A DNA stretch of 64,000 bases from NCBI GenBank assembly GCA_001898485.1, contig MKTY01000020.1, positions 496,001 through 560,000 of the forward strand, read 5' to 3'. The notes below the pieces were generated by a model that was not told the origin of the DNA, made no database searches, and saw nothing but the letters and a program-made list of their open reading frames with translations. The DNA comes from Sphingobacteriales bacterium 46-32. Lineage in GTDB: Bacteria; Bacteroidota; Bacteroidia; Chitinophagales; Chitinophagaceae. The translations under genes and the position numbers were made by a program. Shown here piece after piece: positions 1-64,000 of the stretch; positions within the stretch are counted from its first letter, which is position 1; every line of letters starts with the position of its first letter.

Positions 1-57
1 GAGCACACGGCTCTCCTTTTTCAACACTGCTGCACCGCCTGTAAATGGACTTTTCAT
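1..57 (-). CDS. MqsA-like antitoxin, N-terminus only
   Basis: A reading frame opens with ATG at 57 and runs off the left edge, giving 19 residues that begin MKSPFTGGAAVL. It starts 3 bases after the stop of the toxin-like gene upstream, so the two are probably co-transcribed and translationally linked. The MKSP-[FI]-TG start resembles what I recall of Bacteroidota MqsA/YgiT-family antitoxins, which carry an N-terminal toxin-binding domain and a C-terminal XRE helix-turn-helix. Only the start is visible, so the DNA-binding domain cannot be confirmed here. Confidence 0.5.
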   Translation of the reverse strand, partial: MKSPFTGGAAVLKKESRVL

Positions 58-60
58 ACA

Positions 61-411
61 CTATGTTTTTAAAGGATAACTTAAAGGGTGTTCTGCCAGA
101 TGAAAAGAAATACAGATGACCTGTGCGCCTAATAAGCCGGTCGTGATCTTTATGTATACTTCCTGTCCTTTTATCATTTTTCCAAACACCCACATATCGG
201 CGCCACCATATAGTTTTTCCTCCAGGGGGCCCTGGCAATAATCGGCCTGCTGCAGCTCCTGCAACACAGCCTGCCGCTGAGCGGGTGTGATTTCGAGCGA
301 TAGAAGTGCCTGCGCATTTTTGCCCCGGTCGTCGCGGAAGACCACGCCCCACACGCCCAGTTTAGCTTTGAAAGCCTCCAAAAATGCCTGTACCTCTGCC
401 GCCGCTGCCAT
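61..411 (-). CDS. MqsR-like toxin of a type II toxin-antitoxin pair
   Basis: A 116-residue protein from the ATG at 411 (MAAAAEVQAFLEAFKAK). An upstream ATG at 468 would add 19 residues, but it lies inside the 44-bp palindrome and upstream of a good -7 box, so 411 is preferred. Conserved-looking blocks are FRDDRGKN, YGGADMWVFGK, EVYIKI and ICISFHLAEHPLSYP, the pattern I associate with a Bacteroidota toxin family placed near MqsR, an mRNA interferase fold. The next gene downstream starts like an MqsA-type antitoxin. Toxin-first order matches mqsRA. The expected activity is mRNA cleavage, inhibited by the antitoxin. The family assignment is from memory of sequence pattern, and activity is inference. 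Confidence 0.55.
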   Translation of the reverse strand: MAAAAEVQAFLEAFKAKLGVWGVVFRDDRGKNAQALLSLEITPAQRQAVLQELQQADYCQGPLEEKLYGGADMWVFGKMIKGQEVYIKITTGLLGAQVICISFHLAEHPLSYPLKT

Positions 412-439
412 CACTATTTTGATAAGATAAGGTAAAGCA

Positions 440-447
440 CAAAAGTA
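440..447 (-). promoter_or_regulatory. Bacteroidota -7 box of the toxin-antitoxin operon
   Basis: On the minus strand TACTTTTG matches TAnnTTTG exactly and ends 28 bases before the toxin start at 411. A TTG lies 18 bases upstream inside the palindrome and can act as the -33 element. Confidence 0.5.
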
Positions 448-450
448 GGA

Positions 451-494
451 ATTTTCCCAATAATTCAACTAATTAGTTGAATTATTGGGAAAAT
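451..494. promoter_or_regulatory. 44-bp perfect palindrome, likely operator of the TA operon
   Basis: Both 22-base halves are perfectly complementary, centred on CAACTAATTAGTTG. The palindrome covers the expected -33 position of the promoter whose -7 box is at 440-447. That is where an autorepressing antitoxin would bind. Neither side has a T-run, so a terminator role is less likely. Confidence 0.6.
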
Positions 495-700
495 ATAGTC
501 ATTCAGCCACTTATAGCACTAGTTTAATAGAACCCTAAAGGCCTCAACCCATATTTAACTTTACTGGCCCATCCTTAAATATAGATTTCCATATTAAAGG
601 GGAATGGGGGTTGCGATAAAAATAGGGAAGCAATTTACAGGCAAATTGTATCGTAATTACAGCGCTGAGAGACTCTTTCAACACGGTCTAATTCATAAGA

Positions 701-1393
701 CTATTTCCGGTCATCGATTGTCCAGGCATAGTCATCGAAATAAAGAGGAGGAACAGATCGCTTACCCGCTGCTTCCCGAAGTTGGGCTTGTAAACGATAA
801 TACGTTGTTCTATCCACGCTCTTTATCGAATTAGGCACATCTTTGATTTGAAAAGATCGAAGCGAAACGAATATTTTCTTATCAAATGGAACGTGCAGAA
901 AATGCCTGACCTTTTCACTGGCTGTAGTAGAAAAATAGGGACTGAAAAAAACAAGATGACCAAGAAATAGGTTCAAAATTTTGGCTGCATGGCCATAGCG
1001 GATACCTTCCTCTCCTATTTCCGCCAGATTATTCCCAAAGCCGGATATGCTCTTCGAAACTTTACCCAGTTGCGTCTTATGCCAGCTGTCAAACAATTCT
1101 CTTGTTTTGAGAGCTGGTAACTCATCGACATCAATTTTCTGTAAACAATCAAAAATGGCCAGCTTGGTACCAGCAGTAAAAACACGAATTACAGAATTAG
1201 GGAGTATTATTCTAGCTACCCGTTTTTTACAATACTCTCGATAGGCTTTACCATCCTGAAGATGTTTGAACACAGCATCAAGATCCTGAAACAGCATTGT
1301 TTTGGACATCCAGTTGAATTTATCATGAAGAATAAGGTTGTATAGCCGGATACGGATGTAGGTTTCATTACGCCTCTTCAAAATAGTCGCCAT
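701..1393 (-). CDS. Unknown protein paired with Mrr endonuclease
   Basis: A 230-residue soluble protein, not recognised. It is basic near the N-terminus and appears mostly helical, with no signal peptide, membrane segment or clear catalytic motif. Its C-terminus reads PPLYFDDYAW. The start overlaps the end of the mrr-like gene upstream by 26 bases, so the two are almost certainly co-expressed. Context suggests a restriction-associated accessory role such as target recognition or immunity, but nothing in the sequence proves this. The 290 bases between it and the toxin-antitoxin genes contain no clear gene. Confidence 0.65.
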   Translation of the reverse strand: MATILKRRNETYIRIRLYNLILHDKFNWMSKTMLFQDLDAVFKHLQDGKAYREYCKKRVARIILPNSVIRVFTAGTKLAIFDCLQKIDVDELPALKTRELFDSWHKTQLGKVSKSISGFGNNLAEIGEEGIRYGHAAKILNLFLGHLVFFSPYFSTTASEKVRHFLHVPFDKKIFVSLRSFQIKDVPNSIKSVDRTTYYRLQAQLREAAGKRSVPPLYFDDYAWTIDDRK

Positions 1394-2288
1394 CCAGCCG
1401 CTTTATCTCATAGGTACGCTGTAATGAAACGCCAAGGTTGTGATCAATCATGAGCTGGGCCAGTTGCACGCCATCGATCAACACAATTTTCGTTTCGTTT
1501 TTGGGTGCATAGCCAAGCGCATCCTTCGTGAAAGAAGAGGTGGTAATAAAAATGCCCTTTTTAGCCCCCTGTCCGGCAAGTGCTCCTACAAATTTTTGGA
1601 GTTCAGGCCGCCCTACTGTATTACCCGCCTGCCAGCGCTTGGCCTGGATGTAAATAATGTCGAGGCCGAGTTTATCTTCCTTAATGATGCCATCAATACC
1701 TTCATCACCTGTTTTACCCATGGCCCGGCCAGCATCTTTGATAGAGCCACCATAACCCAACCTCACCAGCAACTCTACCACCAGCCTTTCAAAAAAAGCC
1801 GGACTCATGCTGCAAACAGTATCGAGCAACTCCTGCGCCAGCGACTGGCGAATACTTAAATAAGCTTCATCAATTGTCTCCTCCGGGGTCTGCTTCTCTT
1901 CCAGGGAGGAGCCAACAGCACTGGCCTCTTCCACCCTGTCATTCTTAAGATTCTGAAATTCTAAAAATTCCGGAAACTGTTTCAGCAGATTATTGTCGAT
2001 GCGAGTTGGTTTACTTTTTAAAATATCGAGGCCGCGGGGAGTTATGGCTACCACACCCCGTGCCGGATACTCAACCAGGCCGGCTTTCTTCATATAAGTT
2101 CTGGCCCAACCAACCCGGTTGGTAAATACAAAGGCCTGACCGCTGGAAAGCAGCTCATTCATTTCTTCTTCTGAAAGCCTGAACTCCTGCCCCAAAATGG
2201 CAACGAGTTCCTTTAGTTGATGATTCTTTCCGTCACTCAACTGCCTCAGCAGCGGCAGCATGATGGTTTGATAGTCGGGGATGGGCAT
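1368..2288 (-). CDS. mrr: Mrr-type type IV restriction endonuclease
   Basis: A 306-residue protein with the two-domain layout of Mrr. Residues 1-90 form a winged-helix Mrr_N domain (MPIPDYQTIMLPLLRQLSDG and the ITPRGLDIL wing). Residues 160-290 form a PD-(D/E)xK nuclease: FFERLVVELLVRLGY, then GDEGIDG with Asp199, then YIQAKRW with Gln215-x-Lys217, the QxK variant typical of Mrr. The family cuts DNA carrying foreign methylation. It lies 181 bases downstream of the HNH gene and overlaps the next gene by 26 bases. Product assignment is strong; the methyl-target is unknown. Confidence 0.88.
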   Translation of the reverse strand: MPIPDYQTIMLPLLRQLSDGKNHQLKELVAILGQEFRLSEEEMNELLSSGQAFVFTNRVGWARTYMKKAGLVEYPARGVVAITPRGLDILKSKPTRIDNNLLKQFPEFLEFQNLKNDRVEEASAVGSSLEEKQTPEETIDEAYLSIRQSLAQELLDTVCSMSPAFFERLVVELLVRLGYGGSIKDAGRAMGKTGDEGIDGIIKEDKLGLDIIYIQAKRWQAGNTVGRPELQKFVGALAGQGAKKGIFITTSSFTKDALGYAPKNETKIVLIDGVQLAQLMIDHNLGVSLQRTYEIKRLDGDYFEEA

Positions 2289-2469
2289 AAACTCATTCTT
2301 TTATCTATACTATCTATATTTTCAGTTATCAGTTTTTGTTTCCACAGCATCGTTTCTTACTTCGAAGTGCGGTGTAGTGAAATTACGCAGATACACAAAT
2401 AACAACTTAAACAAATTTGTTACAGATTTCTCAAGATCAGCTAATGTTTTGAACAACACATATAAACCG

Positions 2470-3510
2470 CTAAAACCGCGAATACCTTACCGCCTCACTT
2501 CTAGCAGCTTTATCAAACGAATCAATCAAAACTGCCATTGCTTGGTATTCAAGCTCTTTTCTATTTTTTAATTGATTCAAATAAGCCATTTTTCTTTTTT
2601 CGTAATCTGGAATTTCAGCAACCACATCCTTATCAGTAATTGTTTTATCGAAAAACTCATACCATTTTCTAATATTTCCATTTACATGTGTTTGATGCCG
2701 ATTTTCAATGTTGTAGATATCCAACCAAGCTTTTAGCTCTTTATTCTTTGCATCCTTATTAGAGTATTGAATATTCCACTGAATTTTTGAAATATCATTT
2801 TGGTGATTTTTCTTAATTGATATACTAATATCAATGCCTTTATGTTTTTCATCAAAAGGATAAAAAACTACGCCAGAATATTTTAATATATCCTTATTGC
2901 TTTTAACTTCAATTGAATTACAATCAATGCAAATTGGCACAAGGTTCCTAAAGTTGACGGAGGAATAGGGATATACATCTTTCGGCAGATAGTGATCATG
3001 TTGATCTTTCTTTTTGTCATCAGCGTTTTTCATTTCAACCAGACCACAAGCCGGACAAAACTCGAAGTCGTTGGCCTTGTCTTTACGTACCATATGGTAG
3101 TGATCTTTCAAACTACCATATTTTGCAATAAAGTATTTCCCTTTGATTACATCGTCGTACAAAGAAATGAACAAATCCTGTACTAACGGCATCATGGTTG
3201 CCGGTATGGAAGCTGTTTTCAATGGAATGCTTTTCCCTCCGCATATATTTTGTATCTCATTACTGTCCCTGATCGCCTTACAAAACTTCGTTCTTGCTGC
3301 CTGTGTCAAAGTTTGTGTTATAGCGTAAATGTCCTTAAATCGTTTACCTAATATTTTTCGATGATGTACTACCAGCTCATCGTAAAACTCTTTTTCGTAA
3401 AACGAGTTATCAAACGCACCTGTTTCAAACTCTATCCGGTTAAAAAAAGCCATTACAAACTCATGCAGTTTGCTGTGTGGAGTATCAATGTATTTATAAG
3501 TTTTTATCAT
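2470..3510 (-). CDS. HNH endonuclease partner of the AAA ATPase (PtuB-like)
   Basis: A 346-residue protein with a zinc-supported HNH centre at residues 150-200: CPAC (Cys152, Cys155), HDHYLPKDVYP (His171, His173), NFRNLVPICIDCN with Cys194 and Cys197. This is the C2-H-C2 HNH layout seen in nucleases that pair with SMC-like ATPases, for example PtuB of Septu. Its ATG overlaps the TGA of the upstream ATPase gene by four bases, a strong sign of translational coupling and of a two-protein complex. It ends the hsd operon. HNH nuclease assignment is strong; membership in a Septu-like module is inference from architecture. Confidence 0.8.
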   Translation of the reverse strand: MIKTYKYIDTPHSKLHEFVMAFFNRIEFETGAFDNSFYEKEFYDELVVHHRKILGKRFKDIYAITQTLTQAARTKFCKAIRDSNEIQNICGGKSIPLKTASIPATMMPLVQDLFISLYDDVIKGKYFIAKYGSLKDHYHMVRKDKANDFEFCPACGLVEMKNADDKKKDQHDHYLPKDVYPYSSVNFRNLVPICIDCNSIEVKSNKDILKYSGVVFYPFDEKHKGIDISISIKKNHQNDISKIQWNIQYSNKDAKNKELKAWLDIYNIENRHQTHVNGNIRKWYEFFDKTITDKDVVAEIPDYEKRKMAYLNQLKNRKELEYQAMAVLIDSFDKAARSEAVRYSRF

Positions 3511-5369
3511 TTCCTTCTTACTGCTTTTTTCTTAACCGCTTTGCGGGAAGTCCGGCCTATTACAGAATTCTTTGCAGTGGTCTTTTTGGCTGCCCTGCTT
3601 ATTGTCTTTTTCTTTGCTACGCTTTTCTTTACTGGCTTTTTTGCAACCTTCTTTTTTGAGACAGCTTTCCTTTTAACACGTTTAGGCTTTCTCTTCTTAA
3701 ACTCATCCTCCAGCATCAGCAGCTTTCTGAACAATAAGGTTTTTTCTACAGAGTCACCCAGTATCCTTGCATCTTCTTTGGCCTCTTGTATTTGAGCGAG
3801 ATTTTTAAACTTCCTGCCTTTAATTTCATTAAGGATAGCCAATGAATAATCTGCAATACTCTCATTTTTATTAAATACCTCTTCCGTAAGTACATTTACA
3901 GAAGCCCCAAAAGTGTTCAAGCGTTTTTGTGCAGCTGTTTCGACCGTCATTTTATTACCCTGGCGGTTAAAAATGTAAACATTGTTTGGCTTGCAGTCTG
4001 ATATAATGAAAGGGGAATGTGAAGTAATAAAATAATCCTGTTCGTTATTATTATTTTCATTGTTCTGCATAATGAGGCTGATCATTTTGGCCCGCCATTC
4101 CGGGTTAAAATGCGTTTCCGGCTCATCCAGTATAAAAAGAACATCGCCCTCCTGCATCAGCATAAGCGTACCCATTACGTGCAATAATTGATGTTCTCCA
4201 TCGCTTAACTGCTTGTAAGCAACAGGCTCGTTAGTATTGGTCTTCTTAAAAAGTATATTATCAATTTTAAAAACAGTTTCTTCCGCTGATGGCCTGGGGA
4301 TCAAATCACTAAGATTGGTTCCTTTAGGGGCATTCTTTATTGAGTTTCTTGTCGCATTTGTATAGCAGTATATATTCAGCAAGCGAAGTAAGTAAAGCAA
4401 CCGGAATAACTCTGCCGGTGTTTTAAATAAGTTCCTGAATGCGCTTCGTACAGCCACATCTGTAAAAAAATGCAACTCTATCACCCGATCCCTCAAAGAT
4501 TTCGGGCTTTCCTTGTCCAGTACGTTTTCATTATCCGTCCAGACGCTGGCACATTTCTTTAATTTTTCAATGCCAACATATAGCTCAGATGGTAGCTCTA
4601 TAAAAGCTTTTTTATGGTCCCGAAACTGAATTCTGATAGAAAACGAATGCATGTGATCAATGCGCAGCTTTTTATTAAAAGCAATACGGTCTTTCCAGTA
4701 TAGCAAACTGTTTTCCTGGAATAAATAATTAGAAAGTAAAACAAGCTGATTACTCTCATAATCCATAAAGAACATCCGGTTTACATCCAGGTCTCCGGAA
4801 ACATTGATGCTGCTGCGCCTTTTCTGAAATTCTTCAAAATAATGAAAGTCGAGTTTTATGAATGGATTGCTGATGAGTTCATTTTGTCCGCTGCTATAAG
4901 CTACTATTCTGTTGGGTAGAACAAAACCTATTTTATCATTGGGTATATTAAATTCCTGGTTATAAGATGCATAATAAGCTCTGCAATTAATTTTTTCTCC
5001 AACAGGCTTTTTGAAATTAATAATGATGTTTTCCTTACCTAAATCTAGTTCCTTTAACTCTAATTGAGAAAATGCATACTGCCATTTTAAACGGCTAATG
5101 GTATATTCTATTTCAAAACTTAGTGAATGATATCGCTGGTTAATTTTGTTTAATTCCTTTTTACTGGCAACATTTTGTATTTCGAGATAATAGAATATTT
5201 CACAAATCACTTCCAACACATTGGATTTGCCGCTTCCATTTAAACCCACCAGGCAAACCGGCTCGTTAATATCTTCCGGCAAGTAATTGTCTTGCCGAAA
5301 ATGGAGTTCGATGCCTTCTTTTGGAAGTCCTCGAAATGGGCTTGCTATTTTAAGGCGGAGTAATTTCAT
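3507..5369 (-). CDS. Restriction-associated AAA/SMC-like ATPase with lysine-rich tail
   Basis: A 620-residue ABC/SMC-type ATPase. The Walker A motif GLNGSGKS is at residues 42-49. An ABC signature (LSDGEHQLLHVMG) falls near residue 395, Walker B (LFILDEPETHFNP) about 20 residues later, then an H-loop region ITSHSPFIIS. This resembles OLD/RecF-like ATPases and the family I recall as restriction-system-associated AAA ATPases. Residues 558-620 form a Lys/Arg/Ala/Val-rich, histone-H1-like tail, probably for nonspecific DNA binding. The start overlaps the hsdS stop and the stop overlaps the HNH start, both as ATGA. It likely powers or gates the HNH nuclease, as PtuA does for PtuB. Confidence 0.82.
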   Translation of the reverse strand: MKLLRLKIASPFRGLPKEGIELHFRQDNYLPEDINEPVCLVGLNGSGKSNVLEVICEIFYYLEIQNVASKKELNKINQRYHSLSFEIEYTISRLKWQYAFSQLELKELDLGKENIIINFKKPVGEKINCRAYYASYNQEFNIPNDKIGFVLPNRIVAYSSGQNELISNPFIKLDFHYFEEFQKRRSSINVSGDLDVNRMFFMDYESNQLVLLSNYLFQENSLLYWKDRIAFNKKLRIDHMHSFSIRIQFRDHKKAFIELPSELYVGIEKLKKCASVWTDNENVLDKESPKSLRDRVIELHFFTDVAVRSAFRNLFKTPAELFRLLYLLRLLNIYCYTNATRNSIKNAPKGTNLSDLIPRPSAEETVFKIDNILFKKTNTNEPVAYKQLSDGEHQLLHVMGTLMLMQEGDVLFILDEPETHFNPEWRAKMISLIMQNNENNNNEQDYFITSHSPFIISDCKPNNVYIFNRQGNKMTVETAAQKRLNTFGASVNVLTEEVFNKNESIADYSLAILNEIKGRKFKNLAQIQEAKEDARILGDSVEKTLLFRKLLMLEDEFKKRKPKRVKRKAVSKKKVAKKPVKKSVAKKKTISRAAKKTTAKNSVIGRTSRKAVKKKAVRRK

Positions 5370-7072
5370 TTGGCTTTATCTGTTTTATTTACCAGAAACC
5401 AAATACTTCCCTCGCCGGAAAACTCAGGGCCACCCGGAGGATTAAATTTGGGATGCCGTATAGCCTCCATCCATTCTTTAGTGGCATAGTATTGCACCAG
5501 TTCTTTTTGCTCCAGCTTTTGAAAAATAAACTCTTTTATTTCTTTAGCTGTATAAGCAATCTTTTCAGTTTTTAAAGCACTTTCGAATTCACTGAAGCCA
5601 AAACCTGTGTTTTGCTTTGAAAAAACCTCATTAATGATTGCATTCCCTTCAAGAGAATTAAACTTTATCGTGGTCGGTCTTAACCCACTGCGTTTTGACT
5701 GTAACCAAACAGATTCATTTTCTTCTTCAATAGTTTTACCATGCAGCCGTAACCATTCATTGTAAAACCAAGCCCCTTGTTTTTTGGCAGTAACCTCATC
5801 TACTTCAAATGGGTCGCCATAACTGGTGTCTTCTTCATCAGTTTTGGGTTGTTTATCAACTATTCCGGCCTGTTTTCTGCCTTTTAGTAACTTTTCGATT
5901 TTTTCATCAATAACCTTGGATTTTATACGATTTAAATCCAAGTCACCTTTAAATGCCTTTTGACTTATCGAATTATATAAATCCTCTAAGTATTCCAAGC
6001 TAATTTTGAGCTGGTCGTTAAGAATGTCTGCCTTCTCAACTATTTTGGTGAATTTTTTTTGCAGTTCAATTGGTGGAATCAATATTTTTATTTCATTAAT
6101 TTTTTTAAGAGTCAAACGCTGGATAGCACCGCCAGCCATCATTTTAAGAACTTGTTCCTTAACACTCTTATTATTCAACCAATAGCATAAATAAACAGGA
6201 AGGCACATATTTATTTCAGGACGCAGCAATGCCAGGCTAGACAGCATACTAAATTCAAAATCGTACTTATTAACTGCTGCAAAACCTGTAGTTGCTCCAT
6301 CCTTAATATAAATCACATCCCCCTTTTTAGGATCACATCGTTTATAAATTTCCGCATGATTTTCTTCTGATATAAACCAAGGATTCGCCCAAAAGTCTAT
6401 CTTGTTTTCTCTAACATGTTTTGCAGTTAAATAGGGTTTCCCTGTTTCTACTATAGGCGGAGAGAAATGAGTACCATCTGTTATTTTATTACACACTTGG
6501 CTCAAATTCATTTTCTTCCAACCCCTTTCATTCTTCACCGGATCTCCAAACATTTCTGCAAACACACTCTTTACATATTCCTCCAGCAGTTTTATGCCTT
6601 CTTTACGCTTGTTTATCAGTGCTTCTGCTTTACTGAGTAGGGTTGCAATGCGGATTTGGTCTGCAAAAGTGTTCGGTAACGGGATAGGGATTTTATCAAG
6701 AGCAGTTCTTGTGAGTTTACCTCTAGTTGTACCTGTTATGAAGCTATTGAGATTTGCATAGTTTAGATAGTATTTTATATAATCAAGGTATGCTTTGCCA
6801 TTTTCAACTAAAACATGGGCATGGTTGTTCACCCATGTTTTGCCTTCATATATGACAGCGCATTGTTCTCCTGCTCCCCAACTCCCGCCATCCTCTGCCA
6901 CACACAAAATTTTCTCATCAAAAATATACTCGTTAATAAAGCCAACAATATTATTCGCCCCAATATATGGATACTCCCCATCTATACTCTTAGCCTCCCT
7001 TTCAATTGAATTAAGAGGAATCCGTTTATTATCGAGATTCTTAACAATATTTCCTAATCGTTCAAATTTCAT
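5366..7072 (-). CDS. hsdS: Type I restriction-modification specificity subunit HsdS with C-terminal extension
   Basis: A 568-residue protein. Residues 1-160 form a first target-recognition domain, then a helical spacer (RKEGIKLLEEYVKSVFAEMFGDP). A second recognition domain runs from about 185 to 345 (ITDGTHFSPP, GDVIYIKDG), and a second coiled coil ends near 390. Both halves end in the typical LPPIELQKKF / PLPNTFADQIRIATL-like segments before the coils. Residues 395-568 are an added domain not needed for a normal HsdS of about 400 residues. The neighbouring ATPase and HNH genes suggest it is an adaptor for them. HsdS sets the DNA sequence recognised by the HsdM/HsdR complex. An 85-base gap separates it from hsdM. 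Confidence 0.9.
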   Translation of the reverse strand: MKFERLGNIVKNLDNKRIPLNSIEREAKSIDGEYPYIGANNIVGFINEYIFDEKILCVAEDGGSWGAGEQCAVIYEGKTWVNNHAHVLVENGKAYLDYIKYYLNYANLNSFITGTTRGKLTRTALDKIPIPLPNTFADQIRIATLLSKAEALINKRKEGIKLLEEYVKSVFAEMFGDPVKNERGWKKMNLSQVCNKITDGTHFSPPIVETGKPYLTAKHVRENKIDFWANPWFISEENHAEIYKRCDPKKGDVIYIKDGATTGFAAVNKYDFEFSMLSSLALLRPEINMCLPVYLCYWLNNKSVKEQVLKMMAGGAIQRLTLKKINEIKILIPPIELQKKFTKIVEKADILNDQLKISLEYLEDLYNSISQKAFKGDLDLNRIKSKVIDEKIEKLLKGRKQAGIVDKQPKTDEEDTSYGDPFEVDEVTAKKQGAWFYNEWLRLHGKTIEEENESVWLQSKRSGLRPTTIKFNSLEGNAIINEVFSKQNTGFGFSEFESALKTEKIAYTAKEIKEFIFQKLEQKELVQYYATKEWMEAIRHPKFNPPGGPEFSGEGSIWFLVNKTDKAK

Positions 7073-7157
7073 TTGTTCCTTTTATAAGCTCAATAATAGT
7101 ATAAGCGATGAAAGTATTGCGACGCAACGATGCTGCTATGGAAAACCGGTGCCGGTA

Positions 7158-8726
7158 TCAAAACATTTCTTTTAACTCTTCAATACCTTTTACTATTTCA
7201 TTTTCAATATTACTCAGCCGGGTTAATATATCCTTTGGTTTATCGTATTTCACTTCCTCATAAACCTCTTCTTTATACTTACTTAGGCTTAAATCGTAAT
7301 CATTTTCAACAATTTCCGTTTTAGGGATAATAAAATGCTGCTGGATGCGGTCAGTGTTCTTTTTCTTCTTTTTAAATTCGTTAATGATATTCTGGAGGTC
7401 GCCATAGTCACGTTCGCCATTGGATTTAAATAACTCATTTCGCTTATCATCCAGGCTGCGGCCATCATTTTTCATTTCGTAAAACCAAACATTCTCTGTG
7501 GCACCCGCCTTTGTAAAAATAAGTATGGCCGTTGCTACCCCGGCATAGGGTTTAAACACGCCGCTGGGCATGGTAATTACGGCCTTCAGTTCGCATTGCT
7601 CTACCAGTATTTTACGGGCTTCTACAAAGGCTTTACCGCTGCCAAACAATACGCCCTGGGGTACTATTACACCAGCAGTACCGCCCTTGCGCAGCATTTT
7701 ATAAATACGTTCAATAAAAAGTAGTTCGGTTTTGCGTGTATCTAAGGTAAATGTGGGGTTTATCTCGCCTTTATCAAGGCTGCCGGTAAAAGGCGGATTG
7801 GCCAGCACTACGTGATAGTGTCCGTCTTCATTATAATGCTTACTCAGTGTATCGCTATAATCAATTTTCGGGTTTTCAATGCCGTGCATCATCAGGTTCA
7901 TCAGGCCCAGGCGAATCATGGTAGGGTCAATATCAAACCCATAGAAAGTGTCTTTTTGTAATTGCTCTTTGGCGGCAGTGCTTACCAATTTATCGGCCAT
8001 GCTGCCCCGCATAAAGCCATTGTCATCTTTTGAAATGTAAGTATCACTTGTAAACTGCGTAATAATATATTTTAAGGCAGCCAGCAGGAAACCCGCAGTA
8101 CCACAGGCAGGATCCGCTATCCGGTTGCCCAGTTTTGGCTCCACCAGTTCCACCAGCAATTCAATAATATGGGTAGGCGTGCGGAACTGCCCGTTTTTAC
8201 CGGCCTGGCTCAACTGACTTAGCAGGTATTCGTACACATCGCCCTGTGTATCTATAAACCGGTCTTCAGTTTTTATTTGCTTGTACAGTTCATCAATTGT
8301 ATCCATTGCCTCTTTTAACAGGCTGGCCTTGGGTATCAGAAATACTGCATTAGCCATGTGTTTGGCAAAGGAAGAATCGGTTTCTCCCAGGTCACGGATA
8401 AAAGGAAAGACCTGCGTTTGCATTTTGCGGAAAATGTCATCAGATGGACCACGGTTTACATTGCTCCATCGTAAATCGTTTTTCTTAATGGCATTTTCTT
8501 TTATTCTTTCAACGCCCGGCGGATAGTACACGCCATCAAAAACGGATTTGTATTTTTCGCCTTTAAAATCTGACTTGCGGCGTTGTGAAACATCGTTTTC
8601 ATCCAACTGCTTCATAAAAAGCAGGTAAGTAATTTGCTCAATAGCATTCAGGGGGTTGGAGATGCCGCCGCTCCAGAACTTATTCCAGAGGTCGTTTACT
8701 TTTGATTTTATTGCGGGAGTGAGCAT
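7158..8726 (-). CDS. hsdM: Type I restriction-modification DNA methyltransferase subunit HsdM
   Basis: A 522-residue N6-adenine methyltransferase. It has an HsdM_N helical domain (residues 8-150, starting KSKVNDLWNKFWSGG), SAM-binding motif I DPACGTAGF at 205-213, and catalytic NPPF at 310-313. This is the usual length for the family. It starts 1 base after the hsdR stop, so the two are coupled. It methylates host sites and forms the core enzyme with HsdS. Confidence 0.95.
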   Translation of the reverse strand: MLTPAIKSKVNDLWNKFWSGGISNPLNAIEQITYLLFMKQLDENDVSQRRKSDFKGEKYKSVFDGVYYPPGVERIKENAIKKNDLRWSNVNRGPSDDIFRKMQTQVFPFIRDLGETDSSFAKHMANAVFLIPKASLLKEAMDTIDELYKQIKTEDRFIDTQGDVYEYLLSQLSQAGKNGQFRTPTHIIELLVELVEPKLGNRIADPACGTAGFLLAALKYIITQFTSDTYISKDDNGFMRGSMADKLVSTAAKEQLQKDTFYGFDIDPTMIRLGLMNLMMHGIENPKIDYSDTLSKHYNEDGHYHVVLANPPFTGSLDKGEINPTFTLDTRKTELLFIERIYKMLRKGGTAGVIVPQGVLFGSGKAFVEARKILVEQCELKAVITMPSGVFKPYAGVATAILIFTKAGATENVWFYEMKNDGRSLDDKRNELFKSNGERDYGDLQNIINEFKKKKKNTDRIQQHFIIPKTEIVENDYDLSLSKYKEEVYEEVKYDKPKDILTRLSNIENEIVKGIEELKEMF

Positions 8727-8727
8727 A

Positions 8728-11523
8728 TTATGCAGCTAGTTTTTGTATAAATGTTATGATATCTTCTATTTCTTTATCTGAGAAAACGCCCAGTATTCCG
8801 TCCGGGTGTATCCGAGTAAATGGAGCGGTAATTAAATCCCGTTTTTCTACATCGCCTTTTTCAATTAAAAAAGAACGCAGCAGATTCATGAATTCAAGTT
8901 GTTTGGAGTTCAGGTAGCTGTGTTCCGCAATGAACTCATCGAAGGATTGTGATACAGTTTCGGGAAACGTTTTCAGTATTTCAATACCGAGTATATGTTT
9001 CAGAAATTGTACCAGTTGAGCTTTTCGATGATTATACACCCTACGAAGCAAGTCCACTGTAATATGAGGATGTTCGTCATGTAATTGCTCTGCCAGCAAT
9101 TCCGCCTCTTCGCTACTGATTTCCTGGCCCTTTTTTAATTTTTGCAATAAGGGGCTGGCTGCTACCAGTGCGTTTATTTTTTCTTCTACCAGGTCCCGGT
9201 AACGGGCTATACTCAGGCTTTCATGCTGTGGCCCAAACTCCACATATTCCTTGCTGTGTACAAAGTCCTGAAGATTAAATTTGGCAGGGCCCAAAGGCAC
9301 TACAAAGGACTCCCGGTAATGCATTAAAGGAGCCAGTTTTTCAATCAGTTCATCAAACTTATTTTCATTGATGGTGGACCAGTAGTGATTGGTTTGGCTT
9401 TGGCGTATCAGTTCTTCCTCTTTGGCTACAATATTAACAGATAAGGGTAGTTCGCCTATTTCTTCCACAATACTTTCTTTCAGGGTTTCAAATTTATCGT
9501 TTTCGCCTGCCAGGTGCGCCAGCGACACTTCCACAATATCTTTTTCAAAACGCATGGCTTTAAAATCGGTAGTGGATACTGTGCGGAACAAAGGTTTCAC
9601 AACAGTTCTTAAAAATTCAATTTTATCTGGGGAAAGATGCGTCCAGAAATTTTCATCTTCCAGTCTTTGCAGTTCATTTTTTGCATCCAGTATCACTACA
9701 GAGTTTTGGGGTAGTTCAGTAATCTGCTTTCTCAGCTTGCCCATTTCTTTGGCTGCTGTTTCATTTTTCTGAAGTTCAATTGCTTTTTCAATTTTATCCA
9801 GGCGTACGCCAAACAAACGAACCGGCAACGGTATTTGTGCCTTTATTTCTTTGCCACGGGGATTGAGTTTAAAGTATTCAAAGTTATCCCAGCAGTCCAG
9901 TATCAGAAATTCATCTTTTTCCGTGCACCAGGGTTTTATTTTATCCTGCTCCAGCAAACGGGTACCCCGACCGATCATTTGCCAGAATTTTGTATAAGAA
10001 TACACAGGTTTGGCAAATACCAGGTTGGTGAGTTCTCTTATATCCACACCAGTATCCAGCATATCCACGCTAATGGCAATACGGGGCATGTCCCGGTTGG
10101 TAAACTGATCGAGCAGGCCGCCCTTTCCATACACCCGTGGGTCATCGCTTACCAGCACTTTCGCCAGCTCACCTTTATATTCCGGATACAAAGCATCAAA
10201 GATTTGTTCTATCCTTCTGGCATGTGCCTTGGTCATACAAAAGAAAATGGTTTTACCGGGCAGTACCCCATTGGCATCTTTGATACACTCTTCCATAAAC
10301 TCCCGAACAATGAGTGCATTGGTACCCCGGTTGATCACTTTCTTTTCAATGTCTGTTCCTTCATAATTAATCTCAGCTACCTCTTTTCCTTCCAGTATCA
10401 GATGCTTTTGATCTTCGAGTGAAATGGTCCGTTTATTAATGCCTTCCTCCTGGAACTTTGTTTTAATTTTCATTACCTGGAAGTTGCAGAGGTAGGGAGG
10501 AATATGGTTTACCGCTTCATCGTAGGAATAGGCAAAAGTGGGTACGCCATCTTCACATTCAAACAATTGAAAAGTATTGTGGTCAATTACATCGGTTGGC
10601 GTGGCAGTAAGTCCTAACGTAATACAATTAAAGTAGTCCAGAATTTCCTGGTAGGTATTATAAATGCTACGGTGACTTTCATCCACGACAATCAAATCAA
10701 AAAAGTGTGGAGATAGTGGATTGTTCTCATCCCGGATAATATTCAGCATCGTTGGGTAGGTGGATACATACACCCTGCGGTCGGTACTGATTTCTCTCTC
10801 CGCTTGCTTTGGCCAGCGTGGTTCGTTGGGCAAATGCTCTTTAAATGCATCGAGGGTTTGATCCCTCAGGGCTATTCGGTCTACCAAAAACAAAGTTCTT
10901 TCAATCCATCCTCCACGCATTAACGCATCCACCAGTGCAATACAGGTTCTGGTTTTGCCGGTACCGGTGGCCATCACCAACAGGAATTTTCTTTTGCGCT
11001 TTTCAACAGCTTCCATCACGGAACGGATTGCTGCAATTTGAAAATCTCGACCAGCAATTTTAGTGTTTATTAGTTCACTTGCCAGGCTTTTTCGGGCTTT
11101 GCGGATATAACTGTACCGTTCTAAATCTTCCCTTGTGGGAAAGCCATGTATTTTTTTGGGTGGATAATTTTCCAGATCCCAGAAATAAATATCATGACCA
11201 TTGGTATAGAAACAAAATGGTAAATCGCCACCTTGCTCAGATTGTATGTTATAGCAATATTGCTTGGCTTGCTCCCGCCCGATGGCAGCATCAACGGCTG
11301 TTTTTTTAGCTTCCACTACAGCCAGCGGTTTGCCATCTTTTCCTAACAAAACATAATCGCTGTATTGGTGCCCTCCATAGGGTGCAGGAGCTTCCTGTAC
11401 CAGGTTTTTGTCAACAATAATGTCAAACTCCTCAATTACCTGGGTCCGGTCAGCAACATTCCAGCCGGCTTTTTTAAGCCGGGCATCAATAATTTGCTTG
11501 CGGGTATGTTTTTCGGTATTCAA
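8728..11523 (-). CDS. hsdR: Type I restriction endonuclease/translocase subunit HsdR
   Basis: A 931-residue protein. The N-terminal nuclease has the pattern Asp56 ... VVEAKK (Glu71-x-Lys73). The SF2 motor has Walker A MATGTGKT at 184-191, a DESH box at 281-284, TLGLTATPTD and the late motif MIGRGTRL. The long C-terminal part resembles the EcoEI R C-terminal domain. It translocates DNA and cuts unmethylated foreign DNA together with HsdM and HsdS. It is the first hsd gene, 25 bases after the XRE regulator. All motifs are intact. Confidence 0.95.
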   Translation of the reverse strand: MNTEKHTRKQIIDARLKKAGWNVADRTQVIEEFDIIVDKNLVQEAPAPYGGHQYSDYVLLGKDGKPLAVVEAKKTAVDAAIGREQAKQYCYNIQSEQGGDLPFCFYTNGHDIYFWDLENYPPKKIHGFPTREDLERYSYIRKARKSLASELINTKIAGRDFQIAAIRSVMEAVEKRKRKFLLVMATGTGKTRTCIALVDALMRGGWIERTLFLVDRIALRDQTLDAFKEHLPNEPRWPKQAEREISTDRRVYVSTYPTMLNIIRDENNPLSPHFFDLIVVDESHRSIYNTYQEILDYFNCITLGLTATPTDVIDHNTFQLFECEDGVPTFAYSYDEAVNHIPPYLCNFQVMKIKTKFQEEGINKRTISLEDQKHLILEGKEVAEINYEGTDIEKKVINRGTNALIVREFMEECIKDANGVLPGKTIFFCMTKAHARRIEQIFDALYPEYKGELAKVLVSDDPRVYGKGGLLDQFTNRDMPRIAISVDMLDTGVDIRELTNLVFAKPVYSYTKFWQMIGRGTRLLEQDKIKPWCTEKDEFLILDCWDNFEYFKLNPRGKEIKAQIPLPVRLFGVRLDKIEKAIELQKNETAAKEMGKLRKQITELPQNSVVILDAKNELQRLEDENFWTHLSPDKIEFLRTVVKPLFRTVSTTDFKAMRFEKDIVEVSLAHLAGENDKFETLKESIVEEIGELPLSVNIVAKEEELIRQSQTNHYWSTINENKFDELIEKLAPLMHYRESFVVPLGPAKFNLQDFVHSKEYVEFGPQHESLSIARYRDLVEEKINALVAASPLLQKLKKGQEISSEEAELLAEQLHDEHPHITVDLLRRVYNHRKAQLVQFLKHILGIEILKTFPETVSQSFDEFIAEHSYLNSKQLEFMNLLRSFLIEKGDVEKRDLITAPFTRIHPDGILGVFSDKEIEDIITFIQKLAA

Positions 11524-11548
11524 GAAATTGGCCTAATCTAAAGGATAA

Positions 11549-11767
11549 TTAATTGGCTTTCAATTTCAAATCGCCGTACAAAGTATTCATTACTTCACAA
11601 GGCTCCACCCCAATTGCCAGCGCAATAAGATACAACTCATCTGCCCGCAATTTTGCTGAGGGATTCAGGGTAAGTTCACTTAATCGCGGCTTGCTCAAAC
11701 CCGTTTTCCTGGCTACCTCTGACTTATTTACCGATTTAGCGAGCAGATATTCTCCCAGCTTTGTCAT
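11549..11767 (-). CDS. XRE-family regulator of the restriction operon
   Basis: A 72-residue protein that is essentially a single Cro/C1 helix-turn-helix (KSEVARKTGLSKPRLSEL, followed by ELYLIALAIGVEPCEVM). It is the first gene of the hsd operon, 25 bases before hsdR, as for controller proteins that delay restriction until DNA is methylated. Upstream, ATTCT-GAAA-AGAAT (11782-11795) and a related TTCAGAAAATCTG (11819-11831) are candidate autoregulatory sites; these are weak, hand-spotted matches. The role as controller is inference from position and size. Confidence 0.78.
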   Translation of the reverse strand: MTKLGEYLLAKSVNKSEVARKTGLSKPRLSELTLNPSAKLRADELYLIALAIGVEPCEVMNTLYGDLKLKAN

Positions 11768-11970
11768 TGATTATTAAATAGATTCTGAAAAGAATTACTG
11801 AAGCAATATAAAAAAGTTCAGAAAATCTGTAAATAAATTTGCTGGCAGTTTTAGATTTATGTAAGTTAGTACAGAATTTCTTTAAATACTTAACCCTTTT
11901 ATGAAATCTAATTACAACAATTCAAGCTGATCCAAGCTTCAACATAGTAAAAGCGTATTCGCTTTATTCA

Positions 11971-12139
11971 CGCACTGAAAACTACGACCTTTCAATAACG
12001 GCGGAATAAATAAGGTGAATCGCTCGCGTTTTCCTTCTTAACTTGAAGGTACAGGCGTGGGCGTTCTTATTTCGTCGTTAGGGTGTCGTAGCCCTTCAGT
12101 GCGATAAGGACCTACCCACGTCTCTTTTTAGTGGGTAGG
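11971..12139. ncRNA. Large nested stem-loop plus second hairpin: possible structured RNA or leader
   Basis: Nested complementary arms are visible: CGCACTGAA (11971-11979) with TTCAGTGCG (12095-12103); CTACGAC (11982-11988) with GTCGTAG (12085-12091); TAACGGCGGAATAA (11996-12009) with TTATTTCGTCGTTA (12067-12080, two G-U pairs); CGCTCGCG (12021-12028) with CGTGGGCG (12056-12063, two G-U); CCTTC (12033-12037) with GAAGG (12045-12049). A second hairpin follows, CCTACCCAC (12111-12119) with GTGGGTAGG (12131-12139). It lies between divergent genes. The strand is uncertain, but the G-U pairs fit an RNA read on the plus strand towards the gene at 12220. I do not recognise a known class. Confidence 0.5.
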
Positions 12140-12219
12140 CCTGCCAGCCCGTAGCTCCCTTACACTGCAGTACTGGTAAAACAGATCACTTATTACGTCA
12201 CCCACTAAACTGTGTAAGC

Positions 12220-12738
12220 ATGGAAAACGCGCGCCCCGGCCGGTTTCATAAACCCGACCATTTTTTAACCCTCGCCACTGCCAGCCCGGTACGGGCACTG
12301 GCAGATATCATAGACACCTACACCCTCGATGATCTGCGCCAGGAGCTGGCCCTCTGGCAGGAGCTTGCTCTCTGCAACGACGATAGCGCCTACGCCGAAG
12401 CACCTGCCCGCGAAAACCTGCTGGCCTTCTTACAGGCCTTTCAAAGAACCATCGAAGCCCTGTACGCTACCCGGCTCAAAAAACTGAACTATCAATCACC
12501 AGCCCTCGCAGCACTCAACACACCCAGCCTGCTCACCCTGCAGGAGCAGGCCCAGCCCATGCCGGTCATCCGCCAGTTTGCCGAGACCTTCACCGCTGCC
12601 TACACCCAGGCCGAACTACTCGACCTGCTCGAGGCTGTGATCAGCTACCGGGGCAAAAAGAAAATACAACTGGGGAGTGTTGTGTTCTTTTATCAGCGGC
12701 TTTGCCTGTTGGGTAATCTGGTTTATAAGATGCCGTAG
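12220..12738 (+). CDS. Unknown helical protein, GC-rich orphan in the defence island
   Basis: A 172-residue protein, not recognised. It is leucine- and alanine-rich and appears all-helical, with no signal peptide, membrane segment or catalytic motif. Its codons strongly favour C or G at the third position, unlike the AT-rich restriction genes on either side but like the core gene at 56164-57207, so it probably belongs to the host genome rather than to the acquired genes. The start follows the structured region at 11971-12139 by 80 bases. It ends 7 bases from the convergent ATPase gene. Function cannot be inferred. Confidence 0.65.
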   Translation: MENARPGRFHKPDHFLTLATASPVRALADIIDTYTLDDLRQELALWQELALCNDDSAYAEAPARENLLAFLQAFQRTIEALYATRLKKLNYQSPALAALNTPSLLTLQEQAQPMPVIRQFAETFTAAYTQAELLDLLEAVISYRGKKKIQLGSVVFFYQRLCLLGNLVYKMP

Positions 12739-12745
12739 AGCCCCT

Positions 12746-14311
12746 TTACGCCTCGAAATTATTTAGAGCAACAGGAAATATTATGCCATCCGTAGTTGCA
12801 AGACAACCGCAATACTCTCTAAACATAGGCGAAAACGCAAGTAAGTCTGAATCTTCTATGGAGTTATGAATGTGAGTACTTAAATCATCTCCGACAAATG
12901 AAAACCGATATTTAATACGCTTAGTATTATTGTCTTTGGGTAACCGACTGTATACACCAAAAATCCCAAAGTCAAACAAGTCATCAAAAATTTTGTCAAC
13001 TTCACTAAAATCTAAATCTTTGAAAACTCTTCTGATCTTATCTCTGAACTTCGAAGACTCTATTATCATTGGCGACCCTTGCCATGATTTAAGAAAACTT
13101 ACTATGTTTGGATATATTAAAGAAAGTTGATCGGCTACTTTGTCAGCCATTAGTATATTGTTTTTTGCAATTACTTGAGGAATAAAACTCGGAGGAACTT
13201 TATCTGGACCCGAGGTTTGCTCATTCCATAATTTGAAAATATTTTGTACGTGGCTTAATATTTGACGCGGTCGATATAACGTGTGTCGAAGAATATATTC
13301 AAAAGTGTTTTCCTCAACATTATGCACACTATTCATAACTTTCTCGGGCATGAATTCATTCCATATATCATTAAATTTTGTTGAGCGCTTTTTGGAATAA
13401 ATGCTTAATCTTTTCTCCAGGAAAATTTTAAAATCCTCTTCATGCCAACCTAGGTAATGAATGTTGTTTGCATGTTTATCGCTATCCCACGCCGTTGCTT
13501 TGGCGTCTGCTGTCAACTCGTGAGGCAAAAAAGCTTTAAAACAAAATGCTTCAGAGATTTCGTGATTTAGACGGATTTTAAAAATGGCATCAATTAAACC
13601 CGCTAATATTGTCCTCCGGGATTCCTTAGAATGATCAACAATCGAGTCAAAACCATCCAGGCAAACTAATACCTTTTTCTTGGTTCTTTTAATACACGCT
13701 ATTGATTCGCTTAGTACTCCTGTCATATTTTTATTTACAGGAAACTGACTGATTATATGTTGCTGCTCCGGGGTCACATTGGTCAATGTTTTTTCTTTAT
13801 AAACGGGTGCTGATACGATTTTGTGAAAGATATTTTCAATCGTATTTAATATTTGCAAATAAGAGTCAGGACTTGAACTAACATTAGCTTTGTCCACAAA
13901 GCCATCCTCATTCAATATTTCTACTATCCTTCGTTTAAGGTCACTTCCCTTATCAAGGGTATCAACAAAAGATAAAAGGCCATAACTTAAAATAATATTC
14001 AACCAAGTTGTACGTGCTAAGGTTGTAATTTCAGTATATGACATAGACGTCAAAGCACTAAGTCGATGATGAACGCCTTCAAAGCTGATATTTCCTAAAT
14101 CTATTGTTATTGTATTTAAATAGTTTTCAGTATTAAATTCTGTAAGAGCTCTTCTCAAAGCTGTTTTACCAACACCTTTTGCGCCATAAATAATATCAGA
14201 ATCATAAGAAGTGATCCTTCGCAAATATTTCGTCTCAATAAAGTGCTGAGCAAAGTATTTGTCTTCTTCTGCACTCAGGGTGCCCAAATCAATTGCGTTA
14301 GGAGTAAGCAT
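12746..14311 (-). CDS. P-loop ATPase, Sll1717-like, second gene of a membrane-protein pair
   Basis: A 521-residue soluble ATPase. The P-loop is GAKGVGKT at residues 43-50, and the Walker B-like strand VLVCLDGFDSI is at 214-224. The long C-terminal part is helical (YILRHTLYRPRQILSHVQN resembles the sensor/lid region of STAND-like ATPases), with a probable winged helix near 410-450. I recognise it as close to the family called P-loop ATPase Sll1717. It starts 7 bases after a small four-helix membrane protein gene. That arrangement suggests a sensor ATPase controlling a membrane effector, as in abortive-infection systems. The defence role is inference from context. Confidence 0.72.
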   Translation of the reverse strand: MLTPNAIDLGTLSAEEDKYFAQHFIETKYLRRITSYDSDIIYGAKGVGKTALRRALTEFNTENYLNTITIDLGNISFEGVHHRLSALTSMSYTEITTLARTTWLNIILSYGLLSFVDTLDKGSDLKRRIVEILNEDGFVDKANVSSSPDSYLQILNTIENIFHKIVSAPVYKEKTLTNVTPEQQHIISQFPVNKNMTGVLSESIACIKRTKKKVLVCLDGFDSIVDHSKESRRTILAGLIDAIFKIRLNHEISEAFCFKAFLPHELTADAKATAWDSDKHANNIHYLGWHEEDFKIFLEKRLSIYSKKRSTKFNDIWNEFMPEKVMNSVHNVEENTFEYILRHTLYRPRQILSHVQNIFKLWNEQTSGPDKVPPSFIPQVIAKNNILMADKVADQLSLIYPNIVSFLKSWQGSPMIIESSKFRDKIRRVFKDLDFSEVDKIFDDLFDFGIFGVYSRLPKDNNTKRIKYRFSFVGDDLSTHIHNSIEDSDLLAFSPMFREYCGCLATTDGIIFPVALNNFEA

Positions 14312-14318
14312 ATTATCC

Positions 14319-14738
14319 TTATTTAGACTGTTGCAATAACTTTGAACCAGTAATTAGTACCAAAAATTTCATTGAAGAGACTATAAAAAGTACTATCCGA
14401 ATAACTATAGCGCTTATTGTTTCTTCTTCAAGAGATAAATATGCATTGATCGTTGATCCAACAATCAGAATCAGGCTAAGAATTGAAATCAATCCAAAAA
14501 TTGGCTCAAATATTCTCCCTCCGCTCTTTTCTAACGAGCTCCGATATCTACTGATGCTTATAAAGGCCAAAAAAATTGTCGCAATCGACCATTCAGGTGT
14601 AGTAATAAAAACAATCCAGCTTTTTTTATGTATTGCTTCTAGCATAACATAAATAGCAACAGGCAGGGTAACAATCAAATACTCATACAATGCGGTCCAA
14701 AAACCTTTTCTGAAATTTTCTGAAAACTGTTTAATCAT
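14319..14738 (-). CDS. Small four-helix membrane protein, partner of the Sll1717-like ATPase
   Basis: A 139-residue protein with four predicted membrane segments near residues 18-35, 41-62, 80-103 and 108-132, separated by short charged loops (RSSLEKSGG between the second and third). There is no signal peptide or known enzyme motif. It is the first gene of a two-gene unit, 7 bases before the ATPase. Small multi-pass proteins next to a sensor ATPase in defence islands often act as membrane-disrupting effectors; here that is only a hypothesis. I do not recognise the family. Confidence 0.7.
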   Translation of the reverse strand: MIKQFSENFRKGFWTALYEYLIVTLPVAIYVMLEAIHKKSWIVFITTPEWSIATIFLAFISISRYRSSLEKSGGRIFEPIFGLISILSLILIVGSTINAYLSLEEETISAIVIRIVLFIVSSMKFLVLITGSKLLQQSK

Positions 14739-15104
14739 AGATCGGGTTATCTATTAATTTATGTGAAGACGTTGTATAAAATAATTTTTTGCCCACTATA
14801 CAATACCACCCTATTTCCCTTTCTCACAAACCCATAAATTGCAAATTTTCTATTCTCGCCATCTCAGAGCACCATGCCCAAAGCTGACATAAAGACACAC
14901 CCACTCATATTGATTATCGACCATCATGAAAAGATCAATATGGATGATCAAAGAGATTTTATCCCATTCCCCAATATCATCTGTTAAAAATTTAAATAAT
15001 ATGGCAGATTAAAAAAGGTGAAAACACGGTATTGTTATAAGAAGAGATAAGTTGACCGTAGTGAGTTGGCTATCGTATTCCGGAAAACGGGTGCTTCCCG
15101 CCGG
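14739..15104. other. Gap with no recognised gene
   Basis: 366 AT-rich bases between the membrane-protein gene and the DUF1801 gene. It must contain the promoter of the minus-strand membrane/ATPase pair near 14740-14800, but no exact TAnnTTTG box was found. Nothing else is visible. Confidence 0.5.
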
Positions 15105-15530
15105 TTAAGAAGTCTGCTTTACACCATCCAGAATTGCCACTTGAAGTATATCGATATTTATGTCTTTTAACTTTTTGAACTTAATGCAATAGCCTGTTAC
15201 ACTGGCCCTGCCGATGGTTTTTGCATAGGTATGGGGCAAATAGCTTTTGTCTTCAAGCCCCATTATATAAACAGATATGCCCGTGGTATTTGCGCTAATG
15301 CCAACCTGGTAAAAGTCTTTGGTCTTGCCATCGGCATATTTTATTGTCTGATGCCCATACCCAATATTGGGGTTAGTAACAATCCTGCCCTTTTCGTCTT
15401 TCCCATCCAAAAACCACAATCGGGCATTGGGCAACAACTGAAGCAGGCAATGGTGCAACGCTTCCAGGTCTGACCGTTTGGGCTCAGGCAGGCTGTGAAT
15501 GTATTGTTTAATCTGCTGACCGGTGCTCAT
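15105..15530 (-). CDS. DUF1801 (YdhG-like) domain protein
   Basis: A 141-residue single-domain protein. The blocks YIHSLPEPKRSDLEALH, NPNIGYGHQTIKYADGK and YQVGISANTTGISVYIMG match the DUF1801 pattern, in which an SHPL/YdhG-like fold is built around a central sheet. The molecular role of the family is not established. It lies 62 bases after the DUF3037 gene on the same strand and may end the KAP-DUF3037 operon. Confidence 0.75.
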   Translation of the reverse strand: MSTGQQIKQYIHSLPEPKRSDLEALHHCLLQLLPNARLWFLDGKDEKGRIVTNPNIGYGHQTIKYADGKTKDFYQVGISANTTGISVYIMGLEDKSYLPHTYAKTIGRASVTGYCIKFKKLKDINIDILQVAILDGVKQTS

Positions 15531-15592
15531 ATACGCACAGTTATTTGTTTGGGCAGTTTAGTCCGCTATTATCATTTGCAACAATTAAATGA

Positions 15593-16363
15593 TCAATGCA
15601 CAATACTTTTCACCTTATCAAAAAAGGCCTGGCGCTGGCCATTTGAATAGTTGTATACGGTAGAGGTTTCGCGAAGTATCTGGAGCAGCTCCTGTGTTTT
15701 TGCATCTGCCGCAGTGGGTTGGATTATCACCGAGATAGCTTCTACATTTTTGCTGCCCCGTACCCAGCCCAGGTTTTCGAACATAAAAGCGGCTTTGGTG
15801 GTATTGGCATTGCGGTCTGTATTGCTAAGATCGATAGCTTCGATTACATACAGGCGGCCATTTTCGTAGCTAAAATCAAGCTTGTGCTCCAGGTTGCCGG
15901 AGTGAATGACCCGGTTGACCTCCAGTTTCTTTTCGCCGATCAGGTTTTGCTCCTGAAGGTCATCTTTGAGGCGGGTCTTTAAGCGTTGCTGAGGCGTCTT
16001 TTCCTTTATCTCTTCCACAAAACTGGTATAAAGATATTCGGCTTCCTTTTCTGCATCTGCTGTAGCCACGGTACCAAATTCGGAAAACTGAAATTTGCCA
16101 CGGGTCTGCTCTATGGTCGTCATCAGCTCTCTGGCCCCCACCGGTCGTAGCGATTCGAAATACTGAGCATACCCTTTCAGCATATCGCGGTCCGCGGCAG
16201 CAAGGCTATGGCCGAGCTTAGCAGACAGATTTTTTGAAAAAAGGGCTTTATATTCATCGCCGGATTCGCTAAAGAAAATGACACCAATATTGCGGGGTTC
16301 ATTTCGCAAAAGATCCGGCACATACCGCGCAATGGCAAAGTAATATAATTTATCGGGTCTCAT
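15593..16363 (-). CDS. DUF3037 family protein downstream of a KAP NTPase
   Basis: A 256-residue protein whose N-terminus (YYFAIARYVPDLLRNEPRNIGVIFF) has the DUF3037 signature. A helical middle follows, and a C-terminal alpha/beta part includes LYVIEAIDLSN. DUF3037 has no proven activity and is often seen among defence or mobile genes. Here it follows the KAP NTPase by 33 bases on the same strand, so the two probably form one transcript. Function is unknown. Confidence 0.75.
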   Translation of the reverse strand: MRPDKLYYFAIARYVPDLLRNEPRNIGVIFFSESGDEYKALFSKNLSAKLGHSLAAADRDMLKGYAQYFESLRPVGARELMTTIEQTRGKFQFSEFGTVATADAEKEAEYLYTSFVEEIKEKTPQQRLKTRLKDDLQEQNLIGEKKLEVNRVIHSGNLEHKLDFSYENGRLYVIEAIDLSNTDRNANTTKAAFMFENLGWVRGSKNVEAISVIIQPTAADAKTQELLQILRETSTVYNYSNGQRQAFFDKVKSIVH

Positions 16364-16396
16364 GGCTGAAGTAGGTTTGGGGTCCAGTCAGGAAGA

Positions 16397-17806
16397 TTAA
16401 GCTATCTCCGAAAATTCATATAGATCAATTTTATTCAACAAATAAGAAAGTTCAATATTACTATAAGTCATGTTTGTTTGTATGCTGTCAAGGCAACTCT
16501 GTAAACTACTGTATTTAGCAACCGCTTCTAGCTTTGATTCAATTGTTGCTACCGATTTCCCATCGTCATTATATTTCAAAAGAGTTTCTCGTCTTCCGTA
16601 GTCGAAACAGTTGTTATAGAATTGTAGCAAAAGTGCCTCAACATACAAAAGATTTATGCCAAATGGGGAAAACGAATTAGAATCAATGATGTCAAAAAAA
16701 GCATTACTAAGTTCCTGAACAGTCAAATTCTTTTTTCTAATCTGTTCGTATAAGACATTGTTTATCTCTTTAATAAAGATCAAAAAGAAAAGAAGATGCG
16801 CAAAAACATATTGCCGATGATCAAACAATTTAATTATCAACCTTGTGCGGCCGATAATTTTTTCCTGTTGCCTTAAGGTAGGTTTGTATTTACCAAAAAG
16901 CAATTCAATCATCATCAATAAAGTCTGACTATCGTTCCGAAACTCATCATATACGCTACGGTCCGCGGATTTGAAAAATTCATTGAAAGAAAAATAGTCA
17001 AATAAATATCGGCAGAATATCTCATTCTCGGGAGGAGGAATCGAATACTCGAGATCAATAAATCTTCTCAAATATTCATCAGTATTTATTTGTTCGCTTC
17101 CGTAAAATCCTTTGACCGAACTCGCAAGGTGCTTTTTATCTATAGAAAGTGTAAATACTATTCCCGGCACCGAAAAAAAATGTTTCATCTTTTCAAGCAC
17201 CTCTATTGCATAAAACGGTTGGCATCGGTCCAATTCATCAACTATAAAAATCAATGGTTTGGGTCCCTTCAAAGCAAATACAAAAGCCTCTAATCTTGTC
17301 TTGAATTCAACAATTGATTTCTTTTTAACAGAAAACTGTTTTATCTCTTCTTCAAGAAACTCAACTGCAGTTTTAGCGGTATTCTCTACAACTTCTCCGG
17401 TCACATCACCCAAATACTTTTTAGTTGCGGCTTTCAATAGTGCGGGGGCTACATTCTTTATCAATGCTGCACCTTTCTCTACAAGTTTTTGAAATCCATC
17501 TGTTGAGGTTGGATCTATTAAGGTTTTTAGCTCAGATATGATTGCAACAAGTGGATCTTTATTAAGATCATTTTCCCATGCATTAAAATAAATGGTATGA
17601 AACCCGAACGCTTTTAACTGTTGTTGCCACATTTTAACAAATGTAGTCTTGCCAGTTCCCCATTCATTATTGATGGCTAAAACAAACCCGTCAGAATATT
17701 GCTTCACAATTTCAGTTAACGCCAAAGCATATTTTTTCCGATCTAACATGCAGTTCTTAAACGGATCGTCTTTATCAATGACTAAATCTTTATGTTTTAT
17801 ATGCAT
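16397..17806 (-). CDS. KAP family P-loop NTPase
   Basis: A 469-residue protein. Its Walker A is in NNEWGTGKTT (residues 46-55), YFNAWEND follows at 73-80, and an extended Walker B reads LIFIVDELDRCQP (185-197), the classic KAP signature. Many KAP NTPases carry membrane helices inserted in the ATPase domain; none is obvious here, so this is a soluble form. The family includes PifA, which blocks phage growth from the F plasmid. With DUF3037 and DUF1801 genes downstream it looks like a separate putative defence unit. Defence function is inference. Confidence 0.85.
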   Translation of the reverse strand: MHIKHKDLVIDKDDPFKNCMLDRKKYALALTEIVKQYSDGFVLAINNEWGTGKTTFVKMWQQQLKAFGFHTIYFNAWENDLNKDPLVAIISELKTLIDPTSTDGFQKLVEKGAALIKNVAPALLKAATKKYLGDVTGEVVENTAKTAVEFLEEEIKQFSVKKKSIVEFKTRLEAFVFALKGPKPLIFIVDELDRCQPFYAIEVLEKMKHFFSVPGIVFTLSIDKKHLASSVKGFYGSEQINTDEYLRRFIDLEYSIPPPENEIFCRYLFDYFSFNEFFKSADRSVYDEFRNDSQTLLMMIELLFGKYKPTLRQQEKIIGRTRLIIKLFDHRQYVFAHLLFFLIFIKEINNVLYEQIRKKNLTVQELSNAFFDIIDSNSFSPFGINLLYVEALLLQFYNNCFDYGRRETLLKYNDDGKSVATIESKLEAVAKYSSLQSCLDSIQTNMTYSNIELSYLLNKIDLYEFSEIA

Positions 17807-18312
17807 AGTACTTATTACTGTTTATTTTTTACACAATTTAGGCTGAAATAATATCAGTTTTAAAGGGGGAAAAAACGGTTTTCTTGGGAATGCCTTCTCT
17901 ATAATTACAGTAATATGTCAGGTCATTTCAGGAGAACCTATGGCAAAAACCGTTTCCCTTATCATTTTGTGATTGTCCCGGCCCGCCGGCCGTGGAGGCA
18001 AAAAGGTGGAACTAAATGACTGCGCGAAACAGGAAAAGAAACTATTACAGGTAATTCGAATATTTCCTGCATTACTGCACGAAAAGCAGCTAATCTTCTG
18101 ACCTTCAGCAATCGGCACTTATTCTGAAATAAATACAGGCATTACAGGCATTAGTCCGGTTTAATAGCCTATCTTCGGTAAGACTTACAAGAGCACTTCA
18201 ACATCCGGTTAGGATCAGTTTTAATTCTTACACTTCGTACAGTAAAAATTTTCTCTCCTCTTTTCGCTTGCTGCAGTCCTTCTGTTATTTTTTAATCAAT
18301 TATTTTTTACGT
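17807..18312. other. Gap between KAP and RRM genes; repeat copy, no clear gene
   Basis: 506 bases between divergent genes. It contains a short GC-rich repeat (17985-18003), the KAP promoter region, and a long leader for the RRM gene. AAACGGTTTT (near 17872) and AAAACCGTTT (near 17946) are complementary. A 66-residue minus frame at 17918-18118 shows no coding character. No TAnnTTTG box was found. Confidence 0.5.
17985..18003 (+). repeat. Dispersed GC-rich repeat, copy 1
   Basis: GCCGGCCGTGGAGGCAAAA is the exact reverse complement of 23645-23663. Adjacent GC-rich bases can fold, which suggests a REP-like intergenic element. Confidence 0.55.
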
Positions 18313-18579
18313 ATGAACATGTATGTATCCAACCTGGGTTTTCAACTGCAGGAATCAGATTTGAATCAATTATTCAGTGTATTTGGCGAGGTAGCTTCTG
18401 CCAAAATCATCAAAGACCGCGAAACCGGTCGTAGCCGCGGCTTTGGCTTTGTAGAAATGCCCTCTGCCGATCAGGCCAACTCTGCCATGCAGGCATTAAA
18501 CAACCGCGAGATCAGTGGTCGCGCCATGTCTGTATCCATTGCAAAAGAAAAGGAACCACGTAGCGCACGCGCCTGGTAA
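18313..18579 (+). CDS. RRM RNA-binding protein
   Basis: An 88-residue protein from the ATG at 18313 (MNMYVSNLGF); an in-frame ATG at 18268 would only add leader sequence. It is one RNA recognition motif: RNP2 is MYVSNL at the start, RNP1 is RGFGFVEM near residue 43. A short basic tail KEKEPRSARAW follows. Small single-RRM proteins are common in Bacteroidota, where some act as global post-transcriptional regulators in the absence of Hfq. A long untranslated leader and a strong terminator suggest a monocistronic, well-expressed gene. Confidence 0.9.
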   Translation: MNMYVSNLGFQLQESDLNQLFSVFGEVASAKIIKDRETGRSRGFGFVEMPSADQANSAMQALNNREISGRAMSVSIAKEKEPRSARAW

Positions 18580-18621
18580 CCCCGCCCGTTGCTTCAGACA
18601 AACACTTATTGAAAATACTAC

Positions 18622-18656
18622 CACGCGCAGCGACCATTCGCTGCCGTGTTTTTTTT
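18622..18656 (+). terminator. Intrinsic terminator of the RRM gene
   Basis: The stem CACG(C)GCAGCGA / TCGCTGCCGTG has one bulged base and a CCAT loop, and is followed directly by eight T residues. It lies 43 bases after the RRM stop. Confidence 0.9.
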
Positions 18657-18672
18657 AAATAAACCCGACACT

Positions 18673-18951
18673 ATGCAGTTTCAAAAAACAGATATGGAGT
18701 TTACGCACTACCGGTGGGAACATGAGCCTGTGGATTTCGCAGTTGCCTTATCGAAAGAGCCAACACGCAAACCATTCGATCCTCACAATGGAATGCAGGT
18801 GTTATATATTATCAACTACTTCCTGGAAGCTGCAGAGCGATTTTCGACCAGAGAGGCACGTGTTATTGAAAGCATCATTGCCCATCAGCTACCCAAAGAC
18901 ATGAAAAGTGAGCGATCGGTTTATAACTGGCTCTTGCAGGTTACGCAATAA
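18673..18951 (+). CDS. Small hypothetical protein
   Basis: A 92-residue protein from ATG 18673 (MQFQKTDMEFTHYRWEHEP). The longer frame beginning at 18646 would start inside the terminator of the RRM gene and is rejected. It is soluble and acidic, with no known domain that I recognise, and contains a helical stretch MQVLYIINYFLEAAERFSTREARVIESI. Its codon pattern looks coding. Confidence 0.6.
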   Translation: MQFQKTDMEFTHYRWEHEPVDFAVALSKEPTRKPFDPHNGMQVLYIINYFLEAAERFSTREARVIESIIAHQLPKDMKSERSVYNWLLQVTQ

Positions 18952-19198
18952 GTGTTTGAATGGCAGAAACTGCTGCTGCCATTTTATTCCCGCCCTATAA
19001 TTTCGTTTACCCGGCGCAGACCAACCACCGGCAGATTCACCCCGGCCCGCTCCTTCCGCACAGAAATATCAGCTTTTAGCAAGACAACTGCTCTGCTTCC
19101 CGAAAAATCATTCTTTTTAAGGATTTACCGGTGTATGCCCCGTTACTACTTTTATCTGGTAGTCTTCAAACAATCATCTTTCAATTATCGGGTATACA

Positions 19199-20425
19199 AT
19201 GAACAAACTGCTTTTTTCTATCCTGTGTCTTTTATCCGCAGCAGCATTTGGGCAAAAAGGAAATTTTGGCATCCTTCAATATACCATACCGCCGGGTTAC
19301 CAACTGGCAAAAGCCGATAACCTGCTTACCTATTTCAGGCAGGATGATAAAAGCGGCGCTTATTGCAAATTTGTAATCTATAAAACCCTCCCCGGCCAGG
19401 GTAGTCCACAACAGAACTTCGATTTCTTCTGGGATAATATGATCAAAAAGGCGTTCAACGTGACCGGCCCGGCAAACATGCAGCCCGCGGGAGTCTTAAA
19501 AGGATGGCAATTGCTGATGGGCACAACCGTCTACGCAGACAATGGTGCAAATACAATGGCCATTCTTACCACTTTCAGCGGCAAAAACATCATGCAGAAT
19601 GTATGTATCATTTCGAATGCCGATATCTATAAAGCCGATATCGAAAGCTTCATCGCCTCTGTAGATGTATCCGAACAAATTACTACAGCAGCCCCAACCA
19701 CCAGGCCGGCTACTACACCGACTCTACCAGCTACAACAACCGCCTCTGCCAACATAAAATATGAAGTATGGATGTGCCATTGCTTTACTCCGGGTACGCT
19801 GTCTTCCACGGCTTTTAAAACGGTGGTAATTTCTCCCGATGGCAAGTGCCTGTATTATCTGCCCGAAAAAGGGTTGAACGGTATTACTCCGGCCAACAGC
19901 AATGAGAGTGGCAGCTGGGGCACCGTAACAGACAAAGGCAAGATGCTGCAGTTGCGCAACGAACGATACGGAAATATAGAGTTGTACAAAATATCCGCTA
20001 CCGCCATGAGCCGGTACGCCGACCTCAAAAGTTCTATTTATAAAAAAGTAAAACAGGTAGACGGCTTACGGTTCGAAGGAGCTTATTCGCCGGAGCTTTC
20101 CTATTACAACGGGAAGACAGATGTTATTTCGCGGCAGACAGACCCCAATAAGCGCCCCATTATCTTTTTCAAAAAAGATGGTACTTATATCAATGAAGGC
20201 ATCGAATTCAGCAACCTCACATTCGGTGACCCCTATGCACTGGGCAAAGGGACTTATGAAGTGGTGAATTACTCACTCATACTTACCACCCAAAGCGGAC
20301 GCAAGCTGCAGGTAGCATTCACCCCGGTACTGGATGCAAACCCTGCCGCCAGCAACAATAGTGGGCTGATCATAAACAATAATTTATTCTACAGGCTGGG
20401 CAAAGATTTTACTCCACATAATTAA
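19199..20425 (+). CDS. Secreted hypothetical protein with Thr-rich linker
   Basis: A 408-residue protein. A signal peptide covers residues 1-18 (MNKLLFSILCLLSAAAFG, cleaved before QKGN). An alpha/beta domain to about 160 carries PPGYQLAKADNLLTYFRQDDKS. A Thr/Pro/Ala linker follows at about 164-186 (TTAAPTTRPATTPTLPATTT), then a beta-rich domain (SPDGKCLYYLPEKG; GTYEVVNYSLILTTQSGRK). I do not recognise either domain. It is probably exported to the periplasm or cell surface. The gene stands alone. Confidence 0.75.
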   Translation: MNKLLFSILCLLSAAAFGQKGNFGILQYTIPPGYQLAKADNLLTYFRQDDKSGAYCKFVIYKTLPGQGSPQQNFDFFWDNMIKKAFNVTGPANMQPAGVLKGWQLLMGTTVYADNGANTMAILTTFSGKNIMQNVCIISNADIYKADIESFIASVDVSEQITTAAPTTRPATTPTLPATTTASANIKYEVWMCHCFTPGTLSSTAFKTVVISPDGKCLYYLPEKGLNGITPANSNESGSWGTVTDKGKMLQLRNERYGNIELYKISATAMSRYADLKSSIYKKVKQVDGLRFEGAYSPELSYYNGKTDVISRQTDPNKRPIIFFKKDGTYINEGIEFSNLTFGDPYALGKGTYEVVNYSLILTTQSGRKLQVAFTPVLDANPAASNNSGLIINNNLFYRLGKDFTPHN

Positions 20426-20463
20426 ACCATAGCCGTACAAGGGCTGGGAAAAAATGTATTGTG

Positions 20464-20790
20464 CTATTCTGCTTTGCCAGAAATATTCCCTTTATCCTGC
20501 TCTGTAAATACCGAAGGCATGAGCTCAATATGATGCCGGGCTGCCACTTTTATCAATATGGGCATTAAGATAGATGCGCCGGGAATGAGTACAAACGGAA
20601 TGCCGATGCCGGCCAGTTTTAAAGTGTCGTACAACTGCGTTTTCAGGAGATGCTCCTGCTCAGCACTTACGCTGCCGGTTGACAGATACTGCCCGATGAT
20701 GAGCAATGCCTCTTTATCATCGCCATATTCGGTTTTTAACCCCTGCAGAAAATGATGGGCATGCTCTTCAATAATGGCTTCGATGTGCAT
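20464..20790 (-). CDS. Small protein with LETM1-like motif
   Basis: A 108-residue protein. The segment LKLAGIGIPFVLIPGASILM followed by PILIKVAARHHIELMPSVF resembles the hydrophobic core and LPS-x-F end of LETM1-type proteins from Bacteroidota; I rate that as a resemblance only. The hydrophobic segment could be membrane-associated. It starts 60 bases after the end of the FabH-like gene on the same strand and could share its transcript. Confidence 0.6.
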   Translation of the reverse strand: MHIEAIIEEHAHHFLQGLKTEYGDDKEALLIIGQYLSTGSVSAEQEHLLKTQLYDTLKLAGIGIPFVLIPGASILMPILIKVAARHHIELMPSVFTEQDKGNISGKAE

Positions 20791-20850
20791 GATTGATGAA
20801 ACTTCAACAGACAGTAAAACAGTTTCCGGCGCCCAAACCTGTGCAGTATA

Positions 20851-21918
20851 TTAATACCTGTAACACACTGCATTTATATTCATACCCGCCCCTACGGATG
20901 CAAACAACACCACATCGCCGGTATGCAACGCATGGCCGGGCACCTGGTTTTTGCGCACGAGATCATACAACGTAGGAATAGTAGCCACGGAGCTATTGCC
21001 CAGCCAGTGAATACTCATGGGCAAAACGTTGGCCGGCGCGGGACAGCCATAGAGTTTATAAAACCGTTCGATGATGGCTTCATCCATCTTGGCATTGGCC
21101 TGGTGTATAAAGATCTTTTTGAGTTCCTGAATGCCCACCCCATTACGATCGAGACATTCCTTCATGGCTACGGGCACATGATGCAGGGCATACTCATATA
21201 CTCTTCGCCCCTGCATTTTGATATACTGCGTATGCTGATCCACATCGGGATTGGCCGATGGCCCCATGCCGATATAATTTACTTCTTTGATAGCGTGGGT
21301 TTGTGCCAGGCAACCCATGACGCCCTGTCCGGTAGCTTCCACATCTTTATACTCCAGCACCACGGCGCCGGCGCCGTCGCTAAAGATCATACTGTCGCGG
21401 TCGAAGCGGTCTATAACCCGCGAAAGGGCTTCTGTACCCACAATCAGTGCTTTTTTGGCAATGCCGGCTTTAAAAAATGCATCGGCCTGTATCAATCCCT
21501 GCAGCCAGCCGGGACAACCAAATAAAATATCGTAGGCAATACAGTTGGGGTTTTCTATCTGTAAGTCATGTTTGATGAGGCTGGCCAGTGAGGGCACCGC
21601 CACCGACTGCACGGTATGTGCCGATACATTACCGAAATTGTGCGCCACAATGAGCTGATCAATTTCTTCCTTATTCACGCCGGCATCCTGCAGGGCAGCA
21701 GCAGCAGCAAGACTACCAATGCCAGAGGCGGTCTGGTCATCGGCAGCATATCGCCGCTCTTCTATGCCTGTGATGGCAGCAAACTTGCGAATGATCTCGG
21801 CCCCATCCTGGGGCAACTGTTTACCATCTGAATAAAATGACTGATGGGCAAACGCTTCGTTTGCCTGAACGTTGCCGGGGATATAAGCCCCTGTACCGGT
21901 AATAACAGATTGAAACAT
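20851..21918 (-). CDS. 3-oxoacyl-ACP synthase III (FabH-like)
   Basis: A 355-residue thiolase-fold condensing enzyme with the complete KAS III triad: Cys135 in LFGCPGW, His272 in IHQANAKMDE, Asn308 in LGNSSVATIPTL. It also has SDGAGAVVLEY and the C-terminal GDVVLFASVGAGMNINAV loop. KAS III enzymes condense an acyl-CoA with malonyl-ACP. No other fatty-acid genes are nearby, so this standalone copy may prime a specialised fatty acid, polyketide or pigment rather than be the housekeeping fabH. Assignment to the family is strong; substrate unknown. Confidence 0.88.
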   Translation of the reverse strand: MFQSVITGTGAYIPGNVQANEAFAHQSFYSDGKQLPQDGAEIIRKFAAITGIEERRYAADDQTASGIGSLAAAAALQDAGVNKEEIDQLIVAHNFGNVSAHTVQSVAVPSLASLIKHDLQIENPNCIAYDILFGCPGWLQGLIQADAFFKAGIAKKALIVGTEALSRVIDRFDRDSMIFSDGAGAVVLEYKDVEATGQGVMGCLAQTHAIKEVNYIGMGPSANPDVDQHTQYIKMQGRRVYEYALHHVPVAMKECLDRNGVGIQELKKIFIHQANAKMDEAIIERFYKLYGCPAPANVLPMSIHWLGNSSVATIPTLYDLVRKNQVPGHALHTGDVVLFASVGAGMNINAVCYRY

Positions 21919-22284
21919 ATAGCTAAGTTAACCTTTTATATAAACATGGCCTGCCCGCCAGGCAGGTAATGATACATACCTGCACCGGATATTTAAGCCA
22001 ATTTCAGAAAATAGTACAGTGTGGTTCGTGTTAACCGTTGCGATCTGTAAACCGGATGAGCAAAGAGGTAGTTGATATCTTTAAAAGCCATTTAGAAGAC
22101 CGCTACGCAGGTGATAATTGCCTTATTAACCGATGGTAAATTTAAGACAATTAATCATACAATACATATTTACCTGCCGATACAATCGTGCTATTCAATA
22201 AAGCCAGAGAAAGAATGATGGCTGTTTTTTCTTATCTTCAGAGACATTGCAGGAATCGAACCCGGCTATCAACAATTCCTCCTT
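21919..22284. other. Gap with a short palindrome, no clear gene
   Basis: 366 bases between divergent genes. CCTGCC-CGCCA-GGCAGG (about 21951-21967) is a hairpin of the GC-rich intergenic type. GCAGGAATCGAACC (22249-22262) matches a tRNA T-arm complement but has no tRNA around it. No promoter consensus was found. Confidence 0.45.
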
Positions 22285-23304
22285 ATGCGCCTCACCAGCA
22301 TCTCAATATCGCTATTTTTATTATGCAGTTTTTTACCTGCCCGCAACAGAATAAAAGAATATTACCGGCTTATATATGCAGCCGAAAAAGCACTTTGCAA
22401 AGAAGATTACATGACTGCCTGCGACTATTATACAGCCGCATTTAAAAAGAAAGAACCATTCTATGCCGACATCCGAAACGCCTTCACAACCTCCCTGTTG
22501 ACAAAAGACAGCCTTAGAATCCGGTATTTCTGGACACTTACAAGCCAGCACCCCGACCTGGTGTATGAACTAAAAAATAATCAGGCAGCACTTCGTATAT
22601 GCTCGCCGGCCTTGCAAAGGCAGATTGCCGGCTATAACCGCACACGCAGTGTGACGGCATTCGAGCGACTTATAGACTCTGTACGCAATGTAGACCAGCA
22701 AGCGCGGCATGAATGCCCGAACAATATGAAGGCAGCCTGCAAAGAAAGATTTTATAAAACCGACAGCGCCAATATTCATTTCATCGCATCACTGTTGCGA
22801 ACCACCGGTTATTCGGAAAGTATTCATGGCGAACAAAGCCTGAAAAGCTGTTTTCTTATAGGCTGGCATGCCCGGCGCTGGGGCTTTACAGAACTCGATG
22901 CCATTCTATATGAACTTGTGAAAAAAGGACGTATCAAACCCTCCCTTCCAGCACAGCTGATCGAATACAAAAGTGACATTGACAGCATTAATAAGCGCTA
23001 TCTCGACAATAGCCCCGACCTTGGTTTTGAATCAACCTGCATAGTTATTGGTCCTCACCTGATAGAAATGAATCAAACAGATAGCAGTATTGCAGCCATC
23101 AACAAAAACAGAAGCCGCTATTTTCTGGATAATGTCTTAAATGATATAAACAAAAACACGCTGATACTAAAAAATCCGTTATTTAACGGCAAGGCGGGCG
23201 ATTTTAATCTAAACCTGTTTAACCAAAACATGGCAGAAGAGGAGTTTAAACAATTTCTGAATAGTCTTACCCAAATGGGAGCAGTCAAAAAATGTTGGTT
23301 TTGA
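22285..23304 (+). CDS. Secreted hypothetical protein, DUF6624-like
   Basis: A 339-residue protein with an N-terminal hydrophobic signal (MRLTSISISLFLLCSFLPA). An N-terminal helical part with a TPR-like look (YYRLIYAAEKALCKEDYMTACDYYTAAFKK, given here in parts: YYRLIYAAEKAL and CKEDYMTACDYY) is followed by a region with LIDSVRNVDQQAR and later CFLIGWHARRWGFTELDAIL. The DQ-x-x-R and conserved His pattern resembles DUF6624, a Bacteroidota family of unknown function. The match is from memory and tentative. Confidence 0.6.
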   Translation: MRLTSISISLFLLCSFLPARNRIKEYYRLIYAAEKALCKEDYMTACDYYTAAFKKKEPFYADIRNAFTTSLLTKDSLRIRYFWTLTSQHPDLVYELKNNQAALRICSPALQRQIAGYNRTRSVTAFERLIDSVRNVDQQARHECPNNMKAACKERFYKTDSANIHFIASLLRTTGYSESIHGEQSLKSCFLIGWHARRWGFTELDAILYELVKKGRIKPSLPAQLIEYKSDIDSINKRYLDNSPDLGFESTCIVIGPHLIEMNQTDSSIAAINKNRSRYFLDNVLNDINKNTLILKNPLFNGKAGDFNLNLFNQNMAEEEFKQFLNSLTQMGAVKKCWF

Positions 23305-23363
23305 TCGTTTCTGCGAATAATACCTGAAAATTAATCCAGGAACAGCGTACCAACCCTTACTAC

Positions 23364-23393
23364 AAAAACCCGGCAATAGTTCATTACCGGGTT
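23364..23393 (-). terminator. Intrinsic terminator of the 40-residue gene
   Basis: On the minus strand AACCCGGTAAT-GAACT-ATTGCCGGGTT is followed by T residues. It lies about 20 bases after the stop of the small gene at 23413, with one G-U pair in the stem. A closely similar hairpin occurs at 26469-26493. Confidence 0.75.
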
Positions 23394-23412
23394 AAAGAAC
23401 AGCAGCACGCCA

Positions 23413-23535
23413 TCAATCCGTCATTGCTGCCAGCACGGCATCCCACAGCGTGTCGCCGCACTCTTCCTGTACAAATGGAGTATACTCCTCCAACCCATCT
23501 GTATCCATTTGCAGTGTTGTTGTTGTTTCATTCAT
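23413..23535 (-). CDS. 40-residue acidic peptide
   Basis: An ATG at 23535 opens a frame that reads MNETTTTLQMDTDGLEEY and then TPFVQEECGDTLWDAVLAAM, ending TD. It is strongly acidic, with one Cys and a Trp, and has no signal peptide. It is followed by a good intrinsic terminator and preceded by a leader that is repeated at 26323-26378. Those flanks make it likely to be a true one-gene unit. It could be a peptide precursor or a small regulatory protein; no maturation enzyme is next to it. Function unknown. Confidence 0.55.
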   Translation of the reverse strand: MNETTTTLQMDTDGLEEYTPFVQEECGDTLWDAVLAAMTD

Positions 23536-23569
23536 ATTCAAAAATTTTCAGATTATTGATTCATTCGTC

Positions 23570-23624
23570 TCCGGAGAAATAATAGAAAACAGCTGCTTTT
23601 ATGTTGTACCTGAATAAAAGTTTG
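23570..23624 (-). repeat. Leader repeat copy 1, upstream of the small peptide gene
   Basis: Shares TCCGGAGAAA, a TTTTAT-x-TT-x-TACCTGAA block and a final TTTG with 26323-26378 in the same orientation. It is the promoter/leader region of the 40-residue gene. Confidence 0.5.
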
Positions 23625-23644
23625 CAGACACTGGTTAATTGAGC

Positions 23645-23663
23645 TTTTGCCTCCACGGCCGGC
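23645..23663 (-). repeat. Dispersed GC-rich repeat, copy 2
   Basis: Exact reverse complement of 17985-18003. It is followed by CCCGCCGCGGCGGG, a perfect 14-base palindrome (about 23670-23683), so the element can fold strongly. Confidence 0.55.
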
Positions 23664-23728
23664 AGGCTCCCGCCGCGGCGGGACCGGTGCTGTGCGTTTC
23701 TCCGATTGAATCTGTCAGCAGTATTTTC

Positions 23729-24274
23729 TTATACCGTTGCCGCTTCGAGCGGCTCAGCCACGGGAAAGTCAACGGGTACCTGCGTAAGGTTATGCAAATA
23801 ATTCATGGCCACTTTATCACTTACCTGCAGTACCAGGTCTACGAGGTGACCGTCTGTATAGCCGGCGGCATAAAACGCATCGACGCTGGCAGCACTGGCC
23901 CTGCCTTTATTTTCGGTAATGTCTTTGGTGAGTACAGCCAATGCATTCAGTTGGGGATTTTCGCTCCGGCCGCCGCGGATATCCAGTATCTGCTCATCGG
24001 TAAATCCATTCATCTTACCAATAACCGTATGCGCACTTAAGCAATAAGTACAACCATTTACCTCACTTACTACCAGGTTGATCACTTCTTTCTCTTTATT
24101 GCTGAATGGTGTTTTGGCATTCTGAAAAGCCAGGTATTTCTCAAGGCCGCTATCAGACAAAGCAATGGTGGCGTAGAGATTGGGCACAAAGCCCAGCATT
24201 TTCTGCAGTTTATCAAAAATGGCCTGGTTGGTTGCAGATACCTCTGCTCTTGCGGGAACGTTAAACGTTTTCAT
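23729..24274 (-). CDS. Carboxymuconolactone decarboxylase / AhpD-like protein
   Basis: A 181-residue helical protein of the CMD/AhpD fold. The redox centre is CTYCLSAH (Cys-x-x-Cys-x-x-x-His) near residues 76-83, after KEKEVINLVVSEVNG. Such proteins act as alkylhydroperoxidases or related peroxidases. It is 26 bases downstream of the alpha/beta hydrolase gene on the same strand and probably shares its TetR-controlled promoter. Confidence 0.85.
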   Translation of the reverse strand: MKTFNVPARAEVSATNQAIFDKLQKMLGFVPNLYATIALSDSGLEKYLAFQNAKTPFSNKEKEVINLVVSEVNGCTYCLSAHTVIGKMNGFTDEQILDIRGGRSENPQLNALAVLTKDITENKGRASAASVDAFYAAGYTDGHLVDLVLQVSDKVAMNYLHNLTQVPVDFPVAEPLEAATV

Positions 24275-24300
24275 AAATGTGTTTGTTGATTGAATATTTA

Positions 24301-25290
24301 TTAATGTATTTGTTTCTGTTGCAGAAATGTTTTGATCAGCGCAGCCGCCTGCAGGTGATGCTCTTCGAGTGCAAAGTGGCCGCCGTTGAGCAGGTGTATC
24401 TCCGCTGCGGGATTATCCTTTTTAAAAGCCAGGGCCCCGGCGGCAACAAAGAGCGGATCATGCCTGCCAGATATCACGAGTGTGGCGGGATGGTACTTGC
24501 TGAAATAAGCCTGCCAGGTATCATAAAGTGCCAGGTTGCTGCTATAGTTGCGAAAAAGCGCCAGCTGAATGACATCATTGCCCGGCCGGTCGAGGTAATA
24601 CTGATCGGTAATGTAACTGTCGGGATTGATTGCCGCTATATTTTCGGCTCCATCGGTATATTGCCAGCGGGTGGCTTCGGGCGTGAGCAGAGCGCGTGCT
24701 CCCTTTTCTGTATCCGCATTGGGATCCTGCATATAAGCAGCAAGCGGAGCCAGCGCCTCTCCCAGGCCTTCGGTATAGGCGTTGGCATTTTGTATAATCA
24801 ATGCCTGCACCGCCTCTGGTCTTTGTGTAGCTATGCGAAAGCCAATGGGGCCTCCATAGTCCTGCAGGTATAAACTAAACTTCTTCAACCCGAGCTGGTC
24901 GATAAAATGACTGATCGTAGTCGTGAGATTGTCGAACGTATACGTATAGGCAGTAGTAACCGGTGCGCTGCTCTGACCAAAGCCGGGATAATCCGGAGCG
25001 ATGAGGTGATAACTATCTGCCAGATCGCGCATGAGATCATTATACATACGCGAAGAAGAGGGAAAGCCATGCAGCAGCAGGATGACGGGTTTGCCGGGAG
25101 TACCCGCCTCTCGATAAAAAATAGCAAGCCCGTCAACTTTTATGCTCCTGAAAAATACCTGTTTGTGTTCCATATCGTTTTCTTTTTTGTTGGAGAGAAT
25201 AGATGAGTCAGTAAACTGCCCGGCAGCGAAAACAGTATGCTGCAGCGTGGTAAGCAATAGTGAGATATAAAGAATACGTGATTTCATCAT
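24301..25290 (-). CDS. Alpha/beta hydrolase, epoxide hydrolase / haloalkane dehalogenase type
   Basis: A 329-residue protein. An N-terminal signal-like segment (MKSRILYISLLLTTLQHTVFA) precedes a catalytic domain with the oxyanion motif HGFPSSS (74-80), nucleophile Asp144 in YLQDYGGP, and His near 309 in GGHFALEEH. An Asp nucleophile points to epoxide hydrolases or dehalogenases rather than esterases. An internal Met40 start would give a cytosolic form without the signal. A perfect TetR-type palindrome is 17 bases upstream. It heads an operon with the AhpD-like gene. Confidence 0.85.
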   Translation of the reverse strand: MMKSRILYISLLLTTLQHTVFAAGQFTDSSILSNKKENDMEHKQVFFRSIKVDGLAIFYREAGTPGKPVILLLHGFPSSSRMYNDLMRDLADSYHLIAPDYPGFGQSSAPVTTAYTYTFDNLTTTISHFIDQLGLKKFSLYLQDYGGPIGFRIATQRPEAVQALIIQNANAYTEGLGEALAPLAAYMQDPNADTEKGARALLTPEATRWQYTDGAENIAAINPDSYITDQYYLDRPGNDVIQLALFRNYSSNLALYDTWQAYFSKYHPATLVISGRHDPLFVAAGALAFKKDNPAAEIHLLNGGHFALEEHHLQAAALIKTFLQQKQIH

Positions 25291-25306
25291 TTATTAATTA
25301 ATATAT

Positions 25307-25320
25307 ACAGACCGGTCTGT
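25307..25320. promoter_or_regulatory. TetR operator before the hydrolase gene
   Basis: ACAGACCGGTCTGT is a perfect 14-base palindrome. It shares ACAGACnnGTCTGTCTATAT with the site at 25913-25926 upstream of tetR. Confidence 0.8.
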
Positions 25321-25339
25321 CTATATATGGGTAAAAAAA

Positions 25340-25870
25340 TTATAACAACTTCTCGGCCATTTTTTTGGCGGTTTTGACCGGCCAGCTGCCTTCATGTACT
25401 TTACCGGTCACAAGGGCTGCATCGAACAGCAGGTAAAGCTCATCGGCCAGTTTTTCCTTACCGGCCGGTTTCAGTATCCCGGCAAACAAACTACGAATAC
25501 TGTCCTTCTGCCGGCGGATAAGCTGGCGTACCCTTGCGTCATCAACCGGAACCTCTGCCGCTATATTCAAAAAATTGCACCCATTAAAATCTGCCTGCTT
25601 TGAAAATTTGAGGATAAAGTCAAACACCGCCAGTGCCTTTTCTTCGGGTGTGGAATATTTATCAATAAAGGCCCGCAGGGATTTTTCTGTATTCTCAGCA
25701 GTGACTCTGAGATACTCTACCAACAAATCTTCTTTTGATGGAAAATACTGATACAGGCTTGCTTTGGCCACCTCCGCCTCCTTTATTACCTGGTTGATAC
25801 CGGTACTATTATATCCCTGCTTATAAAACAGCCGGGAAGCCACATTCACTATACGCTCTCTTGTATCCAT
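25340..25870 (-). CDS. TetR family transcriptional regulator
   Basis: A 176-residue protein from the ATG at 25870 (MDTRERIVNVASRLFYKQGY). The longer frame from 25948 would start inside the operator and upstream of the -7 box and is rejected. The helix-turn-helix is TGINQVIKEAEVAKASLYQY with FPSKEDLL, typical of the TetR/AcrR family. The C-terminal ligand-binding part contains FNGCNFLNIAAEVP, seen in TetR proteins that sense small organics or electrophiles. Matching operators lie before its own gene and before the hydrolase gene, so it probably represses both until a ligand binds. Confidence 0.92.
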   Translation of the reverse strand: MDTRERIVNVASRLFYKQGYNSTGINQVIKEAEVAKASLYQYFPSKEDLLVEYLRVTAENTEKSLRAFIDKYSTPEEKALAVFDFILKFSKQADFNGCNFLNIAAEVPVDDARVRQLIRRQKDSIRSLFAGILKPAGKEKLADELYLLFDAALVTGKVHEGSWPVKTAKKMAEKLL

Positions 25871-25887
25871 TGTGTAGATTGACAGGG

Positions 25888-25895
25888 CAAAGATA
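25888..25895 (-). promoter_or_regulatory. -7 box of tetR
   Basis: TATCTTTG on the minus strand matches TAnnTTTG and lies 17 bases before the chosen start. Confidence 0.6.
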
Positions 25896-25912
25896 GGAGG
25901 AGTTTTCGAAAA

Positions 25913-25926
25913 ACAGACAAGTCTGT
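25913..25926. promoter_or_regulatory. TetR operator before tetR
   Basis: ACAGAC-AA-GTCTGT lies upstream of the tetR -7 box, over the expected -33 region, so binding would block transcription of tetR itself. Confidence 0.8.
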
Positions 25927-25979
25927 CTATATTTTTTTTTGTCCGCATCTCCTGATCTGAAGTAAGGTACCGTTATACA

Positions 25980-26147
25980 TCATACCTGTAGGATTATATC
26001 TACACGGGTGCCTGGTATAAGATCGGTGACCGACACGGATCCCCGGCCATTGGCTGCCGGGGAAAGCTGTTTGATACGGGCCTGCGTAATAGCGGTGCCA
26101 AGCGATACATGATCGCCGGCTTTCTGACCGGTAAGTTGCCGCCATTC
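25980..26147 (-). pseudogene. C-terminal fragment of a decayed gene
   Basis: A 55-codon open stretch without a start codon ends in TGA at 25980 and is closed upstream by an in-frame TAG at 26148-26150. It reads GQKAGDHVSLGTAITQARIK, then NGRGSVSVTDLIPGTRVDII. Alternating Gly/Val/Thr strands look like the end of an Ig-like or beta-sandwich protein. It is probably the remnant of a longer protein; the parent was not identified. Confidence 0.4.
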
Positions 26148-26642
26148 CTATCGTGTAGCTAGCAGACTGGCTGACTCGTCATCTTCTCTATTAATTGCAA
26201 GGCTCTTTGTGTGGCATCAGACTCCCGGATTAATTCTTTACAAACACATTGCCGTAAATAGTTTCAACTACACGTTTTTACGAAAATCGCGCTTTCCGAA
26301 AGCTATTCCATATTGATTATTGTCCGGAGAAACAGTGCAATAAACCGGCGTTTTTATTTTCTACCTGAAAATTGTTTGTGTATGCCAGCTAATTATCCGA
26401 AAGCACAGGAAAAATATATCCTAACCTAATCGAAAACAATGAAACCATCGATGCCCCCAAAATACAGCACCCGGCAGCAAACTATTGCCGGGTTTACGAA
26501 CGAGAGAAGAATTCAAACCAATTCTGAAAAATCTGACCCGGACTGACGTCACCAAAAAAAGTGGTCACACGAGGGCCGGGAATACCGGTCGGAGTTGACA
26601 ATAATAAATCTTTCGCGTAATTTCAGACATCAATCTGACCGA
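26148..26642. other. Gap holding a leader repeat and a hairpin
   Basis: Contains the second leader repeat copy (26323-26378) and a hairpin ACCCGGCA / TGCCGGGT (26469-26493) nearly identical to the terminator at 23364-23393. A 35-codon plus-strand frame around the hairpin has no convincing coding character. No other gene is visible before the T9SS protein. Confidence 0.45.
26323..26378 (-). repeat. Leader repeat copy 2, without an intact gene
   Basis: Resembles 23570-23624. On the minus strand it is followed by an ATG that meets a TAG after one codon, so the downstream small gene seen at copy 1 is absent or destroyed here. Confidence 0.45.
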
Positions 26643-29600
26643 ATGAACCGCCTATGTTTATTCTTTATTTTCTGGCTGCCATCGCTGATTTCCGTTCAGC
26701 AGTTACATGCACAGTTTCCAGAAACGGTTTTTTATGATACAGTGAGTAAGGTTTCAGGTGAGGGACGGGTTTCTGGTGGCATTGTTGCTGACAACCATAT
26801 TTACCTTACGGGAGGATCCTTTTCCGATGAGTGGCCACTCCCTTCGGTGACCAAATTAGACACATCGGGAATGGTTATCTGGACGGCTATAGACCCGAGC
26901 TGGACTGGCCAACTCAGTGCGTCGTTTCCCATACACACCATCAAAGGCGAAAGTTATTTTCTTATAAAAGATAAATCCCGACTTTATACGACTGTAAGAA
27001 ATGAACGTTTATGGTGCATCTCGGATAGTGGCGGGGGTATTATCTGGGACATTCCTCTGCCAGAGGCTCTTCCCGTAAAATTAATTGACTACAGTGAAGA
27101 ACAATTGATTCTGCTAACCGGCCTTTCAGGTCTCAGATATTATCTGGTTAATAAAGCAACCGGCAAAATTGATTACAGTAAAACTCTGATCAATTCCGGG
27201 GCCTATGAGTTTCGATTCGGAATTCTGGTTGATAGCAATCGTAATGTCCTCATCGGATTAGGCGACACGGTTTATAAATACAGAGATCGTGAACTAAACG
27301 ACCTTTCATGGAAATCAGCACTCCCGTTTTCTTTTCCGACAACTGTACGATGTATCAGGGCCAATGGAAGTGAATACCTGATTGGTGGCAGCAACTACTT
27401 TCGTAGTATTGATTCGCTTAATGGTAATACACAATGGTACTCAGAAATTCCTGTTGGCTTTGTAGATGGCATACAAAGCGGAAGTACCGGAATACCACAA
27501 ACCATTCTCTTCAGAGACTCGCTGATATATGTCAGTTGGATACTGGAGCATGTCGGTGGCATAGATATGCGCAGATCTTTTGCTGTCAGTTGCATAAATC
27601 GCAACACCGGACATATAAGATACAATGTTTCATACGATTTCGTTGGTATACCACCCGACCCGGCTGTTCCCTCATCGCAGGAAGAGCTCGACTGGCCCAT
27701 AGACATGGCAATGGACAGTACCGGTAATTTGTATCTAACCGGATCCTATGATAGGAGTGCGGGCCCATCCAACCCAGGCAACTGGGGAATTATGAAAATA
27801 AGCGGTATTAATGGTGACAAGTTGTATGAAACCACTATTACAAGCGACCAGTTACACCGTAGCAATGTATCGCAAGGAGTATTTATTGGCTACCTAAATG
27901 GCAGAATGTACGCGAGTGGCAACCTTTCGAAAGTTGTGGAACCAGCACAAACAAGTCCCAGACTTGTAATATTTGATACAACTGATTTATATCAGCAGCG
28001 GTCGCTGAGTCTTATAGAGTACACAATACGTTATGCTTCATCGCTGGCAGGTATGGTTCCATTTGGGGAATCGAAAATGGCCCTTCTTAAAATGGTGGGC
28101 CGATCGGCTGTTGTGGAATTGAGAACAGGATACAACCAACTAAAATGGAGTAAATTCTTTTCAAGCCCGGGAAAATTTGTTGCTCCTCATCTCATACAGT
28201 CTATAAAAGACACGGCGATAGTGGTATCACTTGCACTGTATGACGAAGAAAAAAACACCCGTGTCATTATGGGTCAACCCGATTCAATTGTTTTTATTAA
28301 ACTGGATGTAACAGGCCGATTACTTTTGCGCCAACAGTTCCCATTCACTGAAGAGGAAGGTCTGATACCCATACAGGCCTATTCAGACTCATTTGGCAAA
28401 GCTAATTTTATATACAGAAGAAATGAATACAACCCAATTTTGCTAACTTATTTGCCGTACTACGTAGGTTATGAGCTGGGAGGCCTTGCCAGCCGCTTCG
28501 TATCACTCTCAGGTGATCCAATCCCCTATCAGGAACCTCCAATTCGTCGTACTATTTTAAATCATTACGACAAAGACACCATGGTGATGTTTCGATCACC
28601 CGAAGGCGTATACCCAAGCAGCCATTTTTGTTCAACCAGCCCAAACAACATACAGTACCCTGGTTTTTACACTAAACGTGTTCGTAACTTTAAGACAATT
28701 TTTTCGTCTTTAAAAACCGATTCACTAAGTCTGCTTGTTTTAGGCTCCGATTCAAGCGGCCAAAGACTGATTGCTAAATATGATTTCCGCAAAGAAATGC
28801 CGTTAATCTGGAATCAACCCGGATCTGCTGGCAAAATACTTGCAGCAGATCAGGGCCCTCATTTCATCTATACGATGGGACTCAATGATGAACATAACGC
28901 GATTGAAATCAGTAAACGCCAAATTTCAACTGGCATGTCCGAATGGGAAGTCACCCATGACGCCAACCCGAAAACTCATATCGAAACTATTGATTACAGG
29001 TATGATCCTGTCAACCGTCTCTTCAGCTATGCCGGCATCCTCATAGATTCAAGTCTTACCCCTGTCAATGAAGGCTATTTTTATCGCACTCTGGACTCAA
29101 CAGGTCAGATACAAACCTACTTGACACAGCCTGGTGAACTTCCTCGGTATACAAAAATTAAAGTAGTGCAAACACTTCCTAATGGTACTCATTTCTACGG
29201 AGGACAATTGAACAAATATGAAACAGGCATTACTGGTTTTTACAACAGTATTTGCTTTTTAGGATCTCCTGCAGCAGAGCCATCCCTTGCCATTACAGGC
29301 AATACGACAGTGAGCCCCGGCGCCAGCAGCACTATTAATAGTATTATTTCCAATAACGGCAGCGACAACGAATATCAATGGCAAGACAGTATTCCTGCCA
29401 TTGGCTGGAAAAATATTGCCGGGGCAACCGCTGCTTCACTCACGTATGCGCCTCAGCATAATGGAGACAAACTACGCTGTCTGTTAAACAGCAATATTGG
29501 ATGCACAGGCGAACATGTTGCCCGGAGCAACACACTCGTTTTTAGCATTAACCTACCTACCGCTACTTCCGACCCCGCCTATTTATCTGGCATAAAGATG

Positions 29601-29825
29601 TTTCCTAATCCAGTAACAGATATGCTCTATATTGACAGTCTGCAGCTCTCCGACCAATGGCAAACCCTTGAGATACTGGGCGCAGATGGTCATCTTGTAA
29701 TGGGGCCACTATTTATAAAAAACAAACAACAACTGAGAATTGCAACTTATGGATGGAACAGAGGCCTGTATTTTATAATACTAAGAGGAAAGAAAAGAAA
29801 TGTCTATAGCCGCGTAATCCGTTAG
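26643..29825 (+). CDS. Large secreted protein with T9SS type A sorting domain
   Basis: A 1,060-residue protein from ATG 26643. A signal peptide (MNRLCLFFIFWLPSLISVQQ, cleaved near LHA-Q) precedes about 800 residues of beta-propeller-like repeats with recurring [NG]-x-[IV]Y-[LV]-[ST]-G blocks (IYLTGGSF, LYLTGSYD, MYASGNLS). Next is an Ig-like segment (EYQWQDSIPAIGWKNIAG), and the C-terminal Por tail carries KMFPNPVTDMLYID and ends GLYFIILRGKKRNVYSRVIR. The tail directs export through the type IX system. It is likely anchored or released at the surface; ligand unknown. Confidence 0.88.
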   Translation: MNRLCLFFIFWLPSLISVQQLHAQFPETVFYDTVSKVSGEGRVSGGIVADNHIYLTGGSFSDEWPLPSVTKLDTSGMVIWTAIDPSWTGQLSASFPIHTIKGESYFLIKDKSRLYTTVRNERLWCISDSGGGIIWDIPLPEALPVKLIDYSEEQLILLTGLSGLRYYLVNKATGKIDYSKTLINSGAYEFRFGILVDSNRNVLIGLGDTVYKYRDRELNDLSWKSALPFSFPTTVRCIRANGSEYLIGGSNYFRSIDSLNGNTQWYSEIPVGFVDGIQSGSTGIPQTILFRDSLIYVSWILEHVGGIDMRRSFAVSCINRNTGHIRYNVSYDFVGIPPDPAVPSSQEELDWPIDMAMDSTGNLYLTGSYDRSAGPSNPGNWGIMKISGINGDKLYETTITSDQLHRSNVSQGVFIGYLNGRMYASGNLSKVVEPAQTSPRLVIFDTTDLYQQRSLSLIEYTIRYASSLAGMVPFGESKMALLKMVGRSAVVELRTGYNQLKWSKFFSSPGKFVAPHLIQSIKDTAIVVSLALYDEEKNTRVIMGQPDSIVFIKLDVTGRLLLRQQFPFTEEEGLIPIQAYSDSFGKANFIYRRNEYNPILLTYLPYYVGYELGGLASRFVSLSGDPIPYQEPPIRRTILNHYDKDTMVMFRSPEGVYPSSHFCSTSPNNIQYPGFYTKRVRNFKTIFSSLKTDSLSLLVLGSDSSGQRLIAKYDFRKEMPLIWNQPGSAGKILAADQGPHFIYTMGLNDEHNAIEISKRQISTGMSEWEVTHDANPKTHIETIDYRYDPVNRLFSYAGILIDSSLTPVNEGYFYRTLDSTGQIQTYLTQPGELPRYTKIKVVQTLPNGTHFYGGQLNKYETGITGFYNSICFLGSPAAEPSLAITGNTTVSPGASSTINSIISNNGSDNEYQWQDSIPAIGWKNIAGATAASLTYAPQHNGDKLRCLLNSNIGCTGEHVARSNTLVFSINLPTATSDPAYLSGIKMFPNPVTDMLYIDSLQLSDQWQTLEILGADGHLVMGPLFIKNKQQLRIATYGWNRGLYFIILRGKKRNVYSRVIR

Positions 29826-30291
29826 TCACTTTTCAATGGAATACTTCACCTGAGGACTACCAGTAACTGGTACGTCCGGCACGGCATCTCAACGAAACAT
29901 CTATTGGGTATGATTTTATAGACACCGCTGTTGAAGTATTGAGACTCCCGCCACTTGCCCATTAAGGCATGTCCGCAATATTCGCCTGACTCATCTGCCA
30001 ACAGGCTTTTATTTTCCCGGTATCCCATATTCAACCTCCAACCCTTCCGAATGCTGAACCGAAAAGTTTTTTAGCGTAATCCTTCGCATTCCGGGCATCA
30101 ATACCCGTTACTTTCCTTTATACCACCGGCCGAGTGGCTCTTGAGCCTCCCCCGACCATTTCCTGTGTGAGACTGGTACTAAAATGACCGCTTTACTATA
30201 AAACCAGTACGCTGCTTGGAATGAAAATGCTCAACTGCTGGCAAACTTTGCTTCTTCAAAAGCTGTATCTTACTGCAGCAATGCAGCGCCC
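29826..30291. other. Gap with no recognised gene
   Basis: 466 bases between two plus-strand genes. CCAGT-A-ACTGG (about 29862-29872) is a short palindrome. No terminator or exact TAnnTTTG promoter was found. Small frames on both strands look noncoding. Confidence 0.4.
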
Positions 30292-31131
30292 ATGTTATTA
30301 AATCATATACCCCCCAGTGCTTCGCTTTCTGCCTGGGTACGCTGCTACCGCATCATCGAATTTAAATTTGATTACCGGCTCTCTATCCCGCCAAAGATGT
30401 ATTCTCCGCGGCCGGAGCATTGCCTGCAATTTTATCCGAGAGATACAGAGCAGGTCAGCTATAGCAATGCAGCACAAAACATCTCTGGTAAAAGAGTAAC
30501 TCTTTCGGGACAGCATACCAAACTGCAACACCGCAGTATTGGTCATGATTTTCTGAGTGTGCAGGTGGTGTTTCAGCCTGCAGGCCTTTATAAACTCACC
30601 GGCCTTCCGGCAGCTACACTCACCAATATCTATACTGCTGCAGAAGACCTCCTGGGTAGCGGTGTCCATTTCGTCAACGAAGCCTTATCCGAAGCCGGTT
30701 CTTATCCGGAAATGATCGGCATCATAGAGCGTTTTCTGCATACACTGATCAGCAAATATGAACGGACAAAAAACAGCAACCCGGCCATTGACAATTGTGC
30801 CCAACGAATGCTGCAGACCGAAGAACGGTTTAGTCTCGATGGCTTCCTGCAGGAGGCCTGTCTTTCGCATCGTCAGTTTGACCGTCTATTTGCCGAACGC
30901 ATAGGCATACCGCCCAAGCAGTTTCTGCAACTCATTCGTTTCGATAAGACCTACCGGCTTAAAAATCGCCGGCCTGGCCTGGACTGGTTGTCGGTGGCGG
31001 TACAAAGCGGTTATCACGACTATCAGCATCTTTCGAAAGAATACAAAACCTTTACGGGTTATACACCCACTCAGTTTTTTCTGCTCGACCAATCGGCACC
31101 CGAAAGAAGTTTTGGCGAAGCTGAAATATAA
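30292..31131 (+). CDS. AraC family transcriptional regulator
   Basis: A 279-residue regulator. The N-terminal beta-rich sensory region resembles the DUF6597 type (PRPEHCLQFYPRDTE, LSVQVVFQPAGLYKLTGLP). The C-terminal double helix-turn-helix contains FSLDGFLQEACLSHRQFDRL, then GIPPKQFLQLIRFDK, and WLSVAVQSGYHDYQHLSKEY followed by the AraC hallmark FTGYTPTQFF. The cupin gene 67 bases downstream on the same strand is its likely target or partner. Confidence 0.9.
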   Translation: MLLNHIPPSASLSAWVRCYRIIEFKFDYRLSIPPKMYSPRPEHCLQFYPRDTEQVSYSNAAQNISGKRVTLSGQHTKLQHRSIGHDFLSVQVVFQPAGLYKLTGLPAATLTNIYTAAEDLLGSGVHFVNEALSEAGSYPEMIGIIERFLHTLISKYERTKNSNPAIDNCAQRMLQTEERFSLDGFLQEACLSHRQFDRLFAERIGIPPKQFLQLIRFDKTYRLKNRRPGLDWLSVAVQSGYHDYQHLSKEYKTFTGYTPTQFFLLDQSAPERSFGEAEI

Positions 31132-31198
31132 AATGACCAGTTTTTACCACTAATCAACCTATCGGCTGCCGGATGTTTGGGTATAAAACAACTATACC

Positions 31199-31747
31199 AT
31201 GCATCGTAAAAAATTTATGGCGACAGCCTTTTCATTCATCCCCGCACTGGCCTTTGCCCGTATGGCTCAAACAGGAGAAGAAACCCATGAGCCCTTTATT
31301 GTTCGCGCCGGCGAAGCGCGTTATGGCAAACCCCTTTTTTACAAGGGCAAACATCCCAACAATGTGGTGATCGCCAAAACCGATACCGGTGGCGCGTTCA
31401 GCGTATTTTCCTATACAGGACTCGATAAGATTGGTCCATCTACTCATCTGCATGAAGAGCAGGATGAAATATTCTGGGTCACCGAAGGCTCTTATCGTTT
31501 TATGGTGGGTGGGCAATTGCATGAACTTGCTGCAGGTGATACCATCTTTTTACCCCGCAAAGTTGCTCATAGCTGGATACAGCTCACTGACCGCGGCAGC
31601 CTGCTCTATGCGGTACATCCTGCCGGCTCTATGGAAGAATTTTTTATTGAGATGAGCGAACGTACCACTCCGCCTACCGAAGACGATGCAAAAGCCATTC
31701 ACCGGCGGCACGGTATGCAACTGATTGGGCCGGGATTGAAGTTGTGA
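31199..31747 (+). CDS. Cupin domain protein, exported
   Basis: A 182-residue protein. An N-terminal segment (MHRKKFMATAFSFIPALAFA) looks like a signal or Tat-like leader. One cupin barrel follows, with motif 1 THLHEEQDEIFWVTEG and motif 2 GDTIFLPRKVAHSW, preserving the metal-binding His/His/Glu/His set. Such proteins are dioxygenases, isomerases or sugar sensors; the substrate cannot be told. It follows the AraC gene. Confidence 0.82.
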   Translation: MHRKKFMATAFSFIPALAFARMAQTGEETHEPFIVRAGEARYGKPLFYKGKHPNNVVIAKTDTGGAFSVFSYTGLDKIGPSTHLHEEQDEIFWVTEGSYRFMVGGQLHELAAGDTIFLPRKVAHSWIQLTDRGSLLYAVHPAGSMEEFFIEMSERTTPPTEDDAKAIHRRHGMQLIGPGLKL

Positions 31748-31852
31748 GAGTCAGCCCGGAAATCAATTTTATCGTTATCAAATATTTACAAAGTTGCTTT
31801 TTATAAAAAGCATTTTTACAATAAAATGATTTATCTATTAATCATTATTTTG

Positions 31853-31860
31853 TATTTTTG
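31853..31860 (+). promoter_or_regulatory. -7 box of the DUF4143 ATPase gene
   Basis: TATTTTTG fits TAnnTTTG and lies 20 bases before the ATG at 31881. A clear -33 element was not seen. Confidence 0.5.
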
Positions 31861-31880
31861 ATACATATAAAAAGCAATTA

Positions 31881-33071
31881 ATGGACCGTTTATTTGAAAA
31901 ATCATTTAAAAAGCTGGATCGGATCCCTACCGATTTTAGCCGCTACCTGCTCGATCAGGTTGATTTTTCAAGCCGGTTGACAGGAATAAAAGGAGCACGC
32001 GGAGCGGGCAAAACGACTTTATTGCTACAGCATGCGCATCGCGAACTGCCGCTGGATCATCAAACATTGTATGTGAGCCTCGATGATCTCTGGTTTACGG
32101 AAAATAAACTGGCCGACCTGGCTGACACTTTTGTAAAGAGAGGCGGTCGATATCTTTTGCTTGATGAAGTGCACCGTTATACCGGCTGGTCGCAGGAGTT
32201 GAAAAATATTTACGATGACCTGCCCGAGCTTTCAGTAGTCTTTACCGGATCATCGATGCTGCATCTCGATAAAGCCCGCGCCGACCTGAGTCGTCGTGCT
32301 ATTATGTATGAATTACGCGGTCTCTCATTTCGCGAGTACCTGCGGCTGATGACCAATGCGCCTATCCAAAAAATAGAATGGGAAACCCTGCTTCGGGATC
32401 ATGTTTCTATAGCACGAAGCATTGTACAAACGCTGAAACCGCTGGAGCATTTCGGCAACTATCTGAAGCACGGTTACTACCCTTACTTCCTTGAAAATAT
32501 AGATTTGTATCCCCAGAAACTGGAAGAAACAATTTCGCTTGCACTCACTACCGACCTGCCCCCTTTGCATGATCTCACCCCGGCCAGCATTGAAAAAATC
32601 CGTCAGCTCTTATACATCATTGCCGGGTCGGCTCCCTTTAAACCCAATATTTCCAAACTAAGTGAGCGTACCGGAGTATCCAGAAACACATTAATTCATT
32701 TTTTACATCACCTCACCGACCTGAGGATTATCAACAGCCTTTACCATGCCAGCACGGGTATAGGCGCATTGCAAAAGCCCGAAAAAATATTCCTGCACCA
32801 CCCCAATCTTCAATACGCTTTGTCGAGCGTAGGAGCAGAAAAGGGCAGCATCAGAGAAAGCTTTTTCATCAATCAGGTAGAAGCGCTGAAAACTGTCACG
32901 TACACAGCAACAGGTGATTTTGCCGTAGCTGACGATATATTTGAAGTAGGTGGCAAAAACAAGCAACAAAGTCAGCAAAAAAACAATAAACGATTCTTTG
33001 TGGCTGCAGACGATATCGAAATAGGCCACGAGCATAAGATACCCTTATGGATGTTTGGGTTGCTGTACTGA
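31881..33071 (+). CDS. ATP-binding protein, AAA_14/DUF4143 type
   Basis: A 396-residue protein. The P-loop is GARGAGKTT (near residue 38), Walker B is YLLLDEVHRYTGW, and sensor 1 is VVFTGSSMLHLDKA. A winged-helix-like part follows (ISKLSERTGVSRNTLIHFLHHL). The C-terminal DUF4143 region (ESFFINQVEAL ... DFAVADDIFEVGGK) resembles a PD-(D/E)xK-like nuclease fold whose function is unproven. These standalone ATPases are widespread in bacteria and archaea with unknown roles. The 64-base AT-rich stretch upstream carries its own promoter. Confidence 0.85.
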   Translation: MDRLFEKSFKKLDRIPTDFSRYLLDQVDFSSRLTGIKGARGAGKTTLLLQHAHRELPLDHQTLYVSLDDLWFTENKLADLADTFVKRGGRYLLLDEVHRYTGWSQELKNIYDDLPELSVVFTGSSMLHLDKARADLSRRAIMYELRGLSFREYLRLMTNAPIQKIEWETLLRDHVSIARSIVQTLKPLEHFGNYLKHGYYPYFLENIDLYPQKLEETISLALTTDLPPLHDLTPASIEKIRQLLYIIAGSAPFKPNISKLSERTGVSRNTLIHFLHHLTDLRIINSLYHASTGIGALQKPEKIFLHHPNLQYALSSVGAEKGSIRESFFINQVEALKTVTYTATGDFAVADDIFEVGGKNKQQSQQKNNKRFFVAADDIEIGHEHKIPLWMFGLLY

Positions 33072-33080
33072 AGCTGGTGA

Positions 33081-34151
33081 CTACTCTATTTCAGAAAAGC
33101 TGATTGATTTTGTCTGTCCATTGAGCATATAAAGCGTTTTATCATCAGACGAAACGGCAAAATCAATAATATCATTCTTCAGGTTTATTTGTTTTATGGG
33201 GTTGCCTTCCCAGTCATACACCAGTATTTTATTGCCAAAAAACTGGTGAGCCGACCTGAAGTATCGTCCGGAAAACAATAAATAGAAAAACCGGTCCGTC
33301 ACATGCCCCTTCAGAAAACCGTAGCGGGTTCCTTCATCGGGTCTAGCCCCTCTTTCGCCTGAATTATCTCTGAAAGACGCCAGCTGAGGTGCAAAACCTG
33401 TCGGGCCATGTCCTCGTTTATACTTTCCATCTGCCAGACTCAACAACTCAAACTGATCGCTATACCTGCCTGCCAGCAAGACCTTTTGCTTATCTGGTTT
33501 CAGTAGCATAAAACTTTCGTACGACATCTTATTGAACCTTGATGAGCCTATCGCGCTATCCTTTGCATAAGGCAAGAGTACTTTTGGGGCGCTGATGTTG
33601 GCAAAATTGATATAAACCAGTTTTTCATCTGTATCATAATTGCCGCTCAGCAATGCTTCCTGCCGGTTTAAAAGAAGGGCGTCATAATAAAAGACCTGTG
33701 GTGTGATGCGGTACTCCGAATAATACTCCACTCCTGCATTACGTTCCAATACCGTATTCAGGCCGGCTGCTATAAATCCGTTTTTTGCTACGTCGAAAAC
33801 CCATACAAGGCTATCGGTAATACCGAAAGACATAAAGGCAAGCGTACCCCCCTTTTTCGAACTTGCCGGGAAAAGATCGTTAACTGCTTTTTTTTGCTTT
33901 ATATCAAAAACACGTACATGACACGGATTGCTGTTTAAATTGTTTACTACTAACAGCAGCGAATCACGGTACAGGGTCATCAATTGCGGTGTGGGCAATT
34001 CTGTTGAGACCAGCCTGGTTTCTGACTGAACCGAAACAGATGGGAACTTTTCGGAATCCTTTATGCCTTTCACGTTCCTGCCGGCCGGAGAACAGGCATA
34101 TACACCTGCTGAAATGCTGAGGAGATATAAAAGTCTTGAAATTTTATACAT
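33081..34151 (-). CDS. BF3164-like beta-propeller lipoprotein
   Basis: A 356-residue protein. An N-terminal signal with a Cys at about residue 20 (ISAGVYAC-SP) suggests lipid attachment. The rest is beta-rich and propeller-like, with repeated strand blocks (RVFDIKQKK, GYLLF-like turns, NKILVYDWEGNPIKQINL, SSDDKTLYMLNG). This resembles the BF3164/TolB-like six-bladed propeller family of Bacteroidota, whose role is unknown. It converges with the ATPase gene, leaving 9 bases between them. Confidence 0.65.
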   Translation of the reverse strand: MYKISRLLYLLSISAGVYACSPAGRNVKGIKDSEKFPSVSVQSETRLVSTELPTPQLMTLYRDSLLLVVNNLNSNPCHVRVFDIKQKKAVNDLFPASSKKGGTLAFMSFGITDSLVWVFDVAKNGFIAAGLNTVLERNAGVEYYSEYRITPQVFYYDALLLNRQEALLSGNYDTDEKLVYINFANISAPKVLLPYAKDSAIGSSRFNKMSYESFMLLKPDKQKVLLAGRYSDQFELLSLADGKYKRGHGPTGFAPQLASFRDNSGERGARPDEGTRYGFLKGHVTDRFFYLLFSGRYFRSAHQFFGNKILVYDWEGNPIKQINLKNDIIDFAVSSDDKTLYMLNGQTKSISFSEIE

Positions 34152-34332
34152 GGCTATTTTTACAAAAGGAAATGTATTAAGTATGCATCAGGTCTGTGGG
34201 CGCCTATTGATTAAATATACAAAACTCTGCCCGGCCTGCATTTAACCCGGTATTACTAAAATATATTGAATTAAGAAACATCCACTCTCCCGATAGTTCC
34301 TTGCCTTTATGAAAATTTAATGGCACAGTCTA

Positions 34333-35847
34333 TCAGTTTCCCAAAATCCGTCTCAACGCTTCTTCGCTTTCCGCATTCTGAGGATTAAGTTCCAGGGCTT
34401 TCCTGTACATGCTGATGGCCTCCTGCCTGTACCCATTTTTGAACAACGCCTCGCCATAACTATCGTATACATTATAGCTGGACGGAAAAAGCAGGGTATT
34501 TATCTTAAAGACTTCCAGAGCAAGTAACTGGTGATTTTCAAAACTGGCTTCATACAGCAATTGATAGGCCAGCAGATTCATTTGCGCTTCATCCATGTAA
34601 TAATGTGCTGAGTCTGCCCTCAACTGAAACAACCGGCAGAAGGCCGCATCCACGCCTCTTTTTACCAGGTCTGAACCATAGTCCTGTGTCAGCGATTTTT
34701 TACGGGAAACCACTGGCTGATGATCAAGTATCCGCAGCGCGTTGACGCCGTTCTGGTACATACCCTCGCTGAAAGCATTATCCAGCACAATTACGACCTG
34801 TTTTTGTGTGATATTTCTTAGAAAAATAGCCACTGCACCGGGAACACCGCCCCCATGCCACACAATTTTTCCAGCCGAAGTATCTGTAAAAATGAACCAG
34901 CCCAACCCGTACGATGCCTTACCGACGCCAATATCTGCCTTCACATTTTCACCATTGTTTAACCTGGTTGGTGTAAACGCTTCTTCCAGTGTAGCAGCCT
35001 TGAGGAGTTTGCCGGCATAAAGAGCCTGGTCAAAATTCAACATATCCCCTGCGCTTGTAATGATGTTGCCCTGGCCAACAAATCCACTAAGGTTATAGAG
35101 CCTCCAGCGAACTTTTCGGATACCGCTCACCTCCTGTGGTTCGGATGCAAATAGTGCAGGATACTGGTAATTACTCACCCTGTTTTTGTCTGCCAGCTGC
35201 ATTGTATCGGTAAGAAAGTAAGTGTTCAGCATTTTTGCCGGCCCGAAAATTTCTTTTTTCACATAGTCCTGAAAGCGCATTCGTGAAATTTTTTCTACCA
35301 GCAGTGCCAGCAGGGAAAAATTGGTATTGGAATACTGCCATTTTTCACCCGGCTGAAAGTACAGTGGCTTCTCCCAAAGATTTAATGAAGGGAGAATATC
35401 TGTGTTGAAGAATACTTTATCGGGGGTTTCATCTACCAGTTTACCATAGAGCTCATAATCCGGCAGGCCGGAGGTATGCGACAGCAGGTGCCTGACGGTG
35501 ATGTTGGGGTACCGGAAAGCAGGCAGATATTTTACGAGTGGGTCATCAAGCCGAAGCCTTCCTTTTTCCTTCAACTGCAGGACAGCGATCGAGGTAAAGA
35601 TTTTTGATACGGAGCCGATTGAAAAACGGGAATCTGCTGCATTGGGCCTTTTGGCCGGAAAATCGGCATACCCAAAAGACTGACTATATACAATATGCCC
35701 CTTTTCTGCTGCCAGCACATTTCCATTTATCTGACCATGCCGGTACAGAGACTGAAACAAACTGTCGAGCCGGCCAGCCGCATCACTCTGCGCTGTCGCT
35801 TTAACACTTAGAACCACCCAAAAAAGGAGAAAAAGTATACCTTTCAT
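34333..35847 (-). CDS. Serine hydrolase (class C beta-lactamase family) with TPR-like tail
   Basis: A 504-residue exported protein from ATG 35847 (signal MKGILFLLFWVVLSVKATA). The active-site set is Ser79-Val-Ser-Lys82 (SxxK), Tyr in KWQYSNTNF (YxN) and HGGG in the KTG position. After the hydrolase domain, residues 400-504 carry a TPR-like end (YDSYGEALFKNGYRQEAISM, YRKALELNPQNAESEEAL). The family includes D-aminopeptidases, esterases and beta-lactamase relatives. It is transcribed away from a membrane winged-helix regulator across a 111-base region with phased repeats. Confidence 0.88.
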   Translation of the reverse strand: MKGILFLLFWVVLSVKATAQSDAAGRLDSLFQSLYRHGQINGNVLAAEKGHIVYSQSFGYADFPAKRPNAADSRFSIGSVSKIFTSIAVLQLKEKGRLRLDDPLVKYLPAFRYPNITVRHLLSHTSGLPDYELYGKLVDETPDKVFFNTDILPSLNLWEKPLYFQPGEKWQYSNTNFSLLALLVEKISRMRFQDYVKKEIFGPAKMLNTYFLTDTMQLADKNRVSNYQYPALFASEPQEVSGIRKVRWRLYNLSGFVGQGNIITSAGDMLNFDQALYAGKLLKAATLEEAFTPTRLNNGENVKADIGVGKASYGLGWFIFTDTSAGKIVWHGGGVPGAVAIFLRNITQKQVVIVLDNAFSEGMYQNGVNALRILDHQPVVSRKKSLTQDYGSDLVKRGVDAAFCRLFQLRADSAHYYMDEAQMNLLAYQLLYEASFENHQLLALEVFKINTLLFPSSYNVYDSYGEALFKNGYRQEAISMYRKALELNPQNAESEEALRRILGN

Positions 35848-35901
35848 ACGTATTATTATTTGAAACAAACATAGAGCGGTCCGGTCCGCTTTCCGCTGAA
35901 G

Positions 35902-35933
35902 AAAGCTTTAGAAAAGCTGAATAAAGCTTTAGA
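35902..35933. promoter_or_regulatory. Phased direct repeat, likely winged-helix regulator site
   Basis: AAAGCTTTAGA occurs at 35902-35912 and 35923-35933, exactly 21 bases apart, two helical turns. It lies between the divergent serine hydrolase and OmpR-like genes. OmpR/PhoB-type winged helices usually bind such direct repeats. Confidence 0.6.
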
Positions 35934-35958
35934 TTAGTGCATAAAGCCCATCAGAAAC

Positions 35959-36504
35959 ATGAAAGAAGGCATATTTCAACTAAACGACCGTTTTGTAGTT
36001 GACCGCAGCAAAAACGAAGTGCGGGACAAAGAAAGTAACCAGGTAAGCCGGCTTGAACCCCGCCTCATGAAATTGCTATGCCTGCTGGTGGACCGGTGCG
36101 GAGAAGTGGTGACGCGGGATTATATAATAAAAGATATCTGGAACGACTATCCCGGGGCCAATGAGGGGCTCAATCAGGCCATCTCCTTTCTGCGGAAACA
36201 ATTGGCAGACGACAGCAAAACCATTATTAAAACGCTGCCCAAAGAAGGGTATGTCTTTCATGCCAGCATTTCACGGCCCGCCGAAAATCTGCCGGCACCC
36301 GCCAAAAAAACAGCAACCAGGTGGCCGAGGTTAATAACAGTGGGCAGCCTTTCGCTTGTATTTCTTTTATTTATTTTTTATTACGCCCAACGCAAAATGG
36401 GCCACACACAGGATGCCGATCTTAAAGTGAAACAGGCCGCCGAAACGGCAAGGCTCGATTCTCTTCACCAGGCCGAAAGAATGAAGCAGCTAAACGGAAA
36501 GTAA
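35959..36504 (+). CDS. CadC/ToxR-like membrane-anchored winged-helix regulator
   Basis: A 181-residue protein. An N-terminal OmpR/PhoB-type winged helix (residues 1-95: SRLEPRLMKLLCLLVDRCGE, VVTRDYIIKDIWNDY, TLPKEGYVFH wing) is joined by a linker to one membrane helix near 121-143 (LITVGSLSLVFLLFIFYYA). A short periplasmic or coiled end follows (AAETARLDSLHQAERMKQL). DNA-binding in the cytosol with a membrane anchor fits the CadC/ToxR scheme, but the outside sensor is very short. It probably acts on the phased repeat upstream and on the divergent hydrolase gene. Confidence 0.82.
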   Translation: MKEGIFQLNDRFVVDRSKNEVRDKESNQVSRLEPRLMKLLCLLVDRCGEVVTRDYIIKDIWNDYPGANEGLNQAISFLRKQLADDSKTIIKTLPKEGYVFHASISRPAENLPAPAKKTATRWPRLITVGSLSLVFLLFIFYYAQRKMGHTQDADLKVKQAAETARLDSLHQAERMKQLNGK

Positions 36505-36696
36505 CCCGCTACGGCGCCTTCTCCTTTTACAGCGATAAAACCCTTGTAAGTAAGAGGCAAGCCTGAAGGATACAGAAAGCATGACGCCTGCACCAGATTC
36601 CTGCCCAGGCAGCCAGATTCACAACAGTTTACTCCGGATTCCATTCAGGTGTTTTTACAGAAAATTCCTGCAGAGATATTTGGCTAAATATTACAT

Positions 36697-38103
36697 ATGC
36701 CGAAAATCGCCGTGGCGCTGTTGCTATTCTGCATTTCCGCAACACCCCTTACAGCCCAAAAAAAGATTGAAATCTCCATCCCCGAAACCTATGAGCTTTC
36801 CAATATTATCCTCGCACTGACAGAATATGGCCGGGCCGATGAATGGGAAGTGCAGAAACACACGGATTATTATAATGAGGTTATCCGTTTTTTTGAGCCG
36901 GTCAAAGCACACCCTTTATTACAAAAGGTCAATTATTCAAGAACACTTTGGGAAAACTATCTGAGCTTCCGCACAGACGCTGCTGCTTTCAAATTTGACG
37001 AGAGGGGGCAACTGGTGAGAACAACTGAGTTTTATGCCAATAAAGGACACAACCCTTTCGATGTAAACCTTGACCTGATCAACGATTTTGTACAACAATC
37101 GAAGTACCGGGAGTTTTACGACGCTCACCGTCCTCTTTATAATTCAATTGTTGCCAATTACTCCGGCTACTATATGCTGGACACAATGCAAATGTTTCTG
37201 GAAAACGAAAGCGGGATAAAAGCCACGACTACAGGAAAATACCAGGTAATCTTATCACCCCTTGTAGGCAGAATGAATTGTCACCGGACTATCGACAGCG
37301 TTACAACAGCCGATTTTCCGACCCTGTCCACTGCTTTAATAGAAAACAATGCATCGCAAATAAATGATCAGGCGCAGCGGGCCATCGAAATCCATACCCT
37401 TTTTACCGAAATGGATCATGGGTATGTAAATCCCATCACGGATCGCTTCAGAAAAGATGTTGCCCAAAAATTCAACCCGGCATACTGGGACAGGCAATCG
37501 GGCTACGAAGGACTGAACTGCTTCAATGAATATATGACCTGGGCCCTGTATGATATTTTTGTTGAAAAGTACTTTCCGGCTATTGCCGACAGTATCAGTA
37601 CACAATGGCACTATCAAAATGCACAAAGAGGTTTTTATGCCTCTAACCTTTTTGCAGCACAATTAAAGACACTGTACCGTCATAAACAATCAACGGAGAG
37701 CCTGAAAGATTTGTACCTCCGGCTGCTCGACTGGATAAGCAAACATCAGTCTAAGAATAAAGAACTTAAACTGCTGCTGCCTAAAGCCGATAGCTTATAC
37801 CAGTTACCAAACAACGGGGAGATTACACTCAGTTTCTCGACCGCATTGAAAAGAAATTTTGAAAAGATAAGCTGCATTGTACTGAAACTAAATAACGGCA
37901 AAGCAACAAAGGAACGGAGCGTTATAGAGATAACCCCGAAAGACATCATCAGATGGAACAGCGATCGCTCTTTTGTGCTAAAACTGAATATTCCGCACGA
38001 TGAATTTGCCTTAATCTTTAACTGGTGGGGTTGCCGGTACCCGGTTTTAAGCGACCGGGATATTATGCTGGCGAGCCAATCCTATATCCTGCTAAAACGA
38101 TGA
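36697..38103 (+). CDS. DUF4932-like secreted protein with altered metal motif
   Basis: A 468-residue exported protein (signal MPKIAVALLLFCISATPLTA). It resembles DUF4932 proteins, in which an HExxH-type segment followed by VNP forms a gluzincin-like metal site. Here the segment reads LFTEMDHGYVNP near residues 236-247: the Glu and second His are present but the first His is Thr. NCFNEYMTWAL near 270 may supply another acidic ligand. It could be an inactive or specialised family member. It lies just upstream of a LytS/LytR pair. Family match is from memory. Confidence 0.65.
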   Translation: MPKIAVALLLFCISATPLTAQKKIEISIPETYELSNIILALTEYGRADEWEVQKHTDYYNEVIRFFEPVKAHPLLQKVNYSRTLWENYLSFRTDAAAFKFDERGQLVRTTEFYANKGHNPFDVNLDLINDFVQQSKYREFYDAHRPLYNSIVANYSGYYMLDTMQMFLENESGIKATTTGKYQVILSPLVGRMNCHRTIDSVTTADFPTLSTALIENNASQINDQAQRAIEIHTLFTEMDHGYVNPITDRFRKDVAQKFNPAYWDRQSGYEGLNCFNEYMTWALYDIFVEKYFPAIADSISTQWHYQNAQRGFYASNLFAAQLKTLYRHKQSTESLKDLYLRLLDWISKHQSKNKELKLLLPKADSLYQLPNNGEITLSFSTALKRNFEKISCIVLKLNNGKATKERSVIEITPKDIIRWNSDRSFVLKLNIPHDEFALIFNWWGCRYPVLSDRDIMLASQSYILLKR

Positions 38104-38159
38104 TGCATCTGCATAAAAAGTAAAGGACGACCGCATTAATGATTAATTTAGTTTACCGA

Positions 38160-39788
38160 ATGAAAATAGTTATTCTTTTCTGCCTGCTTCTGATCAATGC
38201 CGGAGCCTACTCCCAGCTTGACTGGAAAAATTATTCCACCTCGTTTAACGGCGGTAAAAATGCCACTTTAGGTGTAGCCATTCCGTATAATGGCATTTAC
38301 GACAACACAAACGGAAATATTGTTGGCATAGCTCACTGGAACCCGCAGTACAACATCAACATTGACACTGCGCTTAATGATTCGATTCCGTTAAACTTTA
38401 TCTATGACACGGCCGGCGTCTTTTTTTTAGCTCCGGGTATTCATAAAGAAAATGCCGGCCAGTTTGAATATTGTGTTTTATTGAATAATAAAACGACTAT
38501 CACCCCCTGGACTGTTATCAATCAGTTTACACAGACAGGCATTGGAGAGATGGAAGCCGGTAGCGGCATGACCGGAAGCTACAGTATCAAACAGGGCGAA
38601 TACCTGGTTGCTCACCTGCGGGGCAAGACGGGCAAACTGACCTCGTCCTGGGTTGTGTATTTTAAAGAAAGGAAGCCAGCAATCGCCTCTTTATATACTT
38701 CCAATAATCCGCGGGAATTTTCACAGCTCGTAAACAATAAAGATCTTTTCGGAGGCGGGCCCACCGAGATTGGCTGGCACCGTCAGTATAATAGTATTTC
38801 GCAAGGCGCAGGCAAGCTCCTGCACCTGCCCTACAATGAAAATTCCCTGTTGCTGAATATCGATGCTAAAATTTATAAAAAGGAGGTACTTGAATACGCA
38901 GTTTGGTGCGATGGAAAAATAATAAGAGACTGGGCACCGGGCGACTATGATAATAATTATATTCTTTTAAAAAATCTTGACCCCGGAAATTATACGATTC
39001 GTATCCGGTTTAGGCAGCAGCGGAATAATATCACCGAACTGAGATTTACCATCGCTTCGGTATGGTATAAAACCGCAGCCTTCAGGATCGGCGTGCTTAC
39101 TTTGCTGATTTTAGCACTGGCATTTCTCCTGTTCTTTTTAAAATACCGTAAACAAAAAAAAGCGCTGGAGCAGCTCCGCAAAAAAGCTAATGAATCTGCT
39201 GAAGAACTGAAAAATATTCATTCTCTTTTAAATCCCCATTTTACTTTTAATGCCCTCAGCTCTATACAGGGTCTGGTAAATAAAGGCGACCTCCCTGCTG
39301 CCAATAAATATTTGGCCTCCTTTGGTGAGCTCCTGCGCGAAACGCTGAAAGAAAGCAAAGTCCAACACCTCTCTCTCCATAAGGAGTTAGAAAACCTGGG
39401 CATTTATATAGCGCTTGAGCAATTGAGGCATGCTTTTGCCTATAATCTACGGATAGCTGAAAACATTGACCAGTACTCAACGACCATTCCTCCCTTCCTG
39501 CTACAGCCATTTGCAGAAAACGCTATTAAGCATGGATTATCTGCAATGAATGGACAGGGAGAGCTTACGCTCCTTATTGAAAAGAATGGCGATGCCCTGC
39601 TGATCACGCTAAGCGACAATGGCAGCGGGTTTGATACGACCCATTTTAAAGAGGGATACGGGCTTAGCCTTTCGAAAAAGCGGATCGCCCTGTTAAATGA
39701 TGAGTATGGTGAGGAACTGATTAAATTACAAATAGAAAGCAATAGTAACGGTACGTCTGTTTTACTGCTTTTCAAAAACTGGCTATAG
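38160..39788 (+). CDS. LytS-type sensor histidine kinase
   Basis: A 542-residue membrane kinase from ATG 38160, which starts a clean signal peptide (MKIVILFCLLLINAGAYS). About 280 residues of beta-rich periplasmic sensor are followed by one membrane helix (FRIGVLTLLILALAFLLFFL) and a short coiled coil. The His_kinase domain carries NPHFTFNALSSIQG with the phosphoacceptor His. The ATPase has PFAENAIKHGL and LSDNGSGF. Its stop abuts the response regulator start, so the two are one unit. The stimulus is unknown. Confidence 0.92.
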   Translation: MKIVILFCLLLINAGAYSQLDWKNYSTSFNGGKNATLGVAIPYNGIYDNTNGNIVGIAHWNPQYNINIDTALNDSIPLNFIYDTAGVFFLAPGIHKENAGQFEYCVLLNNKTTITPWTVINQFTQTGIGEMEAGSGMTGSYSIKQGEYLVAHLRGKTGKLTSSWVVYFKERKPAIASLYTSNNPREFSQLVNNKDLFGGGPTEIGWHRQYNSISQGAGKLLHLPYNENSLLLNIDAKIYKKEVLEYAVWCDGKIIRDWAPGDYDNNYILLKNLDPGNYTIRIRFRQQRNNITELRFTIASVWYKTAAFRIGVLTLLILALAFLLFFLKYRKQKKALEQLRKKANESAEELKNIHSLLNPHFTFNALSSIQGLVNKGDLPAANKYLASFGELLRETLKESKVQHLSLHKELENLGIYIALEQLRHAFAYNLRIAENIDQYSTTIPPFLLQPFAENAIKHGLSAMNGQGELTLLIEKNGDALLITLSDNGSGFDTTHFKEGYGLSLSKKRIALLNDEYGEELIKLQIESNSNGTSVLLLFKNWL

Positions 39789-40532
39789 ATGTTAACAGCT
39801 ATTATAGTAGATGACGAGATCAGCAATATTGAAAACCTCACAATTCTGCTCCAAAAGTATTGTCCGGGCATATCCGTGGCCGCCACTGCTACGAACGCCG
39901 AACAGGGACTCTTGCTCATAAGGGAAATAAAACCGGCTTTACTATTCTTAGACATCCAGATGCCGGGCAAAAACGGCTTTGATCTGCTCAAAGAAATTGC
40001 CACGCCCGACTTTGAAGTGATATTCGTAACGGCCTATGACCAGTATGCCATTCAGGCGATAAAATTTTCTGCCATTGATTATTTGCTAAAACCGGTAAAT
40101 ATCAACGAACTGGTAAATGCAGTCGACAGAGCCATTGTTGCTGCGCAGAAAAAAAAGCATAATGAACGGCTGGAAAACCTGATCCTTTCCATCAACAACA
40201 AGAATCAGTTACGTATTGCCATTATCTCCAGTAAAGAAACACTGTTTCTCCATCCGGACACCATTCTGTTTTGCAAGTCCGACAACAACTACACTACTTT
40301 TTATTTAAAAACAGGTCAGAAACATATTTCTTCCAAACCTATTTTCGAATACGAAGAGCTTTTAAGCCCGCATGGGTTTATCAGGTGTCATCAATCCTAC
40401 TTGGTAAATAGCATTTTTATCCAAAGCTGGATAAAAGCAGATGGAGACCGGTTGCTGCTGGAAGGTGGGCATGAAATTCCTGTTGCCCGCAACCGGAAGG
40501 AGAAAGTGAAGGAAGCTATTGGCATTAAATGA
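39789..40532 (+). CDS. LytTR family response regulator
   Basis: A 247-residue protein. The receiver domain occupies residues 1-120, with acidic pocket VDDE and phospho-acceptor Asp55 in LFLDIQMPG, plus VTAYDQYAIQAIKFSAIDYL. The LytTR DNA-binding domain fills residues 145-245 (ILFCKSDNNYTTFYLKTGQ, FIRCHQSYLVNSIFI, IPVARNRKEKV). It follows the sensor kinase without a gap. The targets are unknown; the DUF4932-like gene upstream and the S41 peptidase downstream are neighbours. Confidence 0.95.
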   Translation: MLTAIIVDDEISNIENLTILLQKYCPGISVAATATNAEQGLLLIREIKPALLFLDIQMPGKNGFDLLKEIATPDFEVIFVTAYDQYAIQAIKFSAIDYLLKPVNINELVNAVDRAIVAAQKKKHNERLENLILSINNKNQLRIAIISSKETLFLHPDTILFCKSDNNYTTFYLKTGQKHISSKPIFEYEELLSPHGFIRCHQSYLVNSIFIQSWIKADGDRLLLEGGHEIPVARNRKEKVKEAIGIK

Positions 40533-40559
40533 CCCGTCCTGGCAGACTGGCAAAAGACA

Positions 40560-41999
40560 TTATTTTTCCAGTTGCTGCCGGATATAATCGATCCATTTTG
40601 CCGGAGCTATTTTGTCAAGAAGCACATCTGGTGTAAAACCCGTTTTGTCGATCGGGTTGCTGTCTGTCCAGCTTGATTTAACAATAGGAATAGCCAGCCG
40701 GAATCCCGGAAAAGGCAGTGTGGTGGGTGAAGCCCCTTCATAGTCCATCATTCCAAATGTATGGGATCCGTAGGTCACCGTCTTGGCACTCTTCTTTGAG
40801 AGAAAGAAGAAATACTCCGTAGAGCTTCCGCATAAATTATCCACTACCAGCGCTATCTTCTTAGGGTTTACTGTTATAGAATCGAGCGGAAATACAACTC
40901 CCGGTGCCGGATAAAATGCCGCCGTAGTAGTAGGTAGTTCGGCATAGGCATTTTTATAGCTGGTAAGGATGGAGTCGGGAAAATACTTCTGATAATCCGG
41001 CGGTATAGGATTCGTTACGTACGGTTCGATATCGGCCAGTTTCAATTTTACATTTTCCGGCGATACCCGCACGTATCCATTTTCCTGCATGACCGGATTT
41101 GTCATAAAGTATCCCAGAAATGAGATCCAGCCCGTGCTGCCGCCGCCATTGCCGGTAAGATCTACAATCAGGTTTTCGGTACTACGGATGATGGAATCGT
41201 TGCGGGTTATCAGGGCTGCAATCCGGTCGTCATTGTTAGTAAAACTGGGGATCTTTAAGAGTGCGGTTTTCGGAGATAATTTATAAAAATCAAGGCCATG
41301 GTTACCGTTGCGCCATGTTTGCTGTTCCCGCAATTCATCCGCAGTCATTGAAATGGGATATATTCTCCCAAACAACTCATCGCTCCAGCCCTGCAGGAGG
41401 TTTCCTTTTATTTTAATGGGGTAGTCGGTTGACGATAGACTGTTATGATACTTTACTGCAAGGCCCCGTTTACCCTGTGTAATGGTCATATATACGAGTC
41501 CCTGTTTTATTTTCGGATTCTTTGAATCCAGCACAACAGCCTTGTATTGTTTATCGGGATACAGGAGTACAGCCAGCTTTAAACTGCTATCCTGGTTGAT
41601 CCAGATACCATCCAGCGGGGTGCCTCCTTTTTTCCTGAGTCTTTCTTTTACTGCTGATTCTGACAAACTGATAAATTCTGCATGAGCATCCTGTTCGTCG
41701 TAATACGACAATTGAAAATGGCTGTCGTAAAAAAACTTAACATACTCCCGCAATACGGGAAAGCAGGTAGTGGGTGTATTGCTGGCAACGGCTTTTTCTT
41801 TTAAATGGGTCTTCAGTTTTTGGTAAGCCGCTTTTGTACCTGCGTTTACTTTGGCAGGAAAGCCCGCATAGTTCACTTCTGTCTTTGCGATGAGCGTATC
41901 TAAATTTTCGGAACAGTTGCAGGCGGCAACCTGTGCATTTCCTTCAACAATTGCGGCAGTAAAAATGAATACCAGCAGCCAGGTCCGGTGAATTGTCAT
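40560..41999 (-). CDS. S41 family peptidase, exported
   Basis: A 479-residue exported protein (signal MTIHRTWLLVFIFTAAIVEG). The C-terminal S41 fold has VDLTGNGGGSTGW (oxyanion strand), the likely catalytic Ser in VVDNLCGSSTEYFF, and YGSHTFGMMDYEG in the position of the general base region. The N-terminal half (CNCSENLDTLI, GIWINQDSSLKLAVLLY) is a family-specific lead domain without a PDZ that I can see. Members cleave C-termini or process peptides in the periplasm. Confidence 0.82.
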   Translation of the reverse strand: MTIHRTWLLVFIFTAAIVEGNAQVAACNCSENLDTLIAKTEVNYAGFPAKVNAGTKAAYQKLKTHLKEKAVASNTPTTCFPVLREYVKFFYDSHFQLSYYDEQDAHAEFISLSESAVKERLRKKGGTPLDGIWINQDSSLKLAVLLYPDKQYKAVVLDSKNPKIKQGLVYMTITQGKRGLAVKYHNSLSSTDYPIKIKGNLLQGWSDELFGRIYPISMTADELREQQTWRNGNHGLDFYKLSPKTALLKIPSFTNNDDRIAALITRNDSIIRSTENLIVDLTGNGGGSTGWISFLGYFMTNPVMQENGYVRVSPENVKLKLADIEPYVTNPIPPDYQKYFPDSILTSYKNAYAELPTTTAAFYPAPGVVFPLDSITVNPKKIALVVDNLCGSSTEYFFFLSKKSAKTVTYGSHTFGMMDYEGASPTTLPFPGFRLAIPIVKSSWTDSNPIDKTGFTPDVLLDKIAPAKWIDYIRQQLEK

Positions 42000-42074
42000 T
42001 TCAGATTTTTGCCGCCAATTTATTAAAAAATCAGAATTTAAAATCGGGAAGCAGCGATGACCTGCCCAGTGGGT

Positions 42075-43730
42075 TTAATTTGCATCAACCTTCACTCCAT
42101 TCTGATAGGTCGTGCGGGTAGCATTACCGTTTTCGTCGTAGGCAATCCATACGCCGTTTCCATTTCTGAGAGTACCTGCGTTGCGTTTTTCTCCATTGCG
42201 GGTGTAGGAGGAGATAACTTCCCAGCGTAATCCATCGGGTTTTCTGGTGTCTGAGTATTTGTAGATGGCGGACTGCTGCAGTTGTCCATTGTCGTAGAAC
42301 CATTCAGATAATCCGTCGCGGCAAAAATTCCGGAAGATTGCTTTGAAAGAAATCTTCCCATTGGGATGATAGTAGGTCTGCGTGCCGGTGCCATTGGTCA
42401 TAACCGCTTTTCCGTTGCTATCAAAATAATCGGCTGGTTTGGTAAATACTCCATTGGAATAATGGTTACCGCCCGCTACTTTGCCGTTGGGATGATAAAA
42501 GGTGATGACTCCGTGGATCTGACCATTTTGACGGGTCCCTTTTTCCTTCAATTGCCCGTTCGTAAAATAGATTTTGTATTCTCCCTGCAAATTGCCATCC
42601 TGTGCAAAGTTTTCTTCCTGCGAAAGGGTGCCGTCTTTAAAATAGTATGCCCATGCTCCGGTTTTTTTATTGTTGCTATAATTGCCTTTAGCACTGATGG
42701 TATTGTTGTCATGAAAATAGACGGCCGGTCCTTCGAGTTTACCTTTATTGAATTGCAGTTCGCTTTTCTTATTACCGTTTGCGTAATAGACTGTACTGCT
42801 ACCCTGTAGTTCATTGGTTTTCCAGTCGTAATTAGTTTTCTCGAGCAACACTTTTTTTGAGCCCTCCAGTCGATAATACTCCCAGGCACCTGTGCGGAGA
42901 AAGGAGGAGACATATTGCAGGTCGTTCAGCGCTACCGTATACATTTTCGGCGACGATCCGCTCACCACTTCTCCTGGCAGGTGCAGGTAGCGATCGCCGC
43001 TACCGTAATAGTCTACTACCCGTTCGTTTTTTTTATAGTACGGAAAACGGTCTATCCGCCGGGCATTGACGGGTTTGATTTCGCCGGTAGTAAAATTGAA
43101 ACGGGTAGCTTCGGTGCCATCTTCCCACCAGGTAGTCCATTGTCCGGTCACAATTGGCCGGTCCATATATGGCTTACCCATCATATCAAAGGTTTCTTCG
43201 TTGATCCGGATTATATCCGTCAGCCGAAAGATCTCCGGGCCACCCTGCCTGGCCTCCAAATCGCTGACGAGGCAGACCAGTTCTCCTTTTATTTTAGGTT
43301 TATTATTATCATCCTGATAACCGGTATAGTATATGCGCTCGTAAGCACCATCGGCGCAGGTGCCCTGAAGTATTATTTTACCCCAGTTGTTGAATACCCG
43401 GAAGGCTCCATGCAAGCGGCCATTTTTGAATGTATAGACAGCCCGCTGTGCCAGTGTAGCATCACCATATATCCATTCTCCATCTTTTACCATTTTATAA
43501 TTCCGGCCTGTCAGCTCTTTATCTACAGTATGATCAATTGGTAGTTCGCCATTCGCGCCTTTGAAAGGGATGAGTGTGCCACGGGCCACACCGGTAAAAA
43601 TGGGATCGCCGGCCAACGTTCGTTTATCGACCTTGATTTCTTTTTGCAGAGATTGCGCCTTTACTACTGCCGGAAAAATAGCTGACAGCAATAACAGTAC
43701 GCGGAAATTATTTTTGATGTTGTTTTTCAT
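42075..43730 (-). CDS. MORN_2-repeat protein, YwqK family
   Basis: A 551-residue exported protein (signal MKNNIKNNFRVLLLLSAIFP). At least eight MORN_2-type repeats follow, of the form G-x-W-x-Y-Y-x-x-DG-x-L-x-x-E, for example TGAWAYYFKDGTLSQEENF, GEYKIYFTNGQLKEKGT and DGLSEWFYDNGQLQQSAIY. Databases often label such proteins as YwqK antitoxins, but no toxin is present here and the function is open. It follows the CxxC protein gene by 10 bases and belongs to a three-gene unit. Confidence 0.85.
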   Translation of the reverse strand: MKNNIKNNFRVLLLLSAIFPAVVKAQSLQKEIKVDKRTLAGDPIFTGVARGTLIPFKGANGELPIDHTVDKELTGRNYKMVKDGEWIYGDATLAQRAVYTFKNGRLHGAFRVFNNWGKIILQGTCADGAYERIYYTGYQDDNNKPKIKGELVCLVSDLEARQGGPEIFRLTDIIRINEETFDMMGKPYMDRPIVTGQWTTWWEDGTEATRFNFTTGEIKPVNARRIDRFPYYKKNERVVDYYGSGDRYLHLPGEVVSGSSPKMYTVALNDLQYVSSFLRTGAWEYYRLEGSKKVLLEKTNYDWKTNELQGSSTVYYANGNKKSELQFNKGKLEGPAVYFHDNNTISAKGNYSNNKKTGAWAYYFKDGTLSQEENFAQDGNLQGEYKIYFTNGQLKEKGTRQNGQIHGVITFYHPNGKVAGGNHYSNGVFTKPADYFDSNGKAVMTNGTGTQTYYHPNGKISFKAIFRNFCRDGLSEWFYDNGQLQQSAIYKYSDTRKPDGLRWEVISSYTRNGEKRNAGTLRNGNGVWIAYDENGNATRTTYQNGVKVDAN

Positions 43731-43740
43731 TTGCTGGTAC

Positions 43741-44664
43741 TTATAACTTACAGGCCCCGTCGCAATTGGCGCATTTTTTATTATTGGTCATCCGCATAGA
43801 GCGCTCTCTTTCGGCATGTAGTGTATTTTTCATCTCCTGTACTTCCTGTTTGGTAAAGAATTCGTTGCCCCCGTAATATGCTTCTATAGCGGTACTCACC
43901 AGATTTTCCATTGCCTTTTTTTGTTCTTCCGTCACAGGATTTAGTAACCCTGTTTGCCACTCCGGTTCTGTAGCGGTGGTGACAGTTTTGCTCTGCAGAT
44001 ATTGCCAGAAAGCTTTTTTTACTCCGTCGCAAAGCTGGCACTTGGTTATATACAGTTGCGGGTTAACGTAGAGCTTGCGCACATCGGCGGTATTGAAGTT
44101 ATGCCGATCGATGAAACTGTAAATGGCTGCTTTCACGATACCTACGGCATCTTTGGGACGGGTAGCTTTGTGATATTGCTGATATTCGCGGATCTTATCA
44201 AATATCCGCTCAGTTAGGTTCCTGATCCGGCCAGCCCGCATCTGGCATTGCACCGAATTGACATAAGAAATGCGCCCCTCCTCCGGCAAACGATAATGGC
44301 GTATGGAGGCCGACCTGGTAAAAAAAGTAGTGGTGGTATCAGCCCATCGTTCCGTCATAGAGTCGATATCCATCAGCGGAATGTGGTATACCAAAACGAT
44401 ATTGCTATCAGGCGTATTCGCCTTGTGATATTTATAGATGATCTCCAGACCCCGCGGGTCTACTTCTATATACTGCTTCCACAGCTGGCCCACACTGTCT
44501 TTTACCTGCGCATACAGCCCCTGGTGCATCAGAGTGGTTGCTTCGGCCAGTCTGTAGCGGGCATTGCTATCGCCCACAGTAGCTTGCTGGGCACTGATAT
44601 TGCCAGCGGCAGCCAACCATACCCCGGTGAGCAATAAAATATTTAATGGCTTTTTTGTCTTCAT
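43741..44664 (-). CDS. Exported protein with Cys-rich motifs
   Basis: A 307-residue protein with a signal peptide (MKTKKPLNILLLTGVWLAAA). It is mostly helical. Late in the sequence come CQLC and, at the extreme C-terminus, CANCDGAC, a CxxCxxxC cluster that could bind metal or form disulfides. I do not recognise a named family. It lies between a small lipoprotein gene and the MORN gene, with gaps of 11 and 10 bases, so all three are probably one operon. Confidence 0.7.
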   Translation of the reverse strand: MKTKKPLNILLLTGVWLAAAGNISAQQATVGDSNARYRLAEATTLMHQGLYAQVKDSVGQLWKQYIEVDPRGLEIIYKYHKANTPDSNIVLVYHIPLMDIDSMTERWADTTTTFFTRSASIRHYRLPEEGRISYVNSVQCQMRAGRIRNLTERIFDKIREYQQYHKATRPKDAVGIVKAAIYSFIDRHNFNTADVRKLYVNPQLYITKCQLCDGVKKAFWQYLQSKTVTTATEPEWQTGLLNPVTEEQKKAMENLVSTAIEAYYGGNEFFTKQEVQEMKNTLHAERERSMRMTNNKKCANCDGACKL

Positions 44665-44675
44665 ACTAAATGAGT

Positions 44676-44939
44676 TTAAAAACAGACTCTATCTCCGAGA
44701 TTTTTTGGAGTAGCGGATACAGCATTCTTATAGATATAGCCATCCTCCATATCCACGGTCAGTTGCCATGCGCCCGAGCTGGTTCTTTGCGAGCTGATCA
44801 CAAAACCACATTTGCCCGAAGGGTCGTATGACTTTTCTTTGTCTTTGGAACAGGAAGATATCCCTGCAAAAAGGATTAAAACAGTGAAACAGGTCAGTAA
44901 GAATTGTCTTTTCAGATAACCGGAGGGGATGCTATGCAT
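44676..44939 (-). CDS. Small lipoprotein
   Basis: An 87-residue protein. The signal region (LLTCFTVLILFAGISSC) ends in a lipobox, with Cys near 30 followed by SKDKEKSYDPSG, a common Bacteroidota lipoprotein start rich in acidic and lysine residues. The rest has two further Cys (KCGF and the terminal RVCF) that may pair. It is the first gene of the MORN operon. Role unknown. Confidence 0.65.
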   Translation of the reverse strand: MHSIPSGYLKRQFLLTCFTVLILFAGISSCSKDKEKSYDPSGKCGFVISSQRTSSGAWQLTVDMEDGYIYKNAVSATPKNLGDRVCF

Positions 44940-45235
44940 ACAATTGATTTACGACACTGGTAATCGCTATAAAAAAACCAATGAAAGTAAATTTATTTCT
45001 ATGCTGCCTGCAATACTCCTTTTGGGGGACAGTGTCTTACTGCGGAAATGCTGCCTTTCTATAGTTCTTCCGCATAGCGTTATGTCCTGCATTAAGGCAG
45101 ACTTCCCGTATTTTCAACAGTCCAGCCTGACAAATGCGTTCTGGCGTGTACAGCTATGCGTCCACATTCAGTATCGAAACACTTAGCGGATTTTCTTCAA
45201 TAGCAATGCATCACTACGAAATCTCCTTGTCCGGG

Positions 45236-46957
45236 TTATTTCACTGTCCAGGATATTTTTGCAACGGCAATTTTTGTTTTCCCAAAGACACGATCGTCTC
45301 TGCCGACCAGATACATATCGCGGCCCATTACCGATGCCATACGTGGCATGGAGGTAGGGGTATCTGAATTGGAAAAAAGCATCCTCCGTTCCACCCTGCC
45401 ATCAGCCAGGCTGAACTCAGCAATAAAACAATGCGACTTGCCAAAATTTGTTGCCATTTTGACTTTTGACCCGGGTTGAGTTATCGTAGCATTCTTAGGA
45501 TTGTCGTTGAAAAGAAGCTGGATCGAGTTTTCTGTTTGCATGGCCCCAAAGCCAGAATAGAAAGGCCGGTTTACAGCATCAAAATAACCGGCATACACAA
45601 AACCAGAGTACATACGTTCTTGAATCATTTCGCGCTGTGCTTTTGGCAGTACCCGCAACCAGCCGATGTTTCCGCCTGCATCTACCTTAAACAGCAGCAA
45701 GTCGCCATATTCATACACCGTATAGTAGGTCATGGTCGTTTGCATGGGTGTTGTACCGGTGCCGCCGCGGGTGGTTTGCCTGATATAAGAATATGCATGT
45801 ACCTTTTCGGCCACCATCACCAGGCCATTGTCTGGCGTGTAAAAGATTCGCTGAAATCGCATATATCTCGAAAAGGCTTCTCCCTCATCCTTCATCTTCT
45901 CCAGGCTCTCCCGCTCCTTTCTTTCTGCTTTGGTTTCGTTCTCATCGGCCTCATCGTTTGCTGCATCACCTTCACTACCCAGCATAGAATAGTCAATATT
46001 TTTTTCGCTGGTGCTGATTACGTCACCCGTCACCGGGTTGATGCGCTGAACCAACATGCCATCTGTAGTGCGGCCTTTTTTTGTATTACTATAAAAGGCG
46101 GCCAGTACCAGATCGTTATTTTTCTCCTGCACCAATCGTGTGCTGTTGAGCCAGCGGCCGTTGATATTTGTATTGATCTCCTTTTGCTGATTCCCTTTCT
46201 CATCGTACAGGCGGATATTGTAATTGGCAAACTCCAGAAATTTTTCCTTTTTCTTTTTGCCCTCCTGGTATTCGTATACCCGGCCAACCAGAATTATTTT
46301 CCTGTTATTCGTGAAAAGAACATCCTGCAGCTGGAAGGTTTTGGGGTCAAACTCATTGCTTATTTTAACCGGTTTGCCGATCGGTTTGAGTGCCTTATCA
46401 AATTCACTTACCGTGTATTCATTTTTTTCGCGTCCCGCGATGGTGCTGATGATAATAATATGTGTACTATCTGCACTGAAATCGATTTTAAAATTGACTT
46501 CGTCTTTTTTGCTATCCTTCGTAAAACCTGATACCAAATTCCAGCTGCCGGTCATTTCTCCGGAGTTTTTATCCAACTCTGCTGCATACAGGTCGATCCT
46601 TGCCTCTTTTTTGTCGTAGTCAGTAGCAAACACATACAAGCGATCCTGTATCACGAAGAACTGCTCAAACTCTTTTCCTTTTAGTTCCTTATTAAAATCA
46701 TTGCGGTAGAGCTCCATCAGGTTTTTATCGAGTTTGACCAGGGTAGCCGATGAGCGTACCGTGCCACCGATTACGAAATAACTTTTTACAGCCAGGTGTC
46801 CTTCCTGCAGATACACCCCGCTTTTATCGGCATAAATTACTTCCAGATCGGTGCTACCTTTTTTCAGTTTGAATTCATCGCCCCAGGTGAGCTTTGGTTT
46901 TTGTGCAAAAGCAGAAAGACTAAAGAGGATGGCAGCAGCCAGCATTTTACATTTCAT
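45236..46957 (-). CDS. Secreted beta-rich protein, function unknown
   Basis: A 573-residue protein from ATG 46957 (signal MKCKMLAAAILFSLSAFA); the frame extends to 47011 but that start would hide the signal. The mature part is rich in beta strands (VIYADKSGVYLQEGHLAVKS, FVIQDRLYVFATDYDKKEAR, DDRVFGKTKIAVAKISWTV) with a charged linker (EGDAANDEADENETKAERKE). It resembles propeller-like proteins and the product of 58224-59768 in layout, so the two may be distant relatives. Not otherwise recognised. Confidence 0.72.
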   Translation of the reverse strand: MKCKMLAAAILFSLSAFAQKPKLTWGDEFKLKKGSTDLEVIYADKSGVYLQEGHLAVKSYFVIGGTVRSSATLVKLDKNLMELYRNDFNKELKGKEFEQFFVIQDRLYVFATDYDKKEARIDLYAAELDKNSGEMTGSWNLVSGFTKDSKKDEVNFKIDFSADSTHIIIISTIAGREKNEYTVSEFDKALKPIGKPVKISNEFDPKTFQLQDVLFTNNRKIILVGRVYEYQEGKKKKEKFLEFANYNIRLYDEKGNQQKEINTNINGRWLNSTRLVQEKNNDLVLAAFYSNTKKGRTTDGMLVQRINPVTGDVISTSEKNIDYSMLGSEGDAANDEADENETKAERKERESLEKMKDEGEAFSRYMRFQRIFYTPDNGLVMVAEKVHAYSYIRQTTRGGTGTTPMQTTMTYYTVYEYGDLLLFKVDAGGNIGWLRVLPKAQREMIQERMYSGFVYAGYFDAVNRPFYSGFGAMQTENSIQLLFNDNPKNATITQPGSKVKMATNFGKSHCFIAEFSLADGRVERRMLFSNSDTPTSMPRMASVMGRDMYLVGRDDRVFGKTKIAVAKISWTVK

Positions 46958-47390
46958 ATAACTCGCAGGATTATTTGGCAGGTAAAATAGGAAAAAATAT
47001 GGGGGAAACATAACCCCGGTTACTTTCCCTGTCTCTGGAAGAAGATTGCTGGTCTGAACAACCGGTGAGAACGATACTTACTTCTGCAATTCGCACCATT
47101 CCTAAAATTGAATGGTTTAAAAGGATCGCCTGGTTAACTAAAAACCATCAGATTCCCCTATTTGTGACAAAAGGATTGTCAGGTGTGCTGCTTTCATGTC
47201 TTGTCCTGAAAAGTTTTGTGAGTGCTATTCAGGAATTTGAACTCCACCAGCTAATGTGTTATTGAAAGTTAAAAATGCGGGACCATAGAACCTGGGCCAT
47301 CTACTTTGCTATTTGCAATATTTTTAAAATTGATATATTTGGGAAAGACCTTTTTCAATGAGTTTTATAACATCTGAAGAGTGAAAGTTT
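46958..47390. other. Gap with a promoter, no clear gene
   Basis: 433 bases between divergent genes. It contains the promoter at 47312-47341. A 66-residue plus frame at 47065-47265 has no domain and weak coding character. Confidence 0.45.
47312..47341 (+). promoter_or_regulatory. Full Bacteroidota promoter of the lipoprotein gene
   Basis: TTTG (47312-47315), 18 bases, then TATATTTG (47334-47341), an exact TAnnTTTG. The ATG follows at 47391. Confidence 0.65.
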
Positions 47391-47813
47391 ATGAAGACCT
47401 CTCTTTTTATATTGATTCTTGTTTGCGCTATGTCATGCGGAGTTGCTGACGATGCGGCAAAATCTACTGACCAGGCAAACATACAAGGAGTCTGGCTGGC
47501 GCAATCGGAAATCCAAAACGGCATCAAAAAAGATGTGACCTACATTTATGACTTCAAAGGAGATAAAATCACCTTCACAGACGAGACCGGAAAGGAGATG
47601 AAGTATTCGTTTAAGTTGGACACTGGCAGCATCCCCAAATTGATTACTATTCAGCCAGCGGACACACTTACCGATTCGACACCCGTCAGCGTAGCCTATG
47701 AGCTGAACGGAGATTCACTGAAGATTGTAGTGGCACCGCCAGGTTTGCGCCCCACAGAAATATCAGACAAAAACAATCAGGAGTTAATTATCTGTAAGCG
47801 AAAGGGTTCATGA
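47391..47813 (+). CDS. Small lipoprotein with TIGR03067-like fold
   Basis: A 140-residue protein. The signal ends in a lipobox (LVCAMSC, Cys near 16). The mature part GVWLAQSEIQNGIKKDVTYI ... KITFTDETGKEMKYSF ... KLITIQPADT ... YELNGDSLKIVV is the strand order of TIGR03067 proteins, small beta-barrels of unknown function. It has its own clear promoter. No partner gene. Confidence 0.72.
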   Translation: MKTSLFILILVCAMSCGVADDAAKSTDQANIQGVWLAQSEIQNGIKKDVTYIYDFKGDKITFTDETGKEMKYSFKLDTGSIPKLITIQPADTLTDSTPVSVAYELNGDSLKIVVAPPGLRPTEISDKNNQELIICKRKGS

Positions 47814-47967
47814 AAAACGACTAACCAGCATGCCTGCGAAAAGGGCATCGCTATTCATACCTTAAATTATTGAACCGGTTTTGTTTCGTTTAGCATAGCA
47901 CAGAACGGCTATGGATTGGCCATGTGGCAGTAAAAAATAGAAGTATTTGCCGTTGCCGAACAGGTTT

Positions 47968-48537
47968 TCAGCTAATGCTTTTTCTTATCCGGCTCAGGGA
48001 CGATTGGGTAATACCCAGGTAAGATGCGAGGTAGGAAAGTGGGATGCGATTGACCAATTGCGGGTATGTGTCCATAAATGCCAAATAACGGGTGGTGGCA
48101 TCTTCAGAAACCATTGGACTGCGTCTTTCAATTTTTTGGATCAGCGATTTTTTGATGATTTTGTTTATTATACTATCCCAGCCTACTATGGTGTCGGAAA
48201 TGTCTTCCCAATCACGCTTTGAGAAAACAATGAGTTTACAGTTAGTAACGGCCTGCACATATTCTGAAGAAGGGATTTTGTTGTCAAAACTCGTCAGATC
48301 TACAACAAAATTATTTTCATCGATGAAATATTTGGTAACGTCGTCGCCCATGTTGTCGTAGTAACAGACCCTGAGGATACCTTCCAGAACAAATCCGACC
48401 TGTTTTGCAATCTTTCCCGCCTCCGAAAAATAATCGTCTTTTGTAAGCGTTAACGTCCTTCCCTTTTTCGTTATGAAGTCGATCTGTTGCGGGTTCAGGT
48501 TTCCAAACTGCAGCAGATAGTTAATTACTGTTTCCAT
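47968..48537 (-). CDS. Crp/Fnr family transcriptional regulator
   Basis: A 189-residue regulator. The N-terminal cyclic-nucleotide-binding-like barrel (DYFSEAGKIAKQVGFVLEGI, KYFIDENNFVVDLTSF) is followed by a dimer helix and a C-terminal helix-turn-helix LSYLASYLGITQSSLSRIRK. The cAMP-contact residues are not conserved as in Crp, typical of Bacteroidota members. It is the second gene after the SDR, with one base between them. A 16-base palindrome upstream of the SDR gene is a likely autoregulatory site. Confidence 0.88.
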   Translation of the reverse strand: METVINYLLQFGNLNPQQIDFITKKGRTLTLTKDDYFSEAGKIAKQVGFVLEGILRVCYYDNMGDDVTKYFIDENNFVVDLTSFDNKIPSSEYVQAVTNCKLIVFSKRDWEDISDTIVGWDSIINKIIKKSLIQKIERRSPMVSEDATTRYLAFMDTYPQLVNRIPLSYLASYLGITQSSLSRIRKSIS

Positions 48538-48538
48538 A

Positions 48539-49348
48539 TTATTTCATCTGGCCCATTATTAATTTGTCGAACATTCTGTCTGATAGTATTGCTTTCAAAA
48601 ATAACATAAGTTTAGCGCCCGAAGCTCCCGCGTATCTCGCTCCCGGACGTTTGGCCTCGATGCTCTTTTTTATGAGCCTGGCAATCACAATCGGGTCAGA
48701 TGCATTTTTCTCAGTCGCCGCATACAATTTACTGACCCCTTTTGCTAAATGGCCGTAGGCTGTTTTGCCCGAGATACGGTTTAGATATTCAGTTCCCAAC
48801 CCCGTCATTTCGGACTTTGTTCCGCCCGGTTCGATCACGATGACATCAATGCCAAACTGTTTCACTTCTTTGCGCAGCGCATCACTCAATCCCTCAATGG
48901 CAAATTTACTGGCGTGGTACCATACGCCCATTGGCAATGTCACTTTGCCACCAATTGATGAAATATTTATGATCTTACCGTATTTGTTTGCACGCATGGC
49001 TGGCAGAACCAATTGTATCAGGCGGGCTGCGGAGAAAACGTTCACGTCGAATTGGTATTTTGCATCAGACATCGGCATGTCTTCCAATGCTCCATAGTAG
49101 CCCGAGCCCGCATTGTTGATCAAAATATCTATTCGGCCGGCTTCTGTCAGAATTTGTTCCACACAAGCCACAAGGCCTTCTTCTTTCGTAACATCCAAAA
49201 AGAGAGGTTTAATACCGAGGGTTTTCAACTCTTCCATTCTTTCCACCCTGCGTGCGGTGGCGTACACATTATACCCGTTTTGTGCCAAAAAAATGGCGGT
49301 TGCTTTTCCAATACCAGATGATGCTCCGGTTATCAATACTGTTTTCAT
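48539..49348 (-). CDS. SDR family oxidoreductase
   Basis: A 269-residue classical short-chain dehydrogenase/reductase. It has the NAD(P) motif TGASSGIG (7-14), the structural NNAG, catalytic Ser in NISSIGG, and Tyr-x-x-x-Lys in WYHASKFAIEGLSD. The Arg pair ATARR after the first strand suggests NADP(H). The substrate is unknown. It leads a two-gene operon with the Crp-like regulator, so expression is probably controlled by that protein. Confidence 0.92.
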   Translation of the reverse strand: MKTVLITGASSGIGKATAIFLAQNGYNVYATARRVERMEELKTLGIKPLFLDVTKEEGLVACVEQILTEAGRIDILINNAGSGYYGALEDMPMSDAKYQFDVNVFSAARLIQLVLPAMRANKYGKIINISSIGGKVTLPMGVWYHASKFAIEGLSDALRKEVKQFGIDVIVIEPGGTKSEMTGLGTEYLNRISGKTAYGHLAKGVSKLYAATEKNASDPIVIARLIKKSIEAKRPGARYAGASGAKLMLFLKAILSDRMFDKLIMGQMK

Positions 49349-49368
49349 TTTTTATTCTTTTAACCCTG

Positions 49369-49377
49369 CAAAGGTTA
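49369..49377 (-). promoter_or_regulatory. Possible -7 box of the SDR operon
   Basis: TAACCTTTG on the minus strand is TAnnTTTG with one extra base. It lies 20 bases before the SDR start and just downstream of the palindrome. Confidence 0.35.
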
Positions 49378-49397
49378 CCCATTTAAAAACCGGAATA

Positions 49398-49413
49398 TTT
49401 GCCATTTGGCAAA
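49398..49413. promoter_or_regulatory. Palindromic operator of the SDR-Crp operon
   Basis: TTTGCCA-TT-TGGCAAA is a perfect 7-2-7 palindrome placed over the expected -33 region of the operon promoter. It fits a dimeric Crp/Fnr-type regulator acting on its own operon. Confidence 0.6.
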
Positions 49414-49563
49414 AAGCGATTTCAAGGGTTGGATACGTAAATTCTGAGAGATTGGACCCGAACAAATAATTAATTCACACTAAGCAACTTGCAAGAATGT
49501 GCAGAAGGTATCAAAACAGGAAACCCTATCCTGGAGGGGGGGTAACGTATTTGTGAGTTCTAT

Positions 49564-49658
49564 GGATCGAAGACTTGAAACTGTTCCTGCAGGATTGGAG
49601 GGAATTAGGAACAATTAAGGATAATACCCAACCTAAATGAGGCATGAAAAGTTCGAGG
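49564..49658 (+). repeat. 95-base direct repeat, copy A, downstream of a fic gene
   Basis: Aligns without gaps to 51300-51394, about 74 of 95 bases identical by hand count. The core TTCCTGCAGGATT and GAGGGAATTAG are shared. The two copies bracket the fic gene. Confidence 0.7.
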
Positions 49659-49668
49659 AATACCAAAT

Positions 49669-50817
49669 CTATTCAAAAAGCCGTAGATATGGTTCAAACA
49701 CGAATCGCCTATACCGTTCCGAATCGCCCATTTTTCTAAGCCATTCGTTTTCTTCAAAGGAGCTGACAAGATCATTGGCGGCTTTCGTGCTAAGTTGGCA
49801 AACTTGCTCGACATCCTTTACATTTACAATTGGCTTTTTGAATAAATGGATTAACAACTTTAATCCGCTATTACTTCTTCTGCCAAGTTTATCATGAATT
49901 TCCTTTTCCATTTTTGACTTTAGCACCATGATTGCTGTCAGAGTCTGAACTGCTCGAGTTGCAGTTTCTTCTACTCCAATCAGAAAATACTTCAGCCATT
50001 GAAGCAGATCATTTTTCTCTCTTACACGTGTAAGATTATCATAGTATAGGGTTTTGTTCTTTTCAAAAAATACGCTCAAATAAAGTAGGGGCTTTTCTAA
50101 AATATTTTCAGATACCAAGTACAACGTTATCAATAGCCTACCAATCCGCCCATTTCCATCAAGGAAAGGGTGAATAGTTTCAAATTGATAATGAGCGAGG
50201 CCAACTCGAATAAGCGCTGGCACCTGTATGTCCCTATTGTGAAGAAAATTCTCAAGATCACCCATCAATGGATTGACGTAATGAGGTGCAGGCGGAATAA
50301 AAACCGCATCCGCCAATGAAGCTCCACCAATCCAGTTTTGACTACTTCGAAATTCTCCAGGCATTTTATGTTCTCCCCTTACCCCCTGCATTAATATTTT
50401 ATGGGCTTGTCGAAGTAATCGTGATGAAAGTGGAAGCCTCTCTAATTCCTTTATGGCGTTATTTAATGCATTGGTATAATTATGAACTTCCTGCCAGTCG
50501 TTTCTTCTTTCTGGTCTGATTTCTTCTTCTGGCAATAGCGCCTCGTCCATATTGGTTTGAGTTCCCTCAATCCTACTTGAGACGACAGCTTCTTTCGTTA
50601 CATGCAACTGGATAAACAAATCTATGTTGGGAACCAGGCGGGCAAACGAATTCAGCTCCCCCAATTTGATAGAAGCTTTTTCCAATAAAGTATTGAGGCC
50701 GGCATCTTCCCATACCCATAGTCGATTTATTTCAGATGGTACAAAATATCGGTAGTCTATCCCCTTTTCAAGATGCCCCGCATCAAACTTTTCGACTAGA
50801 GCACTCAGTTTTTTCAT
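49669..50817 (-). CDS. Fic domain protein (AMPylase) 1
   Basis: A 382-residue Fic protein. The catalytic loop HPFLDGNGRIGR is at 216-227. The inhibitory helix motif SRIEGT at 81-86 (with Glu84) is N-terminal, placing it in class II, self-inhibited. A helical Fic_N region precedes and a C-terminal winged helix follows (NVKDVEQVCQLSTKAANDLV). Fic proteins transfer AMP or related groups to hydroxyl side chains of targets. An exact TACTTTTG box ends four bases before the ATG, so the message may be leaderless. Confidence 0.93.
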   Translation of the reverse strand: MKKLSALVEKFDAGHLEKGIDYRYFVPSEINRLWVWEDAGLNTLLEKASIKLGELNSFARLVPNIDLFIQLHVTKEAVVSSRIEGTQTNMDEALLPEEEIRPERRNDWQEVHNYTNALNNAIKELERLPLSSRLLRQAHKILMQGVRGEHKMPGEFRSSQNWIGGASLADAVFIPPAPHYVNPLMGDLENFLHNRDIQVPALIRVGLAHYQFETIHPFLDGNGRIGRLLITLYLVSENILEKPLLYLSVFFEKNKTLYYDNLTRVREKNDLLQWLKYFLIGVEETATRAVQTLTAIMVLKSKMEKEIHDKLGRRSNSGLKLLIHLFKKPIVNVKDVEQVCQLSTKAANDLVSSFEENEWLRKMGDSERYRRFVFEPYLRLFE

Positions 50818-50821
50818 GTCG

Positions 50822-50829
50822 CAAAAGTA
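50822..50829 (-). promoter_or_regulatory. -7 box of fic gene 1, close to the start codon
   Basis: TACTTTTG on the minus strand, four bases before the ATG. This implies a leaderless or nearly leaderless transcript. Confidence 0.5.
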
Positions 50830-50849
50830 AAATCATTTTTCATTAAGTT

Positions 50850-50869
50850 TACTTTATTCAAATAAAGTA
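50850..50869. promoter_or_regulatory. Palindrome upstream of fic gene 1
   Basis: TACTTTAT-TCAA-ATAAAGTA, perfect 8-base arms, located 33 bases before the start codon and just upstream of the -7 box. It is a candidate operator. Confidence 0.5.
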
Positions 50870-51299
50870 TCTTTATAAAATTATAAATTTACTTTGCACT
50901 TTTATTATAATTTAGTCATAAAAACAAGATTATCAATAATATATGACCCTTCCGATACGGCCCTGTCCCGGAAATTATAGCATTCGATACGTCAAAAGTT
51001 GAAATAGAAGTTGTTACATCCACCGGATGATTTCCTTCTACATTTCCTTTCCCTTTCTTGAGCAGGAACAGGATCTTAACACTGGTTCATAATTCAGATT
51101 TCATGGTTTTAAAATTGACGTCATCAGCTGCGTTTAAAACGGCCTGTTCAAATTCTGAAGCGGCGTTTTGTTACCGCTCTTTTCTCGGTCTACTGACCCG
51201 CTCGAAAAGGGCACTATTCGGGCGGGGATTTTAAATCGGTTTGACAAGGCTTTTTTAATGATTTTGGAGCGGTTTGGGAAGTCGAAAAAGTAGCCCCAA

Positions 51300-51394
51300 G
51301 GGTCGAAGACTCGAACCAGTTCCTGCAGGATTTGAGGGAATTAGCGACAATTCCGGATAATACATAGCTCAAATGGGAGAATAAAAATTCGGGG
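51300..51394 (+). repeat. 95-base direct repeat, copy B
   Basis: Partner of 49564-49658. It sits upstream of fic gene 1 in a non-coding stretch. Confidence 0.7.
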
Positions 51395-51555
51395 TAGCGA
51401 CTCTCGATTCGACCATGCTCACTAACGAGCTGGGCCTTTGCAGGCGTAGCATTTGGAATTCTTCTGCCGGAACCGAGGCCGAATATAGAACAAAATGATG
51501 CCGCTGACGACGTCCAGCCATACTTGCACAAGACCCGATGTTGTACGCCTCTTTG

Positions 51556-52260
51556 TCAACGGATTTTATCCATTAACGCCAATAGTCCATTTTTTGTTCC
51601 CTCAAAATAATTTCCCTTTTTAAATTCTGGGAGTATGATGTTGTCAATTATTTTCTGTGTTTCAGTATCCGTCAACCTTGTCTCAATACCATAGCCATTA
51701 TTAATTCTTATTTTCCTATTTCCTTTGCTGATGCCAATTACAATTCCGTTGTTGCCCCCTTTTTTGCCAACTCCCCAATCATTTGCGATTATCAAAATTA
51801 AACTGTCAAACTTTTCTTTTGTCGTCCATAAACTATCAATAGTTACAATTGCTATTTCATTTGTAGTTTCTTTCTCAAACTTGCTGATAATTGAGTCTAA
51901 CTCTGCTATTTGGTCGCTTGTGAAGATGTGTTCATAGTCACTTGTCCAGCCTAACGCCTTTATTGGAAATTGAACTTTGTATGGTGATGAAGCAAATTCT
52001 CCGTAACTGAAAATCGAAGTGTCGCCTATTGATTTCAGAAAAGCTGTGTCTTTTAATAAACTGTCGACAATCTTCAAAACGCTGTCACCATAAACTTTTG
52101 CACCCTGGTTTAAAAATGCGGTGTCTTTAAGTGGGTTTTCTCTGCTGTCAACAGTTTTGATAACAACAGTTTCTTTTGACTTTTTCTTTTTTGGCTTTTG
52201 CCCATAGGAAGTGTCAAATAGTGCAGTGCAGAAAAATAGTATGACTAGTAGGCGGGTCAT
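51556..52260 (-). CDS. TPM domain protein (YgcG/TLP18.3-like), exported
   Basis: A 234-residue protein. The signal MTRLLVILFFCTALFDTSYG precedes a charged linker with a repeated LKDTAFL element. A TPM domain follows (IFTSDQIAELDSIISKFEKE, TTNEIAIVTIDSL, WGVGKKGGNNGIVIGISKGN, RKIRINNGYGIE). TPM domains are reported in phosphatase-like and photosystem-repair proteins and are common in bacteria with no firm role. There is no C-terminal membrane helix here. Confidence 0.82.
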   Translation of the reverse strand: MTRLLVILFFCTALFDTSYGQKPKKKKSKETVVIKTVDSRENPLKDTAFLNQGAKVYGDSVLKIVDSLLKDTAFLKSIGDTSIFSYGEFASSPYKVQFPIKALGWTSDYEHIFTSDQIAELDSIISKFEKETTNEIAIVTIDSLWTTKEKFDSLILIIANDWGVGKKGGNNGIVIGISKGNRKIRINNGYGIETRLTDTETQKIIDNIILPEFKKGNYFEGTKNGLLALMDKIR

Positions 52261-52412
52261 TTTAAAGTGGCGTACAACGATCCGGATGTTTTCGAAGTGG
52301 TATTTGGAAAAAGATCGAAAGGTTGAGTTATTTAATTATTGATGCAGTTTCAATTAAAGCCTTTGCTGGTCAGCCCACCACAACACAAAACCCATGTGAG
52401 CCGCCGTATTGC

Positions 52413-53093
52413 TCAGTCTTGAAGGTGCAAAATTTTGGTCTCAATGTTTAAGAGTTTAGCGTCGTCTAAATGCTCAATGTTTTCTATTAGTTGTTGCATG
52501 ACTCCAATGATTTTCCCAGATTTTGAACTTTCGCGTGGTGAATGCTTGCCAACAATTTTTTGTCCCTCGTTATAAAGTTTCGATAACCTATAAACAACGC
52601 CGTCTAAAGTAAAACCATTTGCCGTCGGTTGTTTCGCCTCAATGATGGCTTTGTCAAGCAATGAAAAAAGGATATCCCCAGTTTTTCTATTCAATTCAGA
52701 CTTAACTGTAACTTTTGGAACGTCCATTATTTTATTGTCGGCATAAAATAAAGTCCAATAATTTTTTGTCAAAGTTAGATGTATCAACAAGTACCTGTCA
52801 TTTTGTTTTTCCAGCGTCAGCAAGTTTTCCGGTTCAAATGATGGTCTAACCAAAAAATAAAATTGTTTGTCTCTGATTTTGTCGAAAAGGAAAATTTTAT
52901 TCAAATTTTTCTCATACTGACTTACTATATCATCACCTAAACGTTCCGTCACAGGTTCAAAATATTGCTCGTCTTCAATGTGTAAAAGATGTTTTTCGTA
53001 TTGGTTCTTACAAATAGCAAGTTTTTCAGCGGTGTCAATTTTGCTGAATTGTTCAAAATGTCTTTTGTAATCTTCAAACGTCACGGAGGTCAT
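52413..53093 (-). CDS. Unknown cytosolic protein
   Basis: A 226-residue protein from ATG 53093 (MTSVTFEDYKRHFEQFSKID); the frame opens at 53126 but that start adds only 11 residues with no support. It is charged and helical at both ends with a beta-rich middle (FYFLVRPSFEPENLLTLEKQ, YLLIHLTLTKNYWTLFYADN). There is no signal or membrane segment. I do not recognise a family. It is AT-rich, like the restriction genes, so may be acquired. Confidence 0.6.
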   Translation of the reverse strand: MTSVTFEDYKRHFEQFSKIDTAEKLAICKNQYEKHLLHIEDEQYFEPVTERLGDDIVSQYEKNLNKIFLFDKIRDKQFYFLVRPSFEPENLLTLEKQNDRYLLIHLTLTKNYWTLFYADNKIMDVPKVTVKSELNRKTGDILFSLLDKAIIEAKQPTANGFTLDGVVYRLSKLYNEGQKIVGKHSPRESSKSGKIIGVMQQLIENIEHLDDAKLLNIETKILHLQD

Positions 53094-53289
53094 ATAATAT
53101 GGCGGCTTACTCGTAAATATACGCAACTCAGCAATTAAGGTGCATTATTCATGCTGGTCTGGTTTAGGCGTTGGCGCATCTCAAATCTAAAATCCAATTC
53201 AACAGCAACGCATCAAGTCAGGTACATTTGCAAGGCACACAAAAGCTAACAAGACATATTGTCTATTGTTTTTAATGGAGAGAATTTCA

Positions 53290-54750
53290 CTATCCCTCAT
53301 CATACACCACCAACACATCAAAACTAAACTGCCCAACCGAACCCAATAACTCCACAGTTACTTTTAGGGGATAATGAACTTCGTAGAGATCATCAGATGT
53401 CAGGGATTTTGGGATAGTGATAGGTTGCGACAATGTAAATACCGGCTGGAACAGGTACGGATTATTAAATCCTGAAAGCGTATAAGGCTGCTTGAAAATA
53501 CTTCCCTTGTTTGTTGTTATTGTGACCTGCATGTATAATCCGTCCTGAATGAGCTTTGCCGCCCACTCATCAGGTTTCACCCATTCAAATTTTGGAGAAA
53601 GGATAATCTTCTTTATATTGATAAAAGAGCTATCATTTTTTAATAAAAAATCTTTGGTACGTTCAGCATCAGTAAATTTCATAAGCAGATCTTTTTTAAC
53701 TGTTATTACTTCCTCTATCGAATAATTGGTTCCTGCCCCGGTGCCATGCCTTTGCAAAAGTTTAGAGGCCACCATATCAGCTAACAGCCTTTTAATAGTA
53801 GGTAAAGGAATGTCGAGTTTTTCAGCAATCTCACCTGATTTGGCTCCGGGATGATTATCTATAAACTGATAGATTTTTCTTTCCCTCGGCGACATCCTAG
53901 AGGCGACATTTTGTGTGTCCAGTTTTTTCATTAACAGTCCCTGGATATTGGCGAGGCAATCCAGAAAGAACAGTACCCAATCATGAATATCTTCTCCCGG
54001 CCTTTGACGCTGGCAATTCATCAAAACACGGTAATATTCCGATTTCCGGCTTTCGATCTCATGTTCAAAGCTGACATACTCAATCCATGAATAACCCTGC
54101 CTGAGTAATAGCAGTGTGGCGAGCAAGCGGCTCAACCGGCCATTGCCATCCTGAAAGGGGTGTATGCTTAAAAAGTCATATACAAACGTTGCGGCTCTCA
54201 CCAATGGGTGTGCTTCCGTGTCGGTCTTATACCATTCCACCAGGTTGCGCATGTCTTCTTCTGTTGCCAGGCCGGGTTCGGTGGTTTTGAAAATTGTGTA
54301 TTTGCTGCCATCCGGATTGGTGGCCTCTACTTCATTGCTAACCTGTTTATACCCTCCTTTATGCCAGGCATCCTTCTCGCTGTATTTCAGCAGGAGATTG
54401 TGCAGATTTTTCAGGTTGCCTTCTGTGATCTCAATATCCCGGTATGATTCGGAAACCAGGTCGAGCGCCTCAAAATACCCTGCTACCTCCTGCTGATCCC
54501 GCTCTTCCAGCTTCGAAATCTCTAGGTTCCTGATCAGTGCTTCGACCTCATCATCGGTCATTTTCGAGCCTTCTATGCGTGTAGAAGCCCCGATGCTGCG
54601 AACTGTGGCAATCGACTTGAGTTGACGTAGGGTTTGCCCTTCCCGGCGCTCAATAGCTGACCAGGAGCCGCCAAAACGGTCTATAACGCTGAGCTGGTTA
54701 ATGAGCTTCCAGTCAGGGGCAAGCTTGAAGGTGTATATCTGCGGATTCAT
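53290..54750 (-). CDS. Fic domain protein 2 with C-terminal winged helix
   Basis: A 486-residue Fic protein. Catalytic loop HPFQDGNGRLSR is at 197-208; the inhibitory motif STRIEG is at 56-61 in the N-terminal class II position. A winged helix follows at about 290-340 (ERKIYQFIDNHPGAKSGEIA, EKLDIPLPTIKRLLADMV), then a beta-rich C-terminal domain of about 130 residues. The winged helix and the iterated sequence directly upstream suggest it binds its own promoter. The substrate is unknown. Confidence 0.92.
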   Translation of the reverse strand: MNPQIYTFKLAPDWKLINQLSVIDRFGGSWSAIERREGQTLRQLKSIATVRSIGASTRIEGSKMTDDEVEALIRNLEISKLEERDQQEVAGYFEALDLVSESYRDIEITEGNLKNLHNLLLKYSEKDAWHKGGYKQVSNEVEATNPDGSKYTIFKTTEPGLATEEDMRNLVEWYKTDTEAHPLVRAATFVYDFLSIHPFQDGNGRLSRLLATLLLLRQGYSWIEYVSFEHEIESRKSEYYRVLMNCQRQRPGEDIHDWVLFFLDCLANIQGLLMKKLDTQNVASRMSPRERKIYQFIDNHPGAKSGEIAEKLDIPLPTIKRLLADMVASKLLQRHGTGAGTNYSIEEVITVKKDLLMKFTDAERTKDFLLKNDSSFINIKKIILSPKFEWVKPDEWAAKLIQDGLYMQVTITTNKGSIFKQPYTLSGFNNPYLFQPVFTLSQPITIPKSLTSDDLYEVHYPLKVTVELLGSVGQFSFDVLVVYDEG

Positions 54751-54757
54751 AACTTAA

Positions 54758-54851
54758 TGATACGAAATGATACGCAAATATCCGACCTTAATCCGGCATT
54801 TCCAAATAAAATTGATACGAAATGATACGATTATATTCGATTTTAATACGG
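54758..54851. promoter_or_regulatory. Iterated direct repeats upstream of fic gene 2
   Basis: Two 39-base units, 54758-54796 and 54813-54851, are 55 bases apart and identical at about 32 positions. Each begins with TGATACGAAATGATACG, itself a tandem of ATGATACG-like words. They lie directly before the fic start. Confidence 0.65.
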
Positions 54852-54925
54852 TCGTTCCGAACCGGGAAAGCGTTAGGGCCTCCAGATTCGGAACGACTAC
54901 AACGAAGCAAACTTGGAACGAAAGG

Positions 54926-55075
54926 CTATTTTCCTTTTTTCCCGGCTGGCTTAGGATTCATTTGATGCCCCCTGTTACCCTGGTTTTGAGAATATTGCTT
55001 GTTTGTACCCGGTGTGCCTTTGTTGCCGTTTTGCTGATTGGCACTGTTATCAGCAGGCTTGATTGCTTTTGACAT
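54926..55075 (-). CDS. 49-residue Asn/Gln/Gly/Lys-rich protein
   Basis: An ATG at 55075 opens MSKAIKPADNSANQQNGNKG and continues with TPGTNKQYSQNQGNRGHQ, ending KPAGKKGK. It appears intrinsically disordered and basic. The sequence style (ANQQN-x-NKGT-x-GTNKQY-x-Q-x-QGNRG) matches a small conserved protein I recall from Chitinophagaceae with no known function. It starts 3 bases after the stop of the 69-residue gene upstream, so the two may be co-expressed. Confidence 0.65.
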   Translation of the reverse strand: MSKAIKPADNSANQQNGNKGTPGTNKQYSQNQGNRGHQMNPKPAGKKGK

Positions 55076-55078
55076 TGT

Positions 55079-55288
55079 TTAATTTTTTGTAAAACTATGA
55101 AGCCCGTTAACGATAAAGTTTACAATGTAACGAAACTGATCTTTTTGTAACGAACCAATATGATGGTAAGCATTCTTCTTAGCTATGAAATCTGCGACAT
55201 GCCTTTTTGAAAGCTTAATGTGGGAATATTTATCGAATAAGCTATTCGCTATCTTATCAGTTATAACTTCAAATGTTTTAATAATCAA
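55079..55288 (-). CDS. Small basic helical protein
   Basis: A 69-residue protein (MIIKTFEVITDKIANSLFDK), His- and Lys-rich, predicted helical. No family recognised. Its stop lies 3 bases before the start of the 49-residue gene, which supports both being real. It lies between that gene and tRNA-Arg. Confidence rests on context only. Confidence 0.45.
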   Translation of the reverse strand: MIIKTFEVITDKIANSLFDKYSHIKLSKRHVADFIAKKNAYHHIGSLQKDQFRYIVNFIVNGLHSFTKN

Positions 55289-55357
55289 TTAATTAATGTG
55301 AAATGAATGAAGAGGGGAGAGTGGAGAAACATTCAAAATGAAGTATTTACAAGAGAG

Positions 55358-55429
55358 TAGTCCCGGCAGGAATCGAACCTGCATCAAAAGTTTAGGAAAC
55401 TTCTATTCTATCCATTGAACTACGGGACC
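55358..55429 (-). tRNA. tRNA-Arg (CCT)
   Basis: 72 bases on the minus strand fold as a cloverleaf: acceptor GGTCCCG/CGGGACT (first pair G-U), anticodon arm GAAGT-TTCCTAA-ACTTT with anticodon CCT, T arm GCAGG-TTCGATT-CCTGC, discriminator A. The CCA end is not encoded. It reads AGG codons. No integrase lies next to it. Confidence 0.95.
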
Positions 55430-55538
55430 GAAGAAAAGGCAGAAGGTGAAAGGGAGAAGGTCTGCTATTTTTCCGGACGGCAAAACTAAGGCTTTCAGGC
55501 CAATTTTAGCTAACTTACCGGCTGCTTAAGCCTCCTGA

Positions 55539-55991
55539 ATGAAACGTATACACACGCTTTATACCCTGATAGTCATGTCACTACTTGCTAACCCGGCACA
55601 AAGCCAGGCCCAGACCAAACCCCACCTCAACCATATAGCCCTTTATGTGGCAGACCTGCAGACCAGCACCCGGTTTTACCAGGAGGTGATTGGCCTCGAT
55701 ACCATCCCCGAGCCCTTTCACGATGGCCGCCATACCTGGTTCAGCATTGGCCAGGGCCACCTGCACGTGATCAGCGGTGCCACGGCAGCTACCGAGCATA
55801 ACAAAAATTCACACCTCTGCTTTTCGGTCAAATCCATGCCCGCCTTTATAGCCAACCTGCAAAAACATAAGATCGCCTACGAAAGCTGGGCCGGCGAAAA
55901 AAACGGCATCACCAAACGCGTAGACGGCATTCAGCAGATCTACTTCAAAGACCCTGATGGGTACTGGATTGAGGTGAATGATGACTACTGA
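55539..55991 (+). CDS. Exported VOC/glyoxalase-like protein
   Basis: A 150-residue protein with a signal peptide (MKRIHTLYTLIVMSLLANPA, then QSQAQ). One VOC half-fold pair follows: LNHIALYVADLQTSTRFYQE, VIGLDTIPEPFHDGRHTWFS, and the late strand FKDPDGYWIEV. The metal ligands of the family (His in LNHIAL, Glu in YWIEV) are present, and His75-like residues in HLHVISG. The substrate is unknown. A signal peptide on a VOC protein is less common and suggests a periplasmic location. Confidence 0.85.
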   Translation: MKRIHTLYTLIVMSLLANPAQSQAQTKPHLNHIALYVADLQTSTRFYQEVIGLDTIPEPFHDGRHTWFSIGQGHLHVISGATAATEHNKNSHLCFSVKSMPAFIANLQKHKIAYESWAGEKNGITKRVDGIQQIYFKDPDGYWIEVNDDY

Positions 55992-55994
55992 GAA

Positions 55995-56060
55995 CAATGT
56001 GCTGATTTGCTAATGTGCTAGTGTGCTGATGCAATTTGAAAATTTGAGGATTTGAAGACA
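55995..56060 (+). repeat. Phrase-like intergenic repeat
   Basis: Runs of GTGCTGATTTGCTAATGTGC-type words (three near copies) are followed by AATTTGAAAATTTGAGGATT-type words. It is the intergenic filler between the VOC and NA37 genes. Confidence 0.5.
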
Positions 56061-56151
56061 GAGGCCTTTAAAACACGTGCCCACCCCTCAAACCGTCACC
56101 TTTTACCATCAGCCTTTTACCTTAATCCCTCCTTTAAACTTTTATACTTTT

Positions 56152-56159
56152 TATCTTCG
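56152..56159 (+). promoter_or_regulatory. Possible -7 box of the NA37 gene
   Basis: TATCTTCG, one mismatch from TAnnTTTG, four bases before ATG 56164. A similar TAACTTCG is at 57431-57438 before the TPR gene. Confidence 0.35.
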
Positions 56160-56163
56160 CCGC

Positions 56164-57207
56164 ATGACAGGCATCGACGACGTACAGCTGCTACAGGTAA
56201 TGGTACATAATGTGGGCAACCAGAGCCGGGGCGAAGAACTGCGGCTCAGCACAGAACCCCTCTTGATAGAAGAAGATATCACCACGCGGCTGCTCACCCG
56301 CTACTTCCTGGGCTCATTCAACGAAAATGAACTCTACCGCTTTACCCACCTGAGCGACCTGGCCCTCAACGAGGTCTATACCTACGTGAGCGCCATCTTC
56401 GAAGACCGCGATTCGCTACCGGAACAAAGCCGCAAACTGGCCGAGTTTCTCTACAGCAAATCGACCCATGTAAAAGTAAAAGACGGCGAGTTTTATGTGG
56501 CCTTCTTCCAAAACATCCCCTTCGAAGGAGAGACCGTCAACGCCATCGGCCTCTTCAAATCAGAAAATAAAGAGACCTTCCTAAAACTGCTCCTGAATGG
56601 CGAAGACCGCCAGATGATCAACGAAGACGGTATCAACATCAACAAACTCGACAAGGGCTGCCTTATCTTCCACACGCATACCCACGATGGCTACAAAGTA
56701 TGCGTGGCAGACAGCACCAACAAAGGTCAGGAAGCACAATACTGGGTCACCGACTTTCTGCAGGTCACCCCCTGGGCCGACAGCTACCACCAGACCGACA
56801 AATACCTCAGCCTCTGCAAAAACTTTATCACCAGCGAATACCCTGAAAAATTTGAGGTAAGCAAAACCGACCAGGCCGACCTGCTCAACCGCTCCATCGA
56901 CTACTTCAAAAACCATGAGCAATTCAGCCTGCAGGAATTTACCCAGGAGGTGATGCACCACCCCGAAGTGGTAGATGCCTTCATGGACCATAAACGCAAC
57001 TTCGAAGCATCGCGCCACTTTGAGATCGAAGACGAATTTGCCATCCACGTGGCCGCCGTCAAAAAACAACAGAAAGTCTTCAAAAGCATCGTCAAACTCG
57101 ACCGCAACTTCCATATCTATATTCATGGCCGCCGCGACCTGATCGAAAAAGGAGTAGACGAACTGGGGCGTAAGTACTATAAAATTTACTACGAAGAAGA
57201 GCAGTAA
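56164..57207 (+). CDS. Nucleoid-associated protein, NA37/YejK family
   Basis: A 347-residue cytosolic protein from ATG 56164 (MTGIDDVQLLQVMVHNVGNQ). The HNVGN start, YTYVSAIFEDRDSL, FLYSKSTHVKVKDGEFYVAF and LDKGCLIFH blocks match the NA37 family, whose E. coli member YejK is nucleoid-associated. The C-terminal NFHIYIHGRRDLIEKGVDEL region is also conserved. Codon use favours C or G at third positions, as expected of a core gene. The reading frame upstream of 56164 lacks protein features. Confidence 0.85.
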   Translation: MTGIDDVQLLQVMVHNVGNQSRGEELRLSTEPLLIEEDITTRLLTRYFLGSFNENELYRFTHLSDLALNEVYTYVSAIFEDRDSLPEQSRKLAEFLYSKSTHVKVKDGEFYVAFFQNIPFEGETVNAIGLFKSENKETFLKLLLNGEDRQMINEDGININKLDKGCLIFHTHTHDGYKVCVADSTNKGQEAQYWVTDFLQVTPWADSYHQTDKYLSLCKNFITSEYPEKFEVSKTDQADLLNRSIDYFKNHEQFSLQEFTQEVMHHPEVVDAFMDHKRNFEASRHFEIEDEFAIHVAAVKKQQKVFKSIVKLDRNFHIYIHGRRDLIEKGVDELGRKYYKIYYEEEQ

Positions 57208-57214
57208 CAGACTG

Positions 57215-57394
57215 GAGGTATAAAGGGTATAAAGAGTTTAAAAGGTTTAAAGAGAGTGGTACTAACTACGGGTTGCTACAAAAAAGCAACGCCAATAAAA
57301 TGAATCACATAAAATTGATTGCCAACAATTTAAATTCTATTTAAACTTATCGTACCCTTTAAACACTTTACACCCTTCAAACTCTTTAAACACC
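57215..57394. repeat. Phrase-like intergenic inverted repeat
   Basis: Left arm (57215-57262) has words such as TATAAAGGGTATAAAGAGTT. The right arm (57349-57394) is its imperfect complement (ACCCTTTAAACACTTTACAC). The arms can form a long imperfect hairpin. It occupies the gap between the NA37 and TPR genes, which holds no other gene. Confidence 0.55.
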
Positions 57395-57460
57395 ATATTG
57401 CCTCCACCTTCCCCCTTCCTCTTATTTCCCTAACTTCGCGAACTCAAATAACTCGTCAAT

Positions 57461-58111
57461 ATGAAATTTTACAACCTGCTGATCAAATACCGTCTCTGGA
57501 TCGGCATTGGCCTGGGCCTGCTGGGTGGATATGTGAACTATGCCGCTGGATTCTGGCCCGCTTTCCCGCTTTATTTTGTAGGCCTGATACTGATATTGGG
57601 TCATTTCTTCTTTGGCCCCCTGCGCCTCATCCAGGAATACATGGAAAATGGCGACATGGATGGTGCTGAAAAAGTAATCAACAGCATTCATTTCCCCAAC
57701 CTGCTCTATAAACCCATTCGCTCCGTTTACTACACCCTCAAAGGCAACATCGCCATGATGAAGCAGGACTTTGACGGAGCTGAAAAAATGATGAAAAAAG
57801 GCCTCGACCTCGGCATGCCCATGAAAGAAGCCGAAGGCGCCAGCCTGCTGCAGATGGGAATGCTGGCCATGCAGAAAAATGATCTGCGCCAGGCCGAAAG
57901 CTATATCCGCAGCGCCCTCCGCAAAGGTCTGCCCGATAAAGAAAATGAAGCCGCCGCCTACCTGCAAATGTGCAGCCTCATGATCAACAAACGCGAATTC
58001 CGCGCCGCCAAAGACTTTTTTCGCAAATCAAAAGCACTAAAGCCAACTACACCACAAATAGTAGATCAGATCAAACAGATCGAAAAATACATCTCCCGTA
58101 TGCCCGGATAA
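57461..58111 (+). CDS. Membrane-anchored TPR protein
   Basis: A 216-residue protein. Two hydrophobic helices cover about residues 10-52 (WIGIGLGLLGGYVNYAAGF, ALYFVGLILILGHFFFG-like). Three or four tetratricopeptide-like repeats follow (YTLKGNIAMMKQDFDGAEKM, SLLQMGMLAMQKNDLRQAES, AYLQMCSLMINKREFRAAKD). The TPR part probably faces the cytosol and mediates protein contacts. It ends just before a strong symmetric hairpin shared with the convergent gene. Confidence 0.82.
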   Translation: MKFYNLLIKYRLWIGIGLGLLGGYVNYAAGFWPAFPLYFVGLILILGHFFFGPLRLIQEYMENGDMDGAEKVINSIHFPNLLYKPIRSVYYTLKGNIAMMKQDFDGAEKMMKKGLDLGMPMKEAEGASLLQMGMLAMQKNDLRQAESYIRSALRKGLPDKENEAAAYLQMCSLMINKREFRAAKDFFRKSKALKPTTPQIVDQIKQIEKYISRMPG

Positions 58112-58117
58112 GTTTTA

Positions 58118-58222
58118 AGTGGTAAGTTTTAGGTAATAAGTTATAACGAAGAAGCGACCGGTTTAACCGGTCGCTTCTTCGTTTACAGTAGCGCAAAAAC
58201 TTATCACTTACAACTTACCACT
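58118..58222. terminator. Bidirectional terminator inside a large inverted repeat
   Basis: The core is AACGAAGAAGCGACCGGTT (58145-58163) and its exact complement (58165-58183) around one central base. A second pair of 25-base arms surrounds it (58118-58142 and 58198-58222, three mismatches; AGTGGTAAGTT words). It lies between convergent genes and should stop transcripts from both sides; T-runs are short. Confidence 0.7.
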
Positions 58223-58223
58223 C

Positions 58224-59768
58224 CTAATTCAGCTTTTCAAAATGCGCTTCCATCTTTTTATCCTTCTTATAATAGTCAAGAATCAGCACCTGGCCCTGCT
58301 TACCAGGCAACACGACCGACTTGCTGGCCTGTGATTTGGTTTTGATCTTGTCGGTAGTAATCTTGCCATCAGCATAAGTGATAGCATTGAAAGTGGTGCC
58401 CTTGTAATCCTTACCACGCTCATAGTCAGAGAAACAAACGGTAAACGAAGAAAAGTCTTTGTTCATCTGTGTATAGGAATAGTCAAAAACACCAAAATCG
58501 CGCAGAATCTTTCCGATCAGCGGCGTACTCACAAACTCATAGCCACTGGGCAGCTCCTGTTTATTGGCGTTCTTATCAAAAATCTGCGCGCTTTTTACAT
58601 TAAAATCTTTATCAAAACAGATCAGAATCATATCGGTCACCTTCATCTTCAATACGCTGAAATTGTTACCGCCACGGGAGAGCAAGGTTGTTGCAATGCC
58701 CAGAGCACTGGCCGTTTTCTGGTAACCCTCACCGATGGCAAATATGGAACCGTCAGCTGTCTGTACCATATTATGCAGGAACATGAAACCAAAATCATCA
58801 ATCTTTCCTTTTGAACTTACACTCAGATGTTTGCCCATATCCAGATCCCAGGAGTTGTATTTTTCGCTCAGCACTTCTCCTTTCTCATTTACATTCCAGA
58901 AACCGAAACCGAGTGACTTATCCTTAAAAATATTTCCATTGGGGTTGAAGTATTCACCAAAAATGTACGCTTTTCCATCATTTACGACCGACATGGAGGC
59001 GGGATAAAACTTGAATTTTCCCTGCTCGGTGCTTTTCTCAAATAATTGTTTGCCGGTTTCGAGATCAAGGCCAACGAGGTAAGAATCGGGCTTCTGATCC
59101 ATCATGCCTGTAAACTTCAGTACTTCGAGATAAACTACGCCATTAAAGGTGCCGAGGTAATCGCCAATAAAGCGTTTGGCGCCCACGGTGGGAATGTAAC
59201 TCCATTGTTTCCGTTTCTCTGTAGAAAAATAATCGAGTTGAAACGTATAATCCTTGTCTTCGCGGCTGGGCATATTGGAAATAAAGCCACGACCCTCTAC
59301 CGGATACAGACCTTTATAATTTTTGTCTTCATCGTCGTTGAGATAAGAGGCTTCCAGGAAGCGCTTCTCCTTCTTACTCAGCTGGCGATTGTAGGTATAC
59401 TTTTTCTTGCCATCGGCGCCATAGACCTGGTATTCGAAAGTACGGGCGTCATCATTGTACAATAAGAAGATGAGATCGGTACCATTAAATGAGGATTCAA
59501 TGATCGATACATCTTTGGAATCCAGAAACTTGACGTCTTTGAGCTTTTTGAGTGACTGGTCAGTTATCTGAAGTGTATACTCATTCGTTTTTTTATCGAT
59601 TTTGTCGCTTACATAAAAGAAATAATATCCCTTTACTTCAGAGCCTTCTCTGATGGCATCTGAGTTGCGGAGAGCTACTTTGTATACATTTTCAATAGAA
59701 AGGTTTTGTGCTGTGCTGACGGTAGCGAAGAATATCAGCAGCAGGGCAATGGTGCTTAATTTCTGCAT
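58224..59768 (-). CDS. DUF6770-like secreted protein
   Basis: A 514-residue protein from ATG 59768 (signal MQKLSTIALLLIFFATVSTA, before QNLSIEN). The body is beta-rich, with blocks such as EGSEVKGYYFFYVSDKIDKK, YNDDARTFEYQVYGADGKKK and VYLEVLKFTGMMDQKPDSYL. I associate this pattern with DUF6770, a Bacteroidota family of unknown function. It lies in a convergent pair with the TPR gene and shares its layout with 45236-46957. Confidence 0.72.
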   Translation of the reverse strand: MQKLSTIALLLIFFATVSTAQNLSIENVYKVALRNSDAIREGSEVKGYYFFYVSDKIDKKTNEYTLQITDQSLKKLKDVKFLDSKDVSIIESSFNGTDLIFLLYNDDARTFEYQVYGADGKKKYTYNRQLSKKEKRFLEASYLNDDEDKNYKGLYPVEGRGFISNMPSREDKDYTFQLDYFSTEKRKQWSYIPTVGAKRFIGDYLGTFNGVVYLEVLKFTGMMDQKPDSYLVGLDLETGKQLFEKSTEQGKFKFYPASMSVVNDGKAYIFGEYFNPNGNIFKDKSLGFGFWNVNEKGEVLSEKYNSWDLDMGKHLSVSSKGKIDDFGFMFLHNMVQTADGSIFAIGEGYQKTASALGIATTLLSRGGNNFSVLKMKVTDMILICFDKDFNVKSAQIFDKNANKQELPSGYEFVSTPLIGKILRDFGVFDYSYTQMNKDFSSFTVCFSDYERGKDYKGTTFNAITYADGKITTDKIKTKSQASKSVVLPGKQGQVLILDYYKKDKKMEAHFEKLN

Positions 59769-59835
59769 GGTTTGTTTTGGGTGGTTTATGAAAATTGAAG
59801 TCAAGATAGTAATTCAGTACTGATAAGTAAAATAG

Positions 59836-61209
59836 CTACTGCAGACGAGCCCTTTTTTCTGCAATACGGGCCTCTTCCAGAAAACCGGGATAGGAACGTG
59901 CCTGCGCTACATACCGGCGGCAAAACTGAAAGTTGAGCTGTGCCAGTTCCTCTAGCCGGACACGGTTGAGCATCCGAAGCAGCTGATTATAGCCCGCGCT
60001 CCACTCCTCTCCTTCCTTATCTACACTGGAGCCGATCTGATGCTCCTTTGTTTTTTCATAAAGTGTATTGAGGCAACGCGCTACAGACCATGCTGCCAGT
60101 GGCACATATGCAGAATCAGCCTGCAGCAGTTGCAGACTGTAATATAAATGCCGGCTGAGTTGGTTTTCACGATAACATTGTGCGGCGATTTCGAAAAACA
60201 ACTCTTTCTTCAGCCGGACAAACATATTTTCTTCGGCCTGAAATAATTGTCCCCGGCCCTCACAGGCGGCCAGCGAGTCGGTCAGTAAGGCAATCCTTTT
60301 TCCGCAATCGGGGTGAGTGCGCAATGAATCTTTCTCGCCGGCACCATCGGCCGTTTCTAGTTGACTAAAGATGGCTGATTCTTTCTGAATCCACCTTGTC
60401 TTGAATGGATAATCGGGAAAATTGAATACCTGGTTAAGTACAGGTGATGGAAAACTCTCTGCCTGGTCTATCTCGCTTAAAAGTTGCAGACAACTGCGAA
60501 TACCATTGCAATCATACCCCGTACGCCGCATCCACGTCAGGGCCTGCCTGTCGGCCTCTGCTTCATTATCGCGGCTATGCCGGCGTGAACTTAGTAAAAA
60601 ACCACTCGACAGTTTTTCCAGTTGCTGATTGACACGATAGGTTTCTTTTGAAAGACGTTTGAGCTCGCTCTGGTATGCATCGCTATTGATCGTTTCCACA
60701 TACTTGCGGATAGACTTGCCGGTATGATCAAGTTTATAATGTGCCAGCTCGTGACAAAGAATAAAGATCAGTTCTGCCTCATTGTTTAGATGAATCAATA
60801 ATCCGGCATTTACAGCAATACTCCCATCGCCCATGCTGTAAGCATTGGGCCACCAGTCGCGCGTAAAGATGACTCTGGCATCGGAGTTGACCAGGTCGGG
60901 GTTTACCGCAGTTATTTTATTGACCAATTGTTGCAGGTATTGCTGTACCTGCGGGGCAGTAATAGCACGTGTACCCGACCACAACTTGCCGATTTCCGCA
61001 AACTGATCTTCATATATTTTTTTATACTCACGTGCGTAAGGGCCCGTGGCATTCTTTATCAAAACGTCCTTTTTCTCCTGCGACTGCGTTGCCATCTCTA
61101 TGCGCCGAAGCGAATCATCTCTGAATAAGTCAGTATTATAGGGTTGGGCCATAGCTGCAGAAAAGACTGCCGTACAGAACAATAGGATAGGTATGCCGAT
61201 AAATCGCAT
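59836..61209 (-). CDS. M48 family metallopeptidase, exported
   Basis: A 457-residue protein from ATG 61209 (signal MRFIGIPILLFCTAVFSAAM). The zinc motif HELAHYKLDH (HExxH at 153-157) and the third ligand in DNEAEADRQA near 215 are intact. FTRDWWPNAYSMGDGSIAVN matches the N-A-x-S/G-G strand found before the M48 active site. A helical C-terminal half follows. Members such as BepA and LoiP act in envelope quality control. A TATATTTG box is 25 bases upstream. Confidence 0.9.
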   Translation of the reverse strand: MRFIGIPILLFCTAVFSAAMAQPYNTDLFRDDSLRRIEMATQSQEKKDVLIKNATGPYAREYKKIYEDQFAEIGKLWSGTRAITAPQVQQYLQQLVNKITAVNPDLVNSDARVIFTRDWWPNAYSMGDGSIAVNAGLLIHLNNEAELIFILCHELAHYKLDHTGKSIRKYVETINSDAYQSELKRLSKETYRVNQQLEKLSSGFLLSSRRHSRDNEAEADRQALTWMRRTGYDCNGIRSCLQLLSEIDQAESFPSPVLNQVFNFPDYPFKTRWIQKESAIFSQLETADGAGEKDSLRTHPDCGKRIALLTDSLAACEGRGQLFQAEENMFVRLKKELFFEIAAQCYRENQLSRHLYYSLQLLQADSAYVPLAAWSVARCLNTLYEKTKEHQIGSSVDKEGEEWSAGYNQLLRMLNRVRLEELAQLNFQFCRRYVAQARSYPGFLEEARIAEKRARLQ

Positions 61210-61234
61210 GGTGGTGGCGGTGGTTAATGACCGG

Positions 61235-61242
61235 CAAATATA
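61235..61242 (-). promoter_or_regulatory. -7 box of the M48 gene
   Basis: TATATTTG on the minus strand, exact TAnnTTTG, 25 bases before ATG 61209. Confidence 0.55.
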
Positions 61243-61379
61243 CAATGCAAAGCCGCTATGGTGGTAACCAACGTTGTAAGGAGTGGCCTGCCCGGTTCTG
61301 CGGTCACCTTATCGCAAACAGCAATTTTCCCGAAAAATCTATCCGCCAGCAGTTTATGAAATTTATTTATCGCCTACAC

Positions 61380-63749
61380 TTATTCTGAACGCAGACTGCG
61401 CACGGGATTAGCCAGCGCCGCCCTGATGCTTTGAATGCTGATCGTGAGTAAGGCGATACCTATCGCCAGTACACCTGCCAGTATAAATGTTCCGGCCGAC
61501 AAAGACGTGCGGTAAGCAAAGTCCTGCAGCCAGCGATCCATGGCAAACCAGGCAACAGGAATAGCCAGCAATATGGCTATGAGCACCAGCCTGATAAAAT
61601 CAGTTGCCAGCAGCCTTACGATACCCGGCACAGAGGCTCCCAGCACCTTACGTACCCCTATCTCCCGCGTGCGTACCTGTGCGGTGTAAGCCGCCAGTCC
61701 CAGCAGACCGAGACAGGATATTATGATAGCAATAATCGAAAAGATATTAAACAATCTGCCTACCCGCATTTCGCTGCGGTATAAATGTTCGAAACCATCG
61801 TTGAGAAACGCGTAGTTATAGGCAAACTGCGGATTATAACGTTTCCACTCCGTTTCCAACGCTGCCAGCGACTGGCTCATTTCTTTGCCTTTGGCACGTA
61901 CATACACCCGATACAGCTCATCTGGTTTATAATAAAATACCGCAGGCTCAATCTGCTTCTTCATAGAAGTGAAATGAAAGTCTTTTACCACCCCGGCAAT
62001 CACTCCCTTTGTTCCCCATAGCCGAAGCGGTTTACCAATAGGATTTTTCAGTCCCATCTGTCTGACAGCCGTTTCATTGAGCAAAAAGCGGGCACTGTCG
62101 GCGCCCGTACCTGTAAAACCCGTTCCCTCTTTCAACTGCATCTTAAAAAACGAAATAAAGTTCTGGTCTACGGCCATCGTACTGAGAAACAGGGTCTGAT
62201 TGGGCGCCTTTCCTTCAAAATCATTATTTCCGGTCTGGTTAGAAATATCAATAATAGAACCGGCACTTGTACGCGTTACATCCTGTACCGCAGGATTATT
62301 GAGCAGGTTGGCTTTTACAGCATCGTAGTGTTTAAACATATTACGCATGGTTGTCGTAAAAACCTGTTCCTTATCATACCCCAGGTTCTTGTCCCGCATA
62401 AAGCGCAGTTGGCGGTTTACGACCAGCGTACCTACAATAAGGATTACAGAGAAAGCAAACTGAGTGACCACAAGTACACGGCGGAATAATTTATCATTGA
62501 TGCGGGCCGCCACCTTCCCTTTCAATGCCTTAAGCGGGTCAAACCCCGAAAGCAAAATAGCCGGATAAATACTGGATACCAGTAATGTGCCGAGGATAGT
62601 ACCCCCCGTCAAAATCCAGAGCTGCGGATTGGCCAGGTCAAACCTGAGCTCTTTACCGGCCAGGGTATTGAAGTATGGCATCAGCAGCGGAATGATAGCC
62701 ATAGCCAGTGCGGCTGCCAGCGCAAACAAAAGCGCGGTCTCGGCTACAAACTGTATGAATAACTGCCGGCGCCCGGCACCCACGATCTTGCGCAGGCTTA
62801 CTTCTTTTGCGCGCAGCAGCGACCTTGCTGTTGACAGATTCACATAATTGATACAGGCAATCACCAGGATGATAAGGGCGATAATGGTAAACAATCGCAC
62901 CGTTTCCATGCCAGCTTCCTTACCATCTGACTGAAACAGGTGTGCTTTTTTCAGGGGTAAAAACAGGTAGGCCACATCCGTATCATCCGGCTTCATACGC
63001 AGATGAATATTACGGATTCGGGTCGACAGCGATTTCAGGTCAGCATCGGGACGCAACAGCAGGTAAGTGCTGTAGTTAAACATGTGGAAATCATTTTCGA
63101 AGTTGAGCCCGGGATCTTTGCCTTCATAAAACTTTTTCGCAAACTGGGTGATAGGAAATAACATGTCGAACCGGAATCCGGAATTGGCGGGAAAATCTTC
63201 TATCACACCCGATACAACAAATCTTGTGCTGTCTTCGGCAGTAAGCACATTACCTATCACATCAATATTTCCGAAATACTTAACGGCGGTTGTGCGGGTC
63301 AGCACAACCGATTCATTGCCCGTAAATGGCTGGCCAGTATTTCCTTTAATAAGCGGAAAATCGAACATGGTGAAAAAGGACGGATCGGTAAATACCGTAT
63401 TATCCTCTTCAATCACTTTATTAGTACTCGAAAACTGGGCGTAATATCCATTATAGCAGATACGCGTCATATCTTTTACCTCAGGAAGCTCTTCTTTCGA
63501 CAATCTGCCGATTGGTGCTGTAGTAACCGTCCATATCTGCCGGCTTTCATCTGTGCCGGCTTCATTTTCTAACTTATAGATCTGTGATGCCTGGCGGTGA
63601 AAGCTGTCGAAGCTTAACTCATCCTGCACCCAGAGCAAAATGAGTATGCCTACTGCAAGACCGGCTGTAAGACCGGTGAGGGTTACCAGCGAATAGAATT
63701 TATTGCGGAGCAGGTTGCGCCAGGCAGTTTTCAGATAGTTTTTTAACAT
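61380..63749 (-). CDS. ABC transporter permease, MacB/FtsX type
   Basis: A 789-residue membrane protein from ATG 63749 (MLKNYLKTAWRNLLRNKFYS). The usual Bacteroidota layout is present: one membrane helix (LVTLTGLTAGLAVGILILLW), a periplasmic MacB_PCD domain, three helices forming an FtsX block (LFTIIALIILVIACINYVNL, RSLLRAKEVSLRKIVGAGRR), a second periplasmic domain, and a second FtsX block (REIGVRKVLGASVPGIVRLL). Such permeases use a separate ATPase, not encoded here, and often export lipoproteins, peptides or drugs. In-frame sequence upstream of 63749 lacks support as coding. Confidence 0.93.
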   Translation of the reverse strand: MLKNYLKTAWRNLLRNKFYSLVTLTGLTAGLAVGILILLWVQDELSFDSFHRQASQIYKLENEAGTDESRQIWTVTTAPIGRLSKEELPEVKDMTRICYNGYYAQFSSTNKVIEEDNTVFTDPSFFTMFDFPLIKGNTGQPFTGNESVVLTRTTAVKYFGNIDVIGNVLTAEDSTRFVVSGVIEDFPANSGFRFDMLFPITQFAKKFYEGKDPGLNFENDFHMFNYSTYLLLRPDADLKSLSTRIRNIHLRMKPDDTDVAYLFLPLKKAHLFQSDGKEAGMETVRLFTIIALIILVIACINYVNLSTARSLLRAKEVSLRKIVGAGRRQLFIQFVAETALLFALAAALAMAIIPLLMPYFNTLAGKELRFDLANPQLWILTGGTILGTLLVSSIYPAILLSGFDPLKALKGKVAARINDKLFRRVLVVTQFAFSVILIVGTLVVNRQLRFMRDKNLGYDKEQVFTTTMRNMFKHYDAVKANLLNNPAVQDVTRTSAGSIIDISNQTGNNDFEGKAPNQTLFLSTMAVDQNFISFFKMQLKEGTGFTGTGADSARFLLNETAVRQMGLKNPIGKPLRLWGTKGVIAGVVKDFHFTSMKKQIEPAVFYYKPDELYRVYVRAKGKEMSQSLAALETEWKRYNPQFAYNYAFLNDGFEHLYRSEMRVGRLFNIFSIIAIIISCLGLLGLAAYTAQVRTREIGVRKVLGASVPGIVRLLATDFIRLVLIAILLAIPVAWFAMDRWLQDFAYRTSLSAGTFILAGVLAIGIALLTISIQSIRAALANPVRSLRSE

Positions 63750-63894
63750 ACGCGTAGTTGTGTGTTGTTCGGAACACCTCAGACCTTCCATAACAATGCC
63801 AGACGTTTAAATACTTGTTTCCCAAATGATAACGCTAAATACATGCGTGTAAACTGTTCGCTTTCGATACGTTGGGTGTACTGTTATGAAAAAC

Positions 63895-63958
63895 GGTAAA
63901 GGGCAGAAGGCGGAAGGTAAAAGGATAAATGCCATCCTTCCACCTTCTGCCCTTTACC
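63895..63958. repeat. Phrase-like intergenic inverted repeat
   Basis: GGTAAAGGGCAGAAGG (63895-63910) and CCTTCTGCCCTTTACC (63943-63958) are exact complements. AAGGAT/ATCCTT extends the stem inward. Related GGCAGAAGGTGAAAGGGAGA words occur near 55438-55461. Confidence 0.65.
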
Positions 63959-63977
63959 TTTTGCCTTATTTTGTGGT

Positions 63978-64000
63978 ATGAAAAAACTTCTCTTTCTGGG
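63978..64000 (+). CDS. Start of a probable exported protein
   Basis: ATG at 63978 opens MKKLLFLG, the start of a typical signal peptide, and runs off the right edge. Only seven to eight residues are visible, so the product is unknown. Confidence 0.35.

Follow-up and report, generated by a model that had tools for sequence, protein, structure and literature searches.

An ATPase-HNH nuclease pair conserved beside HsdM and an extended HsdS in type I restriction loci

In the genome of Sphingobacteriales bacterium 46-32, the genes of a type I restriction enzyme are followed by genes for an ATPase and an HNH nuclease. Do these two genes belong to the restriction system, and what might they do there? 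A preliminary description of the 64,000-nt stretch of DNA analysed (hereafter the window) had read six genes as one system in which methylation status or HsdS recognition could gate a second nuclease. All six open reading frames were confirmed at the expected positions, on the minus strand throughout:

11549-11767, minus strand: XRE-type HTH regulator, 72 aa (Pfam HTH_26, E 4.2e-7), a local gene
8728-11523, minus strand: HsdR, 931 aa, EcoEI/EcoAI-like, TTG start (ResIII, E 2.5e-41; EcoEI_R_C, E 2.5e-26)
7158-8726, minus strand: HsdM, N6-adenine methyltransferase, 522 aa (N6_Mtase, E 2.1e-62; HsdM_N, E 7.9e-12), NPPF motif
5366-7072, minus strand: HsdS, 568 aa, two target-recognition domains and a C-terminal extension (Methylase_S, E 2.3e-31, in two stretches)
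5369-5938, minus strand: C-terminal extension of HsdS, 190 residues past the usual end (about residue 378), with a small terminal domain at about 474-561
3507-5369, minus strand: ABC/AAA ATPase, 620 aa, PtuA-like (NCBIfam TIGR04435, restrict_AAA_1), joined by ATGA overlaps to the HNH and HsdS genes
3510-3698, minus strand: Lys/Arg-rich tail of the ATPase, 63 residues (558-620), 32 of them K or R, peculiar to the window
2470-3510, minus strand: HNH nuclease, 346 aa, PtuB-like predicted fold, zinc/catalytic residues intact

HsdR, HsdM, HsdS, the ATPase and the HNH nuclease are all intact (2470-11523, minus strand), and every gene identity except that of the HNH nuclease was confirmed by Pfam and NCBIfam. 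The type I domain set is complete by Pfam matches and by motifs found by eye, comprising the HsdR nuclease/translocase (EAKK and TGTGKT), the HsdM methylase (NPPF) and the HsdS target-recognition domains. By the usual type I criterion, HsdRMS would restrict unmethylated DNA in an ATP-dependent manner and methylate adenine at a bipartite site. Both ATGA overlaps were found on the minus strand, at 5366-5369 (HsdS/ATPase) and 3507-3510 (ATPase/HNH). The overlaps are real, but describing the operon as running "without a break" was slightly strong because gaps of 85 nt separate hsdM from hsdS and 25 nt separate XRE from hsdR. An Mrr enzyme adjoins the operon in the window.

The relatives examined are the best 80 of at least 523; repeats were dropped (L075, L082 and L090, equal to L037, L039 and L036), and 79 distinct loci, including two viral ones, were counted. 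Among these loci, an HNH gene lies beside the ATPase gene in 78 of 79, the contig ending in the remaining one, and HsdS was found in 77, supporting the proposal that the pair belongs to the hsd operon. The spacing is tight in this best-80 sample: 76 of 78 ATPase-HNH junctions lie between a 35-nt overlap and a 14-nt gap (a 1-nt overlap in 48), and HsdS lies within 54 nt in 75 of 77 loci, overlapping the ATPase gene by 4 nt in 37. The outcome named beforehand as counting against the proposal, a pair found for the most part away from hsd genes, was not seen in the loci read; no pair stood apart from HsdS where the locus had room, and one locus (L067) lacked HsdM in the stretch read. The module loci are spread over 11 named phyla, and the gene order is kept in unrelated phyla. 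More distant ATPase-HNH pairs adjoin other ATP-dependent restriction enzymes, among them a Type ISP enzyme (L047) and, at L048 and L054, HsdR-like genes.

Within the phylum, the ATPase scored over its cut-off in 8 of 296 genomes, and a full-length HNH nuclease was found in these 8 genomes but not in the remaining 288, nine further genomes giving partial or weak HNH matches only. Because the HNH model contained the eight genomes, its absence elsewhere is the informative part. With the full-length HNH gene in the same genomes as the ATPase, their association is not due to chance. Distances between proteins correlate at 0.85 for ATPase-HNH, 0.81 for ATPase-HsdM and 0.72 for ATPase-HsdR, although common ancestry of the hosts confounds these values.

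The ATPase is a member of TIGR04435 (414.3 bits against a curated cut-off of 300, profile positions 1-565 of 568). This family is named "restriction system-associated AAA family ATPase", and an association with restriction is therefore already in the name; the name covers the ATPase alone and extends neither to its HNH partner nor to the HsdS extension or the core without HsdR. The suggested likeness to PtuA held up well: the PADLOC PtuA1 model PDLC00293 matches with E 2.5e-52, and the nearest solved relatives by profile, over the C-terminal part only, are retron I-A PtuA proteins (E 4e-11). AAA_21 and AAA_15 were the only Pfam matches. A tail with more than 30% K+R in the last 50 residues was found in none of 82 other loci scanned. 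Comparison of the window ATPase with phages gave one partial match.

No Pfam family matched the HNH nuclease, and in NCBIfam it reached only TIGR02646, below threshold (E 0.0087; 16.1 bits where the cut-off is 52.15). Its zinc/catalytic residues C152, C155, D172, H173, C194, C197 and N198 are invariant in 84 of 84 aligned homologues. The Septu PtuB1 model matches the window protein weakly (E 8.1e-7) and is matched by 80 of the 84 homologues at 1e-5. When the predicted model was ranked by fold, retron Ec78/Eco7 PtuB chains took places 1-6 at 10-12% identity, with Z of 7.5-8.6, a range in which the fold tool warns of common arrangements. Foldseek alone gave E 0.73, and no PtuB was found when the sequence profile was searched against the PDB. 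By its predicted fold, which is weaker evidence than the profile match of the ATPase, the HNH protein appears to be PtuB-like, in line with the suggested PtuA/PtuB pairing.

Septu likewise has an ATPase-HNH gene pair; its PtuA1 model matches the ATPase, and the HNH protein appears PtuB-like in predicted fold. However, Septu consists of two free-standing genes, whereas here the pair adjoins HsdS and HsdM in loci with room. Type I-A retrons (Ec78/Eco7; Septu type II in PADLOC), the closest solved relatives of both the ATPase and the HNH model, likewise attach a PtuAB pair to a separate sensor. Their sensor is a reverse transcriptase with msDNA, whereas here a methyltransferase and a DNA-specificity subunit take its place; Pfam matched no reverse transcriptase domain among ten genes scanned across window 701-14738. 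EcoEI/EcoAI-like type I enzymes have HsdR, HsdM and HsdS in common with the locus, with motifs intact, but the locus differs in the extra C-terminal domain of HsdS, in two added genes and in a core that survives without HsdR. The methylation-associated defence system MADS also combines a methyltransferase, a specificity subunit and an AAA ATPase. Membership in MADS was rejected, as MAD2, MAD3 and MAD5 scored far below their cut-offs (116.7/720, 30.7/420 and 31.7/400 bits). No description of the combined gene set was found in the body of papers searched.

Two observations go beyond the preliminary description: an extension of HsdS travels with the module, and HsdR is optional. The HsdS model matches the solved HsdS 7vs4_C (E 1.9e-22), and when the complete model was searched by fold, ordinary HsdS proteins took up the hit list. 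The extension closes with a small helical/strand domain predicted with pLDDT 80-89 over most of residues 470-530. Module HsdS proteins that are sufficiently complete (n = 77) measure 471-646 aa with a median of 525, compared with 373-429 aa in 10 of 11 controls that share the HsdR lineage but lack the module. A profile of the tail (E<1e-3) recognised 80 of 84 held-out module HsdS proteins versus 0 of 11 controls. The window extension is weakly related: it escaped the held-out profile (E 0.13) and gave no significant BLASTP match to the near relative L086. In a separate set of 17 loci, all from the same family as an HsdR-less genome and enriched for the HsdR-less state, 9 of 16 module HsdS proteins were recognised. 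One locus (L174) lacks the ATPase yet encodes a long HsdS of 596 aa, which gave no tail match. Searching the 296 genomes with the tail placed the eight module genomes, whose tails were in the model, in the top eight places; of 16 further places one was read (G269), and it is not an HsdS but a protein that we take to resemble NAD synthetase. The extension was rejected as a known domain, since Pfam found Methylase_S in 76 of the 77 HsdS proteins and other families in at most three each. Judging from these profiles, an extension new to Pfam accompanies the module, and near HsdRMS loci that do not carry the module lack this extension.

HsdR is missing from 16 of 87 scored loci, and its presence and absence force at least six changes on a quick ATPase tree that has SH-aLRT support only and long branches, including that of the window. 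The reading of HsdR-less loci as decayed HsdRMS loci was rejected: tblastn with 15 HsdR proteins against 19 loci gave no match at E 0.05, with 4 of 4 positive controls recovered. In 6 of 15 genomes with HsdR-less loci no full-length HsdR reading frame was present; the other 9 have another full-length HsdR-type reading frame (at least 779 aa), and there HsdR may be supplied in trans. HsdR is dispensable to the module. The six-gene unit as first described is not supported, because HsdR is repeatedly gone while HsdM, HsdS, the ATPase and the HNH nuclease remain. Nor is XRE a fixed member: of 55 loci that extend far enough upstream, one has a similar gene ahead of HsdR, a count that would miss other HTH families. 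HsdM-HsdS-ATPase-HNH forms the conserved core. A SIR2-domain protein occupies the place of HsdR in one Chryseobacterium locus.

Type I HsdM2S complexes methylate host target sites and scan DNA. On balance, we think it a little more likely than not that the locus is a type I-derived defence built on this core, with HsdR as an optional second effector and a PtuAB-type effector wired via HsdS to the methylase/recognition complex. HsdM2S would mark the host's own sites while scanning DNA. The linkage of the genes, and the presence of the extension where the module is present, suggest that this extension docks the PtuA-like ATPase, which in turn would hold the PtuB-like HNH protein. As long as all sites are methylated, the pair would stay silent. 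When unmodified target DNA is met, or a phage disturbs the complex, the ATPase would change state and free the nuclease, by analogy with retron-Eco7, in which, according to PMC11555353, the PtuAB toxin is neutralised by its sensor and depletes tRNA-Tyr. The freed nuclease might cut foreign DNA, or host RNA such as tRNA. For methylation or HsdS recognition to gate the nuclease, the HsdS extension would provide a physical handle, and the frequent absence of HsdR where the pair is retained suggests a defence with a second weapon under the control of methylation marks.

PrrC is an anticodon nuclease with an ABC ATPase of the AAA_13 family. EcoprrI-PrrC follows the same genetic logic, an hsd operon that harbours a nuclease with an ABC ATPase, and the pair could similarly lie latent on HsdRMS until a phage inhibitor blocks restriction, whereupon the HNH nuclease would kill the cell, for example by cutting tRNA. 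We consider this unlikely, since many cassettes have no HsdR to guard, including those in the 6 of 15 genomes without a full-length one, and since the ATPase matches AAA_21 and AAA_15 only, as opposed to AAA_13. PrrC is a single polypeptide guarding a complete HsdRMS. Membership in PrrC itself was rejected: two separate proteins are found here, and the ATPase family differs. Parallels do exist: PrrC sits in a type IC locus and is activated when T4 Stp inhibits EcoprrI (PMC12707154), and tRNA-Tyr is depleted or cleaved by PtuAB relatives (PMC11555353, PMC13096335). It is quite improbable that the pair is a helper that processes DNA translocated or cut by HsdR, making restriction harder to repair; the 57 of 79 distinct loci (best-80 sample) that retain HsdR and the distant pairs beside Type ISP and HsdR-like genes agree with such a role, but HsdR is repeatedly absent. 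Least probable of all is an independent Septu-like pair that, functionally uncoupled, is carried along by hsd operons within a defence island, for although Septu is described as free-standing ptuA-ptuB (PMC8565338) and defence genes cluster, as with the neighbouring Mrr enzyme, the pair was never apart from HsdS in loci with room, its genes overlap in an order kept across phyla, both occur in the same 8 of 296 genomes, and HsdS is extended only in their presence.

If a PtuAB-type effector is indeed coupled to the methylase complex, the state of DNA methylation would be able to turn on an effector distinct from the translocating nuclease of classical systems, restriction-modification would be linked to the Septu/retron toxin effector family, and the set would explain a database annotation that ties an unexplained ATPase to restriction loci. 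A broader version, which we advance tentatively and hold to be somewhat short of an even chance, is that HsdMS marks self, senses non-self and licenses the PtuAB-type effector via the new HsdS domain, HsdR or the SIR2-domain protein being a plug-in second effector. If the HsdR-less reading is true, the type I methylase would be a general self/non-self sensor carrying different killers. Among 5426 E. coli genomes, the ATPase was found in 96, the HNH nuclease in 96 and a matching HsdR in 10; the 96 with the ATPase comprise 10 with the HsdR-containing form and 86 with the HsdR-less form, 85 of the 96 carrying near-identical copies and not being independent. Since both forms occur in some E. coli, the matter can be put to a direct test in a common laboratory organism.

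The window operon is an example of a genuine unit that is widespread and probably functional, and in which type I restriction-modification is joined to a PtuAB-type effector. All six genes claimed in the preliminary description were found in the window, at the claimed positions and on one strand; unless noted, each identity was confirmed by Pfam/NCBIfam:

11549-11767, minus strand: XRE (HTH protein)
8728-11523, minus strand: HsdR
7158-8726, minus strand: HsdM
5366-7072, minus strand: HsdS
3507-5369, minus strand: ATPase, TIGR04435
2470-3510, minus strand: HNH protein, with CPxC, DH and CxxCN motifs intact

The ATGA overlaps claimed for HsdS/ATPase and ATPase/HNH are both real on sequence check, and the gap between HsdM and HsdS is 85 nt. 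The ATPase is a member of the NCBIfam family TIGR04435, "restriction system-associated AAA family ATPase" (414.3 bits, cut-off 300). Of the whole unit, this restriction tie alone is already named in databases. A full-text literature search, with most subscription journals outside its reach, found no description of the combined set. In the passages covered of the PADLOC paper, the partners given for Septu are a reverse transcriptase and Hma, and hsd genes are not among them (PMC8565338). For the HNH protein, Pfam gave no match and NCBIfam one that stayed below threshold; its residues C152, C155, D172, H173, C194, C197 and N198 are invariant among 84 aligned homologues. The ATPase ends in a histone-H1-like tail of 63 residues, 32 of them Lys/Arg (3510-3698, minus strand), which was not seen in the homologues scanned.

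The suggested likeness to PtuA/PtuB, the ATPase/HNH pair of Septu, holds by profile for the ATPase, which matched PADLOC PtuA1 with E 2.5e-52. Among solved structures, the ATPase profile came closest, over the C-terminal part, to PtuA chains of retron I-A (E 4e-11). For the HNH protein the match is weaker: PtuB1 gave E 8.1e-7, bettered by the PADLOC candidates PDC-M01B (E 6.4e-14). A fold ranking using its predicted structure (pLDDT 87.3) placed six retron Ec78/Eco7 PtuB chains on top (Z 7.5-8.6; next unrelated chain 4.5), and Foldseek alone gave E 0.73, below significance. The PtuAB of retron-Eco7 is described as toxic unless its sensor holds it, with depletion of tRNA-Tyr, and DNA attack is reported for a Septu PtuAB (PMC11555353); another Septu cleaves tRNA-Tyr (PMC13096335).

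Of the 296 phylum genomes scanned, eight had the ATPase above cut-off, and the same eight carried a full-length HNH protein; nine further genomes gave only short or weak HNH matches. All seven other genomes with the ATPase have the order hsdM-hsdS-ATPase-HNH, with hsdR adjoining in four, absent in two and a contig edge at the start of one. In two of these nine (G185 and G248), the HNH match is a 74-position C-terminal stump. The G185 stump (9397-9741 of locus L184) adjoins HsdM; HsdS and the ATPase are gone, and the locus seems to have lost the module.

A species-genome scan using the ATPase alignment, from which the best 80 of 523 relatives were kept, yielded 79 distinct loci in 11 named phyla after two loci from viral contigs were added and three repeats removed. 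The HNH gene is present in 78 of these (in the exception, L132, the contig ends) and HsdS in 77 (the exceptions, L125 and L134, begin inside the ATPase region), and the proposed association with hsd genes thus holds in other genomes. The tight spacing is broken in L103 by a RhuM-family gene between HsdS and the ATPase, and in L106 by many frameshifts that split its genes. Genes inserted among the hsd genes of L062, L080, L086, L093, L103, L107 and L112 encode a YhcG/DUF1016 nuclease, RhuM, KilA-N, Bro-N, or a RecG-C-like ATPase with an HTH.

HsdR is an optional member. It is present in 57 of the 79 loci, and the 22 loci lacking it have a contig end less than 3.5 kb away in 17 cases and not in five. 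HsdR is absent from L041, L042, L058, L067, L074, L086, L130 and L135, and from 8 of 17 loci found by a search of the family to which one HsdR-less genome belongs. HsdM was not found in the stretch read of L067, and follows HNH in the HsdR-less L247 and L250. On an ATPase tree (n=102; HsdR in 71, absent in 16, undetermined in 15), HsdR status needed eight changes, six of them forced by well supported branches of this quick tree with long branches. A tblastn search with 15 HsdR proteins against 19 HsdR-less loci revealed no remnants. A full-length HSDR_N ORF was found elsewhere in 9 of 15 genomes searched and not in the other six (G296, G298, G300, G525, G519 and G577). Complete plasmids carry the four-gene form (Priestia aryabhattai, Hymenobacter swuensis) and the form with HsdR (Kovacikia, Sphingobium). 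In 5426 E. coli genomes, the ATPase and the HNH gene, counted separately, each occurred in 96, and cognate HsdR at ≥80% coverage in ten, the same ten that top the ATPase list. One E. coli locus of each kind was read, L272 with HsdR and L275 without; L275 lies within a conjugative element that carries MobC and VirB genes. In L058 (Chryseobacterium pennae), HsdR's place is taken by a SIR2_2 protein (1050 aa; 3630-6782) that ends 5 nt from HsdM, with HsdM-HsdS-ATPase-HNH directly after. A GmrSD-type enzyme (13129-14862) directly follows HsdM in the S-ATPase-HNH-M cassette of L250.

Module HsdS proteins are 471-646 aa long (median 525; n=77 sufficiently complete), versus 373-429 aa in 10 of 11 controls, which come from module-free loci with HsdR of the same lineage; the eleventh (L174) has 596 aa. 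The ATPase was found in none of 20 module-free stretches of this lineage. The added C-terminal stretch closes with a domain in which the pattern YE-x-K-x-x-VF ... L-x-Q-x-FD is shared; a Pfam scan of HsdS gave no family for this domain. A profile was built from half of the tails. At E<1e-3 it matched 80 of the 84 module HsdS that had been held out, and no HsdS among the 11 controls. The window HsdS is among the four missed (E 0.13); in its predicted structure, a typical HsdS body is accompanied by a small domain set apart at about residues 474-561. HsdS occurs in 209 of the 296 phylum genomes, and the top eight places of the tail model went to the eight module genomes, whose tails are inside the model. 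The HsdS of the HsdR-less E. coli locus L275 matched with 7e-34. In a later 17-locus set, the profile matched 9 of 16 HsdS having an HNH neighbour, all 16 being 454-643 aa long. We infer that the extension is a docking device for the ATPase.

We propose that self would be marked by HsdM2S, and that the HsdS extension would bring the ATPase and HNH proteins to DNA as a pair. On methylated DNA this pair would stay silent; it would fire when unmodified sites are met or the complex is disturbed; HsdR, if present, would contribute classical restriction. Possibly, the pair guards the methylase itself. A pure guard of restriction, for which PrrC is the model (PMC12707154), is less likely because an HsdR-less form exists. 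Less likely still, the pair is an HsdR helper or an uncoupled Septu.

Distant ATPase-HNH pairs adjoin a Type ISP restriction enzyme in L047 (2515-9624), HsdR-HsdM-HsdS and a McrB-like AAA_5 protein in L048, and an HsdR-like gene in L054. Such pairs may therefore have become linked to ATP-dependent restriction on more than one occasion. L254, the one member of the later 17-locus set that lacks HNH, has a distant ATPase after HsdR-HsdM-HsdS; its HsdS has 389 aa and no tail match, and the next ORF (291 aa) is without a Pfam match.

In the window, the HNH gene has an Mrr-type (type IV) restriction enzyme gene immediately downstream, likewise on the minus strand (1368-2288), and after it comes an overlapping 230-aa ORF (701-1393, minus strand) matching no family; this makes a small defence island. 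Elsewhere in the window, a 139-aa protein without matches, membrane-bound by appearance (14319-14738, minus strand), lies beside a Sll1717-family P-loop ATPase (12746-14311, minus strand; 171.9 bits, cut-off 75) with a weak match to antiphage DS41_1.
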